From an uncultured bacterium (lineage in GTDB: Bacteria > Cyanobacteriota > Vampirovibrionia > Gastranaerophilales > Gastranaerophilaceae): 64,000 nucleotides of DNA. Shown one piece after another: positions 1 through 64,000 of the stretch (position 1 is the first letter of the stretch; the number at the start of each line of letters is the position of its first letter). The position numbers were made by a program, and so were the translations under genes. The stretch spans positions 62,001 to 126,000 of the forward strand of contig CASEDF010000002.1 of the NCBI GenBank assembly GCA_949286705.1. The letters are read 5' to 3'. The notes under the pieces are model-generated. The model was not told where the DNA came from, did not search any database, and saw only the letters and a program-made list of their open reading frames with translations.

Positions 1-950
1 ATTCCTAAATCACTCATGTGTAATAAAATAAGTTCGCCTTCAACGTATTCAAACCCTATGTTGGTGGTATTCGGAACTCTGTTGGAAACGCCTGTATTGA
101 GTCTGGAATTGTATATATTTTTCAAAATATTTTTCTCAAGTTTATCTCTCAGACGTTTAACTTCCGTTGCTTCGTATTTCAATCCGTCCATTGCAAGTTC
201 AGCTGCTTTTGCAAGCCCGGCGATGTACGGAACATTCTCAGTCCCTGCACGTTTGCCGCGTTCCTGATGACCTCCGACGATTAGGGGTGTGATAAGTGTT
301 TTTGAATTTACGTACAATGCGCCCACGCCTTTTGGTGCGTGGAATTTGTGACCTGAAATTCCGAGTAAATCAATTCCGTTTTCCTGTACGTCAAGAGGAA
401 TTTTTCCCGCAGCCTGAACAGCGTCTACGAAAAATTTTGTATCAGGGCTTTTTGATTTTATAATTTCGGAAATCTTTTTAATCGGAAAAATAACTCCTGT
501 TTCGTTGTTAGCCCACATAACGGATACCAGCGCCGTATCAGTGGTGATTGCGGCTTCTAATTGCTCCAAATCTAAGTCGCCGTTTGAATTTACGCCTATA
601 TAGTCAACTTTGTATCCCTGTTTTTCAAGTGTTTGATAAAGGTTCAAAACGCAAGGGTGTTCAACTTTTGTAGTTATAATGTGTTTTTTTGATTTATTGT
701 AGTTCAAAACGCCTTTTATTGCGGTATTTGCGCTTTCTGAACCACAGGAGGTGAAGATTATTTCTTTTTCGTCTTTTGCGTTTAAAAAGTCTTTCAAAAC
801 GCCTCTTGCTTCTTTGAGCGCATTTGAGGCTTTTTTGCTGAAATTATACATGCTTGACGGGTTTGCGTATTCTTCTTTGAAATACGGCATCATAGCGTCA
901 AGAACACGTTCATCTGTTTTTGTTGTTGCGTTGTTGTCTAAATATATCAT
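1..950 (-). CDS. nifS: Cysteine desulfurase NifS, 3' end outside window
   Basis: Group I cysteine desulfurase: a PLP enzyme that removes sulfur from cysteine and passes it to the NifU scaffold. About 316 N-terminal residues are in the window. It starts MIYLDNNATT, the hallmark NifS/IscS N-terminus, and contains ISGHKFHAPKG near residue 200, which carries the PLP-binding lysine. The frame stays open to base 1, so the C-terminal part, including the catalytic-cysteine loop, may be partly missing. The start ATG at 948-950 overlaps the nifU stop (ATGA, 947-950), so the two are one operon and probably translationally coupled, nifU first. Confidence 0.95.
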   Translation of the reverse strand, partial: MIYLDNNATTKTDERVLDAMMPYFKEEYANPSSMYNFSKKASNALKEARGVLKDFLNAKDEKEIIFTSCGSESANTAIKGVLNYNKSKKHIITTKVEHPCVLNLYQTLEKQGYKVDYIGVNSNGDLDLEQLEAAITTDTALVSVMWANNETGVIFPIKKISEIIKSKSPDTKFFVDAVQAAGKIPLDVQENGIDLLGISGHKFHAPKGVGALYVNSKTLITPLIVGGHQERGKRAGTENVPYIAGLAKAAELAMDGLKYEATEVKRLRDKLEKNILKNIYNSRLNTGVSNRVPNTTNIGFEYVEGELILLHMSDLG

Positions 951-1774
951 ACTTCTATAACCTCAATATCTTCATCCAGTGCGGTTTTAAGCGTCTGTTC
1001 CACAAACCTTTTTATTGTCAGGGTTGCATTTTTGCAGGAGGAACATTTGCCGTGAAGTTTTACGTAAATTTTGTTGTCCTGTATGTCAACAAGGTTAATG
1101 TCGCCGCCGTCTTTTTGGAGTTCGGGGGAGATTTGGGTTTCAATTATGTTGTTTATTTTCAAAATTCTCTGGGTCGGCGAAAGTTTTGGTTCTGATTTTT
1201 CTTTTGTATAATATGTGTCGATTATGTCTTGAATAAGCCCTTTGCATTTGCCGCAGGCACCGCCGGCTTTTGTGTAGTTTGTAACTTCTTCAACTGTCTT
1301 GAGTCCGTTTTGTTTAATTGCGTCCCAAATCAGATTTTCTGTTACATTGAAGCAGGTGCAGACGATTTTTTCAGGCTTTTCAGGTTCTCTTAAATCATCC
1401 AGATCCTGATAGTCGCCCCAATTTTTCAGAGCATCTTCAAGCGCTTCATAGCCCATAACCGAGCAGTGCATCTTCTCCGGCGGCAGTCCGCCCAATTCAT
1501 CGGCAATATCTTTGTTGGTAATCTTTCTGACTTCGTCTACTGATTTTCCGATAATCATTTCGGTTAAAATACTTGAACTTGCAACGGCAGAGCCGCATCC
1601 GAAGGTCTGAAATTTCGCATCGGTTACGATATTATCTTTTATCTTTAAATATATTTTTAACTGGTCACCGCAGGACAATGAACCGGCGCTTCCGATTGCG
1701 TCCGCGTCATCAATTTTTCCGACATTTCTCGGGTTTCTGTAGTGATCCATTACTTTTTCCGAATAATCCCACAT
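947..1774 (-). CDS. nifU: NifU iron-sulfur cluster scaffold, three-domain form
   Basis: Full-length (275 aa) modular NifU, the scaffold on which Fe-S clusters are built from NifS-derived sulfur. Residues 1-125 are the IscU-like domain with its three cysteines (SLSCGDQ, TFGCGSA, KMHCSVMG). Residues about 135-185 are a BFD-like [2Fe-2S] domain (CTCFN and GGACGKCKG). Residues about 205-275 are the Nfu domain with CSSC. The three-domain form is typical of nitrogen fixers and of anaerobes that use Nif rather than Isc/Suf for general assembly; no nitrogenase gene is seen here. A GGAG Shine-Dalgarno precedes the ATG, and nifS follows with a 4-bp overlap. Confidence 0.96.
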   Translation of the reverse strand: MWDYSEKVMDHYRNPRNVGKIDDADAIGSAGSLSCGDQLKIYLKIKDNIVTDAKFQTFGCGSAVASSSILTEMIIGKSVDEVRKITNKDIADELGGLPPEKMHCSVMGYEALEDALKNWGDYQDLDDLREPEKPEKIVCTCFNVTENLIWDAIKQNGLKTVEEVTNYTKAGGACGKCKGLIQDIIDTYYTKEKSEPKLSPTQRILKINNIIETQISPELQKDGGDINLVDIQDNKIYVKLHGKCSSCKNATLTIKRFVEQTLKTALDEDIEVIEV

Positions 1775-1865
1775 AGTTTTTTCTCCATACTAAAATTGTA
1801 GCTCAAAAAATTTTAGTTTTAAAGTTAATTAATATAATTTTAATGTTTTAAAGACGTTAGGTCGC

Positions 1866-1950
1866 TAAGTCGATAAGACGTAAAATTCATTTTATCAATC
1901 AATAGCGTACATATACCCAAATGGCTTTTATTAAAGAACTTATCGACTTA
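1866..1950. repeat. 12-bp perfect inverted repeat between nifU and the LD-carboxypeptidase
   Basis: TAAGTCGATAAG at 1866-1877 is the exact inverse of CTTATCGACTTA at 1939-1950, with a 61-bp loop. The right arm contains the stop codon of the LD-carboxypeptidase gene. It could be a transcript-end stem or an insertion scar; there is no long T run. Confidence 0.5.
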
Positions 1951-2830
1951 TAATCCCCTTCCCATCGAGAAATACTTTTGCACCGTATGGCAGGGTAATT
2001 TTTTGAGCTCCGTGCGTAATTTTAAACCCGCCGATTACGGGTATGTTGAGTTTTTCACCGATTTCTTTAAATAATTCATCAAGCCGTTCGGGGGTGTCGA
2101 CTTCCAAAAAATCACCGGGGATAACCCCTTTGATATTTCGGGTGAATTTATCAATATTAATCAATTGTGATAACATTTTATCTATTTTGTATGCGGGTTC
2201 ATTCAAATCTTCCGCAAAAAATATAAAATCCTCATCCGGTATAAAATCCTGTCCGCAAAGCGATACAAGTGTCGCAAGATTTCCTCCCCACAAAATTCCC
2301 TCTGCACTGCCGGATTTGTAAATCTTCGGCGGGTCGGGTTTTATTTCCAATTCATCTGCGGTAACAGCATTAAAAAACGATTGTACGGTGAATTTGTCGG
2401 GATTTTCCGCCCCGAAATCACCTGATGCCATTGGACCGTGAAATGTCATAAGATTTGATTTTTTCAAAAACATTGCGCAGAGCGCCGTAATATCAGAATA
2501 CCCGCAGAAAATTTTCGGATTTTCGCGGATTAAATCGTAATCAATCTTTTTGATAAGCCTTATTGCGCCATAGCCCCCGCGCATACAGATTATGGCATTG
2601 ATTTCGGGAGTTTTGAAAAATCGGTGAAGTTCTCCAAGCCTTTTTTCGTCCTCTCCCGCCATACCGTGAAATTTTTCAAATGCATTATCGCTTAAAATAA
2701 CATTATAGCCGAGGCTTTTAAAAAAATTTTCCGCGCGCACAATACTCATTTTATCCTCTACAGCGCCTGAGGTTGCAAGAATTCCGATTGTGTCGCCTTT
2801 TTTTAATTTTTCAGGTTTAATTAAGTTCAT
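1940..2830 (-). CDS. LD-carboxypeptidase (S66 family, muramoyltetrapeptide carboxypeptidase)
   Basis: Serine peptidase of the S66/LdcA-MccF family, which trims the terminal D-alanine from cytoplasmic murein tetrapeptides during cell-wall recycling. Length 296 aa is normal. The N-terminus (KGDTIGILATSG) is typical, the nucleophile elbow GYSDIT lies near residue 109, and the C-terminal part has PVIGGFKITHG with the conserved His, while FFAEDLNE carries the catalytic-type Glu. There is no signal peptide, in line with a cytoplasmic enzyme. It is transcribed divergently from dnaX; the two starts are about 40 bp apart. A peptide-immunity role as in MccF is possible but no toxin genes are nearby. 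Confidence 0.88.
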   Translation of the reverse strand: MNLIKPEKLKKGDTIGILATSGAVEDKMSIVRAENFFKSLGYNVILSDNAFEKFHGMAGEDEKRLGELHRFFKTPEINAIICMRGGYGAIRLIKKIDYDLIRENPKIFCGYSDITALCAMFLKKSNLMTFHGPMASGDFGAENPDKFTVQSFFNAVTADELEIKPDPPKIYKSGSAEGILWGGNLATLVSLCGQDFIPDEDFIFFAEDLNEPAYKIDKMLSQLINIDKFTRNIKGVIPGDFLEVDTPERLDELFKEIGEKLNIPVIGGFKITHGAQKITLPYGAKVFLDGKGIISR

Positions 2831-2836
2831 AAACTG

Positions 2837-2866
2837 TTGTCCAATTTGATTATGTTTTGCTATAAT
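2837..2866 (+). promoter_or_regulatory. dnaX promoter, TSS predicted at or next to the start codon
   Basis: TTGTCC (2837-2842), 18-bp spacer, TATAAT (2861-2866), then only six bases before the ATG at 2873. No Shine-Dalgarno fits in this space, so a leaderless mRNA is expected. It is one of at least fourteen such arrangements in the window. Confidence 0.65.
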
Positions 2867-2872
2867 TATATC

Positions 2873-4714
2873 ATGAACGATAAATACATACCGCTATACC
2901 GCAAATACCGCCCGCAAAGGCTTGATGAGCTTGTGGGACAGGATCATATTAAAAATGCTCTTACAAACGCGATTGAGCTTAACAAAATTTCGCACGCGTA
3001 TTTGTTTACTGGCCCCCGCGGAACGGGAAAAACTTCCACCGCACGTATTTTTGCTAAATCTTTAAATTGCAAGCAAGGACCTACGATTAACCCCTGCGGT
3101 GTGTGTGAAAGCTGTGTGGATATTACAAACGCCGTTCCCATGGATGTTATTGAAATCGATGCCGCAAGCAACAGAAAAGTTGAAGATACTCAAAATATTC
3201 TGGAAAAAATTCTCTATGCACCGGTTTACGGCAAATATAAAATCTATATTATCGACGAAGTCCATATGCTTTCTAATACGGCATTCAATTCTCTTTTGAA
3301 AACACTTGAAGAACCGCCGGAAAACGTTATTTTCATCCTTGCGACAACGGAAGTTCACAAAGTTCTTGATACAATTAAGAGCCGCTGCCAGAGATTTGAT
3401 TTCAGAAGAATTACAACCGATGATATTGTTAAACATCTGAGATATATCTCCGATAACGAAAAAATTAATATAACCGATGACGCTTTGTTTACGATTGCTA
3501 AAAATTCGGCGGGCGGAATGCGCGACAGTATTGCACTTCTGGATCAGTTGAGCATTCTCGGCGGCAAAGACGCAATTACAACCGACGACATAAATCAGCT
3601 CCTCGGAAGAATTTCGTTTGATGTTTTGTACAAGCTTGCCGGTGCCCTTGTAACCTCCAATCCGCAATCTGCGCTTGAAATGCTTGAAAATATCTATAAT
3701 TCGGGAAATGAACCCGTTCAGATTCTGTCTAATCTTCTGGACTATTTGAAAAATCTTTTAATTGTAAAGAATTGCCGCGAAGAAATTGTTTTTGAACTTA
3801 CACAGTTGAATGAAGCGCAGCTGGGCGCTTTGAAAGAACAATCCTCCAAGGTTGAAACTCATCAAATTATGTCGCTTGTCGATAAGTGTGCTGAATATAT
3901 AAAGGAAATTAAATTAACCAATAACCCCCGCCTCTGGCTTGAGGTCGGGATTATTGACCTTGCGAATTTGACTGAAAATACAAAGCTTGAGGATTTGCAA
4001 AAAAGGCTTACGGAACTTGAAGCGGGTCACACTCCGCAGCAAGCCTCTTATAAAACTCCGCCGGCACCGGTTACAAAGCCTGAAATTTTATCAAAACCGG
4101 AAATTAAAAAAGAAATTCCGAAAGAGCCTGTAAAAGCCGTTCAACCGGAAGTTTCCGATGTAAAAGAACCGGAGCCGGTCAAACCTGTTGCGCCGGAACC
4201 TCCTGAAATAGCGGAAGATTTTTCACCGATGCCGAAATCTCAGCCTGTTGATTCGTCCAATGATATTGCGGCTTTGTGGGGCAGATTGCTTGAAAATATA
4301 TCAAGCCTTCCGACAAAATCCCTTCTCCGCCAGTGGGCTAATCCCGTTGAGCTTTCGTCCGAAAAGGTTGTTATAAGTATTAACAGTGAAAATCTTTTAA
4401 AACAATTTTTAGAGGGCAACAAAAGACAGATTCTGTCTGATGCGGTAAATGCTTTGTTCAATCATACAAATATAGTTGTAAGACTTCCGCAGCCCGATGA
4501 CAAACCCGTAAAGGAGAAAACTCCCGCCCCAAAGTCTAATGCGGCGCCTCCGCCGCCTGTTAGCCTTGAACCTCCGGTTGAAGATTTGCCGGCACCTGAG
4601 GAAATTGAAGAAGCAAAAGCAGAGGCTGTACAAAAAATTCCTGTACATCAGACAATGCGCTCCGATATGGTGAATATGGTTGTGGATTTGTTTGACGGCA
4701 AATTCTTAGACTAA
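2873..4714 (+). CDS. dnaX: DNA polymerase III subunit gamma/tau
   Basis: Clamp-loader ATPase subunit of the replicative polymerase, 613 aa. Residues 1-230 form the AAA+ module: Walker A GPRGTGKTS, a zinc module with CGVCESC, DEVHML Walker B, SRC sensor/arginine finger region. Domain III follows to about residue 370. A Pro/Lys/Glu-rich linker (about 390-470) precedes a conserved C-terminal domain, as in long tau-type proteins. I place the start at 2873 (MNDKYIPLYRKYRP), not at an upstream in-frame ATG at 2837, because the family begins there and the -10 box ends six bases before it. The gene's last 9 bp overlap the end of the convergent MEMO-like gene. Confidence 0.96.
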   Translation: MNDKYIPLYRKYRPQRLDELVGQDHIKNALTNAIELNKISHAYLFTGPRGTGKTSTARIFAKSLNCKQGPTINPCGVCESCVDITNAVPMDVIEIDAASNRKVEDTQNILEKILYAPVYGKYKIYIIDEVHMLSNTAFNSLLKTLEEPPENVIFILATTEVHKVLDTIKSRCQRFDFRRITTDDIVKHLRYISDNEKINITDDALFTIAKNSAGGMRDSIALLDQLSILGGKDAITTDDINQLLGRISFDVLYKLAGALVTSNPQSALEMLENIYNSGNEPVQILSNLLDYLKNLLIVKNCREEIVFELTQLNEAQLGALKEQSSKVETHQIMSLVDKCAEYIKEIKLTNNPRLWLEVGIIDLANLTENTKLEDLQKRLTELEAGHTPQQASYKTPPAPVTKPEILSKPEIKKEIPKEPVKAVQPEVSDVKEPEPVKPVAPEPPEIAEDFSPMPKSQPVDSSNDIAALWGRLLENISSLPTKSLLRQWANPVELSSEKVVISINSENLLKQFLEGNKRQILSDAVNALFNHTNIVVRLPQPDDKPVKEKTPAPKSNAAPPPPVSLEPPVEDLPAPEEIEEAKAEAVQKIPVHQTMRSDMVNMVVDLFDGKFLD

Positions 4715-5416
4715 ATACCACCCCCCGTAACCCGTTACATTTGAGGTGTCGTGGTTTGTTTGTGAAGAGTTTGTGTGTCCTGTTCTGACAAATTCAAGGT
4801 CATTTTGCTTTGCAAATTCTATTGCCGCGCAAATTCCTATGGCGCCGTCCGCAAGCTCCATATCCAAATCCTGAATTTGTTTCCGCTCTATCATTCTTGC
4901 AGTCTGTTCATCCAGTTTTATGTTCTCTCTTTCAGGTACATATCGGCTTAAATTGCTTACGATTACGGTTGTTCCGCGCTTAATTATGCCGGCAATTTTT
5001 TTATAATCTTCGCACCCGTAAATAACCGGTGTCACCGTGACATGCGGAAACAGGTATTTTATAACGGGAAGCTGGCATGTGAGGGCGCTTTCGGCTTCAA
5101 AAATTTTATTATTTACTTCCAAATCCGCAGCCTCAATTCTTAAATCGCCAAAAGGGGTTTCAAATCTTTCAGCGTCAGTGGTTACGGAACCGTAGATTTT
5201 GTTGTATATAGCAGGCGCAATTATAGTAAGATTTTCAACGGTTTGTTGTATTGTCGCATATACGCCGAACGTGATTTCCGCGATGTATTCGTATGCGGCA
5301 TGCGGTGTTATTATCAGTTTTGCGCCGGTATCCGAGCAGGTTTTGCGGGCTTTGAAAATATTTTCAAGTGATTCTTTTGTGTCAAAAAGACCACTGTAGG
5401 ACGGTGAAATTTTCAT
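4706..5416 (-). CDS. MEMO/AmmeMemoRadiSam-B-like protein with degenerate metal site
   Basis: Belongs to the MEMO fold (AMMECR1/Memo/radical-SAM system B), related to extradiol dioxygenases. Seen: PHAAYEYI for the usual PHAGYxYSG, TPFGDLRIE for TPLG, CQLPVIKYLFP for the EHSLEVQLPFL strand, and a C-terminal GYGGWYL. The motifs that normally supply metal ligands are changed: GPSH reads APAI, EHS reads ESA, and SSDxSHY reads SNLSRY; one His (PHA) and the Cys (GICAA) remain. This suggests lost or altered catalysis. 236 aa. The ATG has TATAAT six bases upstream (5423-5428) and no Shine-Dalgarno, so it is probably leaderless. Confidence 0.7.
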   Translation of the reverse strand: MKISPSYSGLFDTKESLENIFKARKTCSDTGAKLIITPHAAYEYIAEITFGVYATIQQTVENLTIIAPAIYNKIYGSVTTDAERFETPFGDLRIEAADLEVNNKIFEAESALTCQLPVIKYLFPHVTVTPVIYGCEDYKKIAGIIKRGTTVIVSNLSRYVPERENIKLDEQTARMIERKQIQDLDMELADGAIGICAAIEFAKQNDLEFVRTGHTNSSQTNHDTSNVTGYGGWYLV

Positions 5417-5433
5417 AAAAGCATTATAGCGTT

Positions 5434-6468
5434 TTACGTATTTTTATCTATCGGATAATAGGTTAGTAAAATATCCGGATCAAAAAATTCAACGCTGTCG
5501 ATTTTGTAATTCGTGCATTCTGAAATTTTAGTAATTTTTTTGTAGTCAAAGCAGGATTTTGCACTGTTGTCGCCCGTGATTTTCGGGGCTAAAAAATGAT
5601 AAATCTTATCGGCGTATTTGAGCGCTTTGCCGTTAAGCTTGCCTCCGCATTCAATCAAAACACTCATAATTCCGAGTTCGTAAAGTTTTTCAAATACGAA
5701 TTCAAGACTTATTTTGCCGTCTTTGACAGGCGTTTTGATAAAATTTATGTTACCTTCAAGGTCATCTTCTTTTTCGTTAAAAACGTAAATTTCGCCCTGC
5801 TTATATATTTGGGACTTCAAGTCTGTTTTAAGTTCGCGGTCAAGGATAATCTTTTTTTTGTGTTCCATTTTGGGATTATCCGCGATAACCGTTGTTGAGC
5901 TTGTCATAATCGCATCATAGCGTCTGCGGATTCTGTGAACTTCTTCTCTTGCTTTTTCTCCTGTTATCCATTTGGAAGATCCGCTTGATGTCGCTATTTT
6001 CCCGTCAAGTGTGGTTGCTGTTTTTATTGCCACAAAAGTTTTTTTCTCTTTTATGTTCTTTATAAAAACTTCATTAAGCTTTTTGCATTCATCCTCCAAA
6101 ACTCCGACTGTTACGTCAATTCCCGCAGCTTTAAGCTTGTCGATTCCGCTTACGCTCGGGTTGGGGTCAAGCATTCCCACAACAACGTGTTTTATGTCTT
6201 TTTCAATAATAATATCCGTGCAGGGCGGGGTTTTGCCAAAATGCGAACACGGTTCAAGATTTACATAGAGTGTGTCGCCGTCGCCTTTATTGATTTTTAA
6301 AAGCGCGTCGCGTTCCGCGTGGTTTTCTCCGTATTTTTTGTGGTATCCCGTTGCAATTACATTATCAAATTCGTCCGTAATTACGCATCCCACAAGCGGG
6401 TTCGGGGAGGTGCCGCCTTCACCGAGTTTCGCAAGCTCTATACACTTTTGCATATATTTTTGTTGCAT
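5434..6468 (-). CDS. ribD: Riboflavin biosynthesis deaminase/reductase RibD
   Basis: Bifunctional enzyme of riboflavin synthesis: N-terminal cytidine-deaminase-like domain (residues 1-145) deaminates the pyrimidine intermediate, and the C-terminal reductase domain (about 146-344) reduces the ribosyl side chain with NADPH. Zinc motifs HAERDA and PCSHFGKTPPC are intact, and the reductase has KTATTLDGKIA and IECGGKLNG. Length 344 aa is typical. No other rib gene is in the window. TAAAAT (6475-6480) ends six bases before the ATG, so a leaderless transcript is predicted. Confidence 0.95.
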   Translation of the reverse strand: MQQKYMQKCIELAKLGEGGTSPNPLVGCVITDEFDNVIATGYHKKYGENHAERDALLKINKGDGDTLYVNLEPCSHFGKTPPCTDIIIEKDIKHVVVGMLDPNPSVSGIDKLKAAGIDVTVGVLEDECKKLNEVFIKNIKEKKTFVAIKTATTLDGKIATSSGSSKWITGEKAREEVHRIRRRYDAIMTSSTTVIADNPKMEHKKKIILDRELKTDLKSQIYKQGEIYVFNEKEDDLEGNINFIKTPVKDGKISLEFVFEKLYELGIMSVLIECGGKLNGKALKYADKIYHFLAPKITGDNSAKSCFDYKKITKISECTNYKIDSVEFFDPDILLTYYPIDKNT

Positions 6469-6525
6469 AATTGTATTTTATCGTAAAATGTGATAAATTT
6501 AAAGAAAATGTAAAGGAGTATTATT

Positions 6526-7188
6526 ATGGTTGATATCAAATACATCGGTCACAGCGCGTTTCAGATTACAAACGGTGAAAACGCTGTTCTTATTGATCCT
6601 ATGGTTAAGCAAAATCCCAAATATGATTGGAAAAAAGAACCAGTCAGAGATATTTTGTTAACCCATGCACACGGTGATCATCTCGGACAGGCAATTGAGA
6701 TAGCAAAAGATTTGGACATAGAAATCACGGCAGTACCGGAGCTTGCGGCATATTGTAAAGAACAGGGCGCTAAAGCTAAATCCATATCGCTTGGCTGCTG
6801 GCTTCAATACAGCTGGGGGCGTGCAATATTTTTGCCGGCATTTCATTCAAGTTCGCTTCCTGACGGACGCTACGGCGGCTGCCCCGCAAGCATATTTCTG
6901 GATGTTGCAGGCGCAAGAATTTACCATGCCGGTGACACCTGCCTGTCAGGCGAGATGAAAACAATTAAAGAACTCTATGCCCCGCAAATCGCCATGCTTC
7001 CTATCGGAGGAAATTACACGATGGACGTTGAGCACGCTGCAATTGCGGCTAAATGGTTAGGCGTCAAAACGGTTATTCCTATGCATTACGGAACTTTCCC
7101 GGAAATCGAGGCTGATGTCGAAAAGTTTATTAAACTCGTTAATTTTAACAATACCTCGGTGGGTGTTTTGGATCCCGAAAAAATATAG
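6526..7188 (+). CDS. Metal-dependent hydrolase, UPF0173 (metallo-beta-lactamase fold)
   Basis: Small (220 aa) metallo-beta-lactamase-fold protein of the UPF0173/YtkL family. Seen: GHSAF near the N-terminus, the metal motif THAHGDHLG near residue 45, HAGDTCL near 130, and MHYGTFP near 190. Family members are cytosolic hydrolases of unsettled substrate. An AAGGAG site lies at a good distance from the ATG. The ATP-grasp gene follows 16 bp downstream on the same strand, so they are likely cotranscribed. Confidence 0.85.
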   Translation: MVDIKYIGHSAFQITNGENAVLIDPMVKQNPKYDWKKEPVRDILLTHAHGDHLGQAIEIAKDLDIEITAVPELAAYCKEQGAKAKSISLGCWLQYSWGRAIFLPAFHSSSLPDGRYGGCPASIFLDVAGARIYHAGDTCLSGEMKTIKELYAPQIAMLPIGGNYTMDVEHAAIAAKWLGVKTVIPMHYGTFPEIEADVEKFIKLVNFNNTSVGVLDPEKI

Positions 7189-7204
7189 TATTTAGTGAGG
7201 TGTT

Positions 7205-8179
7205 ATGAATATTTTATTTGTTATAGACAGAATTGAACTTAAATATTTTGAGTTCAATGATCTGGTGACTAATTTTTGGATGATAAAAGAATTTTTGTCG
7301 CGCGGAAATGAGGTTTTTATCACGACTATTGATAAATTATCCTTGAAATCCGGTGTAGCGTATGCATCAGGTTTTGATTCTTACGAAAAAGACGGAAATA
7401 TATTTTTTGACAAAACAAAGGAATATACAAGAAAAATTGAGGATTTCCGGCTTGTAATGTTCAGACCCGATCCTCCGGTTGATCTGGATTATATAAATGC
7501 CACATATATTTTTGATTTTGTTGACAGAGAAAAAACATTTATTCTGAACGATACAAAGTCAATCCGTGATTTTAATGAAAAACTTCATGCAGTTTTATTT
7601 AATGATTTGATGCCGAAAAATATTGTGACGGCTTCGCGTTCGGATATACTTGAATTTTTGGCGGAGAATAATGAAATAATCCTGAAGCCTTTGAACAAAT
7701 GCTTTGGCTCCGGCGTAATGTATTTGAAAGACGGCGACAAAAATACATCTGTTATCATAAATTCCGTAACAAATAACGGCACAAATATGGTTATGGTGCA
7801 AAAATATCTCCCGTCCGCGGTTTACGGCGATAAAAGGGTTTTAATAATCGGGGATACGGTTTATGACTATTGCGTGAGAAAACTTCCGAGCAATAATGAT
7901 TTCAAATTCAATGAGCATAAAGACGATTGTATTAAAAAAGATGTTCTGACGGATTCGGAAAAAGAAAAATTTACCCGCCTTGCTCTTGAACTCAATAAAC
8001 GCGGAATCTATACGGCAGGATTGGATGTTGTGGACGGCAAAATCCTTGAGGTCAATGTTACAAGCCCATGCTATTTTATAAGAGAAATTAATAACGCGTT
8101 TAATATAAGTTTTGAAAAAATTATTATTGATAAAATTTTGTCGATTGTTAATTCAAAATCAATTTATAAAGTTTTGTAA
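7205..8179 (+). CDS. gshB: Glutathione synthetase-like ATP-grasp ligase
   Basis: ATP-grasp protein of the bacterial GshB family (324 aa; typical 315-325). Residues 1-115 resemble the GshB N-terminal domain, with FRPDPPVDLDYINATY matching the MRKDPPFDxxY motif of GshB. The ATP-grasp part has EIILKPLNKCFGSGV for the usual KPLDGMGG motif and ends with DGKILEVNVTSP, which carries the metal-binding Glu/Asn. The GMGG loop is altered to CFGSG, so the substrate may not be gamma-glutamylcysteine. No gshA is in the window. Start has a GAGG site. The symbol is by homology only. Confidence 0.72.
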   Translation: MNILFVIDRIELKYFEFNDLVTNFWMIKEFLSRGNEVFITTIDKLSLKSGVAYASGFDSYEKDGNIFFDKTKEYTRKIEDFRLVMFRPDPPVDLDYINATYIFDFVDREKTFILNDTKSIRDFNEKLHAVLFNDLMPKNIVTASRSDILEFLAENNEIILKPLNKCFGSGVMYLKDGDKNTSVIINSVTNNGTNMVMVQKYLPSAVYGDKRVLIIGDTVYDYCVRKLPSNNDFKFNEHKDDCIKKDVLTDSEKEKFTRLALELNKRGIYTAGLDVVDGKILEVNVTSPCYFIREINNAFNISFEKIIIDKILSIVNSKSIYKVL

Positions 8180-8246
8180 AGTTTTTGTTTAAAAGCAGCA
8201 AGAATTTATTTCACGGCCTTTGTTATATTTGTAAAAGGAGAAAAAT

Positions 8247-8573
8247 ATGGCATTGAGTAAAATAATCGGCGGTTTAGCCAAAAGCGGCAACATCAGATTT
8301 TCAAAAAAGTTTCCTGAAGCTCAAAAGAAAGAATTGTGCAATTCTGCAGCGTTTAAAGCTTTGAATCAATCAGCAAAAGAAAAGAAAATTTTTATTTCGG
8401 TTTCTCCTATTCATCGCAATGGTCAAAAAGACGGGATTAGGCTGAAGTTTTCGCAAAAAATGTTTGACGGGTTAAGATTTGTAAAACGTCATGTCGGTAC
8501 TCTTAATGCGGTTGACAAATCAGCGGAAGAGGTTTTGCAAAGTACGGCAAGAGCCGTTGATTTGATGGGTTAA
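8247..8573 (+). CDS. Small basic protein, function unknown
   Basis: 108 aa, Lys-rich, no membrane segment or recognised domain. A strong AAAGGAG site lies before the ATG. The stop overlaps the stop of the convergent tsaD gene (8570-8573). Coding is supported by the ribosome site and by clean packing between neighbours. I do not recognise the family. Confidence 0.6.
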   Translation: MALSKIIGGLAKSGNIRFSKKFPEAQKKELCNSAAFKALNQSAKEKKIFISVSPIHRNGQKDGIRLKFSQKMFDGLRFVKRHVGTLNAVDKSAEEVLQSTARAVDLMG

Positions 8574-9610
8574 GCTCTTGAAAAAACTTCAACGTCAATG
8601 TCGTCAAACGTGTTTGTGTTGAAGTACGCGCATGAGGCAACCATTGCTGCGTTATCCGTGCAGTATTTCATTAAAGGAGCGTTAACTCTGTAGCCTTCTT
8701 CTTCAAGTGAGAAAATTTTTCTTCTTATTTCAGAATTTGCAGCGACTCCGCCCGCGATTACAACCTGTTTGTAACCGCTTTCTTCAAGCGCTTTTTTAAC
8801 CTTTTTGAATAATGTTGATGAAACGCATTCCTGAAAACTTGCGCAGATGTCGTTTACGGGAAGTTCCTGCCCGTCAAAAGATTTCACAAGCCTGAGAACA
8901 GCGGTTTTCAACCCGCTGAAGCTGAAATTATATCCGTCAACTTTTGCTTCGGGAAGTTTAAACGCATGAGGATTGCCTTCTTTTGCAAGTTTGTCCAGAA
9001 CAGGTCCTCCCGGATACGGAAGTCCGATAAGCCTTGCAACTTTGTCATAAGCTTCGCCAACCGCGTCGTCTATTGTTTCACCGATAATTTTTTGTTCCGA
9101 ATATGATTTTACGTCAATAATCTGAGTATGCCCGCCGCTGATTAAAAGCGCAATATAAGGCGGTTTGAGGTCTGTATCAATATAATTTCCGCAAAGATGC
9201 GCATTCAGGTGATTAACTCCTATAAAAGGTTTGTCATATACAAGTGCAAGCGTTTTTGCGGCATTTAATCCGACCAGAAGGCATCCGACAAGCCCCGGCC
9301 CGACAGTTCCTGCAAATGCCGTTATGTCTTGAGGTTTTATATTAGCCTGCTTAAAAGCTTCTTCTATTACTACATTTATGGATTCAAGATGTTCGCGGGC
9401 GGCAATTTCCGGGATTACTCCGCCGTATTTTTCGTGGGTCTTAATCTGGGATGCCACAACGTTTGATATAACTTCGCGGCCGTTCTTTACAATTGCGCAG
9501 GCTGTCTCGTCACAGCTGGATTCAATTGCCATGATGTAATTATCGTAACCGCTTTCTGGCCCTATTGTAACGGGTGTTTCCGTAAATAATGTCTTTTTTG
9601 TCATTTTCAT
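8570..9610 (-). CDS. tsaD: tRNA threonylcarbamoyladenosine transferase TsaD
   Basis: Catalytic subunit that transfers threonylcarbamoyl to A37 of ANN-decoding tRNAs. ASKHA fold with IESSCDETACA at the N-terminus, the Fe-binding HLNAH, SGGHTQ, GEAYDKVARL and the late CTDNAAM motif. I choose the ATG at 9608-9610 (346 aa), close to the family length; a longer in-frame start at 9646 would overlap the obg ribosome site. TACAAT (9617-9622) ends six bases before this ATG with no Shine-Dalgarno. It is divergent from obg, with 30 bp between starts. Confidence 0.95.
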   Translation of the reverse strand: MKMTKKTLFTETPVTIGPESGYDNYIMAIESSCDETACAIVKNGREVISNVVASQIKTHEKYGGVIPEIAAREHLESINVVIEEAFKQANIKPQDITAFAGTVGPGLVGCLLVGLNAAKTLALVYDKPFIGVNHLNAHLCGNYIDTDLKPPYIALLISGGHTQIIDVKSYSEQKIIGETIDDAVGEAYDKVARLIGLPYPGGPVLDKLAKEGNPHAFKLPEAKVDGYNFSFSGLKTAVLRLVKSFDGQELPVNDICASFQECVSSTLFKKVKKALEESGYKQVVIAGGVAANSEIRRKIFSLEEEGYRVNAPLMKYCTDNAAMVASCAYFNTNTFDDIDVEVFSRA

Positions 9611-9640
9611 AGTATTATTGTAATACAAAGAGGAAAATAA
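9611..9640. promoter_or_regulatory. Compact divergent tsaD/obg control region
   Basis: Only 30 bp separate two divergent starts. The minus strand carries the tsaD -10 TACAAT (9617-9622). The plus strand carries the AGAGGAAA ribosome site for obg. The obg promoter must lie within or overlap tsaD coding sequence, so transcription of the two should interfere. Confidence 0.5.
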
Positions 9641-10924
9641 ATGCAATTTTTAGACAAAACCCGAATAAAAATTATTTCCGGCCGCGGCGGCAACGGTATG
9701 GTTGCCTGGCGTCGTGAAAAATACGTTGATAAAGGCGGTCCTGCCGGCGGTGACGGCGGCTCGGGCGGTGATGTCTATTTGATTGCGGATGAAAATATGT
9801 CAACTTTGATGGATTTTAAATATAAATCCGTATTCAAAGCTGAAAGCGGTGAAAACGGCAGTATTAAAAACATGCACGGAAAATGCGCTAAAGATTTAGT
9901 GATAAAAGTTCCTGTCGGAACCGTTGTCAGAGATTTAAAAACCGGTAATGCGATTGCGGATTTGACCGAACACGAACAAAAAGTTCTTGTTGCAAAAGGC
10001 GGCAGAGGCGGCAGAGGAAATGCAAGATTTGCAACCGCTCAAAAGCGTGCCCCGCAGTTTTGCGAGCCTGGTGAACCCGGAATTGAACGCGAACTTGAGC
10101 TTGAATTGAAATTAATTGCGGATGTCGGGCTTTTAGGTATGCCGAATGCAGGAAAATCAACACTTATTAGCAGAATTTCTTCAGCTAAACCAAAAATTGC
10201 GGATTATCCTTTTACTACGTTAATTCCTAATCTGGGTGTTGTTAAAAAACGCTCCGGCGACGGTTATGTGGTTGCGGATATTCCGGGGCTTATTGAAGGA
10301 GCGTCTGAAGGTGTCGGGTTGGGGCATGAATTTTTACGCCACATAGAGCGCTGTCGTTTCCTTGTTCACCTTGTCGATATTACGGCTGATGATCCTTTGA
10401 AAAATTACGAAATAATTAATTCCGAGCTCGAAAAACATTCAGAAAAGCTCGCCAATCTCTATCAAATCGTTGTTTTGAATAAAATTGACGCGGTTGATAA
10501 AAAAATACAGGATGAATTGTCGGTTGAGTTTAAAAAAGCAGCAAAGGATGTTTTCCTCATTTCTGCCGTAACAGGCGAAAATCTTGATAAATTGCTTGAT
10601 TTTATGGCGGTTAAAGTGGATGAGATTGAGCATCACGTGTCAGATATAGTGGTTGAAGAAGATTTGGACGCTTACAACAATGACGACAGCGCTTTTGAGG
10701 TTTATAAAGCCGCAAAAGACACATACATTGTGGACGGCGGTAAAATTAAACGGCTCGCTGCAGTTACGGACGCCAGAAACACCGAGCAGATTATAAGACT
10801 TCAAAACATTTTGACCGGCATGGGTGTATTTGACGAACTTAAAAAACAGGGTGTAAAAGACGGCGACACAATCGTTATAGGTCATCTTGAAATGGAATAC
10901 TGGGAAGACCAAATGTATTCGTAA
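9641..10924 (+). CDS. obg: GTPase Obg/CgtA
   Basis: Essential ribosome-associated GTPase of 50S maturation and stress control, 427 aa. The Gly-rich Obg fold (residues 1-158) has GGRGGNG-type repeats; the G domain has GMPNAGKST (G1), FTTLIPN (G2), DIPGLIEGA (G3), NKID (G4) and SAV (G5). A C-terminal OCT domain (about 350-427) is present, as in Firmicutes and several other phyla. RBS AGAGG. Next gene on the same strand is 65 bp away with its own AAGGAG. Confidence 0.97.
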   Translation: MQFLDKTRIKIISGRGGNGMVAWRREKYVDKGGPAGGDGGSGGDVYLIADENMSTLMDFKYKSVFKAESGENGSIKNMHGKCAKDLVIKVPVGTVVRDLKTGNAIADLTEHEQKVLVAKGGRGGRGNARFATAQKRAPQFCEPGEPGIERELELELKLIADVGLLGMPNAGKSTLISRISSAKPKIADYPFTTLIPNLGVVKKRSGDGYVVADIPGLIEGASEGVGLGHEFLRHIERCRFLVHLVDITADDPLKNYEIINSELEKHSEKLANLYQIVVLNKIDAVDKKIQDELSVEFKKAAKDVFLISAVTGENLDKLLDFMAVKVDEIEHHVSDIVVEEDLDAYNNDDSAFEVYKAAKDTYIVDGGKIKRLAAVTDARNTEQIIRLQNILTGMGVFDELKKQGVKDGDTIVIGHLEMEYWEDQMYS

Positions 10925-10989
10925 CATGTGCGCAGAATTCACTTGCTTTTTTTGATGAAATTTGTTATCCTTAAAGCAAGGAGTGCAGC

Positions 10990-12303
10990 ATGAAGTGTTA
11001 CAAGTCACGATGGATATTAACTTCAACCGGCGAAGTGCTTGAAAATATGGCACTTGTCGTTGATGAGGGCAAGTTCTTAGAAATTATTCCTAATGAAGAA
11101 ACATCTAAGTTTGAAGAAAAATTCGTAAAAGATCTGGGCAATTCTGTTGTAACACCCGGTTTTATTGATATGTTTACCCAGTACCAGTATACGGATATCG
11201 GAAAAATAAAGCCCTGCGGTGTTAAAAATAATTTGAAAAAATTTTTTCAAACTGTTGCTAAAAAATACACTTTTGCAGGCGTAAAACCTGATAATTACAG
11301 CTTGAAATGGGCAAACATTCTCAGCGATTATTTTGTTTTTGACAGGCACGAAAAAATTCAATCTTTTAAAGACGGGCTTGAGGCTTCAATCAAGGCAGGC
11401 ACCACCTGTATCGCTCAGGTTTCAAAAGAGGATAAGTATTTTGAAATTATAAATAAAGCACCTATTAAAAACTATATGTTTTTTGAGGTTTTTGCGGACA
11501 GCTCCGACAAAAGTAAGAAAAAATTCAAGGCTTTACGCGATAAGGTTGAAAATTACGTATTCCATAAAGGCGAAAATACCCATATCGGGATTATGCTTCA
11601 TTCAATTCCAGGTGTGCATAAAAAATTATGGGAATTGTTTTCCAAATACTGCCGCAAGCATAATATGCTTTTGATGACACGTTTCGCGGAAGCTCAGGAC
11701 GAGATGGAGTGGCTGGAACACGGATTTTCGGATATTGATTTATTGCATAAATTTATGGGATTCAGAAAAATTACACCGTACAAGCGTATGGAAGATCCGG
11801 TTAAATATCTTGATGATTTGAAAGTTTTGACCAAAAAGGTTATAGCTGCAAACGCAAATTATCTGGATGAGACTCAGCTTGAAGAACTTGCTGAAACCGG
11901 TGTTAAATTCGTTTACCAGCCAAGATACAGCGATGAAATCTGCAATAAAAAACTTGATTTTTCTACTGTTTTGAAATATTTCGGTAAAAATTTCGGGTTC
12001 TCAACCCAGAGTTTTGCACTTGAGAAAGATTACAGCCTTTTGAAGCTCGCAGTTGAATGTAACAGTGAAAATCAGCTTGATGTTATTGAGCTTTTAAAAT
12101 ATTTGACAATTTATCCGGCTAAAATTTTAAGGCTTGATCATGTCACAGGGTCTATTGAAGTGGGCAAAGACGCTGATTTTAATGTGTTCAAGCTTGAAGA
12201 CGGTGAAGATTATACTGCTTTGGTTAACAAACACTTTCCTTATTCGACATATTCTAAAGGAAGAAAAATCGTAAAAAGGGGCGAAATTAGATTTAGCTTA
12301 TGA
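10990..12303 (+). CDS. Catalytically dead amidohydrolase paralogue (ATZ/TRZ-type fold)
   Basis: Clear amidohydrolase-superfamily architecture (437 aa): N-terminal beta-sandwich, TPGFID entry to the barrel, and a C-terminal ASxEVGKDADFNVF-type tail. But every metal motif is changed. HxH after PGFID reads FTQYQ. The strand-5 motif HVAE reads TRFAE. The strand-6 motif AHxxxL reads ANANYL, followed by a normal DETQLEELAETG. The strand-8 GTDS reads STQS. With no metal ligands it should not hydrolyse; a binding or scaffold role is an inference. Its stop overlaps the yjbQ start (ATGA), so both are in one operon behind obg. Confidence 0.75.
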   Translation: MKCYKSRWILTSTGEVLENMALVVDEGKFLEIIPNEETSKFEEKFVKDLGNSVVTPGFIDMFTQYQYTDIGKIKPCGVKNNLKKFFQTVAKKYTFAGVKPDNYSLKWANILSDYFVFDRHEKIQSFKDGLEASIKAGTTCIAQVSKEDKYFEIINKAPIKNYMFFEVFADSSDKSKKKFKALRDKVENYVFHKGENTHIGIMLHSIPGVHKKLWELFSKYCRKHNMLLMTRFAEAQDEMEWLEHGFSDIDLLHKFMGFRKITPYKRMEDPVKYLDDLKVLTKKVIAANANYLDETQLEELAETGVKFVYQPRYSDEICNKKLDFSTVLKYFGKNFGFSTQSFALEKDYSLLKLAVECNSENQLDVIELLKYLTIYPAKILRLDHVTGSIEVGKDADFNVFKLEDGEDYTALVNKHFPYSTYSKGRKIVKRGEIRFSL

Positions 12304-12716
12304 CAATAATTTGTGAAAAATTCACTGTGCACACTAAAGGTAATACTGATATCATTGATGTTACCAATGATGTAAAAAACCTTGTCTACAGGCATTCTTT
12401 ACAAAATGCAGTTGTCTATGTTTATGTTGCAGGCAGCACGGTTTCGATTACAAATATTGAATTTGAACCGGGGTTGCTTGTGGATCTGCCCGAAGCGCTG
12501 GATAAAATTGCGCCTGTTGATAAAGCTTATCATCACGATGAAATGTGGCATGACGGTAACGGATATTCTCATATAAGAGCGTCTATCGTCGGAAATTCAA
12601 CGATGGTTCCATTGCTGGAAGGCGCTTTGCAGTTAGGGCAGTGGCAGCAGATTGTGCTGGTGGATTTTGATAATAAGGCGAGGACAAGGACGGTTCATGT
12701 TCAAATTCTATACTAA
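12300..12716 (+). CDS. YjbQ/UPF0047 family protein
   Basis: 138 aa, full length for the YjbQ family (TIGR00149), small trimeric proteins reported to have weak thiamine-phosphate-synthase-like activity; the true role is unknown. Seen: SITNIEFEPGL, YHHDEMWHDGNGYSHIRA with the conserved His cluster, and LQLGQWQQIVLVDFD. It overlaps the pseudo-amidohydrolase by 4 bp and the pilin-like gene by 20 bp, so the three are probably cotranscribed. Confidence 0.88.
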   Translation: MTIICEKFTVHTKGNTDIIDVTNDVKNLVYRHSLQNAVVYVYVAGSTVSITNIEFEPGLLVDLPEALDKIAPVDKAYHHDEMWHDGNGYSHIRASIVGNSTMVPLLEGALQLGQWQQIVLVDFDNKARTRTVHVQILY

Positions 12717-13413
12717 AAAAGCTTTTACTCTTGCAGAGGTTTTGATTACTCTCGGGATTATCGGTGTTGTCGCGGCAATGACCATACCTACTGTTGTAAA
12801 AAATTACAGGCGTGCCGTTTCAATCGCAAAATTGAAAAAAACATATTCAACTCTCCAGCAGGCAATTCAAAGGACTATGGCAGATAATCTGGGCTATTCT
12901 TATGTTAATTTCTCAGACGGCAGCAATGACAGTATGAATGAGTGGTATAATTATTACCTTAAGCCTAATTTGCGTATACAAAAGGATTGTCTGAATGATA
13001 CTGCAGGATGCTGGCATTCAGAAGCACCTACAAAACTTTTGAACGGTGCAAATCACCCGTGGGATTCCGGTACTGTCGGAATTGGCGGGAATATAATTGT
13101 TTTCAGAACATTTGATAATGTATACGTAAATATGGATGGAGCTGAGCCGTCTGATGTTTGGGATATGTACGGAGTTAATGTGGATAAAGCAGCTCTTGTC
13201 ATGCATGTTGACGTGAATGGCGATCAGGAACCTAATGTTGTGGGGCGTGATATTTTTATTTTTGTGTTTAATAACAAAGTTTTAATTCCGGCAGGTAATG
13301 ACAAAACAAATGAGGAAGTCGATGCTGATTGTTCCGAAGGTGGCAGCGGCTATTTCTGCTTTTCTTACATTCTCAGACACGACTGGAAAATTAAAGACGA
13401 TATGATTTTGTGA
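12697..13413 (+). CDS. Type IV pilin-like protein (prepilin N-terminus)
   Basis: 238 aa exported pilin-like protein. The N-terminus KKAFTLAEVLITLGIIGVV is a class III/prepilin-peptidase signal followed by the hydrophobic helix; the residue before Phe is Ala rather than Gly. The remaining globular part has a Cys pair (DCLNDTAGCW) and a late DCSEGGSGYFC. I start at 12697, inside the end of yjbQ, because this puts four to eight basic residues before the cleavage site and an AAGGACGG site upstream. Families like this are abundant as minor pilins or pseudopilins in Gastranaerophilales; the cargo is unknown. Confidence 0.85.
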   Translation: MFKFYTKKAFTLAEVLITLGIIGVVAAMTIPTVVKNYRRAVSIAKLKKTYSTLQQAIQRTMADNLGYSYVNFSDGSNDSMNEWYNYYLKPNLRIQKDCLNDTAGCWHSEAPTKLLNGANHPWDSGTVGIGGNIIVFRTFDNVYVNMDGAEPSDVWDMYGVNVDKAALVMHVDVNGDQEPNVVGRDIFIFVFNNKVLIPAGNDKTNEEVDADCSEGGSGYFCFSYILRHDWKIKDDMIL

Positions 13414-13414
13414 T

Positions 13415-14347
13415 TTATTTTACGTAATATTTTATCAAAAGTTTTGTAAACGGAGCAAGACGGTATGCTTTTAACCCGCTCATCTTTATTGCTTTGCCGT
13501 CTTTTGCGCAGATTGTAAGAGAGCGGGTTCTGGAGCATTTCGCAATAATTTGTCCGGAATCTCCCGATTTATCCAAAATCCTTGCTTTATAAGGATTTAC
13601 AATAAAAAATACGTTTTTGTAAGTTATATATGTCGGAAGATAAGGGTGCAGCGCGCGGATTGTGTTTAAAATTTCTGCAGAAGTCTGATTTTTAAAATCC
13701 AGCATTTTTTCATCACCGGAAATGTTCGGAAAATAGCTTGCCTTAGCTTCATTTTGTTCAACAGGCTGAATTATTCCCGCATTCAAGCGTTTTAAAACTT
13801 CACAAGCCAAAAGCCGCGCCTGAAAAACGGTTTTTTCTTTCAATTCTTTTGCAGTGTCGCAGGGAAGAATTTCGACTTTTTGCTGTGCAAGCACGGGACC
13901 TTTATCCAATTCTTCGGTCATAAGGTGAAATGTAACGCCGGATTGGGTTTCGCCGTGAAGAATTGTTTGGATATACGGGTTCGGACCTCTGTATTCGGGC
14001 AAAAGCGACGGGTGTACGTTTATCGTAGCAATGGTCGGAAGGTCTATTATTTCTTTTTTTAATTTTTCTTTCCATGTCCCGACAAAAATTATATCGGCAT
14101 TAAGTTTTATAATCTCGCGTTTGAATTCTTCGGAATTGGCTGATTTACATTTAATTTCTTTGATTTTGCGCTCTTTTATCATTGTAACCTCGGGCGAGCT
14201 TTTGAAAAAATCCAGCAAAAACAGCTTAAATTTATTCATTGCCGTCCGTTCATGCCTGAAAACCGCAGCAAGCTCAAATCCGGAATCTTTGACTCCTTCC
14301 ATAAGGTTTGCAAGCATTTCGCCTTTTCCTAAAATTACTACTTTCAT
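13415..14347 (-). CDS. Methionyl-tRNA formyltransferase-like enzyme
   Basis: Formyltransferase-fold protein, 310 aa, close to Fmt in length and with a Fmt-type C-terminal domain (about 205-310). The catalytic Asn-His-Asp set is present: INVHPSLLPEYRG (Asn, His) and EELDKGPVL (Asp). The first 90 residues differ from canonical Fmt: VVILGKGEM replaces the usual FxGTPxFA. It may be the resident Fmt in divergent form or a sugar N-formyltransferase. An AGGGG site precedes the ATG; it lies 9 bp downstream of smpB on the same strand. Confidence 0.72.
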   Translation of the reverse strand: MKVVILGKGEMLANLMEGVKDSGFELAAVFRHERTAMNKFKLFLLDFFKSSPEVTMIKERKIKEIKCKSANSEEFKREIIKLNADIIFVGTWKEKLKKEIIDLPTIATINVHPSLLPEYRGPNPYIQTILHGETQSGVTFHLMTEELDKGPVLAQQKVEILPCDTAKELKEKTVFQARLLACEVLKRLNAGIIQPVEQNEAKASYFPNISGDEKMLDFKNQTSAEILNTIRALHPYLPTYITYKNVFFIVNPYKARILDKSGDSGQIIAKCSRTRSLTICAKDGKAIKMSGLKAYRLAPFTKLLIKYYVK

Positions 14348-14356
14348 AACCCCTCA

Positions 14357-14809
14357 TTAATATTTTATTTTGGATGCACGTTCAATTTCGCGCTTCTGGT
14401 CTTTTTTAGCAAGTGCGTCGCGTTTGTCGTGAAGTTTTTTACCTTTTGCCAGCCCTATTTCGACTTTTGCAAGACTTCCCTGAAAAAATACCTCAAGCGG
14501 TACAATTGTATAATTTTCCTTTTTAACTTTGCTTTGAAGTTTCAGGATTTCTTTTTTTGTCAATAAAAGTTTGCGGGTACGCTCCGGGTCTTTGTTATAG
14601 CGGTTTCCCTGCTCGTACGGCGATATGTGGCATTTGTATAAAAAGATTTCATTATCTTCAATTTTGCAAAAGCTGTCTTTTAAATTAATCGCGTTATTGC
14701 GGATTGATTTAATTTCGGTTCCGGAAAGCACAATTCCGGCTACGAATTTTTCAAAAATAAGGTAGTCGTGAAAGGCTTTTCGATTTGTTGTGACAACTTT
14801 TCTTTCCAT
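14357..14809 (-). CDS. smpB: SsrA-binding protein SmpB
   Basis: tmRNA partner for trans-translation, 150 aa, normal length. Seen: NRKAFHDYLIFEKFVAGIVL, SGTEIKSIR, the YKCHISPYEQGN core and a basic C-terminal tail (KKDQKREIERASKIKY) that enters the ribosomal A site. The ATG is preceded by TATAAT (14816-14821) ending six bases upstream and by no Shine-Dalgarno. No tmRNA gene was recognised in the window. Confidence 0.96.
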   Translation of the reverse strand: MERKVVTTNRKAFHDYLIFEKFVAGIVLSGTEIKSIRNNAINLKDSFCKIEDNEIFLYKCHISPYEQGNRYNKDPERTRKLLLTKKEILKLQSKVKKENYTIVPLEVFFQGSLAKVEIGLAKGKKLHDKRDALAKKDQKREIERASKIKY

Positions 14810-14816
14810 AAAATGA

Positions 14817-15776
14817 TTATATCATGGATTTTGCCAAAAAGCATTTTACGTAGTGTGTATCCGTAATTCGGGTTTCGTCGGGCATTTTTTCGCGGCAGAC
14901 AGGCATGCAATAAGGACAGCGTGTATGGAATTTGCAGCCTTTAGGAAGCGCTGATGGGGATGGAAGGTCGCCTTCAAGAATAATTTTATCGCCTTTTGTA
15001 ATTTTAGGCACTGAGCTTAAAAGCGCCTTTGTATAGGGATGTTCGGGCGTGAAGAAAATCTCGTCGGTTTTTCCCAGCTCCACAATCTCGCCCAGATACA
15101 TTATCGCAACCCTGTCAGATAAATATTTTATTACGCTTAAATCATGTGAAATAAATAAAAAAGTCAGATTGTAATCGTCTTTTAAATCCTTCAAAAGATT
15201 AATAATCTGCGCTTGAATACTGACGTCCAGCGCACTGACAGGTTCATCCGCAAGGATAAATTCGGGGTTAAGAATTAGCGCGCGTGCTATTGCAATTCTC
15301 TGCCTCTGTCCGCCGGAAAATTCGTGCGGGTAAAGGTTCAGACAATCTTTGTCAAGTCCGACTTTGCATATAATTTCCTCAACTTTTTCCCGAATTTCTT
15401 CGTCCGTAAGGTTCGTGTTTATTTTTAGCGGCTCTTTGAGGGTGTCAAAAATTTTCATCTTCGGGTTCAAACTCGCATAAGGGTTCTGGAAAACCATCTG
15501 CGCTTTTTTACGGAATTCTTTTAATTCTGCCTTTTGCATCTGCAAAATATTTTTGCCGTCAAAAATAATTTTACCGTTACTTGCCGCTTCAAGGAGAATA
15601 ATTGCCTTTGCAAGAGTCGATTTGCCGCATCCGGATTCGCCTGCTACCGCAAGTATCTCCCCTTTTTTGATATCAAGCGAAAGATTATTCACGGCATGAA
15701 TTGTTTCTTTCTCTCCTAAAATTCCCCGTTGTGATTTGTATTCAACCGATAAATTTTTGATTTCCAAAAGTGTCAT
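14817..15776 (-). CDS. Oligopeptide/dipeptide ABC transporter ATPase, OppF/DppF type
   Basis: 319-aa ATPase of a peptide uptake system. Walker A GESGCGKST, signature LSGGQRQRIAIARAL near residue 150, Walker B FILADEP, and the oligopeptide-specific C-terminal extension with HTRCPYCMPVCR, which in relatives can bind an Fe-S cluster. No permease or binding protein is adjacent within the window; smpB follows after 7 bp. TAAAAT (15784-15789) ends seven bases before the ATG, predicting a leaderless mRNA. Confidence 0.92.
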   Translation of the reverse strand: MTLLEIKNLSVEYKSQRGILGEKETIHAVNNLSLDIKKGEILAVAGESGCGKSTLAKAIILLEAASNGKIIFDGKNILQMQKAELKEFRKKAQMVFQNPYASLNPKMKIFDTLKEPLKINTNLTDEEIREKVEEIICKVGLDKDCLNLYPHEFSGGQRQRIAIARALILNPEFILADEPVSALDVSIQAQIINLLKDLKDDYNLTFLFISHDLSVIKYLSDRVAIMYLGEIVELGKTDEIFFTPEHPYTKALLSSVPKITKGDKIILEGDLPSPSALPKGCKFHTRCPYCMPVCREKMPDETRITDTHYVKCFLAKSMI

Positions 15777-15816
15777 ATTGTTAATTTTATATTATTTGTA
15801 AATATATTGCAATCAG

Positions 15817-15860
15817 TTGCATGATTAAAGCTTGTATTATATAATACAAAAAAAGGAGAG
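15817..15860 (+). promoter_or_regulatory. Promoter and palindromic operator of the pilin-like G-tract locus
   Basis: TTGCAT (15817-15822), 17-bp spacer, TATAAT (15840-15845), then AAAGGAG before the ATG at 15866. The -10 is embedded in a perfect 14-bp palindrome, GTATTATATAATAC (15834-15847), which would suit a dimeric repressor. Confidence 0.65.
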
Positions 15861-15865
15861 TTAAT

Positions 15866-15913
15866 ATGGAAGATATGACTAGTTTAAATCACGGGGGGGG
15901 GCGACTCCTCTAA
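15866..15913 (+). CDS. 15-codon ORF with strong RBS, truncated by a G9 tract
   Basis: ATG with a near-ideal AAAGGAG site opens a peptide that begins MEDMTSLNHGGG and ends after the G run at 15911-15913. The frame immediately after the run (from 15901) is open for nearly 400 codons and runs into the prepilin gene. One extra G (or two fewer) would join the two. I read this as the out-of-frame start of the pilin-like gene, not as an independent leader peptide, though attenuation or assembly error are alternatives. Confidence 0.55.
   Translation: MEDMTSLNHGGGRLL
15893..15901 (+). repeat. Poly-G tract (9 G)
   Basis: Nine consecutive G in an AT-rich genome, ten codons into a well-signalled ORF. 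Long G runs are classic slipped-strand contingency tracts. The only other G9 in the window is at 32824-32832, inside a glycan-modification gene. Confidence 0.9.
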
Positions 15914-15971
15914 GTACTCAGGACAAGAGTTTTGACGGTACTGTTTGGAAGAAGTTACTAAGATACTATGA

Positions 15972-16267
15972 TACTAAGGCAGTAAGAAGAAACATTCGTA
16001 ATAGTAATGTGGCCCAACATAGTTATGTTCGGAGGGAGTCTGTCATCCTGAAGTGCCTGAGGCACGACAATATACTTGGTTTTGGTCAAGCTATAAACGT
16101 CATTCCGCACTGCCTGAGGCAGGACAACATACCGGGCATTGGCGGGACTTACCGTGTCATCCTGAACTTGATTCAGGATCTCAAGAACAATGTGAAGCAT
16201 TATAGTTCGGAAAACAGAAGCGTGAGCGAAGCTCACTGTAAACCCTTAGTGCCATACTGCCTTAGTA
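15972..16267. repeat. Segment bounded by 13-bp inverted repeats inside the pilin leader
   Basis: TACTAAGGCAGTA (15972-15984) is the exact inverse of TACTGCCTTAGTA (16255-16267). Flanking bases extend the match imperfectly (GATACTAAG versus CTTAGTATC). The bounded 296 bp contains the three 57-bp palindromic units and stays open in the pilin frame. It looks like a small non-autonomous insertion. Confidence 0.5.
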
Positions 16268-17082
16268 ACTTAGTATCTTCCAAAAAAATCGCCTTCACTC
16301 TTGCGGAAGTCTTGATAACCCTTGGTATCATAGGTATTGTGGCAGCCTTGACAATTCCGACGCTTGCAGGTGTTTACAAAAAGAAGATGCTTGAAACCAA
16401 ATTACGAAAGACCATCGCTGTTCTAACGGAGGTCGTCAGACGTATTGAAGCAGATGAGGGCAGTTTTATTTTTTTGAATAATGCATCGGACCTTAATGAT
16501 CGGTATGTTTCTCAAAGAGAATTTGCAGAAACATATATTATGAAGTATTTGAATAATGCAAGACTTTGCGGAGCTACCAAGATGGAAAAAGGCAGAGATT
16601 GTGCGTCTCAAGCAGTTGTGAACGGTGCAGAAAAAGAAGTATTTATGAAAAATATCGGTAGCAGCAAATATACAAATAAAATAGTTTTACCTGACGGAAC
16701 AGGTTTTTGGATTCAGTATCCTGTGTTAAGCGGACATCCGACGATGTACGGTTATACAGTAGATATTGATTTGAATATTTCAAAAGACAAGATGTATAAC
16801 GGCATAGATTATTTTCGATTCAGGCTGCTTAAGAATGAATCGAAAAATACATATTACATTTCATCCGTTAACAGCTCGTCAAACGTAAATGATTTTGTGC
16901 CGTATTTACCGCACTGTAACTTGGATTCCCTAAACTACCCCGACGGGAATACGCTTGAGTATGCACAGCTTTGTGAAAATAACTCGCTGGATAATCATTA
17001 CGGTTATGACGTTACATTTTGTTCCGTTATGATTGAGTGTAATAACTGGAAAATACCGGAAAATTATCCGCTAAGATTCTAG
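16009..17082 (+). CDS. Type IV pilin-like protein with long repeat-derived N-terminal leader
   Basis: The frame is open from 15883 to 17082. The recognisable protein begins at SSKKIAFTLAEVLITLG (about 16276), a prepilin-type signal and helix, followed by a globular domain of about 250 aa with several Cys (LCGATK, RDCASQ, HCNLD, LCENN, CSVMIECNN). No ATG lies in frame upstream; the coordinate given uses a weak GTG. About 90 residues encoded by the tandem repeat precede the prepilin signal, which would be abnormally long. The only good start is the ATG at 15866, one base out of frame because of the G9 tract. Either phase-OFF, a pseudogene, or a sequence error. Confidence 0.6.
   Translation: MAQHSYVRRESVILKCLRHDNILGFGQAINVIPHCLRQDNIPGIGGTYRVILNLIQDLKNNVKHYSSENRSVSEAHCKPLVPYCLSNLVSSKKIAFTLAEVLITLGIIGIVAALTIPTLAGVYKKKMLETKLRKTIAVLTEVVRRIEADEGSFIFLNNASDLNDRYVSQREFAETYIMKYLNNARLCGATKMEKGRDCASQAVVNGAEKEVFMKNIGSSKYTNKIVLPDGTGFWIQYPVLSGHPTMYGYTVDIDLNISKDKMYNGIDYFRFRLLKNESKNTYYISSVNSSSNVNDFVPYLPHCNLDSLNYPDGNTLEYAQLCENNSLDNHYGYDVTFCSVMIECNNWKIPENYPLRF
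16042..16212 (+). repeat. Three tandem 57-bp units with REP-like palindromic heads
   Basis: Units start at 16042, 16099 and 16156, an exact 57-bp (19-codon) period. Each begins GTCAT(C/T)C and holds a palindrome: GTGCCTGAGGCAC, CTGCCTGAGGCAG and CCTGAACTTGATTCAGG. Units 1 and 2 also match in their second halves (GACAAtATAC versus GACAAcATAC). In the pilin frame they read as VILKCLRHDN, VIPHCLRQDN and VILNLIQDLK. Similar GTCATCCTGAAC-type palindromes are dispersed repeats in many bacterial genomes. Confidence 0.7.
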
Positions 17083-17679
17083 TTACAGCTCCCGTCTGCC
17101 TTCAATTGCTTTTGCAAGCGTAATTTCGTCGGCATATTCCAAATCCGCGCCGACCGGAAGTCCGAAGGCAATTCTGGAAATTTTTATCCCGAAAGGTTTG
17201 ATTAATTTTGTTAAATACAGGCTTGTGGCTTCACCCTCAACTGACGGCGGAAGTGCGAGAATAATTTCCCGCACTTTATCGTCTGTCAACCGGTTTAAAA
17301 GCTCTTTTATTCTTATATCATCAGCACCGATTCCGTCCATAGGCGATATAAGACCCTGCAAAACGTGATAAAGCCCTTTGTATTCGTTTGTTTTTTCGAT
17401 TGCGATTAAATCTTTTGTCTCCGCAACAACGCAGATAATGCCTTTGTCGCGTGAGGGTGACGTGCAGATTTCGCAAGGGCTTTCAGATGAAATGTTAAAG
17501 CATATTTCGCAGGTTTTTGTATTTAGTTTGGCATCAATCATTGCGCGCGCAAATTTTTCCACCTCAGAAACAGGCATTCTCAGTAAATAAAATGCCATGC
17601 GCTGTGCGGATTTTGGTCCGACAGAGGGGAATTTTTGAAAATGTTCTATTAACGCTGCAATGGATTTCGGGTAAATCAT
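17083..17679 (-). CDS. recR: Recombination protein RecR
   Basis: RecFOR-pathway DNA-binding protein, 198 aa, full length. HhH motif FPSVGPKSAQRMAF, a zinc finger with CEICFN and CEIC, and a Toprim domain (ICVVAETKDLIAIE). Its start overlaps the ebfC stop (TGATG), so the pair is coupled, the usual arrangement in many bacteria. Confidence 0.96.
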   Translation of the reverse strand: MIYPKSIAALIEHFQKFPSVGPKSAQRMAFYLLRMPVSEVEKFARAMIDAKLNTKTCEICFNISSESPCEICTSPSRDKGIICVVAETKDLIAIEKTNEYKGLYHVLQGLISPMDGIGADDIRIKELLNRLTDDKVREIILALPPSVEGEATSLYLTKLIKPFGIKISRIAFGLPVGADLEYADEITLAKAIEGRREL

Positions 17680-18011
17680 CAGAATAATCCCGGAATATTA
17701 ATCCCGCCGGTGACGGCTTTCATTTTGCTTTCCATTAAGTCAGTTGCTTTCATGCTTGCCTGTAAAATTGCGGTTGTAACAAGATCTTCAACCATTTCAA
17801 CAACTTCAGGATCAACTGATTCCGGATTGTCAGGATCAAGCGCTTCCTTTTTTAATTTAATTGATTTAAATCTGCCTTGTCCGTCGCAGGTTACTACAAC
17901 AGCGCCGTCGCCTGCTTCGCCTGTTACCTGTGTTTTGGAAAGCTCATCCTGAGTTTCTTTTAATTTTTTTTGTAAACTTTGAGCTTGTTTCATCATTTGC
18001 ATGATATTCAT
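17679..18011 (-). CDS. ebfC: Nucleoid-associated protein YbaB/EbfC
   Basis: 110-aa DNA-binding protein of the YbaB/EbfC family. Starts MNIMQMMKQAQSLQKKLKE, then TGEAGDGAVVVTCDGQG and a Gly/Met-rich end. The ATG at 18009-18011 has a GGAGG site; a longer in-frame start at 18041 lacks one. Encoded directly upstream of recR. It is divergent from the metallopeptidase gene. Confidence 0.94.
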   Translation of the reverse strand: MNIMQMMKQAQSLQKKLKETQDELSKTQVTGEAGDGAVVVTCDGQGRFKSIKLKKEALDPDNPESVDPEVVEMVEDLVTTAILQASMKATDLMESKMKAVTGGINIPGLF

Positions 18012-18062
18012 GTAATTTTCCTCCCTATAGCCCTGTATCAATTTTTATTATACAATAAAAAT

Positions 18063-18845
18063 ATGAAGAAGGAAACTTATTTACAAGAGTCTTTACGAAA
18101 CGGCAGAATAATGCGCTGGACATGTAAGATGCCTTTGAAAGTGTATATTGCTCCAATGAAGTTCTATTCAAAGCAGGGACAGGATTCGCGTTATCGTGCA
18201 ATGGTTAACAGAGCCCTTGACGCATGGCAGACAGCGACAAAGGGCAAGGTTTCCTTTACGGTTGTTAATACACTTCTGGAATCGCAGATTAACGTTGATT
18301 GGAAACGGGTTGAAAGGAAAGCTCTCGGGCATTGTTATTTTGATTATGACGGGGCAAATCGTTTGTACAGCGCCGAGGTAAATATCGGATTGACTGACGG
18401 GCTTATTCATAGAGATTATATGGATGACGGAGAAGTTTATCATACGATTTTGCATGAAATCGGGCACTCCGTCGGTTTAGGGCATAGTCCTTTTCCTAAA
18501 GATATTATGTATACCCCGCATCAGAAGGGTGTTTTGTCTATTTCTCCGTGTGATGCTTTGACTTTAAATTGGCTTTACAGTCTGCCTATGGGTGCAACGG
18601 CGGATGATGTTGCTGCTAAATATCAGGTGAACGGCTCCGATATAGACGAAATAATAGCAAAAGTTATTGCAAAGCATGGCGGCAAGGTTAACAGTGCTTC
18701 AAATACAGCGCCTAAAATTAAACGCAGAGATCTATTGGATGAACAGGAATCTATTGCTAATTTGAGAAAATATCATCTCGCACTTCAAAATGTTAAAATA
18801 CCTGATGATATGCGTAAATACCTTTCCAGACCTAAAGATAACTAG
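18063..18845 (+). CDS. Matrixin-like zinc metallopeptidase without a signal peptide
   Basis: 260 aa. HEIGHSVGLGHSPF matches the metzincin zinc motif HExxHxxGxxH, followed by the Met-turn region DIMYTPH, as in matrixin/M10-like peptidases. Metzincins are normally exported, but this protein starts MKKETYLQESLRNGRIMRW with no hydrophobic signal. Residues 185-260 are a charged C-terminal region without a recognised domain. The start at 18063 is supported by TACAAT (18051-18056) ending six bases upstream, with no Shine-Dalgarno: predicted leaderless. Confidence 0.78.
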   Translation: MKKETYLQESLRNGRIMRWTCKMPLKVYIAPMKFYSKQGQDSRYRAMVNRALDAWQTATKGKVSFTVVNTLLESQINVDWKRVERKALGHCYFDYDGANRLYSAEVNIGLTDGLIHRDYMDDGEVYHTILHEIGHSVGLGHSPFPKDIMYTPHQKGVLSISPCDALTLNWLYSLPMGATADDVAAKYQVNGSDIDEIIAKVIAKHGGKVNSASNTAPKIKRRDLLDEQESIANLRKYHLALQNVKIPDDMRKYLSRPKDN

Positions 18846-18920
18846 ATTTTATACTGATTATTGATATGTTTTATTTTTTGTGTATAATGTGTTTATGGGA
18901 TATGAGGAAAATTTAATATT

Positions 18921-19793
18921 ATGACAGTTCAAGATTGGTTTGAAAAACGTAAAGAGGCACAAATTCAACGCCGTGCTCTTGAAGCTAAAGCGGCTCAGGT
19001 CGTTGAGAATCCTGATTTATGGACAAAATGTGTGCACTGTGATGCGCAGCTTTTAAAGTCTGACATTGAAGAAAACATGTTCGTGTGTCCGGTTTGCGAT
19101 TATCATTTTAGAATTAATGCAAGAACCCGTATTAAACAGTTGTTTGATGAAAATTCATTTGAAGAATTATTCTCGGAGATTAAACCGACTGATCCTCTGG
19201 ATTTTGTTGATACGGAACCTTATAAAGACAGACTTCAAAGAGCGCACGAAAAAACGGGGCTTGATGAAGCGGTTGTGACTGGCATAGGCTCAATTGAGGG
19301 GAATAAAGTTGCCTGTGCTATTATGGATTTTGACTTTATGGGCGGTTCTATGGGCAGTGTTGTCGGCGAAAAGGTCACCAGAATTATTGAAAAGGCAATA
19401 GAATTTCGTCTGCCTGTTCTGGCAATTACGTCATCCGGCGGTGCCAGAATGCAGGAAAGCGCATTGAGCCTTATGCAGATGGCTAAAACTTCTTGCGCTT
19501 GTGCAAAACTTGATGATGAAAAACTCTTGTATATAAACTTGCTGACAGAGCCTACATTCGGCGGTGTTACTGCAAGTTTCGGAACACTCGGCGATATTAT
19601 TGTCGCTGAACAGGGGGCAAGAATCGGGTTTGCCGGCAGAAGGGTTATTGAGCAGACTATCAGACAAAAACTTCCGTCTGATTTCCAGACTGCAGAATAT
19701 TTGTTGAAATATGGTCAGGTTGACGTTGTGTCACCGCGTAAAGATTTGAGAAGTACGTTGGCAAATATTTTGTCAATGCATACAGTGAGGTAA
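18921..19793 (+). CDS. accD: Acetyl-CoA carboxylase carboxyltransferase beta subunit
   Basis: Transfers the carboxyl from biotin-BCCP to acetyl-CoA, first step of fatty-acid synthesis; works as AccA2D2. 290 aa with the N-terminal zinc finger (CVHCDAQ and CPVCDYHF) and the crotonase-like core (FMGGSMGSVVGEK, SSGGARMQE, PTFGGVTASFG). A TATAAT-type promoter and GAGG site lie upstream. accA follows after one base. Confidence 0.97.
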   Translation: MTVQDWFEKRKEAQIQRRALEAKAAQVVENPDLWTKCVHCDAQLLKSDIEENMFVCPVCDYHFRINARTRIKQLFDENSFEELFSEIKPTDPLDFVDTEPYKDRLQRAHEKTGLDEAVVTGIGSIEGNKVACAIMDFDFMGGSMGSVVGEKVTRIIEKAIEFRLPVLAITSSGGARMQESALSLMQMAKTSCACAKLDDEKLLYINLLTEPTFGGVTASFGTLGDIIVAEQGARIGFAGRRVIEQTIRQKLPSDFQTAEYLLKYGQVDVVSPRKDLRSTLANILSMHTVR

Positions 19794-19794
19794 T

Positions 19795-20751
19795 ATGTCT
19801 ACTATATTGGATTTTGAAAAGCCGATTATGGAAATTCAGGAAAAGATTGAGGAACTAAAAAAAATAAGTTTGGAGTCCGGCATGGATTTAGATAAAGAAA
19901 TTGAAACCTTTGAGCAGCAGGCGGATGATTACAGAAAAGAATTGTATTCAAATCTTAAGCCGTCACAAAAAATGCAGATTGCACGTCATCCTGAAAGACC
20001 GAATTTTTTGGACTATGTAAACTTAATGTGTACTGATTTTGTTGAGTTTCACGGCGACAGAGAAGGTATGGACGATAGAGCTATTATCGGCGGGCTTGCA
20101 AGACTTGACGGGCATCCTGTTATGATTGTCGGTACTATGAAAGGTAAATCTACCAAAGAAAATTTGGAGTATAATTTTGGTATGCCGCAGCCTGAAGGTT
20201 ACAGAAAGGCTCTCAGATTATTTAAGCATGCCGATAAATTCAATATTCCCATTGTAACTATTATTGATACTCCCGGGGCTTATCCCGGTATCAGTGCCGA
20301 AGAAAAAGGTCAAGGTTCTGCTATCGCGGTTAACTTGCGTGAAATGGCTAAATTGGAGGTTCCGGTTATCGCTATTATCACAGGTGAAGGCTGTTCCGGC
20401 GGTGCATTAGGACTTGCTGTTGCAAATAAAGTTTATTTGCTTGAGCATGCTTATTATACGGTTATTTCTCCGGAAGGCTGTGCGTCAATTCTCTGGCGTG
20501 ACGCTTCCAAAAATAACGAAGCGGCTGAAGCGCTTAAGATTACCGCTCCTGACTTGATGAAGTTTGATATTATTGACGGCGAGATTAAAGAACCCATCGG
20601 CGGCGCACATACTAATCATGAATTTATTGCAGATGAGATGAAACGCACTATTTTAGATGCTTTGGATGAATTAAATAAATATTCGGGTGCTGAATTAAAA
20701 TCCATGCGTTATCAAAAATTCAGAAAAATGGGCGCTTTTATTGAACAATAA
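19795..20751 (+). CDS. accA: Acetyl-CoA carboxylase carboxyltransferase alpha subunit
   Basis: Partner of AccD, 318 aa. Seen: MQIARHPERPNFLDY, DRAIIGGLARLDG, GMPQPEGYRKALR, DTPGAYPGISAEE, GEGCSGGALGL and SPEGCASILWRD. It directly follows accD in a four-gene operon with prmA and kdsB, joining lipid, ribosome and LPS-core functions. Confidence 0.97.
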   Translation: MSTILDFEKPIMEIQEKIEELKKISLESGMDLDKEIETFEQQADDYRKELYSNLKPSQKMQIARHPERPNFLDYVNLMCTDFVEFHGDREGMDDRAIIGGLARLDGHPVMIVGTMKGKSTKENLEYNFGMPQPEGYRKALRLFKHADKFNIPIVTIIDTPGAYPGISAEEKGQGSAIAVNLREMAKLEVPVIAIITGEGCSGGALGLAVANKVYLLEHAYYTVISPEGCASILWRDASKNNEAAEALKITAPDLMKFDIIDGEIKEPIGGAHTNHEFIADEMKRTILDALDELNKYSGAELKSMRYQKFRKMGAFIEQ

Positions 20752-20760
20752 GGTTTTGTT

Positions 20761-21648
20761 ATGTATTATGAATTGTCAATAAAAGTTAATCCTGAGATTT
20801 CGGATGTCGTGTCAGAGCTTTGTTTTGAAAATTTACCCTGTGAAGGGGTGATTTTGGCGGAAGAAGCCTACAAGGATCTTGAGCTGGTTTCAACAACCGA
20901 AGGAACTTTGAAGGTATTTTTGACAGATATTGCTGATGTTAAGGGCTTTTTGAGTGAACAGCGTGAATTGTTGAAATCACGCGGATTTACCGATGAAGAT
21001 TTGGGAAGCTGGGATTACACTCTGGAAGAAAAAGAAGATCAGGATTGGTCTAAAAAGTGGAAAGAAAAGTGGGATGTTACGCATGTTTCCGATAAGATTA
21101 CGGTTGTGCCGGATTGGATTGAATATTCGCCAAAATCGTCTGATGAGGTCATTATAACCCTTGAACCGGGCTGTGCTTTCGGAACAGGTACTCATTCAAC
21201 AACTCAATTGTGCATGAAAATGATTGAAAAATATATGCCCTGCGGTGCAAGAGTTGCGGATATCGGTGCAGGCTCGGGCATTCTTGCAATTTGTGCGGCA
21301 AAGTTCGGTGCGTCTTTTGTTTACGGCTGCGATAACGATGATACAGTTATTGATGTCGCACGTGAAAATGCCTTGAAAAACGCTGTAAAATGCGATTTTG
21401 AGCTTAATACCGCCGATAAAATTACACAAAAATTCGATTTTGTTCTGGCTAATATTCTGCACAATGTTCTTGCGCAGATTATGCCTGACTTGAAAAATAT
21501 TATGAATTCCGGCGCACTGCTTGTTTTGAGCGGCATTTTGGATGAGAAAAAGCAGGTTGTTCTGGATTCAATTAAAAAATGTGATTTAATATTAGTGGAA
21601 GAAGTTCACTTGAACCAGTGGACTGCATTTGTAGTGAGGAAAAAATGA
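20761..21648 (+). CDS. prmA: Ribosomal protein L11 methyltransferase
   Basis: SAM-dependent trimethylation of L11, 295 aa. N-terminal substrate domain (1-110), then EPGCAFGTGTHSTT, the SAM-binding DIGAGSGILAICAAKFGA and the catalytic-loop NILHNVL (usual NILAxxL). Third gene of the acc operon; the kdsB ATG overlaps its stop by 4 bp. Confidence 0.94.
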   Translation: MYYELSIKVNPEISDVVSELCFENLPCEGVILAEEAYKDLELVSTTEGTLKVFLTDIADVKGFLSEQRELLKSRGFTDEDLGSWDYTLEEKEDQDWSKKWKEKWDVTHVSDKITVVPDWIEYSPKSSDEVIITLEPGCAFGTGTHSTTQLCMKMIEKYMPCGARVADIGAGSGILAICAAKFGASFVYGCDNDDTVIDVARENALKNAVKCDFELNTADKITQKFDFVLANILHNVLAQIMPDLKNIMNSGALLVLSGILDEKKQVVLDSIKKCDLILVEEVHLNQWTAFVVRKK

Positions 21649-22382
21649 CAGGAAATACGGCGATTATAATTCCGGCACGCTACGGCTCCAGCCGGTTAAA
21701 AGGAAAACCTTTGATAGAAGTTAACGGAAAACCTATTATCCAGTGGGTTTTTGAAAAGGCGGTTAAAGCATCTCTTGCTGACCGTGTAATCATTGCGACT
21801 GATAATGAAGAAATTTTGACAACTTGTCTTTTGTTCGGTGCGGAGGCTGAAATGACTTCCGAAGCTCATAATTGCGGAAGCGACAGAATTCAGGAGGTTA
21901 TGGAAAGACATCCCGAAATTGAGTACGTTGTTAATCTTCAGGGTGATGAACCTTTGATTAAGCCCGAAAGCATTGATGAGGTTATCAGATGTGTCCGTGA
22001 TGACGAAAATGCTGATATTTCCACCTTAATCAGGGTTCTTCGCGATAAAAAAGATATTGAAAATCCTAATCTTGTAAAATGCGTCGTTGACAATAACGGC
22101 TACGCACTTTATTTTTCCCGCTCTAAAATTCCTTATGAGCGCAATGAAGGACATGCCACGTTTTACGGACACCTTGGCATTTACGGCTACAAGCGTGAAG
22201 CTTTGAAAAAAATGACAAATCTGCCTCAAACTTCGCTTGAGCTTGCTGAAAGTCTTGAACAATTAAGAGCCTTGCAAAACGGTATGAAAATTAAAACAAG
22301 TGTGGTTGATTTTACTCCCGTTGGTATTGATACCGTCGAAGATCTTGAAAAGTTTAGAAAAATTGTTGCTGCTCAATTATAA
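21645..22382 (+). CDS. kdsB: 3-deoxy-manno-octulosonate cytidylyltransferase (CMP-Kdo synthetase)
   Basis: Activates Kdo for lipopolysaccharide core assembly, 245 aa. Seen: IIPARYGSSRLKGKPL, AEMTSEAHNCGSDRI, NLQGDEPLI and FYGHLGIYGY. The start at 21645 gives ATGA overlap with prmA and the GAGG site; a longer reading from 21618 has no support. Kdo synthesis implies a Gram-negative-type outer membrane. Confidence 0.96.
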   Translation: MTGNTAIIIPARYGSSRLKGKPLIEVNGKPIIQWVFEKAVKASLADRVIIATDNEEILTTCLLFGAEAEMTSEAHNCGSDRIQEVMERHPEIEYVVNLQGDEPLIKPESIDEVIRCVRDDENADISTLIRVLRDKKDIENPNLVKCVVDNNGYALYFSRSKIPYERNEGHATFYGHLGIYGYKREALKKMTNLPQTSLELAESLEQLRALQNGMKIKTSVVDFTPVGIDTVEDLEKFRKIVAAQL

Positions 22383-22410
22383 AAACTTTTTGTTTTTATA
22401 AAAAAAATGC

Positions 22411-22439
22411 TTGCAATTTTTCTTTACTTAGGTTAATAT
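22411..22439 (+). promoter_or_regulatory. rpaB promoter with an HLR1-like direct repeat
   Basis: TTGCAA (22411-22416), 17-bp spacer, TAATAT (22434-22439). Overlapping the spacer and -10 are TTTACTTA (22423-22430) and GTTAATAT (22432-22439), a loose match to the HLR1 repeat (two (G/T)TTACA(T/A)(T/A) units) bound by RpaB in cyanobacteria. Autoregulation is inferred. Confidence 0.45.
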
Positions 22440-22522
22440 ATCGTTATAAAAATACAAAAAAATAAATAATTTGTAATATTTTTTTAAAGTTAGTGGTGTA
22501 AGATATAGGTAAGGAAAAGACT

Positions 22523-23272
22523 ATGACAGAAAATGCTGAAATGCCTAATGAAACAGAAGACCGTCAGCGTATTTTGCTGGCTGATGATGAAGCAAGTATA
22601 AGACGTATTCTTGAAACACGTTTAAAAATGGCAGGTTATGATGTTTATACTGCTCAAGACGGTGAGGAAACCGTAAATGCGTTTAACAAATACAATCCCG
22701 ATCTGGTTGTGTTAGATGTTATGATGCCAAAGATGGACGGTTATGGTGTAACCCGTGAAATCAGAAGAACTTCTGATGTTCCTATTATAATTTTGACGGC
22801 GTTGGGTGACGTTTCAGAAAGAATTACAGGGCTTGAACTCGGTGCCGATGACTATGTTATCAAACCGTTTAGTCCGAAAGAATTGGAAGCACGCGTTAAA
22901 GCTGTTTTAAGACGTACAAACAACCGTGAAACCGCAGCTCCGACAGGCAAAGTTACTAAAAATGTTATTACAACAGGTAATATAAAAATTGATACTGCCC
23001 GTCGTCAGGTATTCAGAAAAAATGAAAGAATCAGATTGACCGGTATGGAATTCAGTTTGCTTGAACTTCTGGTAAATAATTCCGGTCAGGCATTCTCAAG
23101 AAATGAAATATTGCAGCACGTTTGGGCATATCCGCCGGATCACAGAATTGATACACGTGTAGTTGACGTTCATATTTCAAGATTACGCTCAAAATTGGAA
23201 TCAGATCCTGCTAATCCGGAATTGATTTTGACGGCGCGCGGAATCGGTTATATGTTCCAGAGAATCAGTTAA
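22523..23272 (+). CDS. rpaB: RpaB/Ycf27-like OmpR-family response regulator
   Basis: 249-aa DNA-binding response regulator. Receiver domain (residues about 17-130): LADDEASIRRILETRL, phospho-acceptor in VVLDVMMPKMDGYG, TALGDVSERITGLELGADDYV and KPFSPKELEAR. Winged helix (about 150-249): GNIKIDTARRQVF, RIRLTGMEFSLLELL, ILQHVWAYPPD, DTRVVDVHISRLRSKLE. Long stretches match cyanobacterial RpaB, the essential regulator of light-stress genes, so this is its orthologue in a lineage with no photosystem. The partner kinase (Hik33/NblS) is not nearby. A rho-independent terminator follows directly. Confidence 0.88.
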   Translation: MTENAEMPNETEDRQRILLADDEASIRRILETRLKMAGYDVYTAQDGEETVNAFNKYNPDLVVLDVMMPKMDGYGVTREIRRTSDVPIIILTALGDVSERITGLELGADDYVIKPFSPKELEARVKAVLRRTNNRETAAPTGKVTKNVITTGNIKIDTARRQVFRKNERIRLTGMEFSLLELLVNNSGQAFSRNEILQHVWAYPPDHRIDTRVVDVHISRLRSKLESDPANPELILTARGIGYMFQRIS

Positions 23273-23275
23273 AAA

Positions 23276-23300
23276 AATCCCGCTCCGGCGGGATTTTTTT
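23276..23300 (+). terminator. rpaB terminator
   Basis: Stem ATCCCGC/GCGGGAT with a short TCCG loop, followed by seven T, right after the rpaB stop. Confidence 0.9.
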
Positions 23301-23352
23301 GCTGTTGAACTCTTGATTTACATATTGTTTGTGTTAATATAAAAAATGTGAT

Positions 23353-23429
23353 GGCGCCTGTCGTCAAGCGGTTAAGACCTCGGATTGTGGTTCCGATATG
23401 CATGGGTTCGAATCCCATCAGGCGCCCCA
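23353..23429 (+). tRNA. tRNA-His (GTG)
   Basis: Acceptor stem GCGCCTG/CAGGCGC preceded by the His-specific extra G-1 at 23353 and followed by C73 and an encoded CCA. D arm GTC/GAC, anticodon stem-loop TCGGA-TTGTGGT-TCCGA (anticodon GTG), T arm ATGGG-TTCGAAT-CCCAT. The serine recombinase reading frame on the other strand runs into its 3' half. Confidence 0.96.
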
Positions 23430-25087
23430 TTTACAAAAAGAGTCTCATTAGCAGGCTCTTTTTTAGTTATAGAGAGTTTTTTCAGGGTTGTAACTTTATT
23501 TTTCAACGAAATTTCTATATTTTTCGTCAGATAGTCTAAAACCGTTTTACTGCTTACCTTTGGCAGGGTTGTAACTTTTTTAGAACATAAATGTTCATTA
23601 TCCTTAAGTATTCTCAACGCTTGGAAAATCGGCTTTAATTTAACCGTTAATTCTTCCGTTTCAGTGTTGTAAGTAACTTTTTCACATACCATACGGAGTA
23701 ATCTTTGCTTACTTTCAATACTTGCATTTTTGTATGTATCTCCAATATTTGAGAGAAATTTCATGAGAGTATCAATATTGCTGTAAACCGTTTTATTGAC
23801 TTTGGAAGCTGTCTTGTTATTTTCAGATAATAACTCTTTTTCGTCCTGCCATTCCTGCATTTGGCGCTCAAAATCCTCGTTGCTTAACGGTGAGTTTCCT
23901 AGTAATCGTTCTTCGTTGGATTTCTTGATAAGTGTATTAAGTTCTGTCAAACGCTTAGTATTAGACATATACACTTGGTTTTCCGTTGAATATATCTCAT
24001 CTAATGCTTTAACGAGTTTCGGTTTTATCAGTTCTACCACTTTTTTAGGTATATGAATTTCGGCAAAAATACTGTTAAAAGTTTCGTCCAGAGTTTCTTG
24101 TTTTATCCCCTTTATGTGAATATGGGCTTGCTTTCGGTTATGGCACTTATAATAAATGTAATCACCGCTATTATGCGCCCCTTTTGCGTGATAGCCAGTA
24201 AGAAAACAACCACATTTACATCTTATCAGCTTTGAATAAGTTTTATCGGTATGGGTAGCGTATGGTTGTCCGTCGTTTCTTCTCAAGGCTTCCACCTTTC
24301 TAAATAAAGATTGTGAAATTATCGGTTCGTGTTTTCCTTGTATTATTCTGTCCGTGCCGTCCTCATTTTTACCGTACTTTATTTTGCCTGTATAAACAAT
24401 ATTTTTTAGAATATGTTCGATTTTTCTAACCGGATAAGGCTTACCGTTTTTATCACAAAAACCGTCCTTGAAAACCTCCAATGACACAGACTTCATAGTA
24501 TGTTGACCACTCCCATATAGTGAAAATATTTTCACTATATGCGGTGCATTCGTTTCATCTTTTACGATAATTCCATGTCCATCAGCTCTTTTGTTTAAAT
24601 AGCCAATTGGTGCTTTACCCATTAAATAACCCTGTCCAGCCCTGTGTTCCATGGTCGCCTTAGTACGTTTTTTTGTATTAAGCGACTCGTCGCTGGCTAT
24701 TCCCATTAAACAGCCCAGCAAAGTTTGATTTTCAGATGTTAGGTCATTAACAGCGTCGGTAACAGAAAAAAGTTTCATATCCAGGTCTTTAATATTCTTG
24801 TATGTATATGCGTAAAAGTCCGTTATATTTCGGCTTATTCGGTCAGCTTTCCAAACTATCACGCATGAAATCCTGTTCTTTCTTATGTATTTATTTAGCG
24901 CTTGCAGACTCTTTAAATTTTTGTAGTCAGAGCCAGACTTGCCCCTGTCCTCAAAAAATTCGACAATTTCACAATCATTGTTCTTTGCCCATTCAAGGCA
25001 CTTTTCTTTCTGCATATCCAAGCTATAGCCATTGACGGCTTGTTCTTCTGTCGATACTCTACCATAATAAACGGCTTTTTTAACCAT
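23372..25087 (-). CDS. Large serine recombinase (site-specific integrase)
   Basis: 571-aa integrase. Resolvase domain 1-150 with the nucleophile in YYGRVSTEEQ, EFFEDRGKSGSD and WKADRISRN; Recombinase domain about 165-270 (APIGYLN, LFRKVEALRRNDGQP); zinc ribbon about 280-330 (RCKCGCFLTG and YYKCHNRKQA); then a coiled-coil region about 370-430. A short repeat KVTTLPKV/KVTTLKKL lies near the C-terminus. The start at 25087 has a GCGAGG site. The last residues (GAPDGIRTHAYRNHNPRS) are the antisense of tRNA-His, so the natural end has been replaced or extended by host DNA. Confidence 0.93.
   Translation of the reverse strand: MVKKAVYYGRVSTEEQAVNGYSLDMQKEKCLEWAKNNDCEIVEFFEDRGKSGSDYKNLKSLQALNKYIRKNRISCVIVWKADRISRNITDFYAYTYKNIKDLDMKLFSVTDAVNDLTSENQTLLGCLMGIASDESLNTKKRTKATMEHRAGQGYLMGKAPIGYLNKRADGHGIIVKDETNAPHIVKIFSLYGSGQHTMKSVSLEVFKDGFCDKNGKPYPVRKIEHILKNIVYTGKIKYGKNEDGTDRIIQGKHEPIISQSLFRKVEALRRNDGQPYATHTDKTYSKLIRCKCGCFLTGYHAKGAHNSGDYIYYKCHNRKQAHIHIKGIKQETLDETFNSIFAEIHIPKKVVELIKPKLVKALDEIYSTENQVYMSNTKRLTELNTLIKKSNEERLLGNSPLSNEDFERQMQEWQDEKELLSENNKTASKVNKTVYSNIDTLMKFLSNIGDTYKNASIESKQRLLRMVCEKVTYNTETEELTVKLKPIFQALRILKDNEHLCSKKVTTLPKVSSKTVLDYLTKNIEISLKNKVTTLKKLSITKKEPANETLFVNGAPDGIRTHAYRNHNPRS
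23435..23464 (+). terminator. tRNA-His terminator, inside the recombinase reading frame
   Basis: GAGTCT (23440-23445) pairs with AGGCTC (23453-23458) including one G-T pair, followed by six T. On the opposite strand it encodes part of the recombinase tail (KEPANETLF). Confidence 0.8.
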
Positions 25088-25220
25088 TTTGCGCCTCGCT
25101 TTCAACATAAAATAATTCTACAACAAAATTGACGAATTCATTTTCGTCGATTTCTTCTACACTAGGGGTATAGTCCTCAATACATACCTTAAGCCCCTTA
25201 AAATCAAATGACCCTGACAT
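25080..25220 (-). CDS. 46-aa acidic ORF coupled to the recombinase
   Basis: ATG at 25218-25220 opens MSGSFDFKGLKVCIEDY and continues as a Glu/Asp-rich peptide (SVEEIDENEFVNFVVE) to a TAA at 25080-25082. It overlaps the recombinase start by 8 bp in another frame, so ribosomes ending here could restart on the recombinase. No strong Shine-Dalgarno is visible. Composition and overlap make coding likely. Function unknown; small proteins ahead of integrases are often directionality or control factors, which is only an inference here. Confidence 0.55.
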   Translation of the reverse strand: MSGSFDFKGLKVCIEDYTPSVEEIDENEFVNFVVELFYVESEAQNG

Positions 25221-25425
25221 TTGCTAAGTCCATTCCAGCAGACAGCAAAATTAAACCCACTTGGGTTATTTACTTCTGCTACTGAACTAGACTTAGCCTA
25301 TAATAGGTCTTCCTTGGGCTATACCCTAAGCCGTTATCCGTTTTTTATCCTTAAATGTATAAGTATTAGTTACGGCATACGTTCACAATACTACAACTCA
25401 ATTATACCATAAATCTCTATTTTTC
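25221..25425 (-). promoter_or_regulatory. Promoter and about 180-nt leader of the recombinase operon
   Basis: Minus strand: TTGAGA (25424-25429), 17-bp spacer, TATAAT (25401-25406), then a leader of about 180 nt with no ORF I can support. The leader has the palindrome AACCCACTTGGGTT and smaller stems, so it may be a structured 5' UTR or contain an attachment site. Confidence 0.6.
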
Positions 25426-25887
25426 TCAACTGTTTTGCTCATTACGCGGTATTAGAGTAACTTTAATTAGTCCCTTTTTTTCACGTCCTAAAGCATAATC
25501 GACGAGTTTCCGGGAATTACCTACACCGGGATAGGAAATTAAATAATCGCTATGTTGTACCATATATCTATTGGCTTTTACAATGGCGTACCTTTTTGGT
25601 ACAAATTCCAATCCGTCAGGGTAAAAAGTTCCGTTAAATTCCTCCGGAGCTTTTCTATTCTGGTCAAGTGCATAGGGGGCAAGTAAATATAGTTTAATAT
25701 CTTTATGGCGTTTTTTAGCGTCTCTTAAAACCCTTATAACTAAACTATCAAATAAGCCGTAATGTCCTACCGTAAAGGTAGTAACACCATATTCAATGAT
25801 GTGTTTTTCAACAGCTTCCATGAGTTGCTGTTCTATACTACTTGAGGCATATCTGCTACCGATAAAGAAACATGTTTTACCGTTCAT
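25426..25887 (-). CDS. SLOG-fold (DUF1273/YpsA-like) protein
   Basis: 153-aa Rossmann-like protein. Seen: CFFIGSRYAS at the N-terminus, VGHYGLFDSLVIRVL for the family GxxGxFDxla motif, DIKLYLLAPY, and SDYLISYPGVGNSRKLVDY near the C-terminus. SLOG proteins bind nucleotides or their derivatives and often sit in mobile elements and defence or signalling contexts; the ligand is unknown. TATAAT (25894-25899) ends six bases before the ATG. Divergent from the XRE gene across a palindromic spacer. Confidence 0.75.
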   Translation of the reverse strand: MNGKTCFFIGSRYASSSIEQQLMEAVEKHIIEYGVTTFTVGHYGLFDSLVIRVLRDAKKRHKDIKLYLLAPYALDQNRKAPEEFNGTFYPDGLEFVPKRYAIVKANRYMVQHSDYLISYPGVGNSRKLVDYALGREKKGLIKVTLIPRNEQNS

Positions 25888-25906
25888 AGCCTTATTATAG
25901 GTAGGT

Positions 25907-25961
25907 TTAGGTATATTGTATATTATCCATATGAATGATATTAAGTCATGAATATACCTAA
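25907..25961. promoter_or_regulatory. Candidate operator pair for the XRE regulator
   Basis: TTAGGTATATT (25907-25917) and AATATACCTAA (25951-25961) are an exact 11-bp inverted repeat between divergent genes; ACCTATATAC at 25982-25991 is a weaker third match. Placement suits auto-repression by the adjacent HTH protein. Confidence 0.5.
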
Positions 25962-26004
25962 TAATTCTGTGGAAGTTTTGACCTATATACTTTAAGTTGT
26001 TGAT

Positions 26005-26334
26005 ATGGGTAAAGAGTTAAAAAAGGTATTTGGTAATAGGGTTAGGCATTTCAGGAATTTACTAGGTTATTCCCAAGAAAAGTTAGCGGAATTAGTTGGA
26101 ATATCCTCTCATACTATCAGCTATATTGAACGTGGAAAGAATTTTCTAAGTATGACTAAACTATCTGTATTATGTAATGCGCTTGAAGTCGAGCCATATC
26201 AATTATTTATAGATAAAGATTTCAATCCTGATGTTGATAAAATTAATGAGATTAACAGGTTGTTAACAACAGCAAATGAGAAACAGTTAAATATAGTTAT
26301 AGGGCTTCTACATAGCGTACTTGATATAAACTGA
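26005..26334 (+). CDS. XRE-family transcriptional regulator
   Basis: 109 aa. An HTH_3 domain occupies residues 6-68: RVRHFRNLLGYSQEKLAELV, then ISSHTISYIERGKNFLSMTKL. The C-terminal 40 residues are a short helical tail, probably for dimerisation, without a peptidase or sensor domain. It probably controls the element from the divergent operator region. Confidence 0.9.
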   Translation: MGKELKKVFGNRVRHFRNLLGYSQEKLAELVGISSHTISYIERGKNFLSMTKLSVLCNALEVEPYQLFIDKDFNPDVDKINEINRLLTTANEKQLNIVIGLLHSVLDIN

Positions 26335-26728
26335 TTAAATCCATAACCCAGTAATATCAATAGTTTCTACCCCATTGAAAGTTTCATCAATACCAGACAC
26401 AATTTCAGGGTGTAAGCAGGGAAAAACGTTTTACTGCGTTGTATAGTTCTATCACCATATTTACAGTAGTTTTCTATAGTAAACTAAGCAAATACTCAAT
26501 TTTCGCCAACTTTTTAACCATACATCATTTTTTAATGAACTATGGACGCGCTAGAATGCCCGTTAAGGCGGGGTAAATGAAAAATAGGTATTCTGGTATA
26601 CCCGATTTCGCGTAATGTTCTCAATGTTTAAACGAGAAAAATTATTTCTCATGTTTATTTTATCTCTGTTTATATTCTTCTATGTACTGGATTACTACGG
26701 AGTAATCCGCAATAGAAAGGTATGGGAA
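26335..26728. other. Non-coding spacer with a possible gene remnant
   Basis: No complete gene. On the minus strand 26335-26427 reads as a protein-like tail (PCLHPEIVSGIDETFNGVE, ending TGLWI) with no start codon, likely a decayed gene end convergent to the XRE gene. TAGTTT/AAACTA (26466-26485) and GGTAT/ATACC (26587-26602) are small inverted repeats. An in-frame extension (from 26615) upstream of the RHH-like gene would add a hydrophobic segment. Confidence 0.35.
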
Positions 26729-26893
26729 ATGACTGAAAAATTTTCTAGGACATTTACTTTAAGTAAGCGCGTATGGGATTTCCTGAACATGCTTAAATTG
26801 CACGAACAAAAGAACATAAGCGCATACGTCAACACGCTAATTATGAAAGACATTGAGAAAAGAGAGGAGAACACAAACAATGCTAAACAATAG
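26729..26893 (+). CDS. RHH-like small DNA-binding protein
   Basis: 54 aa: MTEKFSRTFTLSKRVWDFL then LHEQKNISAYVNTLIMKDI, a beta-strand followed by two helices, as in ribbon-helix-helix repressors. AGAAAGG site ahead of the ATG. An in-frame ATG at 26615 would add 38 residues with one membrane helix (LFLMFILSLFIFFYVL); I favour the short form for its ribosome site. The next gene overlaps by 14 bp. Confidence 0.6.
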   Translation: MTEKFSRTFTLSKRVWDFLNMLKLHEQKNISAYVNTLIMKDIEKREENTNNAKQ

Positions 26894-27257
26894 GTATTCG
26901 GGGCTAATCCCGCCAAACACGGATTTGAAACAATTTACGATAAATCAGGTTAAAAATGATATTATCAGCTATTTAAGCAAAGGTAAGGTGCAACACGCGC
27001 ACAAGATGTATTTGGTGCGTTTAGTTAGGCATTTAAATACAAATGGTGCGTATCCGAAATACAGGGAAAACATAATCCGCGCTATATGTGCCGATTTAAA
27101 GGGTGAAGTCATACGGCTTGACCGAGTGGGGCGGTTATCGCGCGGAATACAAGCTGGCATGTTGGTTGAGATTATTCAGGATATTGAAGATGTCCTGCTA
27201 GATAACATGCCGGAATTGCTTACAGATTATGACTTTGTGAGTGAGGAGGAGTTGTAG
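26880..27257 (+). CDS. Element protein of unknown function
   Basis: 125 aa starting MLNNRYSGLIPPNTDLKQF with an AGAGGAG site; the longer reading from 26853 has none. Helical, basic in the middle (KGKVQHAHKMYLVRLVRH) and acidic at the end (DYDFVSEEEL). No domain recognised. It is the second gene of a tight four-gene run, so a plasmid- or element-maintenance role is plausible but not shown. Confidence 0.65.
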   Translation: MLNNRYSGLIPPNTDLKQFTINQVKNDIISYLSKGKVQHAHKMYLVRLVRHLNTNGAYPKYRENIIRAICADLKGEVIRLDRVGRLSRGIQAGMLVEIIQDIEDVLLDNMPELLTDYDFVSEEEL

Positions 27258-27259
27258 AA

Positions 27260-27523
27260 ATGGTTGAGAATACTGAAATGTTACAAGCGCAGGGCTGGCG
27301 CGCACGTGCAAAAGTGTACATAAAGATGAAGATAATTAACAGTAAAGACCGCTTAAACGCACTTAAAGCCGTTGAGGGGGTAAAAATGCCCCTGTATTTA
27401 GCTCGGGGTGGAGTTTCGCAAGAGGTTTTGAAAGAAATTTTTGTGAAAAAGGTAGCTTCGGCGGTGGCTCACGCGTTAGACACTGAAAAATACAGTACAA
27501 TTATAATGGGAATGAAATTATGA
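27260..27523 (+). CDS. Element protein of unknown function
   Basis: 87 aa, basic, helical; KVYIKMKIINSKDRLNALK is the most conserved-looking stretch. The GAGGAGG site lies at the end of the preceding gene. The next gene starts by ATGA overlap, so translation is coupled. No family recognised. Confidence 0.6.
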   Translation: MVENTEMLQAQGWRARAKVYIKMKIINSKDRLNALKAVEGVKMPLYLARGGVSQEVLKEIFVKKVASAVAHALDTEKYSTIIMGMKL

Positions 27524-27978
27524 TAAACGATTTTCAAGGGCTGGATTTCCAGCCCGATTTTAAAGGGGGTAAGGAAGAAACCAATATTATCAGCATACGC
27601 GCCAATAGTGATAATTTGCAGGGGTTAAAGTCGTTAAAAGCTCAACACATTAACGTTTCTGGCTGGGTGAATGAGTTGATTTCAAACGGTTTCAAGCACA
27701 CAAAGCGCCTGACACCGCCGGAGATTAGTTCTAAATTAAAAGACTTCCGCCCTGTTGAATTACTGGTACATAAGACGGTAGCTGTGTTAATTGAGCGGGC
27801 TTTGGCGTTTTATGGCGCGTATGAGGTCGGGAAATTCCTAAGTGTGCTATTGGCTCATCATCCAGACTTTAGAGAGGGGAACGCCGTAGCGTTCGGCGTT
27901 ACAGATGAAAAATTTTTAAAGGATATGGAAAATCTGAATTTTACACTATTAGACCGTGAACGCCCGCGCGTAGAATAA
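27520..27978 (+). CDS. Element protein of unknown function with RHH-like middle
   Basis: 152 aa. Residues about 22-55 (NIISIRANSDNLQGLKSL then NVSGWVNELISNGF) have a strand-helix-helix pattern like RHH proteins, followed by a helical C-terminal domain (PVELLVHKTVAVLIERAL). Start by 4-bp overlap with the previous gene. A hairpin (CCGTCAGAAATGGCGG then TTTTCTTTT) follows the stop and may end the transcript. Confidence 0.6.
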   Translation: MINDFQGLDFQPDFKGGKEETNIISIRANSDNLQGLKSLKAQHINVSGWVNELISNGFKHTKRLTPPEISSKLKDFRPVELLVHKTVAVLIERALAFYGAYEVGKFLSVLLAHHPDFREGNAVAFGVTDEKFLKDMENLNFTLLDRERPRVE

Positions 27979-28040
27979 TTTAACACGGACTGCAAAAGTT
28001 TGACCGTCAGAAATGGCGGTTTTCTTTTGTAGCCGAAAGT

Positions 28041-28143
28041 GTATTACCAGTAATACATGACATGTTTTGTAATACTGTTTTTCCTACGAAAAACGAAATT
28101 TTGAGTGGATTTAGAGAAATTGGCATTGTATTACCTGTAATAC
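28041..28143. repeat. Two 16-bp palindromes GTATTACCNGTAATAC with a half site
   Basis: GTATTACCAGTAATAC (28041-28056) and GTATTACCTGTAATAC (28128-28143) differ only at the central base. A lone GTAATAC half site lies between (28069-28075). They sit upstream of nothing on the plus strand and downstream of the small resolvase on the minus strand. Candidate resolvase res subsites, parS-like sites or operators. Confidence 0.75.
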
Positions 28144-28449
28144 GGCAACTCCTTAAAAATGGGCTTAATACCAATTGTGATAAGGCTTTTCGGCTTAATT
28201 CTGAGCAGGATTTTGCGTGTTTAGATTAGTAAGTGTCCTCACTTTCTTATCCGTTCGGACACGTCCTCCGGACACTACATCCAAAGCGGGTAATTATGCA
28301 AATTTTTCATGAGTGCGCAAGTTTATGTATAAGCGGGTATAACCGGCATGGTTTAATCTCTAATACGTTCAAGCAAGTTATGGTTTTAAAACGCATTATT
28401 ATACCTTAAATATGCTTGCACGCTTACTTGTACGCGTTCAAGCTATAAT
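28144..28449. other. Non-coding stretch with GGACAC repeats
   Basis: AGTGTCC (28232-28238) is the inverse of GGACACT (28270-28276), with a further GGACAC at 28257-28262. The remainder is AT-rich with short GCGC-containing repeats. No gene supported. An origin, transfer or resolution site is possible. Confidence 0.35.
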
Positions 28450-29118
28450 TTATTTTCGGGGAGTTTCATGCTTATCGCTCTTTAGTCCCAGTTCTTTTGC
28501 AAGTTTGTAATAGGTAGCCTTTTTCATGTTAAAGTCCCTCATTACTGATGTGTGTGTACATTCGCCATTGGCAGCTTTTTGGAACATTGCAGAAAAATTT
28601 TCCGGTATTTCTGTTTTCGGACGTCCTAATACTTTTCCTGCGTCCTTTCGCTCTTTTAAGGCTCTTTTTGTTCGTGCGGATATATTTTTCTTTTCTATCT
28701 CTGCCATTGTAGCCATAACAGTTAATACAATTTTTTTCATAGACGTTTGTAAAAGGTCATCTCTATCGGTACCAGCTGTACATAATATTTTCTCTTTTTC
28801 GTCTAATGTTATAAATTCTGCTTGCTTTTCCTCTGTAATTATTCGATAGACGTGTTCTAATCCAGACGCACTACGGTGCAAACGACTAACTTCCACCACA
28901 ACAACGGTATCACCGCCACGGAGATTATCCAATAACACAGGTAATTGCGAGCGTTTCTCAATTGGTGTATCACCCTTACACTCATCTTTATAGTAGGCGG
29001 AAATCTTGACATTATTAGCTTTTGCCCATTGTTCGATTGCATGCGTTTGGTTCTCAATAGTCATAGTGCCGTCATTTTTGGACACTCGACAATAAGCATA
29101 TATTCTATTTTCAGCCAT
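28450..29118 (-). CDS. Small serine recombinase (resolvase/invertase type)
   Basis: 222 aa. Catalytic domain 1-150: AYCRVSKNDGTMTIENQ with the nucleophile Ser, KDECKGDTPIEKRSQL, VVEVSRLHRSASGLEH; helix E to about 175 (EIEKKNISARTKRALKERKDAG, split by the family motif). C-terminal helix-turn-helix of about 45 aa (TSVMRDFNMKKATYYKLAKE). Resembles Tn3-type resolvases or invertases; probable substrates are the palindromes downstream or element dimers. Start at 29118 has a GGAGG site overlapping the stop of the preceding 64-aa gene. Confidence 0.9.
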   Translation of the reverse strand: MAENRIYAYCRVSKNDGTMTIENQTHAIEQWAKANNVKISAYYKDECKGDTPIEKRSQLPVLLDNLRGGDTVVVVEVSRLHRSASGLEHVYRIITEEKQAEFITLDEKEKILCTAGTDRDDLLQTSMKKIVLTVMATMAEIEKKNISARTKRALKERKDAGKVLGRPKTEIPENFSAMFQKAANGECTHTSVMRDFNMKKATYYKLAKELGLKSDKHETPRK

Positions 29119-29119
29119 T

Positions 29120-29314
29120 TTATACCTCCGTTTGTACACTATTGAAGATATTGCGCAATTCTGTATCTAAACATTCTCCGATTGAGAGTACACTATTGAA
29201 TGCCTCTCTGAATTCGGGTTCTACTCCCTCAATTTTCCACGCCATGCAGTTGAGAGCATTTGTTAAGCCTATACAACTAAGCAATTTGTCTGATGTTTCC
29301 TGTAAATTTATCAT
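29120..29314 (-). CDS. 64-aa element protein, unknown
   Basis: MINLQETSDKLLSCIGLTNA, then an acidic helical region. GGAGAT site upstream, and its stop lies within the resolvase ribosome-site region, so these form one operon with the coiled-coil gene. Function unknown. Confidence 0.55.
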   Translation of the reverse strand: MINLQETSDKLLSCIGLTNALNCMAWKIEGVEPEFREAFNSVLSIGECLDTELRNIFNSVQTEV

Positions 29315-29349
29315 ACTATTATCTCCTGCAATAGTAGGGGCTTTTGCCC

Positions 29350-29625
29350 CTACGCTATTGTAAATCTCCTGCTTGGTACTTGTTTTAAAAACATATTGTA
29401 TATGTCTGCAAAATCCGCTTTAAATCTCTTGGTATCAAATTTATTTGAGAGAATTGATGTAAATCTTATAATTGCAGTACCTAAGTCAATAACTTCAACT
29501 TCTCTGTTTTCCATTTCTTGTTTAATTTGTGCTTCGCGTGCTGTAATTTCTGCCTTGATAGTTTCTGCTTGACTGTAAAGGTCTTGTAATTCGGCTACCG
29601 TTGTTCTTAATTCACTGTTGTTCAT
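29350..29625 (-). CDS. 91-aa coiled-coil element protein
   Basis: The N-terminal half (residues 1-45) is a strong coiled coil rich in Glu/Lys/Gln (ELRTTVAELQDLYSQAETIK), the rest a small mixed domain ending FKADFADIYNMFLKQVPS. AGGAG site upstream. First gene of the resolvase operon, placed directly below the TAGACGT array. Confidence 0.6.
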   Translation of the reverse strand: MNNSELRTTVAELQDLYSQAETIKAEITAREAQIKQEMENREVEVIDLGTAIIRFTSILSNKFDTKRFKADFADIYNMFLKQVPSRRFTIA

Positions 29626-29672
29626 GTTCGTATCTCCTATTTAACTGCTTTCTATACTTTAATTATTACATA

Positions 29673-29787
29673 ACGTCTATAAAATGTCAAGTATTTAATA
29701 GACGTATATTAAATAGTGTTAAGCTGTTAAATAGACGTAAATCGCTTAAGAAATTTTACGTTCATATAACGAACGTTTTTTAGACGT
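29673..29787. repeat. Four TAGACGT sites plus a hairpin upstream of the resolvase operon
   Basis: ACGTCTA (29673-29679, inverted) and TAGACGT at 29699-29705, 29732-29738 and 29781-29787. The middle two share TTAA(A)TAGACGTA. Distances are 26, 33 and 49 bp. ACGTTC/GAACGT (29758-29776) forms a perfect 6-bp stem between the last two. Iterons or operators for a dimer binding one DNA face. Confidence 0.65.
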
Positions 29788-29789
29788 GA

Positions 29790-29914
29790 TTATGCGTAAC
29801 AGAGCATTTCTTCAACTGGTAATTTTTCAAGTTCTTGCAAAATTATTCCGGTCAATGGTTGTAACAAGTACACATATCCCGCCCCATTTTTAAGAACTCT
29901 CGAAAGATAGTTTT
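29790..29914 (-). pseudogene. Possible remnant of a small gene at the right end
   Basis: Minus-strand frame ending at 29790-29792 reads NGAGYVYLLQPLTGIILQEL then EKLPVEEMLCYA, protein-like over about 40 codons but without a good start codon or ribosome site. A nearby ATG in another frame (MRIKKTIFREFLKMG) suggests a frameshifted gene. Confidence 0.35.
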
Positions 29915-30184
29915 TTTAATGCGCATGTTGTGGGTGTGAACCCATTAAGGCGCAGCCTTTAAAAGCGTTCAAGCGTAAGGCGGCAGAGTACTGCGTGATA
30001 TCTATTTTGCGTCAAGATGCACTATGCTATGTATTATGCTTGTTTTTATGCGGATATGTTGATTACTTTATATTTTTTAATAATAATTTTTTTCAGTATG
30101 CTTTTGTGCTATTTTTATTGTGTACATGTGCTTTTTATAAAGTTTAGAGGAAGTTTTTTGTAAATTTTTATGGAGAAGGATTTG
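29915..30184. other. Spacer between the element and the glycan cluster
   Basis: Contains a tRNA-end-like stretch, TGGGTGTGAACCCATTAAGG (29931-29950), inside TGCGC/GCGCA (29920-29924, 29950-29954). No complete gene supported. Long A/T-rich tract before the GT8 start probably holds its promoter. Confidence 0.3.
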
Positions 30185-31285
30185 ATGATACCGGTAGTTT
30201 TTTCGATTGATAATAATTATGTAAAGCAGCTTGCCGCGGCTGTCGTTTCTATATTGAAAAATTCTGATCCGCAAGCCTGTTTTGAATTCAATATTTTGCA
30301 CAAAGATGTTTCGGTCGAAAATCAGGCTGTAATCAAGTCACTTTGCAAGTTTAATAAAAATACTGTTTTTAATTTTATTGATATAAATGATTTTTTGCGT
30401 AATTTTGATCTGGAAAAATATATGTCACGCAGGTCTAATTATACCTACATTTCTATTGAAACATATTTTAGATTTTTTATTCCCGAATTGTTTCCGCAGT
30501 ATAAAAAAGTTTTGTATCTTGATGCGGATATTCTGGTTTTTCAAGATTTAAGCGAACTTTATAATGAAAATATTGAAGGTTATTATGCCGGGGTTGTTAA
30601 TGATGCAATTGTTGAAAATTTGTTTTTTACAAAGGATTTCATGACATTTCAGTATCCGGATTTGACTTTGGCGCAGTATATAAAACATAAATTGTGCAAA
30701 ACTGATGAAAGATATTTTAATGCAGGTGTTCTGTTGTTAAATTTGGAGAAAATCAGGCAGGACAAAATTACAGAAAAATTGTGGCAGGTGGCTGAAAAAG
30801 GATCCCCGTTTGAATATCAGGATCAGGATGTTTTGAATATTGTTCTGGAAGGTAATGTGAAATTTTTGGATGATAAATGGGATGTTCTGGCTAATAATAG
30901 GGCTTATTATAAGAACAAAAGGAACAGAAGATATTTTAAAAAGGTTTATAATAATCCTGCCATCATACATTTTGTCGGTCCTGATAAGCCTTGGTGTCTT
31001 AAGAAAGACGGCAAGTATTTATATGAATATCTTGCTGACTGGTGGAAATATTACGGTATGACTCCTTATTTTAGTGCTGCAGATACGAATATCTTAAAAT
31101 GTATTTTGTGGCACAAAATGTTCGCGCCGCAAACCGTCCTGTTCAGTTTAATTCTTATGAATTTTGAGATATTGTATATTTATATCAAGGATTATAAAGT
31201 GCATTTTGTTCTCTTTAAAAAATTGCTAAGAACCTATATCAGGCTTAAAAAGCCGGAAGGGTTCAATGAGATAACAAGTATATAA
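30185..31285 (+). CDS. Glycosyltransferase family 8
   Basis: 366-aa retaining glycosyltransferase related to LPS galactosyl/glucosyltransferases (RfaI/J type). Seen: IPVVFSIDNNYVKQLAAAVV at the N-terminus, the metal motif VLYLDADILVF near residue 110, RYFNAGVLLLNL, QDQDVLN and HFVGPDKPW. The last 80 residues are amphipathic/hydrophobic and may attach to membrane. I choose the ATG at 30185, nine bases after GGAG; an ATG at 30170 overlaps that site. First gene of a three-gene glycan run. Confidence 0.9.
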   Translation: MIPVVFSIDNNYVKQLAAAVVSILKNSDPQACFEFNILHKDVSVENQAVIKSLCKFNKNTVFNFIDINDFLRNFDLEKYMSRRSNYTYISIETYFRFFIPELFPQYKKVLYLDADILVFQDLSELYNENIEGYYAGVVNDAIVENLFFTKDFMTFQYPDLTLAQYIKHKLCKTDERYFNAGVLLLNLEKIRQDKITEKLWQVAEKGSPFEYQDQDVLNIVLEGNVKFLDDKWDVLANNRAYYKNKRNRRYFKKVYNNPAIIHFVGPDKPWCLKKDGKYLYEYLADWWKYYGMTPYFSAADTNILKCILWHKMFAPQTVLFSLILMNFEILYIYIKDYKVHFVLFKKLLRTYIRLKKPEGFNEITSI

Positions 31286-31294
31286 GGAGTTGTA

Positions 31295-32533
31295 ATGAAA
31301 AAGATAAAAGTCGCGTTATTAATAGATGAATTTTTTGGCGGTGCAGGAACTGCGTTTGGCGGATATGGATTTCTTGCACGAAAGTATATTGCCAAATATA
31401 TTCCGGATGAAAACATTGAGATCGATGTGCTTTTAGAACGTAAGCAGGGCTTGCAAGAGGCAGAGTGCGTTAAAGTAGACGGTGTGAATTTATACAGACT
31501 TCCGGATAGAACAAAACTTGCCAGAAAATGGTTGAAAAAGCAAAATTATGATCTTTTTTTGTCAATTGAGATGACGTATCCTTCATGGAAAATTATGCAA
31601 TTGATAGATAATAAAAAATTAATTCTCTGGATACAGGATCCGCGTCCGTCAGTCGTATGGGAAGAAAAGAGGCAGACTATGACCTGTATTAAGGATCCTT
31701 GTATAGTTTTTCCGCAAATACCGGAATTGATAAAACGGTTGCTGAATAAAAGATTGGTATATTTTATTTCACAGGGTTATTCGCTTAACGAACTCGCTAA
31801 AACTTTATACAATCTGCCTCAGAATACGCCCGTAGATTATGTGCCAAACCCTATTGATCTTGATACCCGATATAAATTTGATATTAATGAAAAGAAAAAG
31901 CAGGTTGTTTTTCTGGGCAGATTAGAGGCGCAAAAAAGAGCATGGCTTTTCTGTGAAGTGGCAAAAAGAATGCCTGAATACGAATTTTACGTTATGGGTA
32001 AATTCTTCCGCGACGAAGAAAATAACAAAAAACCGCTTGAACCTTATCTGAATGCGGATATTCCGAATTTACATTTTACCGGTCATCTTGAGGGCGAAGA
32101 AAAGGAAAAGCTTATACGTGAATCAAGAATTTTACTAAATACATCAATTTGGGAAGGTATACCTATTTCATGGCTGGAGGCGCTTCAATATGGTACTTCA
32201 ATTGTCAGTTGTTTGAATAATGAAGATTTGCCGTCACGCTTCGGGGCTTATGTGGGCGAAATTTTAGGCGATGGGTTTGATAAGGTCGATTTATTTATTC
32301 CTGCTATCAGAGAATTGATGGAAAATGATGAGCTGTATGCGGAAAAGGCTAATGCGGCAATTGAATATATAAGGCAAACTCACAATGTCGAAAGATTTGT
32401 AAAAACATTAAAAGATAAAATATATGAGGTTTATAATAAAAAGAATATGCCTGTATGGTTTAACATTATCAGCAAATCTGATAAAATTGGAGAAATTATT
32501 TCAGGAATAAAATCAAATATCTTAAAGGGGTAA
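31295..32533 (+). CDS. Glycosyltransferase family 4-like
   Basis: 412-aa GT-B enzyme. N-terminal domain with GGAGTAFGGYGFLARKYI, a linker, and a C-terminal GT4 domain (about 200-370) with VVFLGRLEAQKRAWLFCEV, FTGHLEGEEKEKLI and SIWEGIPISWLEALQYG, the sugar-nucleotide Glu motif. AAGGAG site. Ten bases after the GT8 gene; acts in the same surface glycan pathway. Confidence 0.88.
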   Translation: MKKIKVALLIDEFFGGAGTAFGGYGFLARKYIAKYIPDENIEIDVLLERKQGLQEAECVKVDGVNLYRLPDRTKLARKWLKKQNYDLFLSIEMTYPSWKIMQLIDNKKLILWIQDPRPSVVWEEKRQTMTCIKDPCIVFPQIPELIKRLLNKRLVYFISQGYSLNELAKTLYNLPQNTPVDYVPNPIDLDTRYKFDINEKKKQVVFLGRLEAQKRAWLFCEVAKRMPEYEFYVMGKFFRDEENNKKPLEPYLNADIPNLHFTGHLEGEEKEKLIRESRILLNTSIWEGIPISWLEALQYGTSIVSCLNNEDLPSRFGAYVGEILGDGFDKVDLFIPAIRELMENDELYAEKANAAIEYIRQTHNVERFVKTLKDKIYEVYNKKNMPVWFNIISKSDKIGEIISGIKSNILKG

Positions 32534-32653
32534 TGAGATAATTTATGTCAAAAACGATTAATACAATTCGACATAACATATTTTTAATTATCTTTTCTGA
32601 TTTGTGCTTCAGCAAGTCTGATTTTGTCGTACGCTTAACCGGAGGATTCGTAA

Positions 32654-34831
32654 ATGTCTAGTGCCAAAATTTTATTTAATATAGATTGTCTAACCGATAA
32701 AATACAGGATAATTTACTTGAATTTTTGCAGACTCAAAATGTGCCTTTTGTTATTCAATTTGAAGGCAGAAATATTTTTCAAAACAGTAAACTGGCGGTA
32801 ATTTGCGAAAAGGTTGTGAAACAGGGGGGGGGTAACCATCTTTTTGCCTTTTCGTTTGATCTGAATAATATTACAGGGCTTGATAAAATTTTTGAACAAT
32901 TTAACAGTTCAATAGCTTACTATGAGATTAATATTGAGCTGCCGGTGCATAAAAGTTTTTATAAAAATCTCGAAATCTGCCGTAAAAAATTCGGATTTAG
33001 CTGCCGTAACACGCAGTTCTACTGTACTTTATCAGAAAAAAATTATCATGCGGTTAAAAAATTGTATAAATATCTGGAAAATTCAGGCTTTAACTTGAAT
33101 ATAGAAAGAAAAATGACCTCTGAAGGCTGGGTTGAATATCCTCCCAAAATAGAACGATGGCTCAAATCCGGACACTGGCTGCAGGCAGAACAAAAAATTG
33201 ACATACCTTTAAATATGGTGAAAAACGGTCAGTTTAAGCAGTTGGATACGGTATGCTCATGCGGTAATAAATTTTTCAGAGTTATGTCTGATGGCACGGT
33301 AAAAAGATGTTTTACAAAGCAAATAAGCGGTTGGGAAGATCTTGGTGATTTCTCCAAAACTTCTGACGTCAGATTACTAAAAGAAAATTCTCCTTGTTTT
33401 TCTGTTTGTGCTCAGTGTAAACATTATGCAAAACTGAAAGTTCAGAACTTTATTTTTGATAAGGCGGATGTTCTTGTTGACGACAGAAATAAAAAATATG
33501 ATGTCGCGGTTGTAGGTTTTGGCTGGGCTGCAAATTATGGCGCAATATTAACAAATTACGGCTTCATAAGCTTTTTGAAAAAAATGGGATTAAAACCGTT
33601 AATGGTTGAAAAACCTCGTGATTTCGTCAACAATTGCTATCCTGATGAGGTTTATTCTCAGACTTTTTCCCGTAAGTTTAATGAAAAATATTTCAAAGGT
33701 AATTTGAGCCGTATATACAATGACAAAAACGATATGAAAGCATTAAACAGTATTTGCGATACATTTATACTCGGCTCGGATCAGTGTCTGCGGTACGATT
33801 TGCAACAGCCTGCTCAATATTATGCGGGGATGGATTTTTTAAATGCTGATAAAAAGAAAATAGCTTTTTCATCAGGACTCGGTCATTTTGAATATTTGGG
33901 TGATGATTGGTACAAAATGAATATGCATTATTATCTTGCTCAATTTGATCATGTTGCGGTCAGAGAACCATCTACAAAATTTGTTGTAAAAGAGCAGTTT
34001 AATACGGATGCAGTCAATGTTGTAGACCCGATGTATTTGATTGATAAAGAAGAATATGAATATCTCGCATCTCAGTCGGATGAACCCTTGGAAAAGGATT
34101 GTATAGTTGCATTTATTCTTGCACCTGACAAAAAATATAAAGAACAGCTTGATCTTTTGAGTAAAAAATTATCCGGTAAAGTCATAGTCTTAGCTGAATG
34201 CTGGAATGTTGACATATTAAAAAGCTACGGTTTTGAAAATGTTATTGCCCCGAGTGTTGAAAGCTGGATAAACCACCTTTTGCATGCAAAATATGTTGTT
34301 ACTGATTCTTTCCATGCGGTGTATACCTTGATTACACTGCGAAAACAATTCACTCTTGTCGTGAATAAAAATATTGCATTTAAGCGAGGTATGGCAAGGT
34401 TCCCTATGTTTTCCAGCGTGCCGGAACTCGCTGAAAGAATTGTCTACAGTATTGACGATATAGGGCAGAATGATAAAATTGAGGATGAAATTGATTTCAA
34501 ACCGATTGTCGAACACTTTGACAATATAAAAGAATTTTCTGTAAAATGGCTTAAAGAGGCGCTTGCGGCACCTAAGACAAAACCTGCCATTACAGACAGT
34601 GAAAGTTTATCAATATTGCATGACAAACTTAATTATCTGAAAGATTATATGGATGATATAAATAAAGCAATTCGTGCCAATAATACCTGTGGTTCAGCTA
34701 ATTCGGCGAAATCATGCGGTTTGAAAAAACTGCTTAGAAAAATATTTTCTGTAGAAAAGATTTTTCATTCAGGTAAAAAATATAAAGTTATAACAGTTCT
34801 AGGGATAAAGTTAAAGCTGCGACGTCATTAA
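32654..34831 (+). CDS. Fusion: radical-SAM/SPASM-like half lacking the Fe-S triad + polysaccharide pyruvyl transferase
   Basis: 725 aa. Residues 1-275 look like a radical-SAM barrel plus SPASM-like tail: strands such as YYEINIELPVHKSFYKNLEI, then Cys-rich CSCGNKFFRVMSDGTVKRCF and CFSVCAQCKHY. The CxxxCxxC cluster motif expected near the start (KILFNIDCLTDK) is missing. Residues about 280-620 are a pyruvyl-transferase domain: VAVVGFGWAANYGAILTNYG, TFILGSDQCLRYD, AVREPS, SFHAVYTLITL. The tail ends KVITVLGIKLKLRR, a motif shared by glycan proteins. GGAGG site. Codons 57-60 contain a G9 tract, in frame here. It follows two glycosyltransferases, so a glycan-decorating role is likely. Confidence 0.75.
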   Translation: MSSAKILFNIDCLTDKIQDNLLEFLQTQNVPFVIQFEGRNIFQNSKLAVICEKVVKQGGGNHLFAFSFDLNNITGLDKIFEQFNSSIAYYEINIELPVHKSFYKNLEICRKKFGFSCRNTQFYCTLSEKNYHAVKKLYKYLENSGFNLNIERKMTSEGWVEYPPKIERWLKSGHWLQAEQKIDIPLNMVKNGQFKQLDTVCSCGNKFFRVMSDGTVKRCFTKQISGWEDLGDFSKTSDVRLLKENSPCFSVCAQCKHYAKLKVQNFIFDKADVLVDDRNKKYDVAVVGFGWAANYGAILTNYGFISFLKKMGLKPLMVEKPRDFVNNCYPDEVYSQTFSRKFNEKYFKGNLSRIYNDKNDMKALNSICDTFILGSDQCLRYDLQQPAQYYAGMDFLNADKKKIAFSSGLGHFEYLGDDWYKMNMHYYLAQFDHVAVREPSTKFVVKEQFNTDAVNVVDPMYLIDKEEYEYLASQSDEPLEKDCIVAFILAPDKKYKEQLDLLSKKLSGKVIVLAECWNVDILKSYGFENVIAPSVESWINHLLHAKYVVTDSFHAVYTLITLRKQFTLVVNKNIAFKRGMARFPMFSSVPELAERIVYSIDDIGQNDKIEDEIDFKPIVEHFDNIKEFSVKWLKEALAAPKTKPAITDSESLSILHDKLNYLKDYMDDINKAIRANNTCGSANSAKSCGLKKLLRKIFSVEKIFHSGKKYKVITVLGIKLKLRRH
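32824..32832 (+). repeat. Poly-G tract (9 G) in coding sequence
   Basis: CA followed by nine G then TAACC; encodes Q-G-G-G-N early in the first domain. A one-base slip would truncate the protein soon after residue 60. Confidence 0.9.
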
Positions 34832-35382
34832 TTTGCTGCGGGTTTGGCATTTAAATACTTTCTGAAGACAGAATTGTGTTCAAACGGGTAATTGCTGTAT
34901 TTTTTCAGCGGGGACGGGTCGTGTTTAAAGAATTTTTTTTCAACAAACGCCGCAAGAGGAGTTGCCATTAAAGGTACAAGTATCCTTTCCGTGATAAGTC
35001 CTGAACCTATCAGCGCAAGTATTGTTGCAAAACTCTTTTTGGCTACTCCGATATTTTTAAATTCCGCGTTGCCGAAGATTTTGTTCCACAATTTGTTTTG
35101 TACTTTCGGACTTGCAATCGAAAATCCGACGGCAATCTGTGCTATTGATGTTACAAAACCTGATGCCAGATCCATTGCCGCAACAAACGGTCTGCGTTTT
35201 TCGGGAATTTTTTTGTTTTCCATAGTTGTTTTGTAGCGAACAGAATATGCAAATACGTCTTTTAAAACTGAGCACACAACAATCGTTCTTGCCGCAAACG
35301 TGTCATCATTTATCACCCGTTTCAGGTGATTGTTGAATAATTTTGATTGAGTTATCGGTGAAATTATGCTACTCATCGTCAT
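34828..35382 (-). CDS. Membrane protein of unknown function, second of a pair
   Basis: 184 aa with two to three probable membrane helices (VTSIAQIAVGFSIAS; FATILALIGSGLITERILVPL). Its end overlaps the stop of the convergent pyruvyl-transferase gene by 4 bp. The start overlaps the preceding gene by 14 bp, so the two are coupled. It resembles its partner in layout (NHLKRVIN region, then helices) but I recognise no family. Confidence 0.65.
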   Translation of the reverse strand: MTMSSIISPITQSKLFNNHLKRVINDDTFAARTIVVCSVLKDVFAYSVRYKTTMENKKIPEKRRPFVAAMDLASGFVTSIAQIAVGFSIASPKVQNKLWNKIFGNAEFKNIGVAKKSFATILALIGSGLITERILVPLMATPLAAFVEKKFFKHDPSPLKKYSNYPFEHNSVFRKYLNAKPAAN

Positions 35383-35908
35383 TATCCTTTGTTAACAGGT
35401 CTGCTATTACCGGAAAAACTCTGTTAGATATGGCCAAAATAGGCACGTATAATGCAATCGTTAAAATCGTGCCTGTTCTGTCTTTAAAAATATCAAGGCA
35501 GGTTTTTTGTAAATTTTTGAGTGCTTTTACTTTATCTCCGCCGTTTGCTTTTAGAATGGCTTCGGGGATTTTGCCTGTTTTTTCGGCATCTTGAATAAGT
35601 TTAAAATTCAGTTTGCCTTTTTCTGCAAGTTTATCAATGCCTTTGTAGAGTAAGTTTAGTGATAATATTTGTGCCGCAATCGTAACTACTGCTTCAACAG
35701 GTTGTTTGACGGCAGCCCATTTTTTATTTTCTTTCGGCTCAGTCGTAAACGGGTTGTACAAAATCATTAAAGGTGCTATGGCGAATTTTCCGGCAGCATT
35801 AATATAATTGGCAATTTTTTCACCGCCTTGTTCTGAAAATTTTTCAAGCGAATTTGCCATTCTTTGGTTTAGTTTTATTGGGGTAGCTGTAGTTATCGGT
35901 TTTATCAT
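35369..35908 (-). CDS. Membrane protein of unknown function, first of a pair
   Basis: 179 aa; predicted helices around KFAIAPLMILYN, VEAVVTIAAQILSLNLLY and GTILTIALYVPILAI. Basic N-terminus (MIKPITTATPIKLNQRM), not a classical signal peptide. TATAAT lies 11 bases before the ATG with no clear Shine-Dalgarno. Function unknown; probably acts with the overlapping gene. Confidence 0.65.
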   Translation of the reverse strand: MIKPITTATPIKLNQRMANSLEKFSEQGGEKIANYINAAGKFAIAPLMILYNPFTTEPKENKKWAAVKQPVEAVVTIAAQILSLNLLYKGIDKLAEKGKLNFKLIQDAEKTGKIPEAILKANGGDKVKALKNLQKTCLDIFKDRTGTILTIALYVPILAISNRVFPVIADLLTKDNDDE

Positions 35909-35969
35909 TGTATTTCCCGATTATATAAATCCTGATAAAATTTGTTTTTGCTATAAAATTTACAAATAT

Positions 35970-36641
35970 TTATAATTCAAAAATACTTTTATCAATCTGA
36001 TCAAAATCGGTGATGATTTGGGAAACGCCTTCAACATCCTTGTAAAAGTCTACAGGTTCTCTTGAGGCTATTGCAATAATCATGCCTGCACCTGCATTTT
36101 TTGCCGCCCGAATACCTGATAAGGCATCTTCAATTACAATGCAGTCCTCAGGATTAAGCCCTAAATTTTTTGCCGCAATTTGGTATATATCGGGTGCCGG
36201 TTTTCCGGGAATTTTGCCGTCTGAGTATACAATTTTTTCTATATCGAACCATTTTGCGAGCTCAAATTCTTTTATGTAAAATTCCACATTACACCATTCT
36301 GACATTGTGGCTATTGTCATCGGAATATTATTCAATTTTAAAAAATCTAAAAATTCTTCGGCATGCGGAGCAAGCTTCATTTCATCAGCTTTTTTAAGGC
36401 ACATTGCACGGTATTCGGCTTCTTTTTCCTGCGCGTATTTTTCAACAAGCGCTTTATCAGGTTTTTTGCCTATTGCGTATTCAATAATATCTTCATTTGT
36501 CCTGCCAAACATGTATTTAAGCATTTCTTCATCAGTGAACGGTGTTCCGCGAAGTTCTTTTGAATATTCTCTCCATGCATCCAGATGAAATTGAGAATCC
36601 CAGAATAATGTCCCGTTGAAATCAAATATAATCCCCTTCAA
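35970..36641 (-). CDS. HAD-superfamily phosphatase/mutase, DxN motif
   Basis: 223 aa, beta-phosphoglucomutase-like HAD hydrolase with a cap domain. Motif I is DFNGTLF: the second Asp (acid/base) is Asn. Motif II lies in TIATMSEW, motif III in GKPAPDIY, and motif IV in IVIEDALSGIRAAKNAGA. The loss of the acid/base Asp may change the reaction, though DFNGT also occurs in other HADs. The start is TTG with an AGGG site, one base after the preceding TPR gene's stop. Confidence 0.82.
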   Translation of the reverse strand: MKGIIFDFNGTLFWDSQFHLDAWREYSKELRGTPFTDEEMLKYMFGRTNEDIIEYAIGKKPDKALVEKYAQEKEAEYRAMCLKKADEMKLAPHAEEFLDFLKLNNIPMTIATMSEWCNVEFYIKEFELAKWFDIEKIVYSDGKIPGKPAPDIYQIAAKNLGLNPEDCIVIEDALSGIRAAKNAGAGMIIAIASREPVDFYKDVEGVSQIITDFDQIDKSIFEL

Positions 36642-36642
36642 A

Positions 36643-37212
36643 TTATTGCCCTCGCTCTATAATTTTGTTGTAATTATCCAGATATTGTTTTGCCTGTTTT
36701 TCTTTGTTTAATTGTTTGAATGTGTAAGCAAGATTGTAGTGAAAATCAGCGACCTGATTATTCAAATCAATTGCTTTATAAAATTCCCATTTGGCGGATT
36801 TGACTTTCCCTATTTTTAAATAAGCGCAGCCGAGGTTGTAATAGCCGTAAGCAAATTCAGGATTGTATTTGACGGCTTTTTTATATGCTTGAATTGCCAT
36901 ATTTGGTTTATCCTGAAGCATATAAATATTTCCGAGATTGTAGTATGCTTTGTAATATTCCCCGTCAGCAGATATCGCACGGTTATACATAAATGCCGCG
37001 TCATCGTTTTTACCTTCATCCTGCAGAATATTCCCCATCAATAACCAGTGTTGGGCATTTCGTTCTTCCTCAGGAATGCTTAGCAAAAGGTTAAAAGCTT
37101 CTTTGATGTTATTTTCAGCATATAAAATTTTTATTTTGTCATTTAATTCATTTGCGAAGCAAAGCCCTGTGCTCAACGCAAATATTGTTAGTAAGGCTAA
37201 AATCTTTTTCAT
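36643..37212 (-). CDS. Exported TPR protein
   Basis: 189 aa. Signal peptide MKKILALLTIFALSTGLCFA, then about four TPR units (AFMYNRAISADGEYYKAYYN; AIQAYKKAVKYNPEFAYGYY; AKWEFYKAIDLNNQVADFHY). Likely periplasmic scaffold. The ATG at 37212 has TATAAT (37219-37224) six bases upstream; the longer in-frame extension to 37266 includes this promoter and is rejected. The HAD gene follows. Confidence 0.82.
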   Translation of the reverse strand: MKKILALLTIFALSTGLCFANELNDKIKILYAENNIKEAFNLLLSIPEEERNAQHWLLMGNILQDEGKNDDAAFMYNRAISADGEYYKAYYNLGNIYMLQDKPNMAIQAYKKAVKYNPEFAYGYYNLGCAYLKIGKVKSAKWEFYKAIDLNNQVADFHYNLAYTFKQLNKEKQAKQYLDNYNKIIERGQ

Positions 37213-37344
37213 AACAAAATTATATACTAAAAAATTTCTCTCATCAATTTGACTTTCAAAAAACATATTGCATAATGTTGGTGATGTCTCTTTTACTGAT
37301 ATAGTTTCCGCAGCTTACTCCTTGCTGCGGGAATTCTTTATTAA

Positions 37345-37377
37345 AAATAAAAAGAAAAGGCTGATTAAAAATCAGCC
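37345..37377 (-). terminator. Terminator of the 257-aa membrane-anchored protein gene
   Basis: GGCTGATT/AATCAGCC stem with a 3-base loop (37359-37377) followed on the minus strand by a T-rich run (37345-37358). Confidence 0.8.
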
Positions 37378-37428
37378 TGCTACACACTATTAATACACAC
37401 TTTTTACGATTTTAAGGGTTTTAATTTT

Positions 37429-38202
37429 TTATGATTTGCTTCCAAATATTGCGGCAAGTGCTGCACTCGCACCCACAATACCTGTATAAAGCCAGCCGAG
37501 TTTCGGAACTTTTGCGAGCCATCCGAGGTTTTTAGCTAAGAATAAGCCTCCGCCCGCCAGAGCTGCCCCGCCTGTTGCAAGACCTCCGATTTCTTTGAAT
37601 TTATCCCAGCGGCTTACGGGTTGACCTGTTATTGCTGCGATATTTTCTTCAGGTGTTGTTTTACCGTACAACCCGAATGTCAATCCTTTAAATAATCCGT
37701 GAGTAAATGAATCGTGACCGTATTTTCTTATTTCATCGCTTATTGTTGCGTTATAAAGCTGCTGGTATGTACTTTTAGCACGCGCTACAACGTTTCTTTC
37801 ATCTTCGCCCGGATATTTTGCAGCGACTGTTTCAATATAATTGAGATATGCCTGTTTGATTTGCTGCTGTTCATTCGCTGCAATTTTTTCATTCAAAACT
37901 GATGCCGCATTTCGGATTGCTTCATCAATACCGTTTATTCTTAAATCATTTCGACGCTGATTTTCTATCATTTTTAAATTATAGTCAGACGTGAAATTGA
38001 GGTAATTATTCATATTATTGTAATAATAATCGTAATTCATTCCTCCGCCAAATGTCGGCATAAACGGCATCATACCGTTGAATATGCTTCCGGTGCTTCC
38101 CATAATATCCATATCATACAGATTGCTTAATCCTGCATAATTGGCATAGCTGTTATACATCGGAAAACCGCCTATTGCTCCTACATTCATGTAGTCAGCC
38201 AT
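37429..38202 (-). CDS. Met/Tyr/Asn-rich protein with C-terminal glycine-rich membrane segment
   Basis: 257 aa. Residues 1-75 are rich in Gly, Met, Tyr and Asn (GGGMNYDYYYNNMNNYL); 80-190 are helical and charged; 200-257 is hydrophobic with a glycine-zipper look (GGLATGGAALAGGGLFLA). The Met/Gly/Tyr-rich N-terminal segment recalls the proteins at 46-48 kb (for example MGMFGGMYNPMMYGGFGGG). GGAGG site places the start at 38202. Function unknown. Confidence 0.65.
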   Translation of the reverse strand: MADYMNVGAIGGFPMYNSYANYAGLSNLYDMDIMGSTGSIFNGMMPFMPTFGGGMNYDYYYNNMNNYLNFTSDYNLKMIENQRRNDLRINGIDEAIRNAASVLNEKIAANEQQQIKQAYLNYIETVAAKYPGEDERNVVARAKSTYQQLYNATISDEIRKYGHDSFTHGLFKGLTFGLYGKTTPEENIAAITGQPVSRWDKFKEIGGLATGGAALAGGGLFLAKNLGWLAKVPKLGWLYTGIVGASAALAAIFGSKS

Positions 38203-38363
38203 AATCCTAACCTCCAAATTGAGTTTAACCTACCTTACTTATATAAAAACTTTTTGCTATTCAGAATTGCTTTATCGTAAATTTATTTCTTAATATTTGT
38301 TTACAATTTGCTTAAAAATTAACAAATTTGCCATACACAGCGGTTAATTGTATTATTTTATAT

Positions 38364-39413
38364 ATGTTGAAGATAAAATTGTATAAATTATTTTCTATTG
38401 TAATATTGCTGGCTATGGGGGCTGTTGTATTTTTTAATCAAGCCTGGTTTTTGAAACAATATGACAAAATGTGCAGCATGTATTATATTCATAAAGGCGA
38501 TAAAGCGTTTAAAAAATTAAAGCTGCAAAGAGCAATTGAACATTACAATACCGCATTAAAACTCTATCCGGAACACTACAGTGCCTGGTTCAATCTCGGG
38601 AATATTTATGTTGTGTATGAAGATTACTATTCGGCTGTTGACGCGTATGAGCAGGCATTTAATTGCAACCCGAGGATGATGATTGCACGCATGAATTACG
38701 GGATTGTGTCTGCGGAAAAGTTAGGCGACTTCGACGGTGCAATTGACCAGTATAATGAAATAATAAAGACAAAGCGTCATTTAATATCAATTCCCTTTGT
38801 TTACAGTAACAGAAAAAGTTATAAGGAAAACAAAGGAATAGCCTATTACAATATGGGGCTTGCGTACAGGCAAAAATCACTTTATTCGGGTGATGACTGG
38901 CGTCTGCAGCGTCAGTATCTGGAAAAGGCAATTGAAGCGTATAAAAATGCTGTCAAAATTCTGAAAAAAGATTATGATGCACGTTACAACCTTGCGCTTG
39001 CGTATCATTTAATCGGTGATTATAATAATGCGGGATTAACTTATTGTAAAGCTATACAAATAGCACCGATGAATTACGAGGCGCATTATAATCTTGCAAT
39101 TTTATTAAGACATCTGAAGTATTACAGAGAATCTCTGGATGAGCTTGAAAAAGCAACAATGCTTATCACGGACAGTCAGGGAAATTCAACGCGCCAGAGA
39201 TATGTTTTTGATGTAATGAACGATGTCACAAGAACGCTTTTGTATGATGAAGAAAATGACCCGCTGATAGATAAAATTGACGACGAAAAATTACAAAATT
39301 CTTCTCTGACTTATGTAAACGGAAAACTTGTATCATCAGAAGCTTTAGACAAAGCTATATTGAAAAATTTTAAAACATGCGGCTCCCGTGAAATTTTTTT
39401 AGATAATGATTAA
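38364..39413 (+). CDS. Membrane-anchored TPR protein
   Basis: 349 aa. N-terminal anchor (LYKLFSIVILLAMGAVVFF), then at least five TPR units (AIEHYNTALKLYPEHYSAWF; SAVDAYEQAFNCNPRMMIAR; AIEAYKNAVKILKKDYDARY; AGLTYCKAIQIAPMNYEAHY). The C-terminal 90 residues are acidic. Start at 38364 has TATTAT (38351-38356) seven bases upstream and no ribosome site. Its end overlaps the convergent ABC permease by 4 bp. Confidence 0.8.
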   Translation: MLKIKLYKLFSIVILLAMGAVVFFNQAWFLKQYDKMCSMYYIHKGDKAFKKLKLQRAIEHYNTALKLYPEHYSAWFNLGNIYVVYEDYYSAVDAYEQAFNCNPRMMIARMNYGIVSAEKLGDFDGAIDQYNEIIKTKRHLISIPFVYSNRKSYKENKGIAYYNMGLAYRQKSLYSGDDWRLQRQYLEKAIEAYKNAVKILKKDYDARYNLALAYHLIGDYNNAGLTYCKAIQIAPMNYEAHYNLAILLRHLKYYRESLDELEKATMLITDSQGNSTRQRYVFDVMNDVTRTLLYDEENDPLIDKIDDEKLQNSSLTYVNGKLVSSEALDKAILKNFKTCGSREIFLDND

Positions 39414-40252
39414 CCTTTTACGGCGCCTTCATTTTCGCCGGAGATAAAGTATCGCTGCATTGATAAAAAGAAAATTATAATCGGGATTATTGAAATTATG
39501 GAGCCGGCTGCGATGTAACGCCAGTTTGAGCTGAACATTCCCTGCAGGTTGTTAACTCCGACCGGCAGTGTGTATAAACTTTCTTTTGTCAAAACAATAC
39601 TTGGCCACAAAAATTCACCCCATGAACCTATAAACGTGAATATCGCAAGCACTGCAAGCGAAGGTTTTACCATCGGAAGCAAAACTCTCCAAAATATTTG
39701 AAATACATTACATCCGTCAACTATTGCGGCTTCTTCCATTTCTCTCGGAATTCCCAAAAATGCCTGACGCATTAAAAATATTCCGAATGCGCTTACGGCA
39801 AAAGGCATTATAAGCCCTATGTATCCCGCGATATCATTCACGCTGTCTATCAGGTGAAGTTTAATCGTTATAAGATATACAGGCAGCATAATCGCCTGAA
39901 ACGGTATCATAATCGTTGCAAGTATTGCAAAAAATGCTATTTTCTTTCCTCGAAACTCCATTCTTGCAAGCGGGTATGCCGCAAGCGAGGATAGAATAAG
40001 GTTTAATATAACAGTTCCCGCAGCAACTATCATGCTGTTTATGAAATATCCCAACAGATTAACTCTGTGCCACACGCCAACATAGTTTTCGAATGTGAAA
40101 TCCTGCGGTATCATAACAGGCGGATATGCAAATATGTTTTCGCCCCCGCCCTTTAAGGACGTTGAAATCAGCCAGATAAACGGAAATATAGATAAAACGG
40201 ATACTATTATTAATATTGTGTGTGTCGTGATTTTACTTAAAAGTTTTTTCAT
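39410..40252 (-). CDS. Sugar ABC transporter permease, MalG/UgpE type
   Basis: 280 aa, six membrane helices. The EAA loop EEAAIVDGCNVFQIFWRVLLP contacts the ATPase (shown here in part: EAAIVDGCNVFQIFW). Pairs with the upstream permease (4-bp ATGA overlap) as the two-subunit pore of a CUT1 sugar importer. No binding protein or ATPase gene is in the window, so these must be supplied from elsewhere. Confidence 0.9.
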   Translation of the reverse strand: MKKLLSKITTHTILIIVSVLSIFPFIWLISTSLKGGGENIFAYPPVMIPQDFTFENYVGVWHRVNLLGYFINSMIVAAGTVILNLILSSLAAYPLARMEFRGKKIAFFAILATIMIPFQAIMLPVYLITIKLHLIDSVNDIAGYIGLIMPFAVSAFGIFLMRQAFLGIPREMEEAAIVDGCNVFQIFWRVLLPMVKPSLAVLAIFTFIGSWGEFLWPSIVLTKESLYTLPVGVNNLQGMFSSNWRYIAAGSIISIIPIIIFFLSMQRYFISGENEGAVKG

Positions 40253-41121
40253 AACTGATATTTCTTCCTTTCAAAACACAGGATATTTATTAGTGAAAAT
40301 ACCATAACTATTCCTAAAAGTACGACAGCCATGGCTGAGGCATAGCCTAAATCAAGATTTTCAAACGCTCTTTCGTAAATATAATAAACAATGGTTTTGC
40401 TGGAATCAAGCGGTCCGCCTTTTGTCATAACGTAGATTTCCGCAAAAACTTTCATTGCGGATATTGAACTGATGGTCACAACAAGCGCTATTGTCGGCAT
40501 AATCTGCGGTACTGTTACGGTTAGATGTTTTGTCAAAAAGTTTGCGCCGTCAACGTCGCATGCTTCGTATAATTCTTTCGGCACGCTCATTAATGCCGCA
40601 AGATAAATCATCATATAATATCCGATACCTTTCCAGATAGTTACAATGATTACGGAATACAGCGCCCATTTTGGATCAGTAAGCCAACCGATTGAATCAA
40701 AGCCGAGAGACGTTACAATATAATTTAAAATCCCCTGATCAGCATATAACCATTTGAACGCTATTGCCGCAACTACAATGGAAACAATTACCGGAAGATA
40801 TATCAGAATTTTATACAAAGTTATCCCGCGGATTTTTTGGTTTAATAAAATCGCCAGAAACAAAGGCACTATCGCAAGAACAGGCACGGCAACAACCAGA
40901 TAAATTAATGTGTTCAGCATTACTTTGTAGAATATCGGATTCTTGAAAAGTTCAATGTAGTTTTGTAATCCTGCAAATTCAGGCGCGTAAATACTGTTTG
41001 TGTAATCCTGAAAACTCAATACAACCGTCTGAAAAAACGGTATAAAAAAGAATACGATAAGTAATAATCCTGCGGGAAGCAAAAATAAATATGGTGCAAA
41101 TTTACCGTAATACTTGAACAT
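40249..41121 (-). CDS. Sugar ABC transporter permease, MalF/UgpA type
   Basis: 290 aa, six helices, EAA loop ELYEACDVDGANFLTKHLT. LLIVFFFIPFFQTVVLSFQD near the N-terminus is typical of CUT1 permeases. TATAAT (41128-41133) ends six bases before the ATG without a ribosome site: predicted leaderless. Substrate unknown. Confidence 0.9.
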   Translation of the reverse strand: MFKYYGKFAPYLFLLPAGLLLIVFFFIPFFQTVVLSFQDYTNSIYAPEFAGLQNYIELFKNPIFYKVMLNTLIYLVVAVPVLAIVPLFLAILLNQKIRGITLYKILIYLPVIVSIVVAAIAFKWLYADQGILNYIVTSLGFDSIGWLTDPKWALYSVIIVTIWKGIGYYMMIYLAALMSVPKELYEACDVDGANFLTKHLTVTVPQIMPTIALVVTISSISAMKVFAEIYVMTKGGPLDSSKTIVYYIYERAFENLDLGYASAMAVVLLGIVMVFSLINILCFERKKYQL

Positions 41122-41243
41122 AAATTTATTATACCATACTTATGATTATTAGTAGCGGAATATTAAGTGTCAAATCGCCCTTATTTAGTTTTGTAAAAAA
41201 TAAGTCGTATTCCTGTTAAAACTGTTATATAAGCGGGTTTTCA

Positions 41244-41277
41244 GGGAATAATAATAGTACCAGAGAGTGTTATTCCC
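41244..41277. repeat. GGGAATAA/TTATTCCC inverted repeat
   Basis: 8-bp perfect arms (41244-41251, 41270-41277) in the 212-bp spacer before the phosphodiester glycosidase gene. Possible operator or transcript stem. Confidence 0.4.
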
Positions 41278-41333
41278 CACCCCACTCTATAAACAAAAAG
41301 GTATCCAGTTACTTTAATTTATGAGGTAAAGCT

Positions 41334-42578
41334 ATGGATACTATGTTGTTGTGCAATGATAAGCGGATTTTGAACGTCTTTGGTATAGCTGTAAACTTTT
41401 TGATTATTACGGCTTTAGTTACGGCACAATCGGCTTTTGTACCTATTATGGCGCGGGATATGCTTGCGAACGTTTCTGTTCTTGATACAGGTCAAAAATC
41501 TATCGAGATTATGCGTGAGGTCAAGGATGAGGTTAAGTCAAGGAATTTTGACGAAGAAGTCCGGCAAAAATATCCAAATGCCTTAATAGCCGACATAGAT
41601 AGCGGGGTAAAGCATATTAAAATTACAAAATACTATGACGGCAGGCCGGTGAAGATTAACGTTGTCGAAGTCAATCCGGAGCTTGCAAAGGATTATACAT
41701 TAACCCCCGCACTTGCCTCAGATACGCTTTCCAATAAAAAAAATATTACATCAATTGCTGAAAATACAAATTCCATAATCGCATTAAACGGTACATATTT
41801 CAAACCCCAAACGGGTGTTCCTCTCGGAACTTTAATGATTAATGAAAAATTGTACACAGGTCCCATTTACGACAGAGTAGCCATGGGAATTTTTGATGAC
41901 GGTTATGATATTGCAAGAGTTCAATTAAACGCATCTTTCGGCGCAGGAAAAAACACGGTTAAAGTCGATAACGTTAACCAGCCGAGAATGCTTTCGACAT
42001 ACGTTCTGGCATACACCCCGGATTGGGGAACCCTCGCAGCACCCACACCAAAGTATGGCCTGCAAATAGCTGTTTCTGACAACAGAATTTCTCAAATTTC
42101 AACATCTCGCCTTCAAATCCCGTCTGACGGCTATGTAATTGCAGGCCCTGCTTCTATTTTGAACAAGTTTAAGGTCGGCGACAGGGTTAAACTTGATATA
42201 AATACAATTCCTGAGTGGAAAAATGTTAAGCATATAATTAGCGGCGGTCCGTATCTTGTTAAAAATAACGAGGTTTTCGTTGATATGACCGCTCAAAAGC
42301 TCGGCGCAATCGGCGGCAAAAATCCGAGAAGCGCTATCGGCTACACTGCGGATAACCACTTAATCCTTGTTGCTGTTGACGGTCGAGAAGGAAGTTCCGT
42401 CGGAATGACCTTGATGCAGCTTGCAAACTTTATGAAATCAGCAGGATGTGTTAATGCAATGAACCTTGACGGCGGCGGCTCTACTGTTATGTATGTTAAA
42501 GGTAAAGTCGTCAACAATCCTCAGGTCAGAGGCGGCATTGCGCTTTCTAACGCAATTGTTTTGACGAAAAAAAGTTGA
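41334..42578 (+). CDS. Phosphodiester glycosidase (NAGPA-like) family protein, membrane-anchored
   Basis: 414 aa. An uncleaved anchor or long signal (VFGIAVNFLIITALVTAQSA) precedes a spacer and the NAGPA domain (about 170-414): IIALNGTYFKPQTGVPLG, ISGGPYLV, GKNPRSAIGYT, VAVDGREGSSVGMTL and MNLDGGGSTVMYV. Family members remove GlcNAc from phosphodiesters, as in exopolysaccharide or sporulation proteins; here an envelope or exopolysaccharide role is likely. GAGGT site. Confidence 0.88.
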   Translation: MDTMLLCNDKRILNVFGIAVNFLIITALVTAQSAFVPIMARDMLANVSVLDTGQKSIEIMREVKDEVKSRNFDEEVRQKYPNALIADIDSGVKHIKITKYYDGRPVKINVVEVNPELAKDYTLTPALASDTLSNKKNITSIAENTNSIIALNGTYFKPQTGVPLGTLMINEKLYTGPIYDRVAMGIFDDGYDIARVQLNASFGAGKNTVKVDNVNQPRMLSTYVLAYTPDWGTLAAPTPKYGLQIAVSDNRISQISTSRLQIPSDGYVIAGPASILNKFKVGDRVKLDINTIPEWKNVKHIISGGPYLVKNNEVFVDMTAQKLGAIGGKNPRSAIGYTADNHLILVAVDGREGSSVGMTLMQLANFMKSAGCVNAMNLDGGGSTVMYVKGKVVNNPQVRGGIALSNAIVLTKKS

Positions 42579-42583
42579 TTAAG

Positions 42584-42651
42584 CCCCTCTAACTTTGAAT
42601 TTCAAATATTTGCAAGCTCGTATTGAAATTCTACTCTCTCCCATAGAGGGG
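42584..42651. repeat. Nested inverted repeat (possible cruciform or structured RNA)
   Basis: Outer arms CCCCTCTA/TAGAGGGG (42584-42591, 42644-42651) enclose inner arms GAATTTCAA/TTGAAATTC (42597-42605, 42623-42631). No T run follows, so it is not a standard terminator. Confidence 0.55.
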
Positions 42652-42781
42652 TGCCAAGCACGACACCATATTTGTCAGAAATGTAGGTCGGTATTACTAT
42701 GCCGACAGAAAAATTTAGCTTTGGTCAAATTATATACGACATCATTGTATGGGTAAATCTTGAAACTTTGCAGCGTACTAT

Positions 42782-43198
42782 CTAGTATCTTCTGACGTTC
42801 TGGTCGATTATGTCGGAGATATAAGGTATTCTGCTGTATCTTCCCATAAATGAGGTTATTGCGAGATATAAAATTATTGCGTAAATTACCGTCTGAATTA
42901 GCGAATAATGACCGAATACAGGCGCATTAAAGAAGAACGTAATCTGCGCCACAAGCGTATTTATAAACGGAATAAAGCTTAAAATGTTCAAGATAAACCC
43001 CAGAATATAGCACAGCAAAAAATACGCGATTGAGATAAAAATTGATTGAAAAATATGGTATTGCATAAACGGTCTTAGCTGAGCTTTTGTAAAAATTCCT
43101 AAAATCAGCCATATAAAGCCTGCAAAACCCATTGTGATGTAACTTAGTGCTGCAACAATACGTTCTATCATAAATGGTTTTGCATTGAATCCGCTCAT
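42782..43198 (-). CDS. Tic20-like multi-pass membrane protein
   Basis: 138 aa with four predicted helices: RIVAALSYITMGFAGFIWLI; a helix after LRPFMQYHIFQSIFISIAY; ILGFILNILSFIPFI; LIQTVIYAIILYLAI. Layout and the motif RPFMQYHIFQSIFI resemble the Tic20/Ycf60 family (RFNxxQAxLL). In cyanobacteria its job is unclear; in plastids it is part of the import channel. The start abuts the preceding TPR gene's stop (43198). Confidence 0.5.
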   Translation of the reverse strand: MSGFNAKPFMIERIVAALSYITMGFAGFIWLILGIFTKAQLRPFMQYHIFQSIFISIAYFLLCYILGFILNILSFIPFINTLVAQITFFFNAPVFGHYSLIQTVIYAIILYLAITSFMGRYSRIPYISDIIDQNVRRY

Positions 43199-44265
43199 TA
43201 TGCCGTTTGAATTTCTCCCTTGCGTTTTTTATCTATATATTCATCGAGAACCTGAGTATAAACGAGTCTGTATTCGTCGTTTTCAGGTGCGATATTGATT
43301 GAAGATCTGTATGACGCAATAGCTTTTTCAATATCATTGTCAAGATAGTGAGCATTACCTAAAAGCATATAAGTTTCAGGGTCATTTGGTGTTGCGTGCA
43401 GTGCTTCTTTATACATATTCATTGCCAAATCTATGCGGTTATAGTTTGTATAAAGGTTTCCGAGTAAAACATAAGCGTTTTTCTCTTTCGGATTTAAGTT
43501 AATAGCCCGTTTATACATTTCTTCAGCCATATTATATTCTTTAAATTCGGAAAGCGCAATTGCATAACAAATGTAAGTCCTGTAGTTATCGCCTTCCATT
43601 GTAAGTGCTTTTTCAAAGTAGCTGTATGCCTGTTCGCGCTCTTTCATCAGTGTTAAAGTATTCCCGATGCAAATTGCAACGATTTTGTTATCCGGATTAA
43701 GCACAAAAACTTTTTTGTATAATTCCAGAGCTGTTTCGTAGTCATAAAGTTTAAAGCAGACATTTCCCATATCAATCAAAGCCGTGAGGTTTTCAGGATC
43801 AAGCGATAATGCTTTTTCGTAATAAGCTTTTGATTCAACGTAATCTTCAAAATCGGCATACAAAAGCGCAATAGCGTTGTAGATTTCCGGATTTGTGGAA
43901 TTTAAATCAATTGCGCGGTTGTAGTAAAAAAGTGCTTTCGGAAAATTTTTCCATTCAGCAAAAACATTACCGATATTAAAATAGATCAGGAAGTTTTTCG
44001 GGTTAATTTCAAGGGCTTTATTGTAGTATGAAAGTGATTTTCTGAAATCTTTTTCATAGAACCACATAGTTCCCATACCGACTAATGCCTGAATATCATC
44101 GGGGTGGATAGCAAGTAAGCTTTCCAAAACCGACATAACCTTGTCGTAATTTTCTTCCTGCATGTATAATTCTGCAAGTTTGTGGTAACCCTCCGCGTTT
44201 TGCGGATCTTTTGCCATTTCCATAATGGCTTCGTTAATTTGTTTATCTAATTCTGCTCTGTCCAT
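43198..44265 (-). CDS. Cytoplasmic TPR protein, about nine repeats
   Basis: 355 aa made almost wholly of TPR units (SLSYYNKALEINPKNFLIYF; ALFYYNRAIDLNSTNPEIYN; AEEMYKRAINLNPKEKNAYV; AMNMYKEALHATPNDPETYM), without signal or anchor. Protein-protein scaffold. TAAAAT (44273-44278) lies seven bases before the ATG, with no ribosome site. Overlaps the Tic20-like gene by one base. Confidence 0.88.
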   Translation of the reverse strand: MDRAELDKQINEAIMEMAKDPQNAEGYHKLAELYMQEENYDKVMSVLESLLAIHPDDIQALVGMGTMWFYEKDFRKSLSYYNKALEINPKNFLIYFNIGNVFAEWKNFPKALFYYNRAIDLNSTNPEIYNAIALLYADFEDYVESKAYYEKALSLDPENLTALIDMGNVCFKLYDYETALELYKKVFVLNPDNKIVAICIGNTLTLMKEREQAYSYFEKALTMEGDNYRTYICYAIALSEFKEYNMAEEMYKRAINLNPKEKNAYVLLGNLYTNYNRIDLAMNMYKEALHATPNDPETYMLLGNAHYLDNDIEKAIASYRSSINIAPENDEYRLVYTQVLDEYIDKKRKGEIQTA

Positions 44266-44350
44266 GATTTTTATTTTATCCTATTTTTTACGTTTTGTAA
44301 AATTGTGTAGAAAAGTTAAGGAGAGTGAGTGAGGTGAGGGAAGTAAAAAA

Positions 44351-44412
44351 CTCACTATACTCACATTACTCACTATACTCACTTTAATCACGCTTATACT
44401 CGCTATACTCCT
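44351..44412. repeat. Tandem CTCACTATACTCA repeats at the rsfS 3' end
   Basis: CTCACTATACTCA occurs at 44351-44363 and 44369-44381, with a diverged third copy (ACTCGCTATACTC) at 44398-44410 that encodes the last residues of RsfS (EYSEYK). The first two lie beyond the stop, so the gene end seems to have been duplicated. Confidence 0.6.
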
Positions 44413-44782
44413 CGGATTCAGCCATCCAGACGTCTTCCGGAATACTGAATGCGTGGTTCCAGAATTTCTCGATAGCATAAGTTTCGCGCTCATCCTTGTG
44501 AAGAATATGGACGATAACATCGCCGTAATCAAGAAGATTCCATCTGTTTTTCAGGTCATTTTCCATTCTGACGGGTGAGCGTTCAAAGTGTTTTTTAATC
44601 ATTTCTTTAACGCTCTGCATCAGAGATTTAACCTGAGTCGGCGAATCAGCCGATGCGATTACGAAATAATCTCCGAGTGATGAGATATTACTTATGTTAA
44701 GTATAGAAATATTGCTTGCTAATTTGTCGTCAAGCACGCGTGCAATAACACATGCCAGTTTTTTTGAATCAACTTCTGCCAC
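44384..44782 (-). CDS. rsfS: Ribosomal silencing factor RsfS
   Basis: 132 aa. Binds L14 and blocks subunit joining under starvation. Core motifs: NISNISSLGDYFVIASADS, QVKSLMQSVKEMI, NRWNLLDYGDVIVHILHKDER, FWNHA. Start is GTG (44780-44782) with an AGAGGG site. It follows rpiB after 10 bp. The C-terminal EESEEYSEYKRD is unusual and lies at the tandem repeat. Confidence 0.93.
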   Translation of the reverse strand: MAEVDSKKLACVIARVLDDKLASNISILNISNISSLGDYFVIASADSPTQVKSLMQSVKEMIKKHFERSPVRMENDLKNRWNLLDYGDVIVHILHKDERETYAIEKFWNHAFSIPEDVWMAESEEYSEYKRD

Positions 44783-44792
44783 TTTGTCCCTC

Positions 44793-45227
44793 TTATTCTA
44801 TCAAATCCACTCTGCGCTTATGGCGTCCGCCTTCAAAGCCTGATTTGAGCCAGACGTCAACAATATCAAGCGCTAAATGTTCGCCTATAACTCTTTCTCC
44901 GAGGCAGAGAATGTTTGCATTATTGTGTGCTCTGGAAACTCTTGCGGAATATGTATCCCCGCAAAGCGCCGCTCTGATTCCGCGGATTTTATTTGCCGCG
45001 ATAGACATGCCGATACCGGTTCCGCAAACAAGAATCCCTCTGTCAGCCTGTCCTGATACAACAAGTTCAGCAACGTCACGCGCGATAACCGGATAATCAC
45101 AGGCTTCCGGCGTATGTGTTCCCACGTCAATATATTCAATATTGCGGGCTTCCAGATACTCAATAATCTTTTGTTTGTAATTGAAGCCGCCATGATCGCT
45201 TCCGATTGCTACCTTTAAATGATCCAT
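44793..45227 (-). CDS. rpiB: Ribose-5-phosphate isomerase B
   Basis: 144 aa. Interconverts ribose-5-P and ribulose-5-P in the pentose phosphate pathway. Seen: VAIGSDHGGFNYKQKI, DVGTHTPEACDYP, GILVCGTGIGMSIAANK with the active-site Cys, and ARAHNNANILCLG. The ATG at 45227 has a GGGAG site and a TATAAT box about 30 bp upstream; an in-frame start at 45266 is rejected. A LacAB-type isomerase is a less likely alternative. Confidence 0.93.
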   Translation of the reverse strand: MDHLKVAIGSDHGGFNYKQKIIEYLEARNIEYIDVGTHTPEACDYPVIARDVAELVVSGQADRGILVCGTGIGMSIAANKIRGIRAALCGDTYSARVSRAHNNANILCLGERVIGEHLALDIVDVWLKSGFEGGRHKRRVDLIE

Positions 45228-45289
45228 AACTACTCCCTTTTTATTATGTGTATGTAAATTATACAAATTTTTTGTATTTTTGTAAAGTT

Positions 45290-45577
45290 TTATATTTCAA
45301 CAAGTGTATTTTTAATTAGATTTTTGAAATCATCCGAAATGGTGTTCAGGTCGACAACATCAACCTCATAAGGCAAGGTTGAATTTTCAAAATCTAATTC
45401 AATTTGAGATTTTATTGAGGATGTAAGTTTGTTGGATTTTATTGCAATATCAATGTCGGAATATTTGCGCGCATTACCGTTGACTCTGGAACCGAACATG
45501 TAAAGTTTATAGTCGTCAAGATAACCTGAAATTGTTTTTTTAAGAAAATCTATATATTTTTTGTCTAAATCTATCAT
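45290..45577 (-). CDS. MNT-type nucleotidyltransferase (toxin-antitoxin partner)
   Basis: 95 aa. Minimal nucleotidyltransferase: YMFGSRVNGNARKYSDIDI has the GSx(10)DxD active site, with a third acidic residue at VDVVDL. In MNT-HEPN pairs the MNT protein neutralises the HEPN RNase, in studied cases by adding AMP groups near the RNase motif. Starts by ATGA overlap with the HEPN gene. Confidence 0.87.
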   Translation of the reverse strand: MIDLDKKYIDFLKKTISGYLDDYKLYMFGSRVNGNARKYSDIDIAIKSNKLTSSIKSQIELDFENSTLPYEVDVVDLNTISDDFKNLIKNTLVEI

Positions 45578-45966
45578 AATTTTGCTTTGAGCCGTTCCAA
45601 AAGGTAATGAACCTCTTTGTTAAAATCTTTTGTAATACCTATGACATCCATTGCAACATCAATATTATATGTATGTGATGACAAGTTACGTTTTTGCCTG
45701 TAGTTATCCCAGGTCTCGAGGTCAGACAAAAGCAAACCCATTTTATTTGCTTCGCGTATGGTTTGATTGAAAGTAATACTCTCAGCGGTTTCAGGCAGGG
45801 CAAATCGCAAATATCTCATAAGTGTTTTTAAAGCAAGCGAATACGTGTATTCAAACCTTTGGATGACCGCATCACGAATTGCATCGTCATTATATTCTTT
45901 TGCGTAACGAGCCAATATTTCATCAAAAGTGCCTATAGCTGTCTCAAATGTTTTTAAATCAATCAT
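45574..45966 (-). CDS. HEPN-domain protein (HI0074-like)
   Basis: 130 aa, all helical, of the nucleotidyltransferase-substrate-binding/HEPN family. The RNase motif Rx4-6H is visible in KRNLSSHTYN (RNLSSH). ALKTLMRYLRFALPE is a typical core helix. TAAAAT (45973-45978) ends six bases before the ATG; a terminator of the upstream gene lies just behind, so the pair is its own unit. Confidence 0.85.
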   Translation of the reverse strand: MIDLKTFETAIGTFDEILARYAKEYNDDAIRDAVIQRFEYTYSLALKTLMRYLRFALPETAESITFNQTIREANKMGLLLSDLETWDNYRQKRNLSSHTYNIDVAMDVIGITKDFNKEVHYLLERLKAKL

Positions 45967-46002
45967 AAAACAATTTTATCATATTTTATAATTAAAGGCA
46001 AT

Positions 46003-46026
46003 AAAAAAGCCCCGCAGGGCTTTTTT
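46003..46026. terminator. Bidirectional-looking terminator
   Basis: A6-GCCC-CGCA-GGGC-T6. Ends the 454-aa gene on the minus strand. Confidence 0.85.
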
Positions 46027-46030
46027 ATTG

Positions 46031-47395
46031 TTAGGGTTTGATTTGCATATAAGATCCTATTTCAGCATAGGAACCCATTCCATTATTAAACGTTCGACCA
46101 TTAATTCTTTTTATTTTTTCTTCTGCTGCTTTTTTAAGTTCTTCAAAAGAGTTTGCTGTTACCGTAACATATCCCATTTTAGTATATACTTTTGTCTCGT
46201 ACTTGCCGTCGCTGTTTATAGTAGCCTGTTTGTCAGGATGAGCGGTATTCCACTCGATTGCATCTTGTGACAATTGTGTTGTATCTGCCGGTGCATTCTT
46301 ACCTGTAAGGTAACTGTTTTCTATGAGCCATTGTTTATTCGGTAAATCAAGTTTAGACCAGTCGGCATTTTCTTTAACGGTACCATCGGAGTTAAATACA
46401 CTCGGGTTGTGTTTAACAATCTCGGCTTCTAATTTCGCCGGATCCATAGGTGAAGCATAGACATATTCACCGCTGACTGCCTTTAAGTGCTGCTGTAATA
46501 CTTCGGATGCATTCTTATAATTTCCAACCTGAGAGCCATTCTCGTAGCCGAAGGAATCGCGTTCCCAGCCTTCGGGAAGTTTTATTTTGCCTGAATTTCC
46601 GCCGTGATTTTGGGGTGTAACAGGTGTGTTTTGCCCGTCGTCTGCATCGTTGTGAACCGCATCATCATCGCCCGGCAGTTGTATTCCTAATTTTTCGTAA
46701 GCCGTTGTGATGTCTTTTACAACAACCGATGAACCATCTTTGAAGGTCAATTTATACTGGGCAAAGTTATCGCCATCTTCTTCAATTACTTCTAATTTAG
46801 CACCGGATGCGATTACTTCTGTATTTTTCATGAATTTTTCTGCTTCTTCTTTAACTTCTTTGAGCTGACCTTGCATTTCTGCTTGTCGTTTAATCTCTGT
46901 AATTTCACTCGCATCAGAGGCCGCGCGGTCGCTCGGTTTTGCTGTTCCAAGCATCGCATCTCGAACTTCTTCATAGGTGCCTGTTGCAATTTCGCCGCCG
47001 TCTTCGCCGGGAATATATGCAGTGTAGGTGTTATCATTCTTGTTGAAGACAACTTCATATTTCATGCTTTTTGCAATTTTTTCAAGGTTTGCCATAGAGT
47101 TGTCTTGCGGCTGTGTTCCGGCTGTGCCTATTGCCGGATATGTCCCGCCGCCAAAGCCGCCGTACATCATTGGATTGTACATCCCGCCAAACATGCCCAT
47201 GTTGTATGTCGGCATACTGGGTCTTGCAAACAAACTTGTCATCATCGAAGTCAGTGCACTGCCCGCAAATAGCCCCCAAAACAGTCCGTTGCCGCCGCCG
47301 CAATGATGGTGCGGTGCACCGTTAATTATGTTTATGTTTTTTTCGCTTATAAAGGTTGTTCGGGAGCCCCTCATTGGATGTAGTGACCAAACCAT
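46031..47395 (-). CDS. Lineage-specific modular protein with Gly/Met-rich N-terminus
   Basis: 454 aa. N-terminal FISEKNINIINGAPHHHC and a hydrophobic glycine-rich stretch (NGLFWGLFAGSALTSMMTSL), then MGMFGGMYNPMMYGGFGGG, a module LEKIAKSMKYEVVFNKNDN followed by TYTAYIPGEDGG, a coiled coil (about 165-190), an acidic linker (DDDAVHNDADDGQN) and two further alpha/beta modules. The first modules are shared with the next gene upstream. No known family. GAGAGG site. Possibly envelope-associated; not established. Confidence 0.65.
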   Translation of the reverse strand: MVWSLHPMRGSRTTFISEKNINIINGAPHHHCGGGNGLFWGLFAGSALTSMMTSLFARPSMPTYNMGMFGGMYNPMMYGGFGGGTYPAIGTAGTQPQDNSMANLEKIAKSMKYEVVFNKNDNTYTAYIPGEDGGEIATGTYEEVRDAMLGTAKPSDRAASDASEITEIKRQAEMQGQLKEVKEEAEKFMKNTEVIASGAKLEVIEEDGDNFAQYKLTFKDGSSVVVKDITTAYEKLGIQLPGDDDAVHNDADDGQNTPVTPQNHGGNSGKIKLPEGWERDSFGYENGSQVGNYKNASEVLQQHLKAVSGEYVYASPMDPAKLEAEIVKHNPSVFNSDGTVKENADWSKLDLPNKQWLIENSYLTGKNAPADTTQLSQDAIEWNTAHPDKQATINSDGKYETKVYTKMGYVTVTANSFEELKKAAEEKIKRINGRTFNNGMGSYAEIGSYMQIKP

Positions 47396-47421
47396 ATTTA
47401 TACCTCTCTGTATTTTTACTA

Positions 47422-47446
47422 CTTATATATATAAAGTATATAATTG
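47422..47446 (-). promoter_or_regulatory. AT-rich upstream element shared with the paralogue (copy 1)
   Basis: Plus-strand text CTTATATATATAAAG then TATATAATTG; copy 2 at 48465-48500 has CTTATATATAAAAAG then TATATAATTG. Both lie 25-60 bp upstream of the two paralogous genes. Confidence 0.5.
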
Positions 47447-47498
47447 TTATATAATTGCTGTTTTGTTATTACTTTGTTTACATTTATTTACAATATAA

Positions 47499-48440
47499 TT
47501 ATTCGTGTGAATTGGCTTCTAGTGCTTCAGCTTCAGCTTTAGTTTTTTCGGCTTGTTCTTTTGTCAGGTTGTCGCCTAATAATGTTGTTACGCCATTCTC
47601 TTTTTTGTATACAGACCATGTGCTTCCGTTTGATATTACCTGATATTTTGTATCTTTTTCGCCTTTTTGACCTACAAGACCAAGTGCCTCACGTTGTTCC
47701 GCACCCATAAGACTGTAGGTTTGACCGTTAATAGTTATTTCTTTAGGGAGTACTCTTTGGTTTTTGTTATCTTTAACTTCACCCATCTGTTGTTTTATAG
47801 CATTCATAACAGCATTAAATTCGGGTGAACCAATCTCTAATTGTTTACCGTTTGCGTCTGTATAGTATTGTGCATAGTGCCAGGGACCGCCAAATTTTAT
47901 CGTTTTTACGGTTTCCATGTTGCTCGGATTTTCTTCCATCCAGATTTCAACACCGCCCAGTCCGTCATCACCGGTATTGCCGTCTACGACTGCATCATCA
48001 GCCTGGTCTTTGATAACTTTATCAGGATCCTCTTTTTCGAGAGTTTTACCTTTTAGCATTTCGTTTTTGACGTATTCGTAATCTCCGGTAATCGGGAATC
48101 CAAGACCGTCTTTCCATGCGGTGTAATCGCCTTCGGAGTTTTGGATTACAACGTAGCCCATACTTTTAGCTATTTTTTCAAGGTTTTGAAAATCTAAATT
48201 TTCTTTTGGTTGTGCCGGTGCTGCAGGTGTACTACTTGGCGCAGCAGTTCTGCCTGCGCCACCGAAAATACTGAATATACCGCTAAGTAGGGACAATCCT
48301 GCACTAAGACCAAACATTAAACCAAGACCGTTATTTTGCGGGGCAGGGTTGCAGTGATGAACATTAATGTTTTGCTTACTCACAAAAACATTGTGCTGCA
48401 CCGGTCGTCTGTTAAATGTCATAGCGTTTCGGATTGCCAT
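47499..48440 (-). CDS. Paralogue of the 454-aa modular protein
   Basis: 313 aa. Shares VSKQNINVHHC (compare ISEKNINIING), a hydrophobic glycine-rich segment (GLGLMFGLSAGLSLLSGIF), a Pro/Ala linker and the module LEKIAKSMGYVVIQNSEGD followed by YTAWKDG. The second half differs and ends with KYQVISNGSTWSVYKKENG and an Ala/Glu-rich helix. AGGAG site. Separated from its paralogue by about 100 bp with the same upstream AT element, so the two are likely co-regulated duplicates. Confidence 0.65.
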   Translation of the reverse strand: MAIRNAMTFNRRPVQHNVFVSKQNINVHHCNPAPQNNGLGLMFGLSAGLSLLSGIFSIFGGAGRTAAPSSTPAAPAQPKENLDFQNLEKIAKSMGYVVIQNSEGDYTAWKDGLGFPITGDYEYVKNEMLKGKTLEKEDPDKVIKDQADDAVVDGNTGDDGLGGVEIWMEENPSNMETVKTIKFGGPWHYAQYYTDANGKQLEIGSPEFNAVMNAIKQQMGEVKDNKNQRVLPKEITINGQTYSLMGAEQREALGLVGQKGEKDTKYQVISNGSTWSVYKKENGVTTLLGDNLTKEQAEKTKAEAEALEANSHE

Positions 48441-48464
48441 ATACTGCTCCTGTGATTATACTCT

Positions 48465-48500
48465 CTTATATATAAAAAGTATATATAAGATATATAATTG
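48465..48500 (-). promoter_or_regulatory. AT-rich upstream element (copy 2)
   Basis: See the copy at 47422-47446. Here an extra TATATAAGATA is inserted before TATATAATTG. Likely promoter/operator of the 313-aa gene. Confidence 0.5.
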
Positions 48501-48575
48501 CTTAAAAATGGAAATTTCTGTTACAAAACTTAATGTTTGCACTCCATCCCTGTTAATATATTATGCCCGAAAAGC

Positions 48576-50954
48576 TTATATATCTAACCCTGTGAACAAT
48601 TCAAGCGAAGTTGCGTTTTTGAGTGCCGGAAAGTCGTCTATGTTATTTTCGTGTAAAAAGTCAATAGCTTCATTACGAGCAAGTTCAAGGATTTTGGCAT
48701 CGCGGACAATGTCGGAGATTATTAAATCAGGCAGACCGCTCTGGCGGGTTCCTAAAAATTCCCCGGGACCTCGCAATTGCAAATCTTTTTCCGCAATAAC
48801 AAAACCGTCGTTGGTCTGCGTCATGATATTAAGGCGTTCGCGGGTTTCCTGAGAGCGGCTTGAACTTACAAGAATGCAATAAGACTGCAGGCTGCTTCTG
48901 CCCACACGCCCTCTTAATTGGTGTAATTGAGAAAGCCCGAAACGCTCGGCGTTTTCGATTACCATAACGGTTGCGTTTGGAACGTCTACGCCAACCTCCA
49001 CAACGGTTGTGGAAACGAGTATATCGTATTTTTTGTTTTTAAAGTCCGCCATAACCTGCTCTTTTTCGTCATTTTTAAGTTTTCCGTGCAAAAGTCCGAC
49101 TTTAAAATCAGGGAAAATTTCCTTTTGCAGTTTTTCAGCCTCGATTGTGGCTGCTTTTGCGGAGAGGGTTTCGCTTTCGTCAATCAATGGGTAAACAACG
49201 TAGGCTTGTCTGCCGTAATTCAATTCGCGTCTTACAAGTTCCCAGACACCGCGGTGCGAACTTGTGAGGGAGGTTTTAATAGGCAGCCTGCCTTTGGGAA
49301 GTTCGTTGATTACGGTTAAATCAAGATCCCCGTGGACAGTAAGCGCAAGTGTTCTCGGTATAGGAGTTGCGGTCATGGTCAAAATCTGCGGGTTTTGAGA
49401 TTTTTTCTTCAAGACATTTCTTTGTTTTACTCCGAACCTGTGCTGCTCGTCGACAACAATTGCGCCGAGGTTTGCAAATTCAATATTGTCCTGAATAAGC
49501 GCGTGCGTGCCGACTGCAATATTCATCTGTCCGTTGCGGAGTGCGGTTTCAAATTTTGTGCGGATTTTTTTGCCGTGGCTTCCCAAAAACAGCCCGACGC
49601 TTAAACCAAGCGGTGTAAGCCATTGAATCATGTTGTTGTAATGCTGCTGGGCAAGAATTTCCGTCGGCGCCATAATTGCACCCTGATATCCGTTTTCAAC
49701 CGCTGCAAGAAGCATAATCGTAGCTACAACGGTTTTACCGCTGCCGACATCCCCCTGCAAAAGTCTTTGCATTGGCGCGTCTGAATGCAGATCGTTTAAG
49801 ATTTCATTTACCGCATCTTTTTGACCTTTTGTAAGTTCAAAAGGCAGGCTCCGGATGAATTTTTGCACAAGCCCGTCTTTTTTGATATTTAAAGCAACAG
49901 ATTTTGTGTTTTTCGCTGTATTTTCGCGGAGTCTGATTAATTTCAACTGAACAAGGAAAAGCTCTTCAAAAATAAGAGTAAACCGCGCCCGCTCTAAGAT
50001 ATCCATGCTTTCCGGAAAATGTATCTGCTCAACTGCTGTCTTTTTGTCCAAAAGCCCGAGCCGCTCGCGGATTTCCTCCGGAATTATATTGATAATCTCG
50101 TTTTTGTAAAGCTGAATTGCGTTATATATTGCTCTGCGAAGTGTTTTAATGCTCAAATCCTCGCAAACGGTATAAATCGGAACTATCCGCGCCACATTCA
50201 GGTTTGAGGCGGAATTTTCCAGAAATTCACCCGTCATAATTGAATAAGTAGGTTTATCAATGGTTAATTTACGGCTGTAATTGTTCATTTTAACCGTGCC
50301 GGAAACCATTATGCCGGCGTTTTGCGGAAATTGTGCCTTAATTCTTTCAAGCATAAATCTGTTGCTTTTTGATTGGAAAAAATTCAGCTCGAATTTGCCG
50401 CTTTCGTCTGCCACCGTAACCTTTACGACCGATAAATTGTTTTTCGTATTGAATGCCGAAACTGATTTTATATACCCGAAAACTGTTGTTGTGGTGCCTT
50501 CTTTCAGGTCGCGGATAAGGGTTCTTGAGGAATAGTCGACATGTTTTTTCGGAAAATACATTATCAAATCCTGCGCCGTGTATATCCCTAATTTATTAAG
50601 CTTATACGCAACTTTAGGACCAACGCCTTTTATATACATGACGTCCGTTTGATTTGCCGGTCTTTTGATCGCAGGTGTTGAGGTTTTAGGCTCATCTTTT
50701 TGTATAAGTTCGGATTTAATTACTTTTACAAGACTTTCAATCGCACGACGGCGCTCAGGTACTGACGCAAACGGGTAATGCTCAAAAGTTTCAATCATTA
50801 CAGCCCATTTCGGATTTTTTTTTGAGTTTTTGTAATTTTCTTTTGCAATGTTTTTAATAAAGGTTGAAAATGCCTGCTTTTTCCCGTGAATATCAATGTA
50901 GCGGTGTTTTACTTCAACATCTATTGCAAGTTTTATCTTTTCAAGATTTTCCAT
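48576..50954 (-). CDS. recG: ATP-dependent DNA helicase RecG
   Basis: Branch-migrating helicase that remodels stalled forks, 792 aa, longer than the usual 690 because of an N-terminal extension of about 105 residues, as in cyanobacterial RecG. Then the wedge domain with YIKGVGPKVAYKLNKLGIYT; helicase motifs: GDVGSGKTVVATI (I), APTEILAQQHY (Ia), VVDEQHRFGVKQR (II), TMTATPIPRTLAL (III), STTVVEVGVDVPNATVM (V), QLRGRVGRSS (VI). Starts one base after the cyclase stop, so the two are cotranscribed. Confidence 0.96.
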   Translation of the reverse strand: MENLEKIKLAIDVEVKHRYIDIHGKKQAFSTFIKNIAKENYKNSKKNPKWAVMIETFEHYPFASVPERRRAIESLVKVIKSELIQKDEPKTSTPAIKRPANQTDVMYIKGVGPKVAYKLNKLGIYTAQDLIMYFPKKHVDYSSRTLIRDLKEGTTTTVFGYIKSVSAFNTKNNLSVVKVTVADESGKFELNFFQSKSNRFMLERIKAQFPQNAGIMVSGTVKMNNYSRKLTIDKPTYSIMTGEFLENSASNLNVARIVPIYTVCEDLSIKTLRRAIYNAIQLYKNEIINIIPEEIRERLGLLDKKTAVEQIHFPESMDILERARFTLIFEELFLVQLKLIRLRENTAKNTKSVALNIKKDGLVQKFIRSLPFELTKGQKDAVNEILNDLHSDAPMQRLLQGDVGSGKTVVATIMLLAAVENGYQGAIMAPTEILAQQHYNNMIQWLTPLGLSVGLFLGSHGKKIRTKFETALRNGQMNIAVGTHALIQDNIEFANLGAIVVDEQHRFGVKQRNVLKKKSQNPQILTMTATPIPRTLALTVHGDLDLTVINELPKGRLPIKTSLTSSHRGVWELVRRELNYGRQAYVVYPLIDESETLSAKAATIEAEKLQKEIFPDFKVGLLHGKLKNDEKEQVMADFKNKKYDILVSTTVVEVGVDVPNATVMVIENAERFGLSQLHQLRGRVGRSSLQSYCILVSSSRSQETRERLNIMTQTNDGFVIAEKDLQLRGPGEFLGTRQSGLPDLIISDIVRDAKILELARNEAIDFLHENNIDDFPALKNATSLELFTGLDI

Positions 50955-52901
50955 TTATGTAAGCCTCAAAACCTCATAAATATCCATTTTTTTGGACTTG
51001 CCGCGGATTGTAACCTCGCTGATTTTTATAACGTCCGCAATGCTGCTTACATGAGAATAGGTTGAGCTGCTTATCAGAAGATTGGTTTTATAAACCTTAT
51101 TATAGCTTTCAATGCGGCTCGCAAGGTTTACCATATCGCCTATTACCGTGTATTCAAGACGCTTTTCCGAACCTATATTGCCGACAAAAGCTTCACCTGT
51201 ATTAATCCCGATTCCGATTTCGATTTTCGGTTTGCCTTCAAACAGCCATTTGTCACGGAGTTCGTCAACTTTTTTGAGCATTTCGTTTGCGCATAAAACT
51301 GCGTTTTTCGCATGGTTTATGTCCTGTATGGGTTCACCGAAAATCGCCATGACAGCGTCACCGATGAATTTGTTGATTACGCCGTTATATTTTGATATTA
51401 TCGGCTCTATCGCCGTGAAATATTCGTTCAAAATCATTGAAACTTCTTCCGCTGTTAATTTTTCGCTTATGCTCGTAAATCCCCTTATGTCCGCAAAAAG
51501 TACGGTCACAACGGCTTTTTTCCCGCCGAGTTTGATGTCGTCAATGTTTTTTACAACATTTTGCATAATATCCTGCGAAAGATATTTGCCCATTGCCTGT
51601 TTGATTTTTTCCTTATTCCTGCCTTCAAGTATAAATCTGAAAGAATATCCGAAAATCATTGTGACAAGTTGTATTGCAAGCGGTGTAATAACGTTCGGCG
51701 CTATTCCGTGCATAAAGCATACTGCCGAAAACGCAATGTAGCCGAGCGCAATAAGTATAAGTATTCCGAGCGACCCGAAAAATGAAAGTTTTGCTATAAG
51801 CACAAAAACAATTACGGAAAGCGCAAAAAGCAGTGTTAAATCCTGCAAAATCGTTGTCTGCCGCACAAATTGATTATTAACAAGATTGTCAAGATTTGTT
51901 GCCTGAATATCAACCCCGGGGTGCTTTTGTAAAATCGGTGTGGGCAAAGCATCTTCAAGCCCCAGTGCGGAGGCTTTTGCGTTAGCACCGACAAATACTG
52001 TTTTTCCTTCAAATTCCTTGGGGTCAATTACAGGTTTTTTGCCCTGCTTAATGTTTCTTGCGGAATTAATCACGTCTATTGCGGAATATTTTTTGTGTGA
52101 ATATTCGCTGTTGGGGAGGGGTTTATAGTATCTTGTGTAATTTTGAATCCCGTCGCGTGTGTATAATGCCGGAATTGTAAGGTTTGTTTTGTCAACCAGA
52201 ATTTTATTTTTATATAACGAAATCGTATCCGTATTATTCAAAAGCATGTACATCCTCAACCCGAGCGACGGATATTTTTTGCCGTTAACGTTTACAATCT
52301 GGTCGCCGAGAGTTATGTATCCGCTTGAGTTCGGCGTTGTATTAACCGAGCCTGTGTATTTGATAGAATTGAAATAAGGCGCCGGAAACCTTGAAAGACT
52401 CCTGTATTTTGAATAATTGTAGCTATAGGCGCTGTCATTTATGTTGATTTTAAATTTGTTGTCAAATTTTTGGCTGTATTCTTTACCGTTAATATCAGGC
52501 GGATAATCCTGTATTAATGGACTGAAACCCACCACAAGATTGTCAATATTTTTTATTGTGTTGAATAATTTTTGGTCAGCCTGCGGCTTTTCTTTGTCCA
52601 GACTTGACAAAATCGCATCGAATGCGATTATTTTCGGGTTTGAATATTTGTCCAGATATTCGAAAATTTCCGCATACAAGTCCCTTTGCCACGGCCAGCG
52701 GTATTGTTCTATTGATTTGTCATCTATTACTATTAAAACAATATCCTCAGAGCCCGTTGTGCGCGCCGTGAACAATTTGTGCATAAAGTTGTATGCCGCA
52801 GGTTCAAAAAATTGCCATGACACTATTATTACAAGTAATGACAAAAATATATGTATTATTGCTGACTTTATAAAAAATGCTTTTGATTTTAATTTTTTCA
52901 T
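50955..52901 (-). CDS. CHASE2-domain adenylate/guanylate cyclase
   Basis: 648 aa. N-terminal helix (AIIHIFLSLLVIIVSWQFF), an extracytoplasmic CHASE2 sensor (about 40-330: IVLIVIDDKSIEQYRWPWQR, KIIAFDAILSS, FVGANAKASALG), three membrane helices (about 345-420), then a class III cyclase domain: VTVLFADIRGFTSISEKL (metal Asp), FIGDAVMAIFGEP (second metal Asp) and YTVIGDMVNLASRIE. Substrate by position suggests cAMP. GGGG/AAGG site before ATG. This is a common cyanobacterial architecture. Confidence 0.93.
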   Translation of the reverse strand: MKKLKSKAFFIKSAIIHIFLSLLVIIVSWQFFEPAAYNFMHKLFTARTTGSEDIVLIVIDDKSIEQYRWPWQRDLYAEIFEYLDKYSNPKIIAFDAILSSLDKEKPQADQKLFNTIKNIDNLVVGFSPLIQDYPPDINGKEYSQKFDNKFKININDSAYSYNYSKYRSLSRFPAPYFNSIKYTGSVNTTPNSSGYITLGDQIVNVNGKKYPSLGLRMYMLLNNTDTISLYKNKILVDKTNLTIPALYTRDGIQNYTRYYKPLPNSEYSHKKYSAIDVINSARNIKQGKKPVIDPKEFEGKTVFVGANAKASALGLEDALPTPILQKHPGVDIQATNLDNLVNNQFVRQTTILQDLTLLFALSVIVFVLIAKLSFFGSLGILILIALGYIAFSAVCFMHGIAPNVITPLAIQLVTMIFGYSFRFILEGRNKEKIKQAMGKYLSQDIMQNVVKNIDDIKLGGKKAVVTVLFADIRGFTSISEKLTAEEVSMILNEYFTAIEPIISKYNGVINKFIGDAVMAIFGEPIQDINHAKNAVLCANEMLKKVDELRDKWLFEGKPKIEIGIGINTGEAFVGNIGSEKRLEYTVIGDMVNLASRIESYNKVYKTNLLISSSTYSHVSSIADVIKISEVTIRGKSKKMDIYEVLRLT

Positions 52902-52951
52902 AGACCTTCCCCACTTTTATGATATAATAAATTTTGAAAAAGGGATAGTAT

Positions 52952-53554
52952 ATGAACGAAAATTTAATAGAGGCTTTATCCAAGCAGAAAATTTTTCCGA
53001 TTATAAGGAGTAATAACCCCGATACGGTTGTAAATACTGTAGAGGCTCTTTTAAAAGGCGGGTTGAAAATCATGGAGGTTAATGTTGAAGCTCCGAGAAT
53101 TTATGACGCAATAAGTTCCGTGTCAAAGCATGCCGATATTTGCGCAGGCGGTATAATTACTGCAATGCAGGCGCATGCGGCTATTGCTGCCGGTGCTAAG
53201 TGTTTTTCTTCGCCTATTTTTCACATGAATCTTGTTAAGTTATCTAAAGATAAAAAAATTCCGTATATAGCAGGTACTTCAACCGCTAATGAAGCTTATG
53301 AAGCATGGAAAGCAAGAATCCCGCTTGTAAAAATTTATCCCGTAACAGCGCTAGGCGGACCTTTGTATATTGAAGATTTAATGCGCCCCATGCCATTTTT
53401 GAGCGTTATGCCTCAGGGAAATGTTAAATTGTCAGAGGTTAAAAGTTATATAGATGCAGGTGCCAGAGCTGTCGGTGTCGGCAGAGATTTGTATGAAGGT
53501 TATTCGTATTCGGAAATTACCGAAAGGGTTAAGGAAGCTATACTCAAGCTTTAA
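52952..53554 (+). CDS. KDPG/KHG aldolase family protein
   Basis: 200 aa TIM-barrel class I aldolase. Catalytic Glu in IMEVNVEAP (usual EVTLRTP) and Schiff-base Lys in PLVKIYPVTALGG (usual VKxFPA) are kept. The phosphate loop PTGG reads MPQGNV, and the sugar-side RT is VEAP, so the substrate may not be standard KDPG. AGGGA site. It leads a run with a PfkB kinase, together making pyruvate plus an aldehyde phosphate from a 2-keto-3-deoxy acid. Confidence 0.82.
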   Translation: MNENLIEALSKQKIFPIIRSNNPDTVVNTVEALLKGGLKIMEVNVEAPRIYDAISSVSKHADICAGGIITAMQAHAAIAAGAKCFSSPIFHMNLVKLSKDKKIPYIAGTSTANEAYEAWKARIPLVKIYPVTALGGPLYIEDLMRPMPFLSVMPQGNVKLSEVKSYIDAGARAVGVGRDLYEGYSYSEITERVKEAILKL

Positions 53555-53563
53555 GAGGTTTTG

Positions 53564-54499
53564 ATGGAAGAAAAATTAGATATAATTGCTATCGGCGAAA
53601 GCTTAGTGGAATTATCAACTGATGAAAAGTTGAAAGACGCTGAATGCCTTCATAAATATTTTGGCGGTGATGCGCTGGCAACGGCAGTTACGGCTGTCAG
53701 ACTAGGGTCAAAAGTCGGATTTATCACCAAACTCGGCAATGATGCTTTTAAGGATTTTTTACTTGAAGCTTGGAAATGTGAAGGGTTGGATATTTCACAG
53801 GTTTCTTTTGCGAATGAGCGTAACGGTCTTTATTTGATTGCTCGTCCGAGCTATATGGAAAAAGAATTTGCCTTCTATCGTAAAAAAACAGCTACGTCTA
53901 AATTATCAGCGGAAGATATTACTGAAAATTATATCGGCAGTGCAAAAGTTGTTTACAGTACGGGGATTACTCAATCGCTTTCACTTTCTGCGAGAGATGC
54001 TGTGAAAAGAAGTTTTGAGCTTGCAAAGAATATGCAGATTTTGACGGCTTATGATCCGAATTTTATCACGGCAATTTCGTCTGTTGATGAAGCCAGAGAA
54101 TATTTTGACGAAGTTTGTTCAAATATCGATATTTTGTTTATGAGTGCGAAGCATGACCTGCCTTTATTGGGTATTGAGTCAATTGACGCAGCAATTAAAT
54201 ATTTGTGGGATAAAGGTGTAGGTATTGTGATTGTAAAATCCGGTCAGGATAAAGGGTATTATACGGGCTATAACGGCGGGATTTCCTTTACGGAATTCTA
54301 TACTTCCGATGTTTGCGATACTACCTGCTCGGGCGACGTATTTAACGGTGCTTTTCTGCACGGGCTGACTCATGGCTGCTCCGCATTAGAAGCTACAAGG
54401 CTTGCTTCAATCGCCGCCGGAATACAGGCAAAAGGCATCGGTGCCATCAAATCTATTCCGTATCATGATGATGTTTATTCGGTTTTTAAAGGTGCTTAG
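53564..54499 (+). CDS. PfkB-family sugar kinase, probable 2-keto-3-deoxygluconate kinase
   Basis: 311 aa ribokinase fold. IIAIGESLVELSTDEKL, FGGDALATAVTAVRLGSKVG, then the late PfkB motif DTTCSGDVFNGAFLHGL with the catalytic Asp (SGD; GAGD in relatives). Start is the ATG at 53564 after AAGAGG; 9 bp after the aldolase, whose substrate it would supply. Confidence 0.85.
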   Translation: MEEKLDIIAIGESLVELSTDEKLKDAECLHKYFGGDALATAVTAVRLGSKVGFITKLGNDAFKDFLLEAWKCEGLDISQVSFANERNGLYLIARPSYMEKEFAFYRKKTATSKLSAEDITENYIGSAKVVYSTGITQSLSLSARDAVKRSFELAKNMQILTAYDPNFITAISSVDEAREYFDEVCSNIDILFMSAKHDLPLLGIESIDAAIKYLWDKGVGIVIVKSGQDKGYYTGYNGGISFTEFYTSDVCDTTCSGDVFNGAFLHGLTHGCSALEATRLASIAAGIQAKGIGAIKSIPYHDDVYSVFKGA

Positions 54500-55519
54500 A
54501 TGGCAAAAAGAGTCGTTATTTCGGGATATTACGGATTCGGAAATTTTGGTGATGAGGCTATTTTGTCTGTTTTAATCTCTAAATTAAAACAGATGGGTTT
54601 TGAAATCGTTGTTCTTTCATCAAATCCGCGAAAAACTTCAATGGATTATTTTGTAAATTCAATTAATTCTTTTGATTTTTATCAGGTTACGGGGCTTTTG
54701 AAACAGTCTGATATCCTGATTTCCGGCGGGGGAAGTCTTTTGCAGGATGTTACAAGCCTTAAATCTCTTCTGTATTATCTGTGGGTTATTTTTACCGCCC
54801 TCAGATACAGAAAAAAAGTTATTATTTTTGCGCAGGGAATTGGACCTGTTAATAATAGAATTGCAAAATTTTTTACCGGTCAAATCCTAAAGCATTGCAC
54901 TTATGTATCTGTCCGTGATGCGAAAAGTCATGAACTCTTGAAAAGTGCCGGTATTGAGTCGGAGCTTTTGTGTGATCCGATTTTTTCACTGGATGTTCAT
55001 AAATTGGGGCAAAAAGGTACAATCGGTATTCAGCTAAGAGATTTTCCGACAATAAATGATAATTTGCTGTATAAATTGGCAAGACAAATTGTAAAAGATT
55101 TCTTTGACAAAAGTATTAAAATTTTTTCTTTTCAAGATTCTATTGATTTAGAGATTTGCATAAGATTTAAAAAAATCATTAATGAGCTTAATCCTAATAT
55201 TCATGCAGAGGTGTTATCCGGTGTTTCAAACGAGCAGATTATTGATGAAATTTCAAAGCTGGAATATATGATTGCAATGCGTTTTCATGCCCTTATCATT
55301 GCTTTAAAAGCCGGTGTTAAATCTGTTGCAATCAATTATGATATCAAGGTTCAAAAATTGGCGGATGAGGCGGGGCTTCCGTTAATCTCCATGGATGCTT
55401 CGGAAGATTTTGACCTTATTTTTGATAAACTGAAACATCTTAATGAACATAATCTCTCGGAGTTTGCTGCGGCGCATAAATTTGACTGGTCAGGAATCGA
55501 TAAAGTTTTACTCGGATAA
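54500..55519 (+). CDS. csaB: Polysaccharide pyruvyl transferase CsaB
   Basis: 339 aa. Adds pyruvyl ketals to a cell-wall polysaccharide; in cyanobacteria and bacilli this tethers surface-layer proteins with SLH domains. Seen: ISGYYGFGNFGDEAIL, ISGGGSLLQDVTS, IIFAQGIGPVNN, VSVRDAKSHELL and AMRFHALIIALKAGV. Directly abuts the kinase gene. Melainabacterial outer membranes use SLH-porins, so envelope anchoring is a plausible role, an inference. Confidence 0.92.
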   Translation: MAKRVVISGYYGFGNFGDEAILSVLISKLKQMGFEIVVLSSNPRKTSMDYFVNSINSFDFYQVTGLLKQSDILISGGGSLLQDVTSLKSLLYYLWVIFTALRYRKKVIIFAQGIGPVNNRIAKFFTGQILKHCTYVSVRDAKSHELLKSAGIESELLCDPIFSLDVHKLGQKGTIGIQLRDFPTINDNLLYKLARQIVKDFFDKSIKIFSFQDSIDLEICIRFKKIINELNPNIHAEVLSGVSNEQIIDEISKLEYMIAMRFHALIIALKAGVKSVAINYDIKVQKLADEAGLPLISMDASEDFDLIFDKLKHLNEHNLSEFAAAHKFDWSGIDKVLLG

Positions 55520-55525
55520 AGTAGC

Positions 55526-55553
55526 AAAAAAAAGACCCCATCAGAGGTCTTTT
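55526..55553. terminator. Terminator between csaB and tRNA-Leu
   Basis: A-rich run, AAGACC/GGTCTT stem with an 8-base loop, then TTT; can serve both strands. Confidence 0.8.
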
Positions 55554-55559
55554 AAGTTT

Positions 55560-55645
55560 GCTCCAGGCCAGACTTGAACTGGCACCGAGTTATTAACCCG
55601 ATTGGATTTTAAGTCCAACGCGTCTACCGATTCCGCCACTGGAGC
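55560..55645 (-). tRNA. tRNA-Leu (TAA)
   Basis: Minus strand begins GCTCCAGTGGCGGAATC, class II tRNA with a long variable arm, anticodon stem TTGGA/TCCAA around CTTAAAA (anticodon TAA), T arm CCAGTTCAAGTCTGG, ends GGAGC; CCA not encoded. Confidence 0.95.
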
Positions 55646-55680
55646 GAAGTTATAGAAGTTTTCAATGTATTGGCAAGAGT

Positions 55681-55790
55681 CACGATCTTAAAGCGTCTAC
55701 CTCCCCTCCAAAAATTTAATACTCAATTAAATTTTCGGAGTCCTTGCCACTGGAGCGAAGTTAAATTTTTTGAGTTCTGCCGCTTGAGCG
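55681..55790 (-). pseudogene. Decayed tRNA-Leu copies upstream of tRNA-Leu
   Basis: GCCACTGGAGCGAAGTTA of the real tRNA 5' end (55635-55652) recurs exactly at 55746-55763. GCGTCTACC recurs at 55693-55701. The copy is interrupted by a hairpin (55706-55740: CTCC...GGAG with AAAATTTAAT/ATTAAATTTT arms). A third, weaker 5' end (TTCTGCCGCTTGAGCG, 13 of 16 matches) lies at 55775-55790. Confidence 0.6.
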
Positions 55791-55861
55791 TCAAATCTCC
55801 GTTGACTTAGACTAACTCACGTATGTCACGCTTTTTATATTACTTAAAAAGTATTCAATTG

Positions 55862-57064
55862 TCAAATGGGAAATTTAACAAGATATGATTCAAGTTCGTA
55901 AATTTTGTCCGTAACAAGATTAATTATAGCCTGCAGGTTTAATTTTACATCCGTTTCGTTTACCAGTCTTGCTTTGCCGAATAGTGCGGGGTAACGGATG
56001 TTTTTACAAAATTCCCGGTTGAACTCTTGTACAGCATTAGTTACATTAGCATCTATGTAGTCTTTCATATCACACAATAATACAAAAAGTTCTGACAGAG
56101 CATGCTTTGCTTTTACGATTTTTTTGCTCTCAATAAATTTTTCAATCTTTTTAAGATTTTTGTTCAGAATATAGTAATTATCAAGTAAATTTTCTTTTTT
56201 CTGCGGTAAAGTTTTTGTAAAATAAGCCATGGTCTGTTCATAGCCGGATTTTATCAAATCTTCACGTTTTTCTTTAGGATAATTAAAATCAACGACAATT
56301 ACGTCGCCTGTATTAAGGACTATGCAGTCATATCTGTCCTTCTTGCCGTACAATTCCACAATAAATGACGTCGCAATAGAGGTTATGCAGCTGTAAATTG
56401 TATTCACGTAATCCAGTGCATTCCTGTTTGAACCTTCAAAATCCCCTTCAAGTCTAAATTCCAGAATTCGTTCGTTGTCATTTGTAAGATTTTGGGAAAG
56501 CTTCCACATTGGTACGCTTTTTTGCAAATCTCCGTCGACAAGCAAGGTATTATTGTATTCCATAGGCTTCATTAACCCCGGCATACTGCATGAAATCCTC
56601 ACTGCAGTCGCTATTTCAAAATCCGGTGTTTCTTGTTTTGAAAACTCTTTGCATTCAAAGTTTGATAAATCAGTTGTTATAATATAAAGATTTTTTTTCA
56701 GTTCCTTAAATGTTACGGCTTTATTTTTGCCTTTTTCGTAATTTTCGCCGTAGAATTTTTGTTCTATTAAATCTCTTATCCAGTCGAGAAAAACTTCGCC
56801 TTTACTCAGGGCAAATTTCGGGCCTAATCCGAATTGAAAGTCCCTGAACAGGTCAAAATTTACATCCAGAAAAATTTCCTTTAATTCATCGGCATTGTAT
56901 CCTACTGCCATTAATGCGGCTACAATCGAGCCGACTGATGAACCGCCGATGTTTTCCGGTGTTATGTTTAATTCTTCCAGCGCTTTTACGGCGCCTGCAT
57001 ATGCCGCACCGCGGATTGCTCCTCCTCCGAATAAACATGTGTATTTTAAAGAATTATTTACCAT
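55862..57064 (-). CDS. Patatin-like phospholipase
   Basis: 400 aa. Oxyanion motif GGGAIRGAAYAGAVKAL, nucleophile elbow GGSSVGSIVAAL (GxSxG) near residue 42, and the dyad Asp in LLVDGDLQKSVP near residue 190. C-terminal 150 residues are helical without a recognised domain. No signal peptide; acts in the cytoplasm or is injected. The ATG is preceded by TAGTAT (57071-57076) at six bases, with no ribosome site. Confidence 0.9.
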   Translation of the reverse strand: MVNNSLKYTCLFGGGAIRGAAYAGAVKALEELNITPENIGGSSVGSIVAALMAVGYNADELKEIFLDVNFDLFRDFQFGLGPKFALSKGEVFLDWIRDLIEQKFYGENYEKGKNKAVTFKELKKNLYIITTDLSNFECKEFSKQETPDFEIATAVRISCSMPGLMKPMEYNNTLLVDGDLQKSVPMWKLSQNLTNDNERILEFRLEGDFEGSNRNALDYVNTIYSCITSIATSFIVELYGKKDRYDCIVLNTGDVIVVDFNYPKEKREDLIKSGYEQTMAYFTKTLPQKKENLLDNYYILNKNLKKIEKFIESKKIVKAKHALSELFVLLCDMKDYIDANVTNAVQEFNREFCKNIRYPALFGKARLVNETDVKLNLQAIINLVTDKIYELESYLVKFPI

Positions 57065-57131
57065 GACTTTATACTAGCATAAAAAAACCGGATGATATCC
57101 GGCTTTTTGTTTTTATTTTTTCGAGGTTGTG

Positions 57132-57416
57132 TTAAGCTGCCTGAACGCCTTGAATTTCTCTGATTAAGTATTCGGCAACCCATTCAAAATCTTTATTAAT
57201 TTCGGCTGCTTTTTTCAAATATTTAACTGAAGCATCGCCGATTCTGATAAGAGTCATTGCCACAACACCGCGTTTGATACCTCTTACTACCTGTAATTGA
57301 TCTACAAGCTGGGGAACCACTGAAGACCCGATATTTACAAGTTTATTTTCAAGTTCGTTTTTAGTTGTATTGTCTGCTGTTTCTAATTTATTAAGAATCT
57401 CGTTTACTGTTTCCAT
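57132..57416 (-). CDS. Small HEAT-like helical protein
   Basis: 94 aa, helical repeats (SSVVPQLVDQLQVVRGIKRG; AMTLIRIGDASVKYLKKAAE) recalling one to two HEAT units. AGGAAGG site upstream. Function unknown. Confidence 0.65.
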   Translation of the reverse strand: METVNEILNKLETADNTTKNELENKLVNIGSSVVPQLVDQLQVVRGIKRGVVAMTLIRIGDASVKYLKKAAEINKDFEWVAEYLIREIQGVQAA

Positions 57417-57504
57417 GGTTTATTTCCTTCCTTTGTTATTATTATAATTCAAAATTTAGCTGTTTCCTGATTTCCTTACATAATCTTTATATCTTTATAA
57501 AGAT

Positions 57505-57533
57505 ATAAAAAAAAACGACCTTTCGCGGTCGTT
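57505..57533 (-). terminator. Terminator of the 660-aa gene
   Basis: Minus strand AACGACC-GCGAAA-GGTCGTT followed by a long T run. Confidence 0.85.
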
Positions 57534-57555
57534 ATGGGAAAAAATCGGGAAATTT

Positions 57556-59538
57556 TTATGAATATATTTTAAATGATCTTTCAATATTTTTATCAATAAC
57601 GGATTTAACTGAATCGTATTCGGTTTGTAATGAATTGTGTTCTGTATCGATATTTTTTAATTCCATATCGTAGCGTTGATCTTTGTTTTCGATATTATTC
57701 ATTGCTTTATTATATTCAGCTTCAGCTTTTGCAACTGCAGCTTCATCCGTCACTTCAGTAATATCGCTGATATTTGTATATATTGTTGATGTCCAGTTAT
57801 TATCGGTGTCAACCTGTTCCATAGTAACAAGTCCGCTTTCTAAAGCAAATTCAATCCATTCATTGCTTGATGCAAGACCGGCTTCAATTACCGTATAACC
57901 TTTTTCCATACGGTTATAAAGGTTTGTATACCATTGAACTTTTGCATCGGCATTCTCATCCGGATTGTTCACATCGACCCAGCCCCATGACGGTTCACCA
58001 TGAATATTGAATACGCAATCAAGTACGGCTATTTGTTTTATAGGCTCAAATGACTGTGAAATCTTTATATTATGGTCCATTGTGAATTTTACTATTAGTG
58101 CAGGATCGCTGAATATAGCTAAGTTTTGTTTCAAAAGATCATAATTATTTTGCCATTCTTGTAATTCTGCAGTATCAATCGGTTTTGCTCCTATAACCAA
58201 ATTGATAAGTTCGTCTACGGCATTGTTGTATTCATTCTTTGCGTTTTGAGCTGATGAACCTGAAGTAACAAAAAGATCTCTGTTTACCTGATTAGCAATT
58301 TCAGATTGGAATTCGGTGAGTATACTTGACAACAACGCTTGCAACTCTATCGGGCTTTGATATGTATATGTAGCGTGTGCTGATTCTTCTCCAACTACAT
58401 AACTGAAATTATAATTAGTAACGGAGCTTTCATTTTCTCCCGTTTCCTCATTTGTTACAGTTTCTATTTCGCTATATGTAAAGCTTATACTTCCATTTGA
58501 AGGCGGAGTAAAATCATTCGGATAAAATTCGTAGGTTAATCCGCTTTCAGGATTTATTTTTTCTAAATGGTAAACTATATCGCCATCTTCATTTTTATAT
58601 TTGGTATTTAAAAGTATAGAGTCATCAATAGTATATGTGCCGTCACCATTATCTACAACTTTGGATTCGGCTTCCAAATGGGCTGAATTACCGTTATTTG
58701 TAAATTTAATAGTATCTATTGTTTCCAGTAATTGATTTGCCCATTCGTTATCTTTACCTAATTTGTTGCTATTTTGCAAATCAATGATTTTGTTACGAAT
58801 ATATTCAAATCCCTTATATGCCTCTTGCATTGAGGTCAGATCACCACTTGAAAGTTGTACGTATTTATTAAAGTTAGCCTCCCAGGTGCTGTCAAAAATA
58901 TTTTTAGAAACTTCGCTGGATACAGCAATTTTATAATTTTCATCTGCAATTAACATATCCTCATAGCTTTCTGAGTAGTTAACATATTCAGAAGTTTGGA
59001 AGCAATCGTCATAAGTTTTGTCATAACCGTTTGTACCTTCATACATATCCTTTAATTGTGCAACAGAATATTGACCGAGTGAACTTTCATTGTCATCTTC
59101 GTCAATATAAACCACATCTATTGGATCTCCGCCGAGTGTATCAGCAGTAAAATATGTTGAAGTATATTCAAGACCATACAGTGCTAAAAAGTCATCTATA
59201 TCGCCGTTATTTTCTTTTATTGTTCTGAAGTTTACAGCATCAGCTTCAGAAACCAGAAGATTTCCGTTAGCATTTACAAGTCCGTACTGGTTGTTGTATG
59301 AACTGTATGCTGTTAATGAATTAAAGCTTAATTTTTGATACTGACTTTCGCCTGCAATGTCATAGTTTGACATCATCATTGTTGCAGAATTCAAAGCGCT
59401 GATATATTCCTCGCTGACTTTTGAACTTTCGGTCGCAAGGCGCATCTTCGAATTGTTGATAATCTGAGATCTAAGCTCGTTATCAGCCATACGAGATGTG
59501 ATTGATAATAATCTTGCTTGTGAAGCTGCCATTCCCAT
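57556..59538 (-). CDS. Large MGMAASQARLL-type protein, probably surface or secreted
   Basis: 660 aa starting MGMAASQARLLSITSRMADN, a start shared by a large set of proteins in Gastranaerophilales and some other anaerobes. The N-terminal 60 residues are helical and amphipathic (LRSQIINNSKMRLATESSKV), somewhat like flagellar hook/filament-family N-termini, and the C-terminal 70 are a coiled coil (YDMELKNIDTEHNSLQTEYD). The middle is Asn/Ser/Thr/Tyr-rich and acidic, like exported adhesive proteins. No signal peptide. Only one Cys pair (DDCF, DCVF). Function unknown. Confidence 0.75.
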   Translation of the reverse strand: MGMAASQARLLSITSRMADNELRSQIINNSKMRLATESSKVSEEYISALNSATMMMSNYDIAGESQYQKLSFNSLTAYSSYNNQYGLVNANGNLLVSEADAVNFRTIKENNGDIDDFLALYGLEYTSTYFTADTLGGDPIDVVYIDEDDNESSLGQYSVAQLKDMYEGTNGYDKTYDDCFQTSEYVNYSESYEDMLIADENYKIAVSSEVSKNIFDSTWEANFNKYVQLSSGDLTSMQEAYKGFEYIRNKIIDLQNSNKLGKDNEWANQLLETIDTIKFTNNGNSAHLEAESKVVDNGDGTYTIDDSILLNTKYKNEDGDIVYHLEKINPESGLTYEFYPNDFTPPSNGSISFTYSEIETVTNEETGENESSVTNYNFSYVVGEESAHATYTYQSPIELQALLSSILTEFQSEIANQVNRDLFVTSGSSAQNAKNEYNNAVDELINLVIGAKPIDTAELQEWQNNYDLLKQNLAIFSDPALIVKFTMDHNIKISQSFEPIKQIAVLDCVFNIHGEPSWGWVDVNNPDENADAKVQWYTNLYNRMEKGYTVIEAGLASSNEWIEFALESGLVTMEQVDTDNNWTSTIYTNISDITEVTDEAAVAKAEAEYNKAMNNIENKDQRYDMELKNIDTEHNSLQTEYDSVKSVIDKNIERSFKIYS

Positions 59539-59632
59539 AGTTGGCGTTCGTCCTTTCCTTGTTCGCTTACTACGGTTATCGGCTATATTTCTTGAAAACT
59601 TTAATATTTAGCTGTGATTTATTAACAAATTG

Positions 59633-60670
59633 TTACAAACTTAACAATGCTTTTTTTAATTTTTGTATCTTTTTCTTATCGGTTCCTATACCGCACAAAA
59701 GCATGGTCGATTTTTCGTTTGTTTTTTCATCTTCTATATCGTATTCATCAAACAAAATTTCTGACAATTCTTCGCCTGAAAGCTCAGGAACTTTGATTAA
59801 AATCTTTGTTAAATCATCCCCGAAAAATTCGCAATTCCCGCATTCTTCGCGCAAAATTTCCAATTCATCAAGAAGCTGATCAAGCTTTCGCCGTCCCCAC
59901 CAGCTGTTGAGGTAATTTACGGTTTCTTCAATTGATGCTAATAAGGGATATGACGGGGACGTTGTATTAATCATGCCAAGAGCCTTTTCTACCCGCAGAT
60001 TACACATGCAGTGTAAAAGTGCTGTCGGATTAAGCCCGCCTGCAGTTTTATGCAGCGATTGTACTGTAAAATCCGCAATATTTACCGCGCTTTCCGGAAG
60101 CCTTTCCGAAAACGGATATAATGCCCCGTGCGCCTCATCCACAATTAAATAAACGTTGTGTTTTTCGCAAATCGATTTAATCTTTCTGATATCGGATACA
60201 ATACCTTCATAGGTTGGCGATGTAACAATTAAAGCCTTTATATCATAGGCGTTCAGATAATTTTCAATCATATCGGGTGAGGTTTCAGCAGGAATACCCC
60301 AATCTTCGTTCATTTCAATATCATAAAAAATCGGAATAGCCCCCGCAAGTCTTATTGCATTTAAGTGGCACGGGTGTGCATTGTTCCATACCAAAACTTT
60401 GTCACCCGGATTTGTACATGTTAAAACTGAAGCTATTATGCCGCTTGTGGAGCCGTTTGTTAAAAATGATGTGGAATTTGTCCCGTAAATCTTTTTCGCA
60501 CGTTTTTCCGCCTTTGAGAGGGCTTCTGTCGGGTTGTGCGCGTCCGTTTCCGAAATATCAATTCTGTACATTGATTTTAACGGTTTATAAATAGCAAATT
60601 TTTGTGAATGCGACGGAGTTGTAAAAAGTACTTTTTTATTCCGCTTTTTTAAAAGTTTTACCAGACTCAT
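59633..60670 (-). CDS. Short Orn/Lys/Arg decarboxylase-like PLP enzyme
   Basis: 345 aa, matching only the PLP-binding large domain of group III decarboxylases. Seen: TTPSHSQKFAIYKPL, FLTNGSTSGIIASV, LIVDEAHGALYPF and the PLP lysine in SLHKTAGGLNPTALLH. The usual C-terminal domain is reduced to about 70 residues. Decarboxylation of a basic amino acid (polyamine synthesis) is likely, but an aminotransferase-like activity cannot be excluded. Encoded directly after the PilZ gene (2-bp gap). Confidence 0.85.
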   Translation of the reverse strand: MSLVKLLKKRNKKVLFTTPSHSQKFAIYKPLKSMYRIDISETDAHNPTEALSKAEKRAKKIYGTNSTSFLTNGSTSGIIASVLTCTNPGDKVLVWNNAHPCHLNAIRLAGAIPIFYDIEMNEDWGIPAETSPDMIENYLNAYDIKALIVTSPTYEGIVSDIRKIKSICEKHNVYLIVDEAHGALYPFSERLPESAVNIADFTVQSLHKTAGGLNPTALLHCMCNLRVEKALGMINTTSPSYPLLASIEETVNYLNSWWGRRKLDQLLDELEILREECGNCEFFGDDLTKILIKVPELSGEELSEILFDEYDIEDEKTNEKSTMLLCGIGTDKKKIQKLKKALLSL

Positions 60671-60672
60671 GG

Positions 60673-61263
60673 TTATTTATTCTTAATTTCGATGTCGCGT
60701 TTTGCACAGTATTGAATCATTGTCATTTTGTCGTGGCTTGAGTTGAATTCAAATCTGCCTGATACGGTATATCCGCCTTCGTTATTTTTTTCTATACGAA
60801 TCGGTGAAAATTTACATTCAATATTTTGTTCTTCGGATAGCGGCAGTGTGATGGTGTAATCTTTTTCAATACTTATATTGTCATTTGTTTTTAACTTCAT
60901 ACCGCCTGCGGATATGTCAAGAGTCGTAATCTTTAATGCATTTCCGCCGTCAAACATGTCTAAATCAAGAATGTATTTGATACGTGTATATTGACGTCTT
61001 TGCAAGAATTTATGTTTTGCCGGACTTGCTATTTTTAATGTATTTCCGTTAATTTCTTTTGCGTAAGAGTCAAAATAAAGCGTTCCGTATTTTGTTTGTG
61101 TATAAAATTCGCAGTAATTGCTTTTTAAAATTCCGTCCGGTGCGTAATCCAATTCAAGCATGAAATAATCCGGCGCAACTTCTGTTATTATACCTTTATT
61201 CGCAAACTTAAAGTCATGCGGAACCATTATTATTCTTTGATCTTTTGAAATTAATTCTCTCAT
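60673..61263 (-). CDS. PilZ-domain c-di-GMP receptor (YcgR-like)
   Basis: 196 aa. N-terminal YcgR-like beta-barrel (1-90), then PilZ with the c-di-GMP motif RRQYTRIK (RxxxR) and DISAGGMKL (DxSxxG). Expected to sense c-di-GMP and control motility, pili or polysaccharide export. No cyclase for c-di-GMP is in the window. AAAGGG site. Confidence 0.88.
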   Translation of the reverse strand: MRELISKDQRIIMVPHDFKFANKGIITEVAPDYFMLELDYAPDGILKSNYCEFYTQTKYGTLYFDSYAKEINGNTLKIASPAKHKFLQRRQYTRIKYILDLDMFDGGNALKITTLDISAGGMKLKTNDNISIEKDYTITLPLSEEQNIECKFSPIRIEKNNEGGYTVSGRFEFNSSHDKMTMIQYCAKRDIEIKNK

Positions 61264-61340
61264 CTCAACCCTTTCTTTTAATACTATTTACTTTATTATA
61301 TCCGATTTGTCAAATTTTGTCAGCAACTTAACAAAACACA

Positions 61341-61368
61341 AAAAAAGGCCTCCCAAAATATGAGAGGC
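61341..61368 (-). terminator. Terminator-like hairpin
   Basis: Minus strand GCCTCTCATATTTTGGGAGGC followed by seven T; shown as arms GCCTC/GAGGC. Confidence 0.65.
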
Positions 61369-61460
61369 AAAGCTGAGCAATCAGAAGAGTTGAGGATTTA
61401 CATATTCATCTTACAAGATTTTTTCCTCAAAACATTACCTGAAACAGCTAAAATTACACA

Positions 61461-61493
61461 AAAAAATAGCCCCTTAGCAGGGGCTGTTTTTTT
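61461..61493. terminator. Terminator of the secY/spc operon
   Basis: AGCCCC/GGGGCT stem, loop TTAGCA, A run on one side and T run on the other. Ends secY transcription, so adk/map/infA are not directly downstream as in many spc operons. Confidence 0.85.
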
Positions 61494-61504
61494 ATATTAA
61501 ATTA

Positions 61505-62842
61505 CTACTCTTTTAAGAAAGATTCATAATTTCTAGCCAGAAGGTGTGTTCTTACCTGATTAATCAAGTCAAGAGCAACACCGACCATAATGATTAAGGA
61601 CGTTGCACCGATACCTTGAATTGTCTTGATATTGGTTAAATAACTTGCAAGTGACGGTACAAGTGCAATAATACCCAATCCCATAGCACCGATAAATGTC
61701 GTTTTGGTTAATATTTTATCAAGTGCTTCAGCAGTCGGTTTGCCCGGCTTGATACCCGGGATTGACGAGCCGTATTTTTTAAGGTTGTCCGCAATGTCTT
61801 TCGGCTGCATATTCGGCATAATTGATGCGTAGAAGAAAGTTAACGCAACAATTAACAAGAAATACAACACATAATAGGTGATTCCGTCCGGACTCAGCCA
61901 GTGGTTCAAAGACATTACAACATTTTTTACGGCTTCGGATTTAAAGTTTGCCTGTCCGACAAGACTTAAAACAGTTGACGGGAAAAGCAAAATCGCAATC
62001 GCAAAGATAATCGGCATTACGCCGCCAGGATTAAGTTTGAACGGAATAAACGAATTCATACCGCCGTAAACTTTGTTTCCGACCTGTCTTTTCGGATTTA
62101 CGATAATAACTTTTCTGACAGCTTCCTGCATTACTACAATAAATACCATAGCTGCAAAGAATATTGCCAGAAGCACAGCAAGCCCGAGCTGCAAAGCCGT
62201 GCTGTTTGCAACCATTTGAGCTGTTCTTGAAGCGTAAACCGGAATACCGGATAAAATACCGACAAAGATTATCAAAGAACCTCCGTTGCCGATTCCTTTT
62301 TCGGTAATAAGTTCTGATATCCACATAACAAGAACTGAACCTGCCGTTAATACCACAATAGAACTTACAAAGAACATTGCAGGGTTAACATTCGGCAATA
62401 CAGCACCCGGTAAATGGTGCAAATAAAGCATGAATATTAATGACTGGAACACTGCCAGCACTACCGTAAATATTCTTGTGTACTGTGATAATTTTCTTCT
62501 GCCTGCTTCGCCTTCTTCTTTCTGCAATTTTTCCAGTGACGGAATAACAACAGAAATAAGCTGAATTATGATTGATGATGTAATAAACGGTCCGATACCA
62601 AGTGCAAATATTGATACCGTACCCAGCGCGCCTCCTGAGAATAAATCTAGAAATCCGATTATGTTATTGCCCTGAGCAATATTTGAGAAAATCTGATTGT
62701 TTATCCCGAATAAAGGCATCTGTACACCGAGTCTGAATGCGGCAATCATGATGAAGGTGAAGATAATCTTCTGCTTCAATCCTGATGCCTGCCACATAGA
62801 CATCAAATCTTCAGTTGTCGGCATTTTAATCCCTTGTGCCAT
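61505..62842 (-). CDS. secY: Preprotein translocase subunit SecY
   Basis: 445 aa, ten membrane helices, the protein-conducting channel. Seen: FRLGVQMPLFGIN, ALGIGPFITSSIIIQL (plug/TM2), EEGEAGRRKLSQYTR, GGSLIIFVGI, and MNSFIPFKLNPGGVMPIIFA. The start overlaps the L15 stop by one base (TAATG). Confidence 0.97.
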   Translation of the reverse strand: MAQGIKMPTTEDLMSMWQASGLKQKIIFTFIMIAAFRLGVQMPLFGINNQIFSNIAQGNNIIGFLDLFSGGALGTVSIFALGIGPFITSSIIIQLISVVIPSLEKLQKEEGEAGRRKLSQYTRIFTVVLAVFQSLIFMLYLHHLPGAVLPNVNPAMFFVSSIVVLTAGSVLVMWISELITEKGIGNGGSLIIFVGILSGIPVYASRTAQMVANSTALQLGLAVLLAIFFAAMVFIVVMQEAVRKVIIVNPKRQVGNKVYGGMNSFIPFKLNPGGVMPIIFAIAILLFPSTVLSLVGQANFKSEAVKNVVMSLNHWLSPDGITYYVLYFLLIVALTFFYASIMPNMQPKDIADNLKKYGSSIPGIKPGKPTAEALDKILTKTTFIGAMGLGIIALVPSLASYLTNIKTIQGIGATSLIIMVGVALDLINQVRTHLLARNYESFLKE

Positions 62843-63291
62843 TATACTAACTCAACCTTTCCGCCTGCGGCTTCAATTTTTTCTTTTGCTGATGGTGTTA
62901 CATAACTTGCTTTAACGGTTACTGCTTTTTTGATTTCGCCGTTGCCGAGAACTCTCAAGCCGTCTGAGGACGGGTGAACTCTTTTAGCTTCTTTCAAAAC
63001 TTCAAGAGAAACCTCTTTAAGTCCCAGCTGAGCTATTCTGCCAACATTAATTTCAGCGTAATTAAGTTTGTTGATAATCTGGAAGCCTTTTAATTTCGGA
63101 AGTCTTCTGTAAGCCGGCATCTGACCGCCTTCAAAACCTCTTTTAGAGCTGCTTCCTGAACGTTGTCCTTCACCGTTATGACCGCGGCAGGATGTTTTAC
63201 CTCTGCCTGATGATCTTCCGCGTCCTACGCGTTTTGTTTTGTGGGTTGAACCTTCTGCAGGTCTTAAATCTTCTAATGTAATATTTGTCAT
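62842..63291 (-). CDS. rplO: 50S ribosomal protein L15
   Basis: 149 aa. Seen: LEDLRPAEGSTHKTKRVGRG, GQRSGSSSKRGFEGGQMP, YRRLPKLKGF. The ATG at 63291 has a GAGGA site; an ATG five codons upstream (63306) overlaps it. Confidence 0.97.
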   Translation of the reverse strand: MTNITLEDLRPAEGSTHKTKRVGRGRSSGRGKTSCRGHNGEGQRSGSSSKRGFEGGQMPAYRRLPKLKGFQIINKLNYAEINVGRIAQLGLKEVSLEVLKEAKRVHPSSDGLRVLGNGEIKKAVTVKASYVTPSAKEKIEAAGGKVELV

Positions 63292-63362
63292 TTTATTTTT
63301 CCTCATTTTATTTACCGCTCGCTATTCACTGTCGTTACACTAGTAACTGTACGCGGTTTGTA

Positions 63363-63554
63363 CTATTTTACCACTTCCAAAAGGTGTGATACTTTGTTAA
63401 CCATACCCATAATGGTAGGTGTTTCGGAATGCTCAACAACCTGATCTTTTTTTGTTAAGCCGAGAGAGGCAACAACTTTGCGTTGAGCTTCTGATGCTCC
63501 GATTAAACTTCTTACGAGTTTAATTTTTACTGTATTTGTTTTTGTTTTAGCCAT
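63363..63554 (-). CDS. rpmD: 50S ribosomal protein L30
   Basis: 63 aa: VKIKLVRSLIGASEAQRKVV, LGLTKKDQVVEH, MVNKVSHLLEV. Standard spc order S5-L30-L15-SecY. Confidence 0.95.
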   Translation of the reverse strand: MAKTKTNTVKIKLVRSLIGASEAQRKVVASLGLTKKDQVVEHSETPTIMGMVNKVSHLLEVVK

Positions 63555-63609
63555 AATTTATATCCTTTTATTTAATAATATTATCTTAAATAGTCAATTA
63601 CATAACAGA

Positions 63610-64000
63610 TTAATTTAATAATTCTGCCATTGTTAAGCCGCGTTTTTTAGCAACTTCATTGAAAGGTGTCAAAGCCTTTAATGCGTTAATTGTAGCGTAT
63701 GCCGCATTCAAAGGTGATTTTGAACCCAATGATTTTGCAAGAATATTTTCGATACCTGCAAGTTCCAGAACAGGACGAACAGCGCCGCCCGCGATAATAC
63801 CGGTACCTTGAGAAGCAGGTCTTAGCATTACGGCACCTGCACCTGATTTACCTGAAATCGGGTGCGGAATTGTTGTTTTGAAAATAGGTACGGTGATAAG
63901 ATTTTTTCTGCCGTCAGCAATTGCTTTTTGGATAGCAATAATAACTTCTGATGCTTTAGCACAGCCGATACCTACCTGACCTTTTTTGTTTCCGACAATA
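63610..64000 (-). CDS. rpsE: 30S ribosomal protein S5, 5' end outside window
   Basis: C-terminal about 130 residues: [59 protein letters not shown] at the end. Frame is open through base 64000, so the start and the first part of the RNA-binding domain lie beyond the window. Confidence 0.95.

Follow-up and report, generated by a model that had tools for sequence, protein, structure and literature searches.

A G9 tract near the start of a pilin-like gene in an uncultured member of the Gastranaerophilales: probable slipped-strand phase variation of a large, dispersed gene family

A pilin-like gene in the 64 000 nt of DNA analysed here (the window) carries nine consecutive G residues shortly after its ATG, and at that length the ATG and the pilin sequence are out of register by one base. 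It is apparent from comparison with paralogues and orthologues that the gene is not alone. The probable explanation is that a large set of pilins, encoded at dispersed loci, undergoes slipped-strand phase variation, and the window gene would be one member of that phase-variable, prepilin-like family. The original prediction, of a slipped-strand contingency locus, is partly supported. It holds in outline, since ON and OFF paralogues, lengths from G7 to G12, differences in tract between orthologues and purifying selection on OFF genes all back what appears to be a contingency system; the locus is, however, not a lone one, as there are about 60 such genes.

Layout of the window gene

The features of the gene are listed in Table 1. 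The predicted arrangement of a ribosome-binding site (RBS) and an ATG leading into G9 at codon 10 was confirmed, as was the OFF state, the ATG frame stopping soon after the tract. Likewise, the adjacent frame is open for almost 400 codons (392) and carries the expected prepilin signal, AFTLAEVLITLGIIG, at 16291. From the tract to that motif, the pilin frame contains no ATG and only five GTG or TTG codons, none with a Shine–Dalgarno sequence, and an alternative start was ruled out on this basis. The same frame is closed at 15880, between the ATG and the tract, and thus has no start 5′ of the tract. It follows that the sole RBS-bearing ATG is one base out of frame, in agreement with the earlier statement that no other ATG serves the pilin frame. 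In paralogues, G10 or G7 puts the ATG in frame with the pilin.

A consensus promoter had also been proposed. The TATAAT −10 box is present (15840–15845, within TATTATATAATA), but the term 'consensus' does not apply, as the −35-like TTGCAT at 15817, separated from it by a 17-nt spacer, matches at only three of six positions. A consensus promoter scan did not pick the promoter of the window gene because of this weak −35.

Table 1. Features of the window gene (positions in the window; all on the + strand)
Feature	Position	Strand	Remarks
Putative promoter	15817–15845	+	TTGCAT (weak −35, 3/6), 17-nt spacer, TATAAT (−10); read from sequence
Segment missing as a unit in congener G015 (L344)	15828–17082	+	G015 alignment runs from 15827 straight to 17083
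Shine–Dalgarno AAGGAG	15853–15858	+	7 nt 5′ of ATG 15866; conserved in paralogues
Short zero-frame ORF MEDMTSLNHGGGRLL	15866–15913	+	Begins at the sole ATG with an RBS; stop codon 15911–15913
G9 tract	15893–15901	+	27 nt past the A of the ATG; codons 10–12
F1 leader core CGACTCYYCYARGTA..	15902–15932	+	3′ of the tract; in about 40 paralogues, limited to the window's genus
Pilin reading frame	15904–17082	+	392 codons, tract to TAG stop (17080–17082); one base off the ATG frame
Leader insert	15952–16279	+	Between KSF/KGF position and FTLAEV; inverted-repeat bounds 15952–15984 and 16244–16279; pilin frame open
Prepilin N-terminal motif AFTLAEVLITLGIIGIVAALTIP and 263-residue pilin-like body	16291–17079	+	Profile matches, predicted helix

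Tract-bearing genes in the genome and its relatives

The genome containing the window (1.85 Mb, 41 contigs) is that of an uncultured gut bacterium of the Gastranaerophilales, a non-photosynthetic relative of the cyanobacteria. When the window leader was used as a DNA query against this genome, dozens of related places were found. All runs of at least seven G in the genome were listed and then fetched with their flanks. Most share an RBS, a start codon that precedes the tract by 27 nt, the G9 itself, CGACTCYYCYARGTA and a frame open as far as a prepilin motif. A G or C tract of seven or more precedes 59 of the 73 pilin-like genes (tract within 800 nt, by coordinates); the remaining 14 include the neighbour at 12652–13413 of the window, which has a normal short leader. 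Runs of at least nine G number 63 in the genome, compared with roughly one expected (an estimate from p(G) of about 0.19, both strands), and the excess inside the window alone is modest.

The leader type of the window gene is designated F1. The same leader motif was found in other Candidatus Gastranaerophilales MAGs; within the family, it occurs in no genus but that of the window (6 of 191 genomes, 1 of 41 genera). A TATAAT-like box and an AAGGAG stand at the corresponding place in most F1 paralogues, each with its own. The distances from start to tract in F1 are 27, 24, 21 and 18 nt, all multiples of three, and the frame is therefore preserved while the sequence varies.

F1 is one of three leader designs in the genus, the others being F2 (poly-G, as in F1) and F3 (poly-C), and in all of them the tract is situated just past a good RBS and start. 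In F3, an ATG lies 37–40 nt before C9 and the pilin frame is one base short; copies with C7 and C10 are in frame. The F2 ATG is mostly at −37, and the commonest total length, 11, is one base too many (+1); G10 is in frame, G8, G11 and G12 also occur, and −1 copies are found too. Another genus of the family has unrelated leaders with the same placement of the tract after an RBS and start. For genus g23 (G037, G072) the commonest tract, 10, falls one base short, the in-frame length being 11, and G and C runs are alike in this respect.

Other homopolymers were observed as well. A C8–C10 tract follows AAAGTATGGTA in a fourth group, F4 (L041, L042, L252, L290, L324, L328), and is conserved in four species; no pilin frame was matched to F4 (C10 after AAAGTATGGTA; L041, L042 and orthologues). 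The number of long G runs varies widely among the genomes of the Gastranaerophilaceae, some having none and others more than 100: G024, G055, G058, G018 and G037, from other genera, have about 90–130 runs of at least nine G each, and further genera have none. In the window itself, an ordinary long ORF reads in frame through a G9 at 32824–32832, with 56 codons ahead of the tract and 669 after it; a change in tract length would truncate the protein, and the tract may represent a second kind of switch. At 1088–1126 of L101, runs of G13 and C12 stand opposite one another in an almost perfect palindrome, which may be an error of assembly or a strong hairpin.

Reading frame, selection and tract length

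To the F1 copies of the window's genome were added regions from three congeners, giving four species in all. Of the 123 F1 copies whose pilin frame was open, 110 were OFF and 13 were ON (G10 or G7). The pure-G copies comprised 105 with G9, 11 with G10, 2 with G7 and 1 with G8, and every G9 copy with an open frame was one base short. A copy with a substituted tract (G8A) keeps the −1 offset, and in the sole F1 copy whose tract is interrupted (G6AGG) the leader is frameshifted. Between the tract and FTLAEV, a span of 9 to 195 codons, the pilin frame contained no stops, compared with 0.088 and 0.103 stops per codon for the remaining two frames (n=123). Openness was the criterion by which these 123 copies were chosen; yet 119 of the 126 copies with enough sequence and the motif are open. 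The pilin frame lacks an ATG in 43 of the 110 OFF copies, and lacks any ATG, GTG or TTG in 19; an alternative start in that frame was rejected.

Values of dN/dS for pairs of G9–G9 orthologues were mostly 0.13–0.28 (pooled, 0.28), with 0.5 in two distant pairs. The OFF pilin proteins are under purifying selection, and their products must therefore be made at least sometimes.

Tract length differed in 26 of 84 reciprocal-best orthologous pairs, and shuffling within genomes gave 24.1±3.5; orthology therefore gives no information on tract length. Where the flanks were at least 90 % identical, tract length differed in 8 of 19 pairs, and L077 (G9) and L331 (G10) differ with flanks that are about 98 % identical. 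At the same locus, in orthologous pairs, tract length changes faster than the flanking DNA. An in-frame G10 at a given locus was mostly seen in one species only (e.g. L092, L063, L050, L060), as would be expected if length change is fast relative to divergence. Two outcomes named in the original prediction as counting against it, a uniform G9 and an ATG close to the prepilin signal, were not what was found: the tracts of homologues span G7 to G12, the window gene has no such ATG, and some relatives lack the whole gene at this site. On these comparisons, the F1 genes are in working order and have tracts that change rapidly; most of them are OFF, a single slip away from ON.

The predicted product, the leader insert and the site beside recR

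The window protein has an FTLAE sequence followed by a hydrophobic helix, and the residue before the F is Ala. Its PF07963 score, 19.8 bits, is below the cut-off of 21.2. Fifty homologues align on an invariant FTLAE core, and their profile matches PDB pilins at 1e–6 over the N-terminus only. The structure predicted for the window protein (pLDDT 77.5) has an N-terminal helix of 53 residues (4–56) followed by strands; a fold search with this model returned nothing significant, the top PDB match being the pilin FimA (E value 0.24). The product is accordingly termed pilin-like, which is as far as the evidence reaches. With regard to the earlier claim of a surface pilin, the putative pilin character has only the N-terminal motif and the predicted long helix behind it; exposure at the surface would be a further step.

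The residues before TLAE are KGF, RGF or NGF in 35 of the 123 F1 copies, with Ala before the F in the remainder. In short F1 copies the leader ends KGF-TLAEV, as in a normal prepilin. In most F1 copies, that of the window included, an insert splits the KGF point from FTLAEV. The insert of the window gene contains dispersed palindromic repeats, and the same modules recur in many paralogues. Inverted repeats (LLRYYDTKAV ... YCLSNLVSS) flank the inserts, which contain dispersed palindromic repeats of the VILNLIQDL and CLRHDN type and are always open in the pilin frame. They bring to mind the in-frame palindromic elements of Rickettsia.

The site beside recR lacks the pilin gene in most congeners, including G011 and G012, and in G010 it holds a different tract-bearing pilin. 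Among congeners, the window gene and its −10 box are present or absent there as a unit; it seems that the dispersed pilin genes come and go as cassettes. A mobile-element or phage origin was considered and rejected, the leader motif and the pilin having no relatives in viral contigs.

Mechanism and alternatives

A G or C tract of 9–11 bases lies within the first 9–13 codons, inside what would be a cytoplasmic prepilin leader that is later removed; because that leader would be cleaved off, changes in length should cost the mature protein nothing. Particular lengths alone (in F1, G10 or G7) bring the ATG and the pilin sequence into one frame. Under slipped-strand phase variation, mispairing during replication would add or remove single bases, turning each gene ON or OFF independently. 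With about 85–90 % of members OFF in the sampled genomes and a changing minority ON, cells of one population would differ in the few pilins that they make, and slips of a single base probably give each cell a small set of its own. Slippage explains why the tract sits in a leader that can be dispensed with, why ON and OFF copies exist side by side, why the tract changes fast and why OFF genes are under selection. We infer that replication slippage is the cause, that switching is reversible within a population, that the products are exposed at the surface and that host or phage exerts selection on them.

Published slippage rates for Campylobacter jejuni (PMC8224891) give a stationary mode of 9, as in F1, and modal tract lengths in Neisseria are 9 or 10 (PMC5953494). 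All congeners have MutS, for which reason slippage may be slow; its presence also rules out loss of mismatch repair as the source of the abundant tracts. Other results stand against slippage as well: the F1 length distribution is narrower than the C. jejuni rates predict, G8 is scarcer than G10 (1 vs 11, P about 0.006), and F1, F3 and the other genus are all commonest at one base short of ON, though ON is 10 or 11. This one-short rule is not required by slippage alone. The ON share, 10–18 %, was also below the third or so expected of frame-switching genes without selection on state.

These results have a bearing on the main alternative, which we judge unlikely, namely that the tract is a programmed recoding site at which slippage occurs, either of RNA polymerase, with a G or C added, or of the ribosome, by −1, the one-short length being the working state with a set low level of pilin and the in-frame copies being constitutive variants. 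The constant −1 offset of open-frame G9 copies in F1 would fit such a site, as would the −1 offset of the commonest states in F3 (C9) and g23 (G10 and C10, with ON at 11), the depletion of the third frame (one G8, against 11 G10 and 2 G7) and the purifying selection between OFF–OFF orthologues. Programmed frameshifting would, however, show a fixed offset in a single direction and a conserved slip site with a stimulatory element. The offset is mostly +1 in F2, where −1 copies and in-frame copies are found besides, so that no single direction is kept, and the same rule applies to G and C runs with unrelated flanks and no shared stimulator; the opposite offset of F2 and the use of both bases speak against one recoding mechanism. 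Moreover, close relatives differ in tract length without compensation, and transcriptional slippage is reported to affect G/C runs less readily than runs of A/T (PMC5084427). An RNA element at the window gene was rejected, as an Rfam search of that region gave no match. Since the scarcity of G8 and the one-short rule, which holds even where ON is 11, are both unexplained by slippage, programmed slippage retains a small share of probability. Its broadest form is also doubtful: selection would hold the tract, G or C, exactly one short of the in-frame length in several leader families and two genera, and the homopolymer would be a general recoding device by which polymerase or ribosome slippage sets a low expression of dozens of pilins, with DNA switching on top.

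It is very improbable that most copies are permanently off, as a silent archive or as decaying genes, serving at most as recombination donors. About 90 % of copies are indeed out of frame, the leaders are full of inserted repeats and some copies are broken (L061, L064, L068, L077 and L104), but the 119 of 126 open copies, a dN/dS of about 0.2, the retention of promoter, RBS and start in nearly every copy and start–tract distances that change only by multiples of three all argue otherwise. An assembly or sequencing artefact, in which the true tracts are one base longer and all of the genes intact, is scarcely credible: homopolymers are error-prone and all of the sequences are draft assemblies, apparently metagenome-derived, but ordinary genes carry G9 (window 32824) and G10 (L076) in frame, which rules out a systematic miscall, lengths of G7, G8, G10, G11 and G12 are all called, the substituted G8A copy is still −1, and the modal length varies by genus and, within one genome, by leader family.

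Significance and comparison with known systems

If slipped-strand phase variation of these genes is correct, gene callers would miss or truncate most of these pilins, single genomes would understate surface diversity, and pilin selection driven by host, diet or phage could be readable from mixtures of tract lengths in existing metagenomes. Phase variation by simple repeats is known mainly in pathogens (Neisseria, Campylobacter and Helicobacter). Searches of an open literature library gave no paper in which phase variation is linked to the Gastranaerophilales, or in which phase-variable pilins with homopolymers are linked to cyanobacteria.

The opa genes of Neisseria, about 11 in number and dispersed, with CTTCT repeats in the leader, resemble the present genes in being dispersed paralogues; they switch independently, as is proposed here. 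The opa repeat, like the tracts here, is near the start, in the signal-peptide region. The opa system differs in its pentanucleotide repeats, its outer-membrane products and its far smaller number of genes. Closer in the type of repeat are Neisseria pilC, pglA and lgtA, in which a G or C homopolymer in the coding sequence gives frame-dependent ON/OFF switching by slipped strands; pilC, moreover, affects type IV pili, and the modal G tract in Neisseria is about 9 (PMC5953494). Unlike pilC, which is represented by one or two genes whose product is not a pilin, about 60 pilin-like genes here bear the tract themselves, and pathogenic Neisseria average 15–18 poly-G tracts per genome, compared with the 63 runs of G9 or longer in 1.85 Mb. 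C. jejuni has 12–29 poly-G/C contingency genes per strain, with homopolymeric tracts of G7–G13, as here; its tracts are insertion-biased at G8–G9 and deletion-biased at G10–G11 (PMC8224891), and it is without mismatch repair (PMC4235727). Its contingency genes serve mainly capsule and lipooligosaccharide biosynthesis (PMC4235727), whereas those described here are pilins, in one paralogous family with one leader design, in a genome with MutS. This would, then, be a switch of a familiar kind, applied to an exceptionally large number of pilin-like genes; it appears here in an uncultured gut lineage of non-photosynthetic cyanobacteria and on a larger scale, with about 60 pilin genes of one protein class in 1.85 Mb.

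Follow-up and report, generated by a model that had tools for sequence, protein, structure and literature searches.

Members of the Gastranaerophilales, which are related to the cyanobacteria, live in the gut and lack photosynthesis. The leaders of type IV prepilins are removed by prepilin peptidase, and in Neisseria the pilE/pilS system of antigenic variation provides pilin diversity by means of common 5' parts and exchanged bodies. In Campylobacter, poly-G contingency loci surveyed with PhasomeIt are described, in the excerpted text of that survey, as G tracts of at least 7 and mostly 9-10 residues in the 5' part of the coding sequence, with ON and OFF states set by tract length and 5-81 such loci per strain (PMC6321876). 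Rickettsia palindromic elements, as far as the excerpt that describes them goes, are palindromic sequences of ~150 bp that form in-frame fusions in unrelated genes (PMC10969869). In the open-access literature, a search for Gastranaerophilales and phase variation, as well as a broader search judged by its listing, found no paper on the subject, and one for Melainabacteria and prepilin led to a single paper, in which pilA-pilD are listed and nothing further.

The window, i.e., the whole stretch of 64,000 nucleotides that was analysed, comes from a 1.85-Mb, 41-contig draft genome of an uncultured Gastranaerophilaceae bacterium. We consider it likely that the window holds the 5' region of a type IV prepilin gene of the contingency (phase-variable) kind, whose leader is disposable but open (Table 1). 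An initial annotation of this region described an array of palindromes that are translated in frame ahead of a prepilin signal, which agrees with the mechanical ORF call, whose frame is open from GTG 16009 to 17082. It overlooked the start formed by a Shine-Dalgarno sequence, an ATG and a G9 tract at 15853-15901. GTG 16009 has no Shine-Dalgarno sequence, and none of the five in-frame ATG, GTG or TTG codons between the tract and the signal is preceded by an evident one. With nine Gs, as assembled, the frame of ATG 15866 stops after 15 codons (MEDMTSLNHGGGRLL, then a stop codon), and with one added G it is continuous through the array and the pilin for 405 codons (405 aa). Because one more G is needed to join the ATG to the pilin, the assembled allele reads OFF. 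The pilin frame has a stop just before the G run and is open past it. A second G9 of the window, at 32824-32832, is found inside a long gene (32654-34831, 725 aa) whose frame is open as assembled (ON if variable).

Table 1. Features of the candidate phase-variable prepilin gene (positions in the window; / marks the predicted cleavage site)
Feature	Position	Strand	Evidence
Shine-Dalgarno AAGGAG	15853..15858	+	sequence; equal layout at other tract loci
Proposed true start ATG and nine codons to the tract (27 nt)	15866..15892	+	
G9 tract, presumed switch, OFF as assembled	15893..15901	+	
Mosaic leader with an open pilin frame	15902..16293	+	
TACTAAG-type repeat, 5' arm (LRYYDTKAV); 92% complementary to 16255-16279	15960..15984	+	
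Unit 1, 57 bp (VILKCLRHDNILGFGQAIN), palindrome GTGCCTGAGGCAC	16042..16098	+	sequence, alignment, fold
Unit 2, 57 bp (VIPHCLRQDNIPGIGGTYR), palindrome CTGCCTGAGGCAG	16099..16155	+	sequence, alignment, genome copies
Third unit, different palindrome (VILNLIQD; ATCCTGAACTTGATTCAGGAT)	16156..16182	+	alignment, genome copies, fold
TACTAAG-type repeat, 3' arm, inverted (PYCLSNLVSS)	16255..16279	+	
Prepilin (class III) signal, KKIA/FTLAEVLITLGIIGIVAALTIPTL; cleavage site predicted at 16293/16294	16282..16362	+	
Mature type IV pilin-like protein	16294..17082	+	profile, fold-model, structure matches

The predicted prepilin carries a class III signal, as type IV prepilins do, that consists of basic residues, then [GA]/FTLxE and a hydrophobic stretch, and the genome encodes one Peptidase_A24 protein above its cut-off. 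The Pfam N_methyl score of the window protein is under the curated cut-off (19.3 vs 21.2 bits). The GspG model is matched at E <=0.001 by 40 of the 44 members that were aligned; the window protein falls far short of the cut-off of that model. Its predicted structure (pLDDT 78) comprises a helix at residues 4-56 followed by strands, and the best match among solved structures is the pilin FimA, which is weak (E 0.08). The protein is thus predicted to be a pilin from its signal together with weak profile and fold matches. Its closest paralogue in the same genome is L031, with 63% identity in the mature part.

The window gene belongs to a large repertoire. A search of the genome for the signal region gave 82 matches, and 79 prepilin records were read, 78 of which are distinct (L154 repeats one of L056). 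Tracts, defined as runs of 7-11 G or C located <=900 nt upstream of a prepilin, are found in 58 of the 79 records, and 52 of these 58 (51 distinct) keep the pilin frame open all the way between tract and signal. The other six (L039, L040, L126, L133, L136 and L147) are closed between tract and signal; several closed loci, in this genome and in others, may restart just before the signal. The 58 tracts are G9 (35), G10 (9), C9 (6), G8 (3), G7 (2), C7 (2) and G11 (1). In 37 of the 52 open records one base has to be added to connect the start with the pilin, ten are ON, four (three distinct) need the loss of one base and one has no start. Counted as distinct open loci (n=51), ten are ON, 40 are OFF and the start of one was not found, with the frame set by tract length. 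Of the 51 open tract records that have a start, 31 show the same distance of 27 nt from start to tract as the window. Conversely, 53 of the 63 distinct tracts of G9 or longer in the genome are followed by a prepilin match at a distance of up to 750 nt, where 2.1 are expected; the G10 tracts of L150 and L151, judged to be outside the leader and excluded from the tract counts, are included in this distance-based figure. Three of the ten such tracts found elsewhere carry the leader module, two of them at contig ends. The third, L066 (G000:C8:53017), joins tract and leader module to a body that is pilin-like but without the FTLAE signal, and looks like a deletion product or a silent cassette. A second class of tracts consists of C7 or C9 on the coding strand after the conserved start AGATAGTCGCCCCCCCCC (L051, L054, L140, L142, L143, L146 and L155). 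In another group of loci (L032, L041, L054, L120, L123, L141, L144 and loci in G001 and G132), the start of the prepilin signal is duplicated in the leader (AFTLAEG...AFTLAEV).

These loci resemble those of Campylobacter, as the excerpted survey describes them, in tract length, 5' coding position, a frame set by length and occurrence in dozens per genome (PMC6321876). Unlike those described in that excerpt, however, most of the G9+ tracts precede a single gene family, the prepilins, and are followed by a long repeat leader, and the present system is known from sequence alone. If the reading is correct, ~50 switchable pilins in 1.85 Mb would make surface variation one of this genome's larger investments, a number comparable to the upper part of the Campylobacter range given there (PMC6321876) but centred on one gene family.

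The same layout is found in relatives, for which one genome per species was used. The leader module is present in seven of 16 genus genomes, and a search for it in other MAGs identified 72 loci, all of which are from Candidatus Gastranaerophilales bacterium or, in one MAG, from an uncultured bacterium. These 72 loci hold 47 prepilin records, of which 34 are OFF, five are ON, two are closed, one is startless and five are tractless; tract, start and open frame are found together in 39 of the 47. The arrangement of Shine-Dalgarno sequence, ATG and G8 occurs in all 16 genus genomes and in 144 of 383 order genomes (141 of 361 inside the family and 3 of 22 outside), with controls near zero; these figures are to be read as presence or absence only, as per-genome counts are inflated by tracts longer than 8, which are counted several times per strand. 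Sixty such places were read in 15 other genomes: the prepilin motif follows in 47, six reach a contig end and seven lack the motif, including L367, where a prepilin-like signal is found below the motif threshold. In 31 of the 47 places with the motif the frame is open (the loss of one base is needed in 20 and the gain of one in seven, and four are ON), and 16 are closed.

The lengths and states of the tracts also bear on the main alternative, in which G9 is a constitutive slippery site where -1 ribosomal frameshifting or RNA polymerase slippage gives low, fixed expression and the DNA is unchanged. A G9 tract combined with the need for one more base is found in 30 open G-tract records of this genome and in 30 of the 47 records of relatives, all of which one -1 shift would serve. 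The 31 open loci of the 15 other genomes, however, with tracts of 9-12, have mixed needs, so that no common shift would suit them. Tracts of 7, 8, 10 and 11 occur too, and L192, in a relative, has an interrupted run of ten, GGGGGGGGAG, that is in frame. Furthermore, G9 (53%) and G10 (26%) are the pattern of known Campylobacter contingency tracts in the excerpted survey (PMC6321876). We therefore regard a constitutive slippery site as unlikely.

That the leader is translated is suggested by its reading frame. Across the 52 open records, the 4,367 leader codons are free of stops when read in the pilin frame, against 339 and 434 stops in the other two frames, although these records were chosen for being open and the fair figure is 52 of 58. 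Selection on the residues was assessed with 43 copies of the first leader module, from which 405 pairs differing by <=20% were compared. Differences on codon positions 1, 2 and 3 number 1626, 2147 and 2193, respectively, and 511 of 2,559 single-base codon differences are synonymous (0.20, where 0.23 is expected without constraint); for the first 36 codons of the mature part, the figure is 760 synonymous of 896 single changes (0.25 expected). The leader pairs share ancestry and are non-independent, but the contrast with the mature part is large. The substitutions indicate that the leader amino acids drift neutrally and that the pilin N-terminus is under purifying selection. We read the leader as selected to stay open while its residues are unselected, which would fit a piece that is cut off by prepilin peptidase.

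It is very unlikely that the leader is untranslated, the pilin starting internally at GTG 16009 or later and the palindromes being untranslated RNA or DNA elements. The mechanical ORF start is consistent with this alternative, as is the folding of the 451-nt stretch, which as RNA is more stable than shuffled sequences (z -3.4) and to which the inverted TACTAAG-type repeats contribute part; an Rfam search of the stretch gave a sub-threshold, chance-level match only. The lack of an evident Shine-Dalgarno sequence at all five internal start codons argues against it, and an internal start would leave the stop-free frame across 51 leaders unexplained. Apart from this alternative, a role at the RNA level, which the initial annotation suggested as well, is conceivable in view of the fold.

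Leader pieces are found standing alone, as TACTAAG arrays followed by GTCGG...CCGAC palindromes and GTCATCCTGAAC palindromes (L167-L172), and the leaders are best described as mosaics of repeats that are also present between genes. At L172 (G000:C4:21382-21632), tandem units of ~103 bp, each combining a TACTAAG array with a GTCGG palindrome and a REP, are apparently intergenic.

In the window, TACTAAG repeats flank the palindrome array as inverted arms. The GTCAT heads of the array are located at 16042, 16099 and 16156, a spacing of exactly 57 bp. The initial annotation had called the array an exact 57-bp tandem, which holds for the spacing but not for the units: units 1 and 2 have 77% identity across 44 nt, and only the 12-nt head is common to units 3 and 1. 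The array is absent from the Tandem Repeats Finder output for the window, and its description as a simple tandem repeat was abandoned on that ground. All three heads are palindromic, as had been noted, and folded alone they give -8.4, -7.8 and -8.8 kcal/mol (z -1.5, -1.0 and -2.6). The array encodes VILKCLRHDNILGFGQAIN, VIPHCLRQDNIPGIGGTYR and VILNLIQDLKNNVKHYSSE, upstream of KKIA/FTLAEVLITLGIIG in the same open frame. Unit 3 represents a separate palindrome family (GTCATCCTGAACTTGATTCAGGATCT) with 29 genome copies at <=3 mismatches and none of the reversed control, and several copies have matched changes on both arms, i.e., changes that preserve pairing. The family of units 1 and 2 is another one, of the CTGCCTGAGGCAGGACAA type, with 28 genome copies (control 0).

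The initial annotation had raised the question whether copies in the genome favour genes with prepilin signals, and they do. In the unit-3 family, 16 of the 29 copies are <=900 nt upstream of a prepilin, 15 of these 16 inside its open frame, and the corresponding figures for the CTGCCTGAGGCAGGACAA-type family are 12 of 28 and 11 of these 12; the other copies (13 and 16, respectively) are away from prepilins. The copies are thus not confined to the DNA between genes, nor is the frame closed in all relatives. All 26 in-frame copies found are in prepilin leaders, in a check that was centred on the surroundings of prepilins. The 57-bp step was observed 13 times in the loci fetched from this genome, 11 times in nine loci upstream of prepilins and once each in L090 and L094, which have no prepilin within 900 nt. 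Because the step also occurs at the latter two loci, the period is a property of the element and not a product of the reading frame, and the divisibility of 57 by three can be regarded as a lucky property of the element.

Like REP and other intergenic palindromic (MITE-like) elements, these palindromes are short, are present in tens of copies with pair-preserving differences and also occur between genes; unlike those elements, many of them are in frame inside prepilin leaders. A family-specific transposase, such as a REP-associated IS200-like transposase (RAYT), was considered and provisionally set aside, as the one Y1_Tnp (IS200-like) protein of the genome has no such palindrome in the surrounding 2.1 kb. 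The likeness to Rickettsia palindromic elements suggested by the initial annotation is partial. Palindromic repeats are fused in frame with genes in both cases, whereas the present ones measure 26-57 bp and, among the in-frame copies of the prepilin-centred check, are seen in the leaders of one family, the prepilins, where the excerpt describes unrelated genes for Rickettsia (PMC10969869).

The initial annotation also suggested that the repeats extend the signal region. A role of this kind, in which the palindromes are kept for their peptide and the 19-mers are a functional extension of the prepilin leader, is highly improbable: a 19-residue step is repeated in several leaders, but the leader residues are neutral, the step occurs at two places without a nearby prepilin, the leader of the closest paralogue L031 lacks the array, and the leaders contain palindromes of either orientation (VILN and QVQDD). 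Finally, homopolymer lengths in a 41-contig draft could be assembly errors, G runs being error-prone, and the gene simply be in frame, which we hardly credit because tract, start and spacing are repeated at ~50 loci and in unrelated assemblies, and the layout survives even with tract lengths off by one. The array is one decoration of a larger system, namely a large, apparently phase-variable prepilin repertoire with disposable, repeat-built leaders.

For the phase-variable prepilin gene, we propose that translation starts at ATG 15866, nine codons ahead of the tract. With nine Gs the ribosome would stop within a few codons, and after a slipped-strand change to ten (or seven) Gs it would continue across a leader of ~140 codons and reach the pilin. 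Prepilin peptidase would subsequently cut this unusually long leader away, and because the leader would be removed, its amino acids would be immaterial and its openness alone would matter. Such a tolerated, repeat-rich leader may take up intergenic palindromes, including the 57-bp array, and selection on frame alone would explain why intergenic palindromes are read in frame.

The leader may also provide homology for the exchange of switches and pilin bodies among the ~50 loci. Leaders and bodies are unlinked: 490 pairs of leaders are >=90% alike over 60 nt, and in 459 of them the mature parts are <40% alike, while many relatives in the mature part have no matching leader. Loci L188 and L191, each from a different genome, have unlike start regions and share 96.6% identity over the 1,241 nt that follow, roughly from the tract. 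Recombination would account for this unlinking. Differences in tract length between relatives in the mature part, such as the G10 of L058 and the G9 of L191, were considered as evidence for slippage and discarded, as the leaders concerned are not homologous. Diverse pilins, shared 5' parts and exchanged bodies are also features of Neisseria pilE/pilS, but a single expression locus with silent partial copies was not seen here, and the majority of loci each combine a start of their own with a complete pilin. More tentatively, and with odds that we put slightly below even, this may be a mix-and-match surface system throughout the Gastranaerophilaceae, with dozens of poly-G-switched pilins, a shared, disposable and translated leader of intergenic repeats through which recombination could combine any switch with any body, and repeats that are kept in frame as the leader is cut off.

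Two very long G runs were also observed, of 27 Gs at G314:C127 (L304) and of 65 Gs at G247:C2 (L320), and are possibly assembly artefacts. Starts with a Shine-Dalgarno sequence, ATG and poly-G also precede long non-prepilin ORFs in relatives (L308, L311, L332/L392, L387, L389 and L391), some of which appear epimerase-like by eye.
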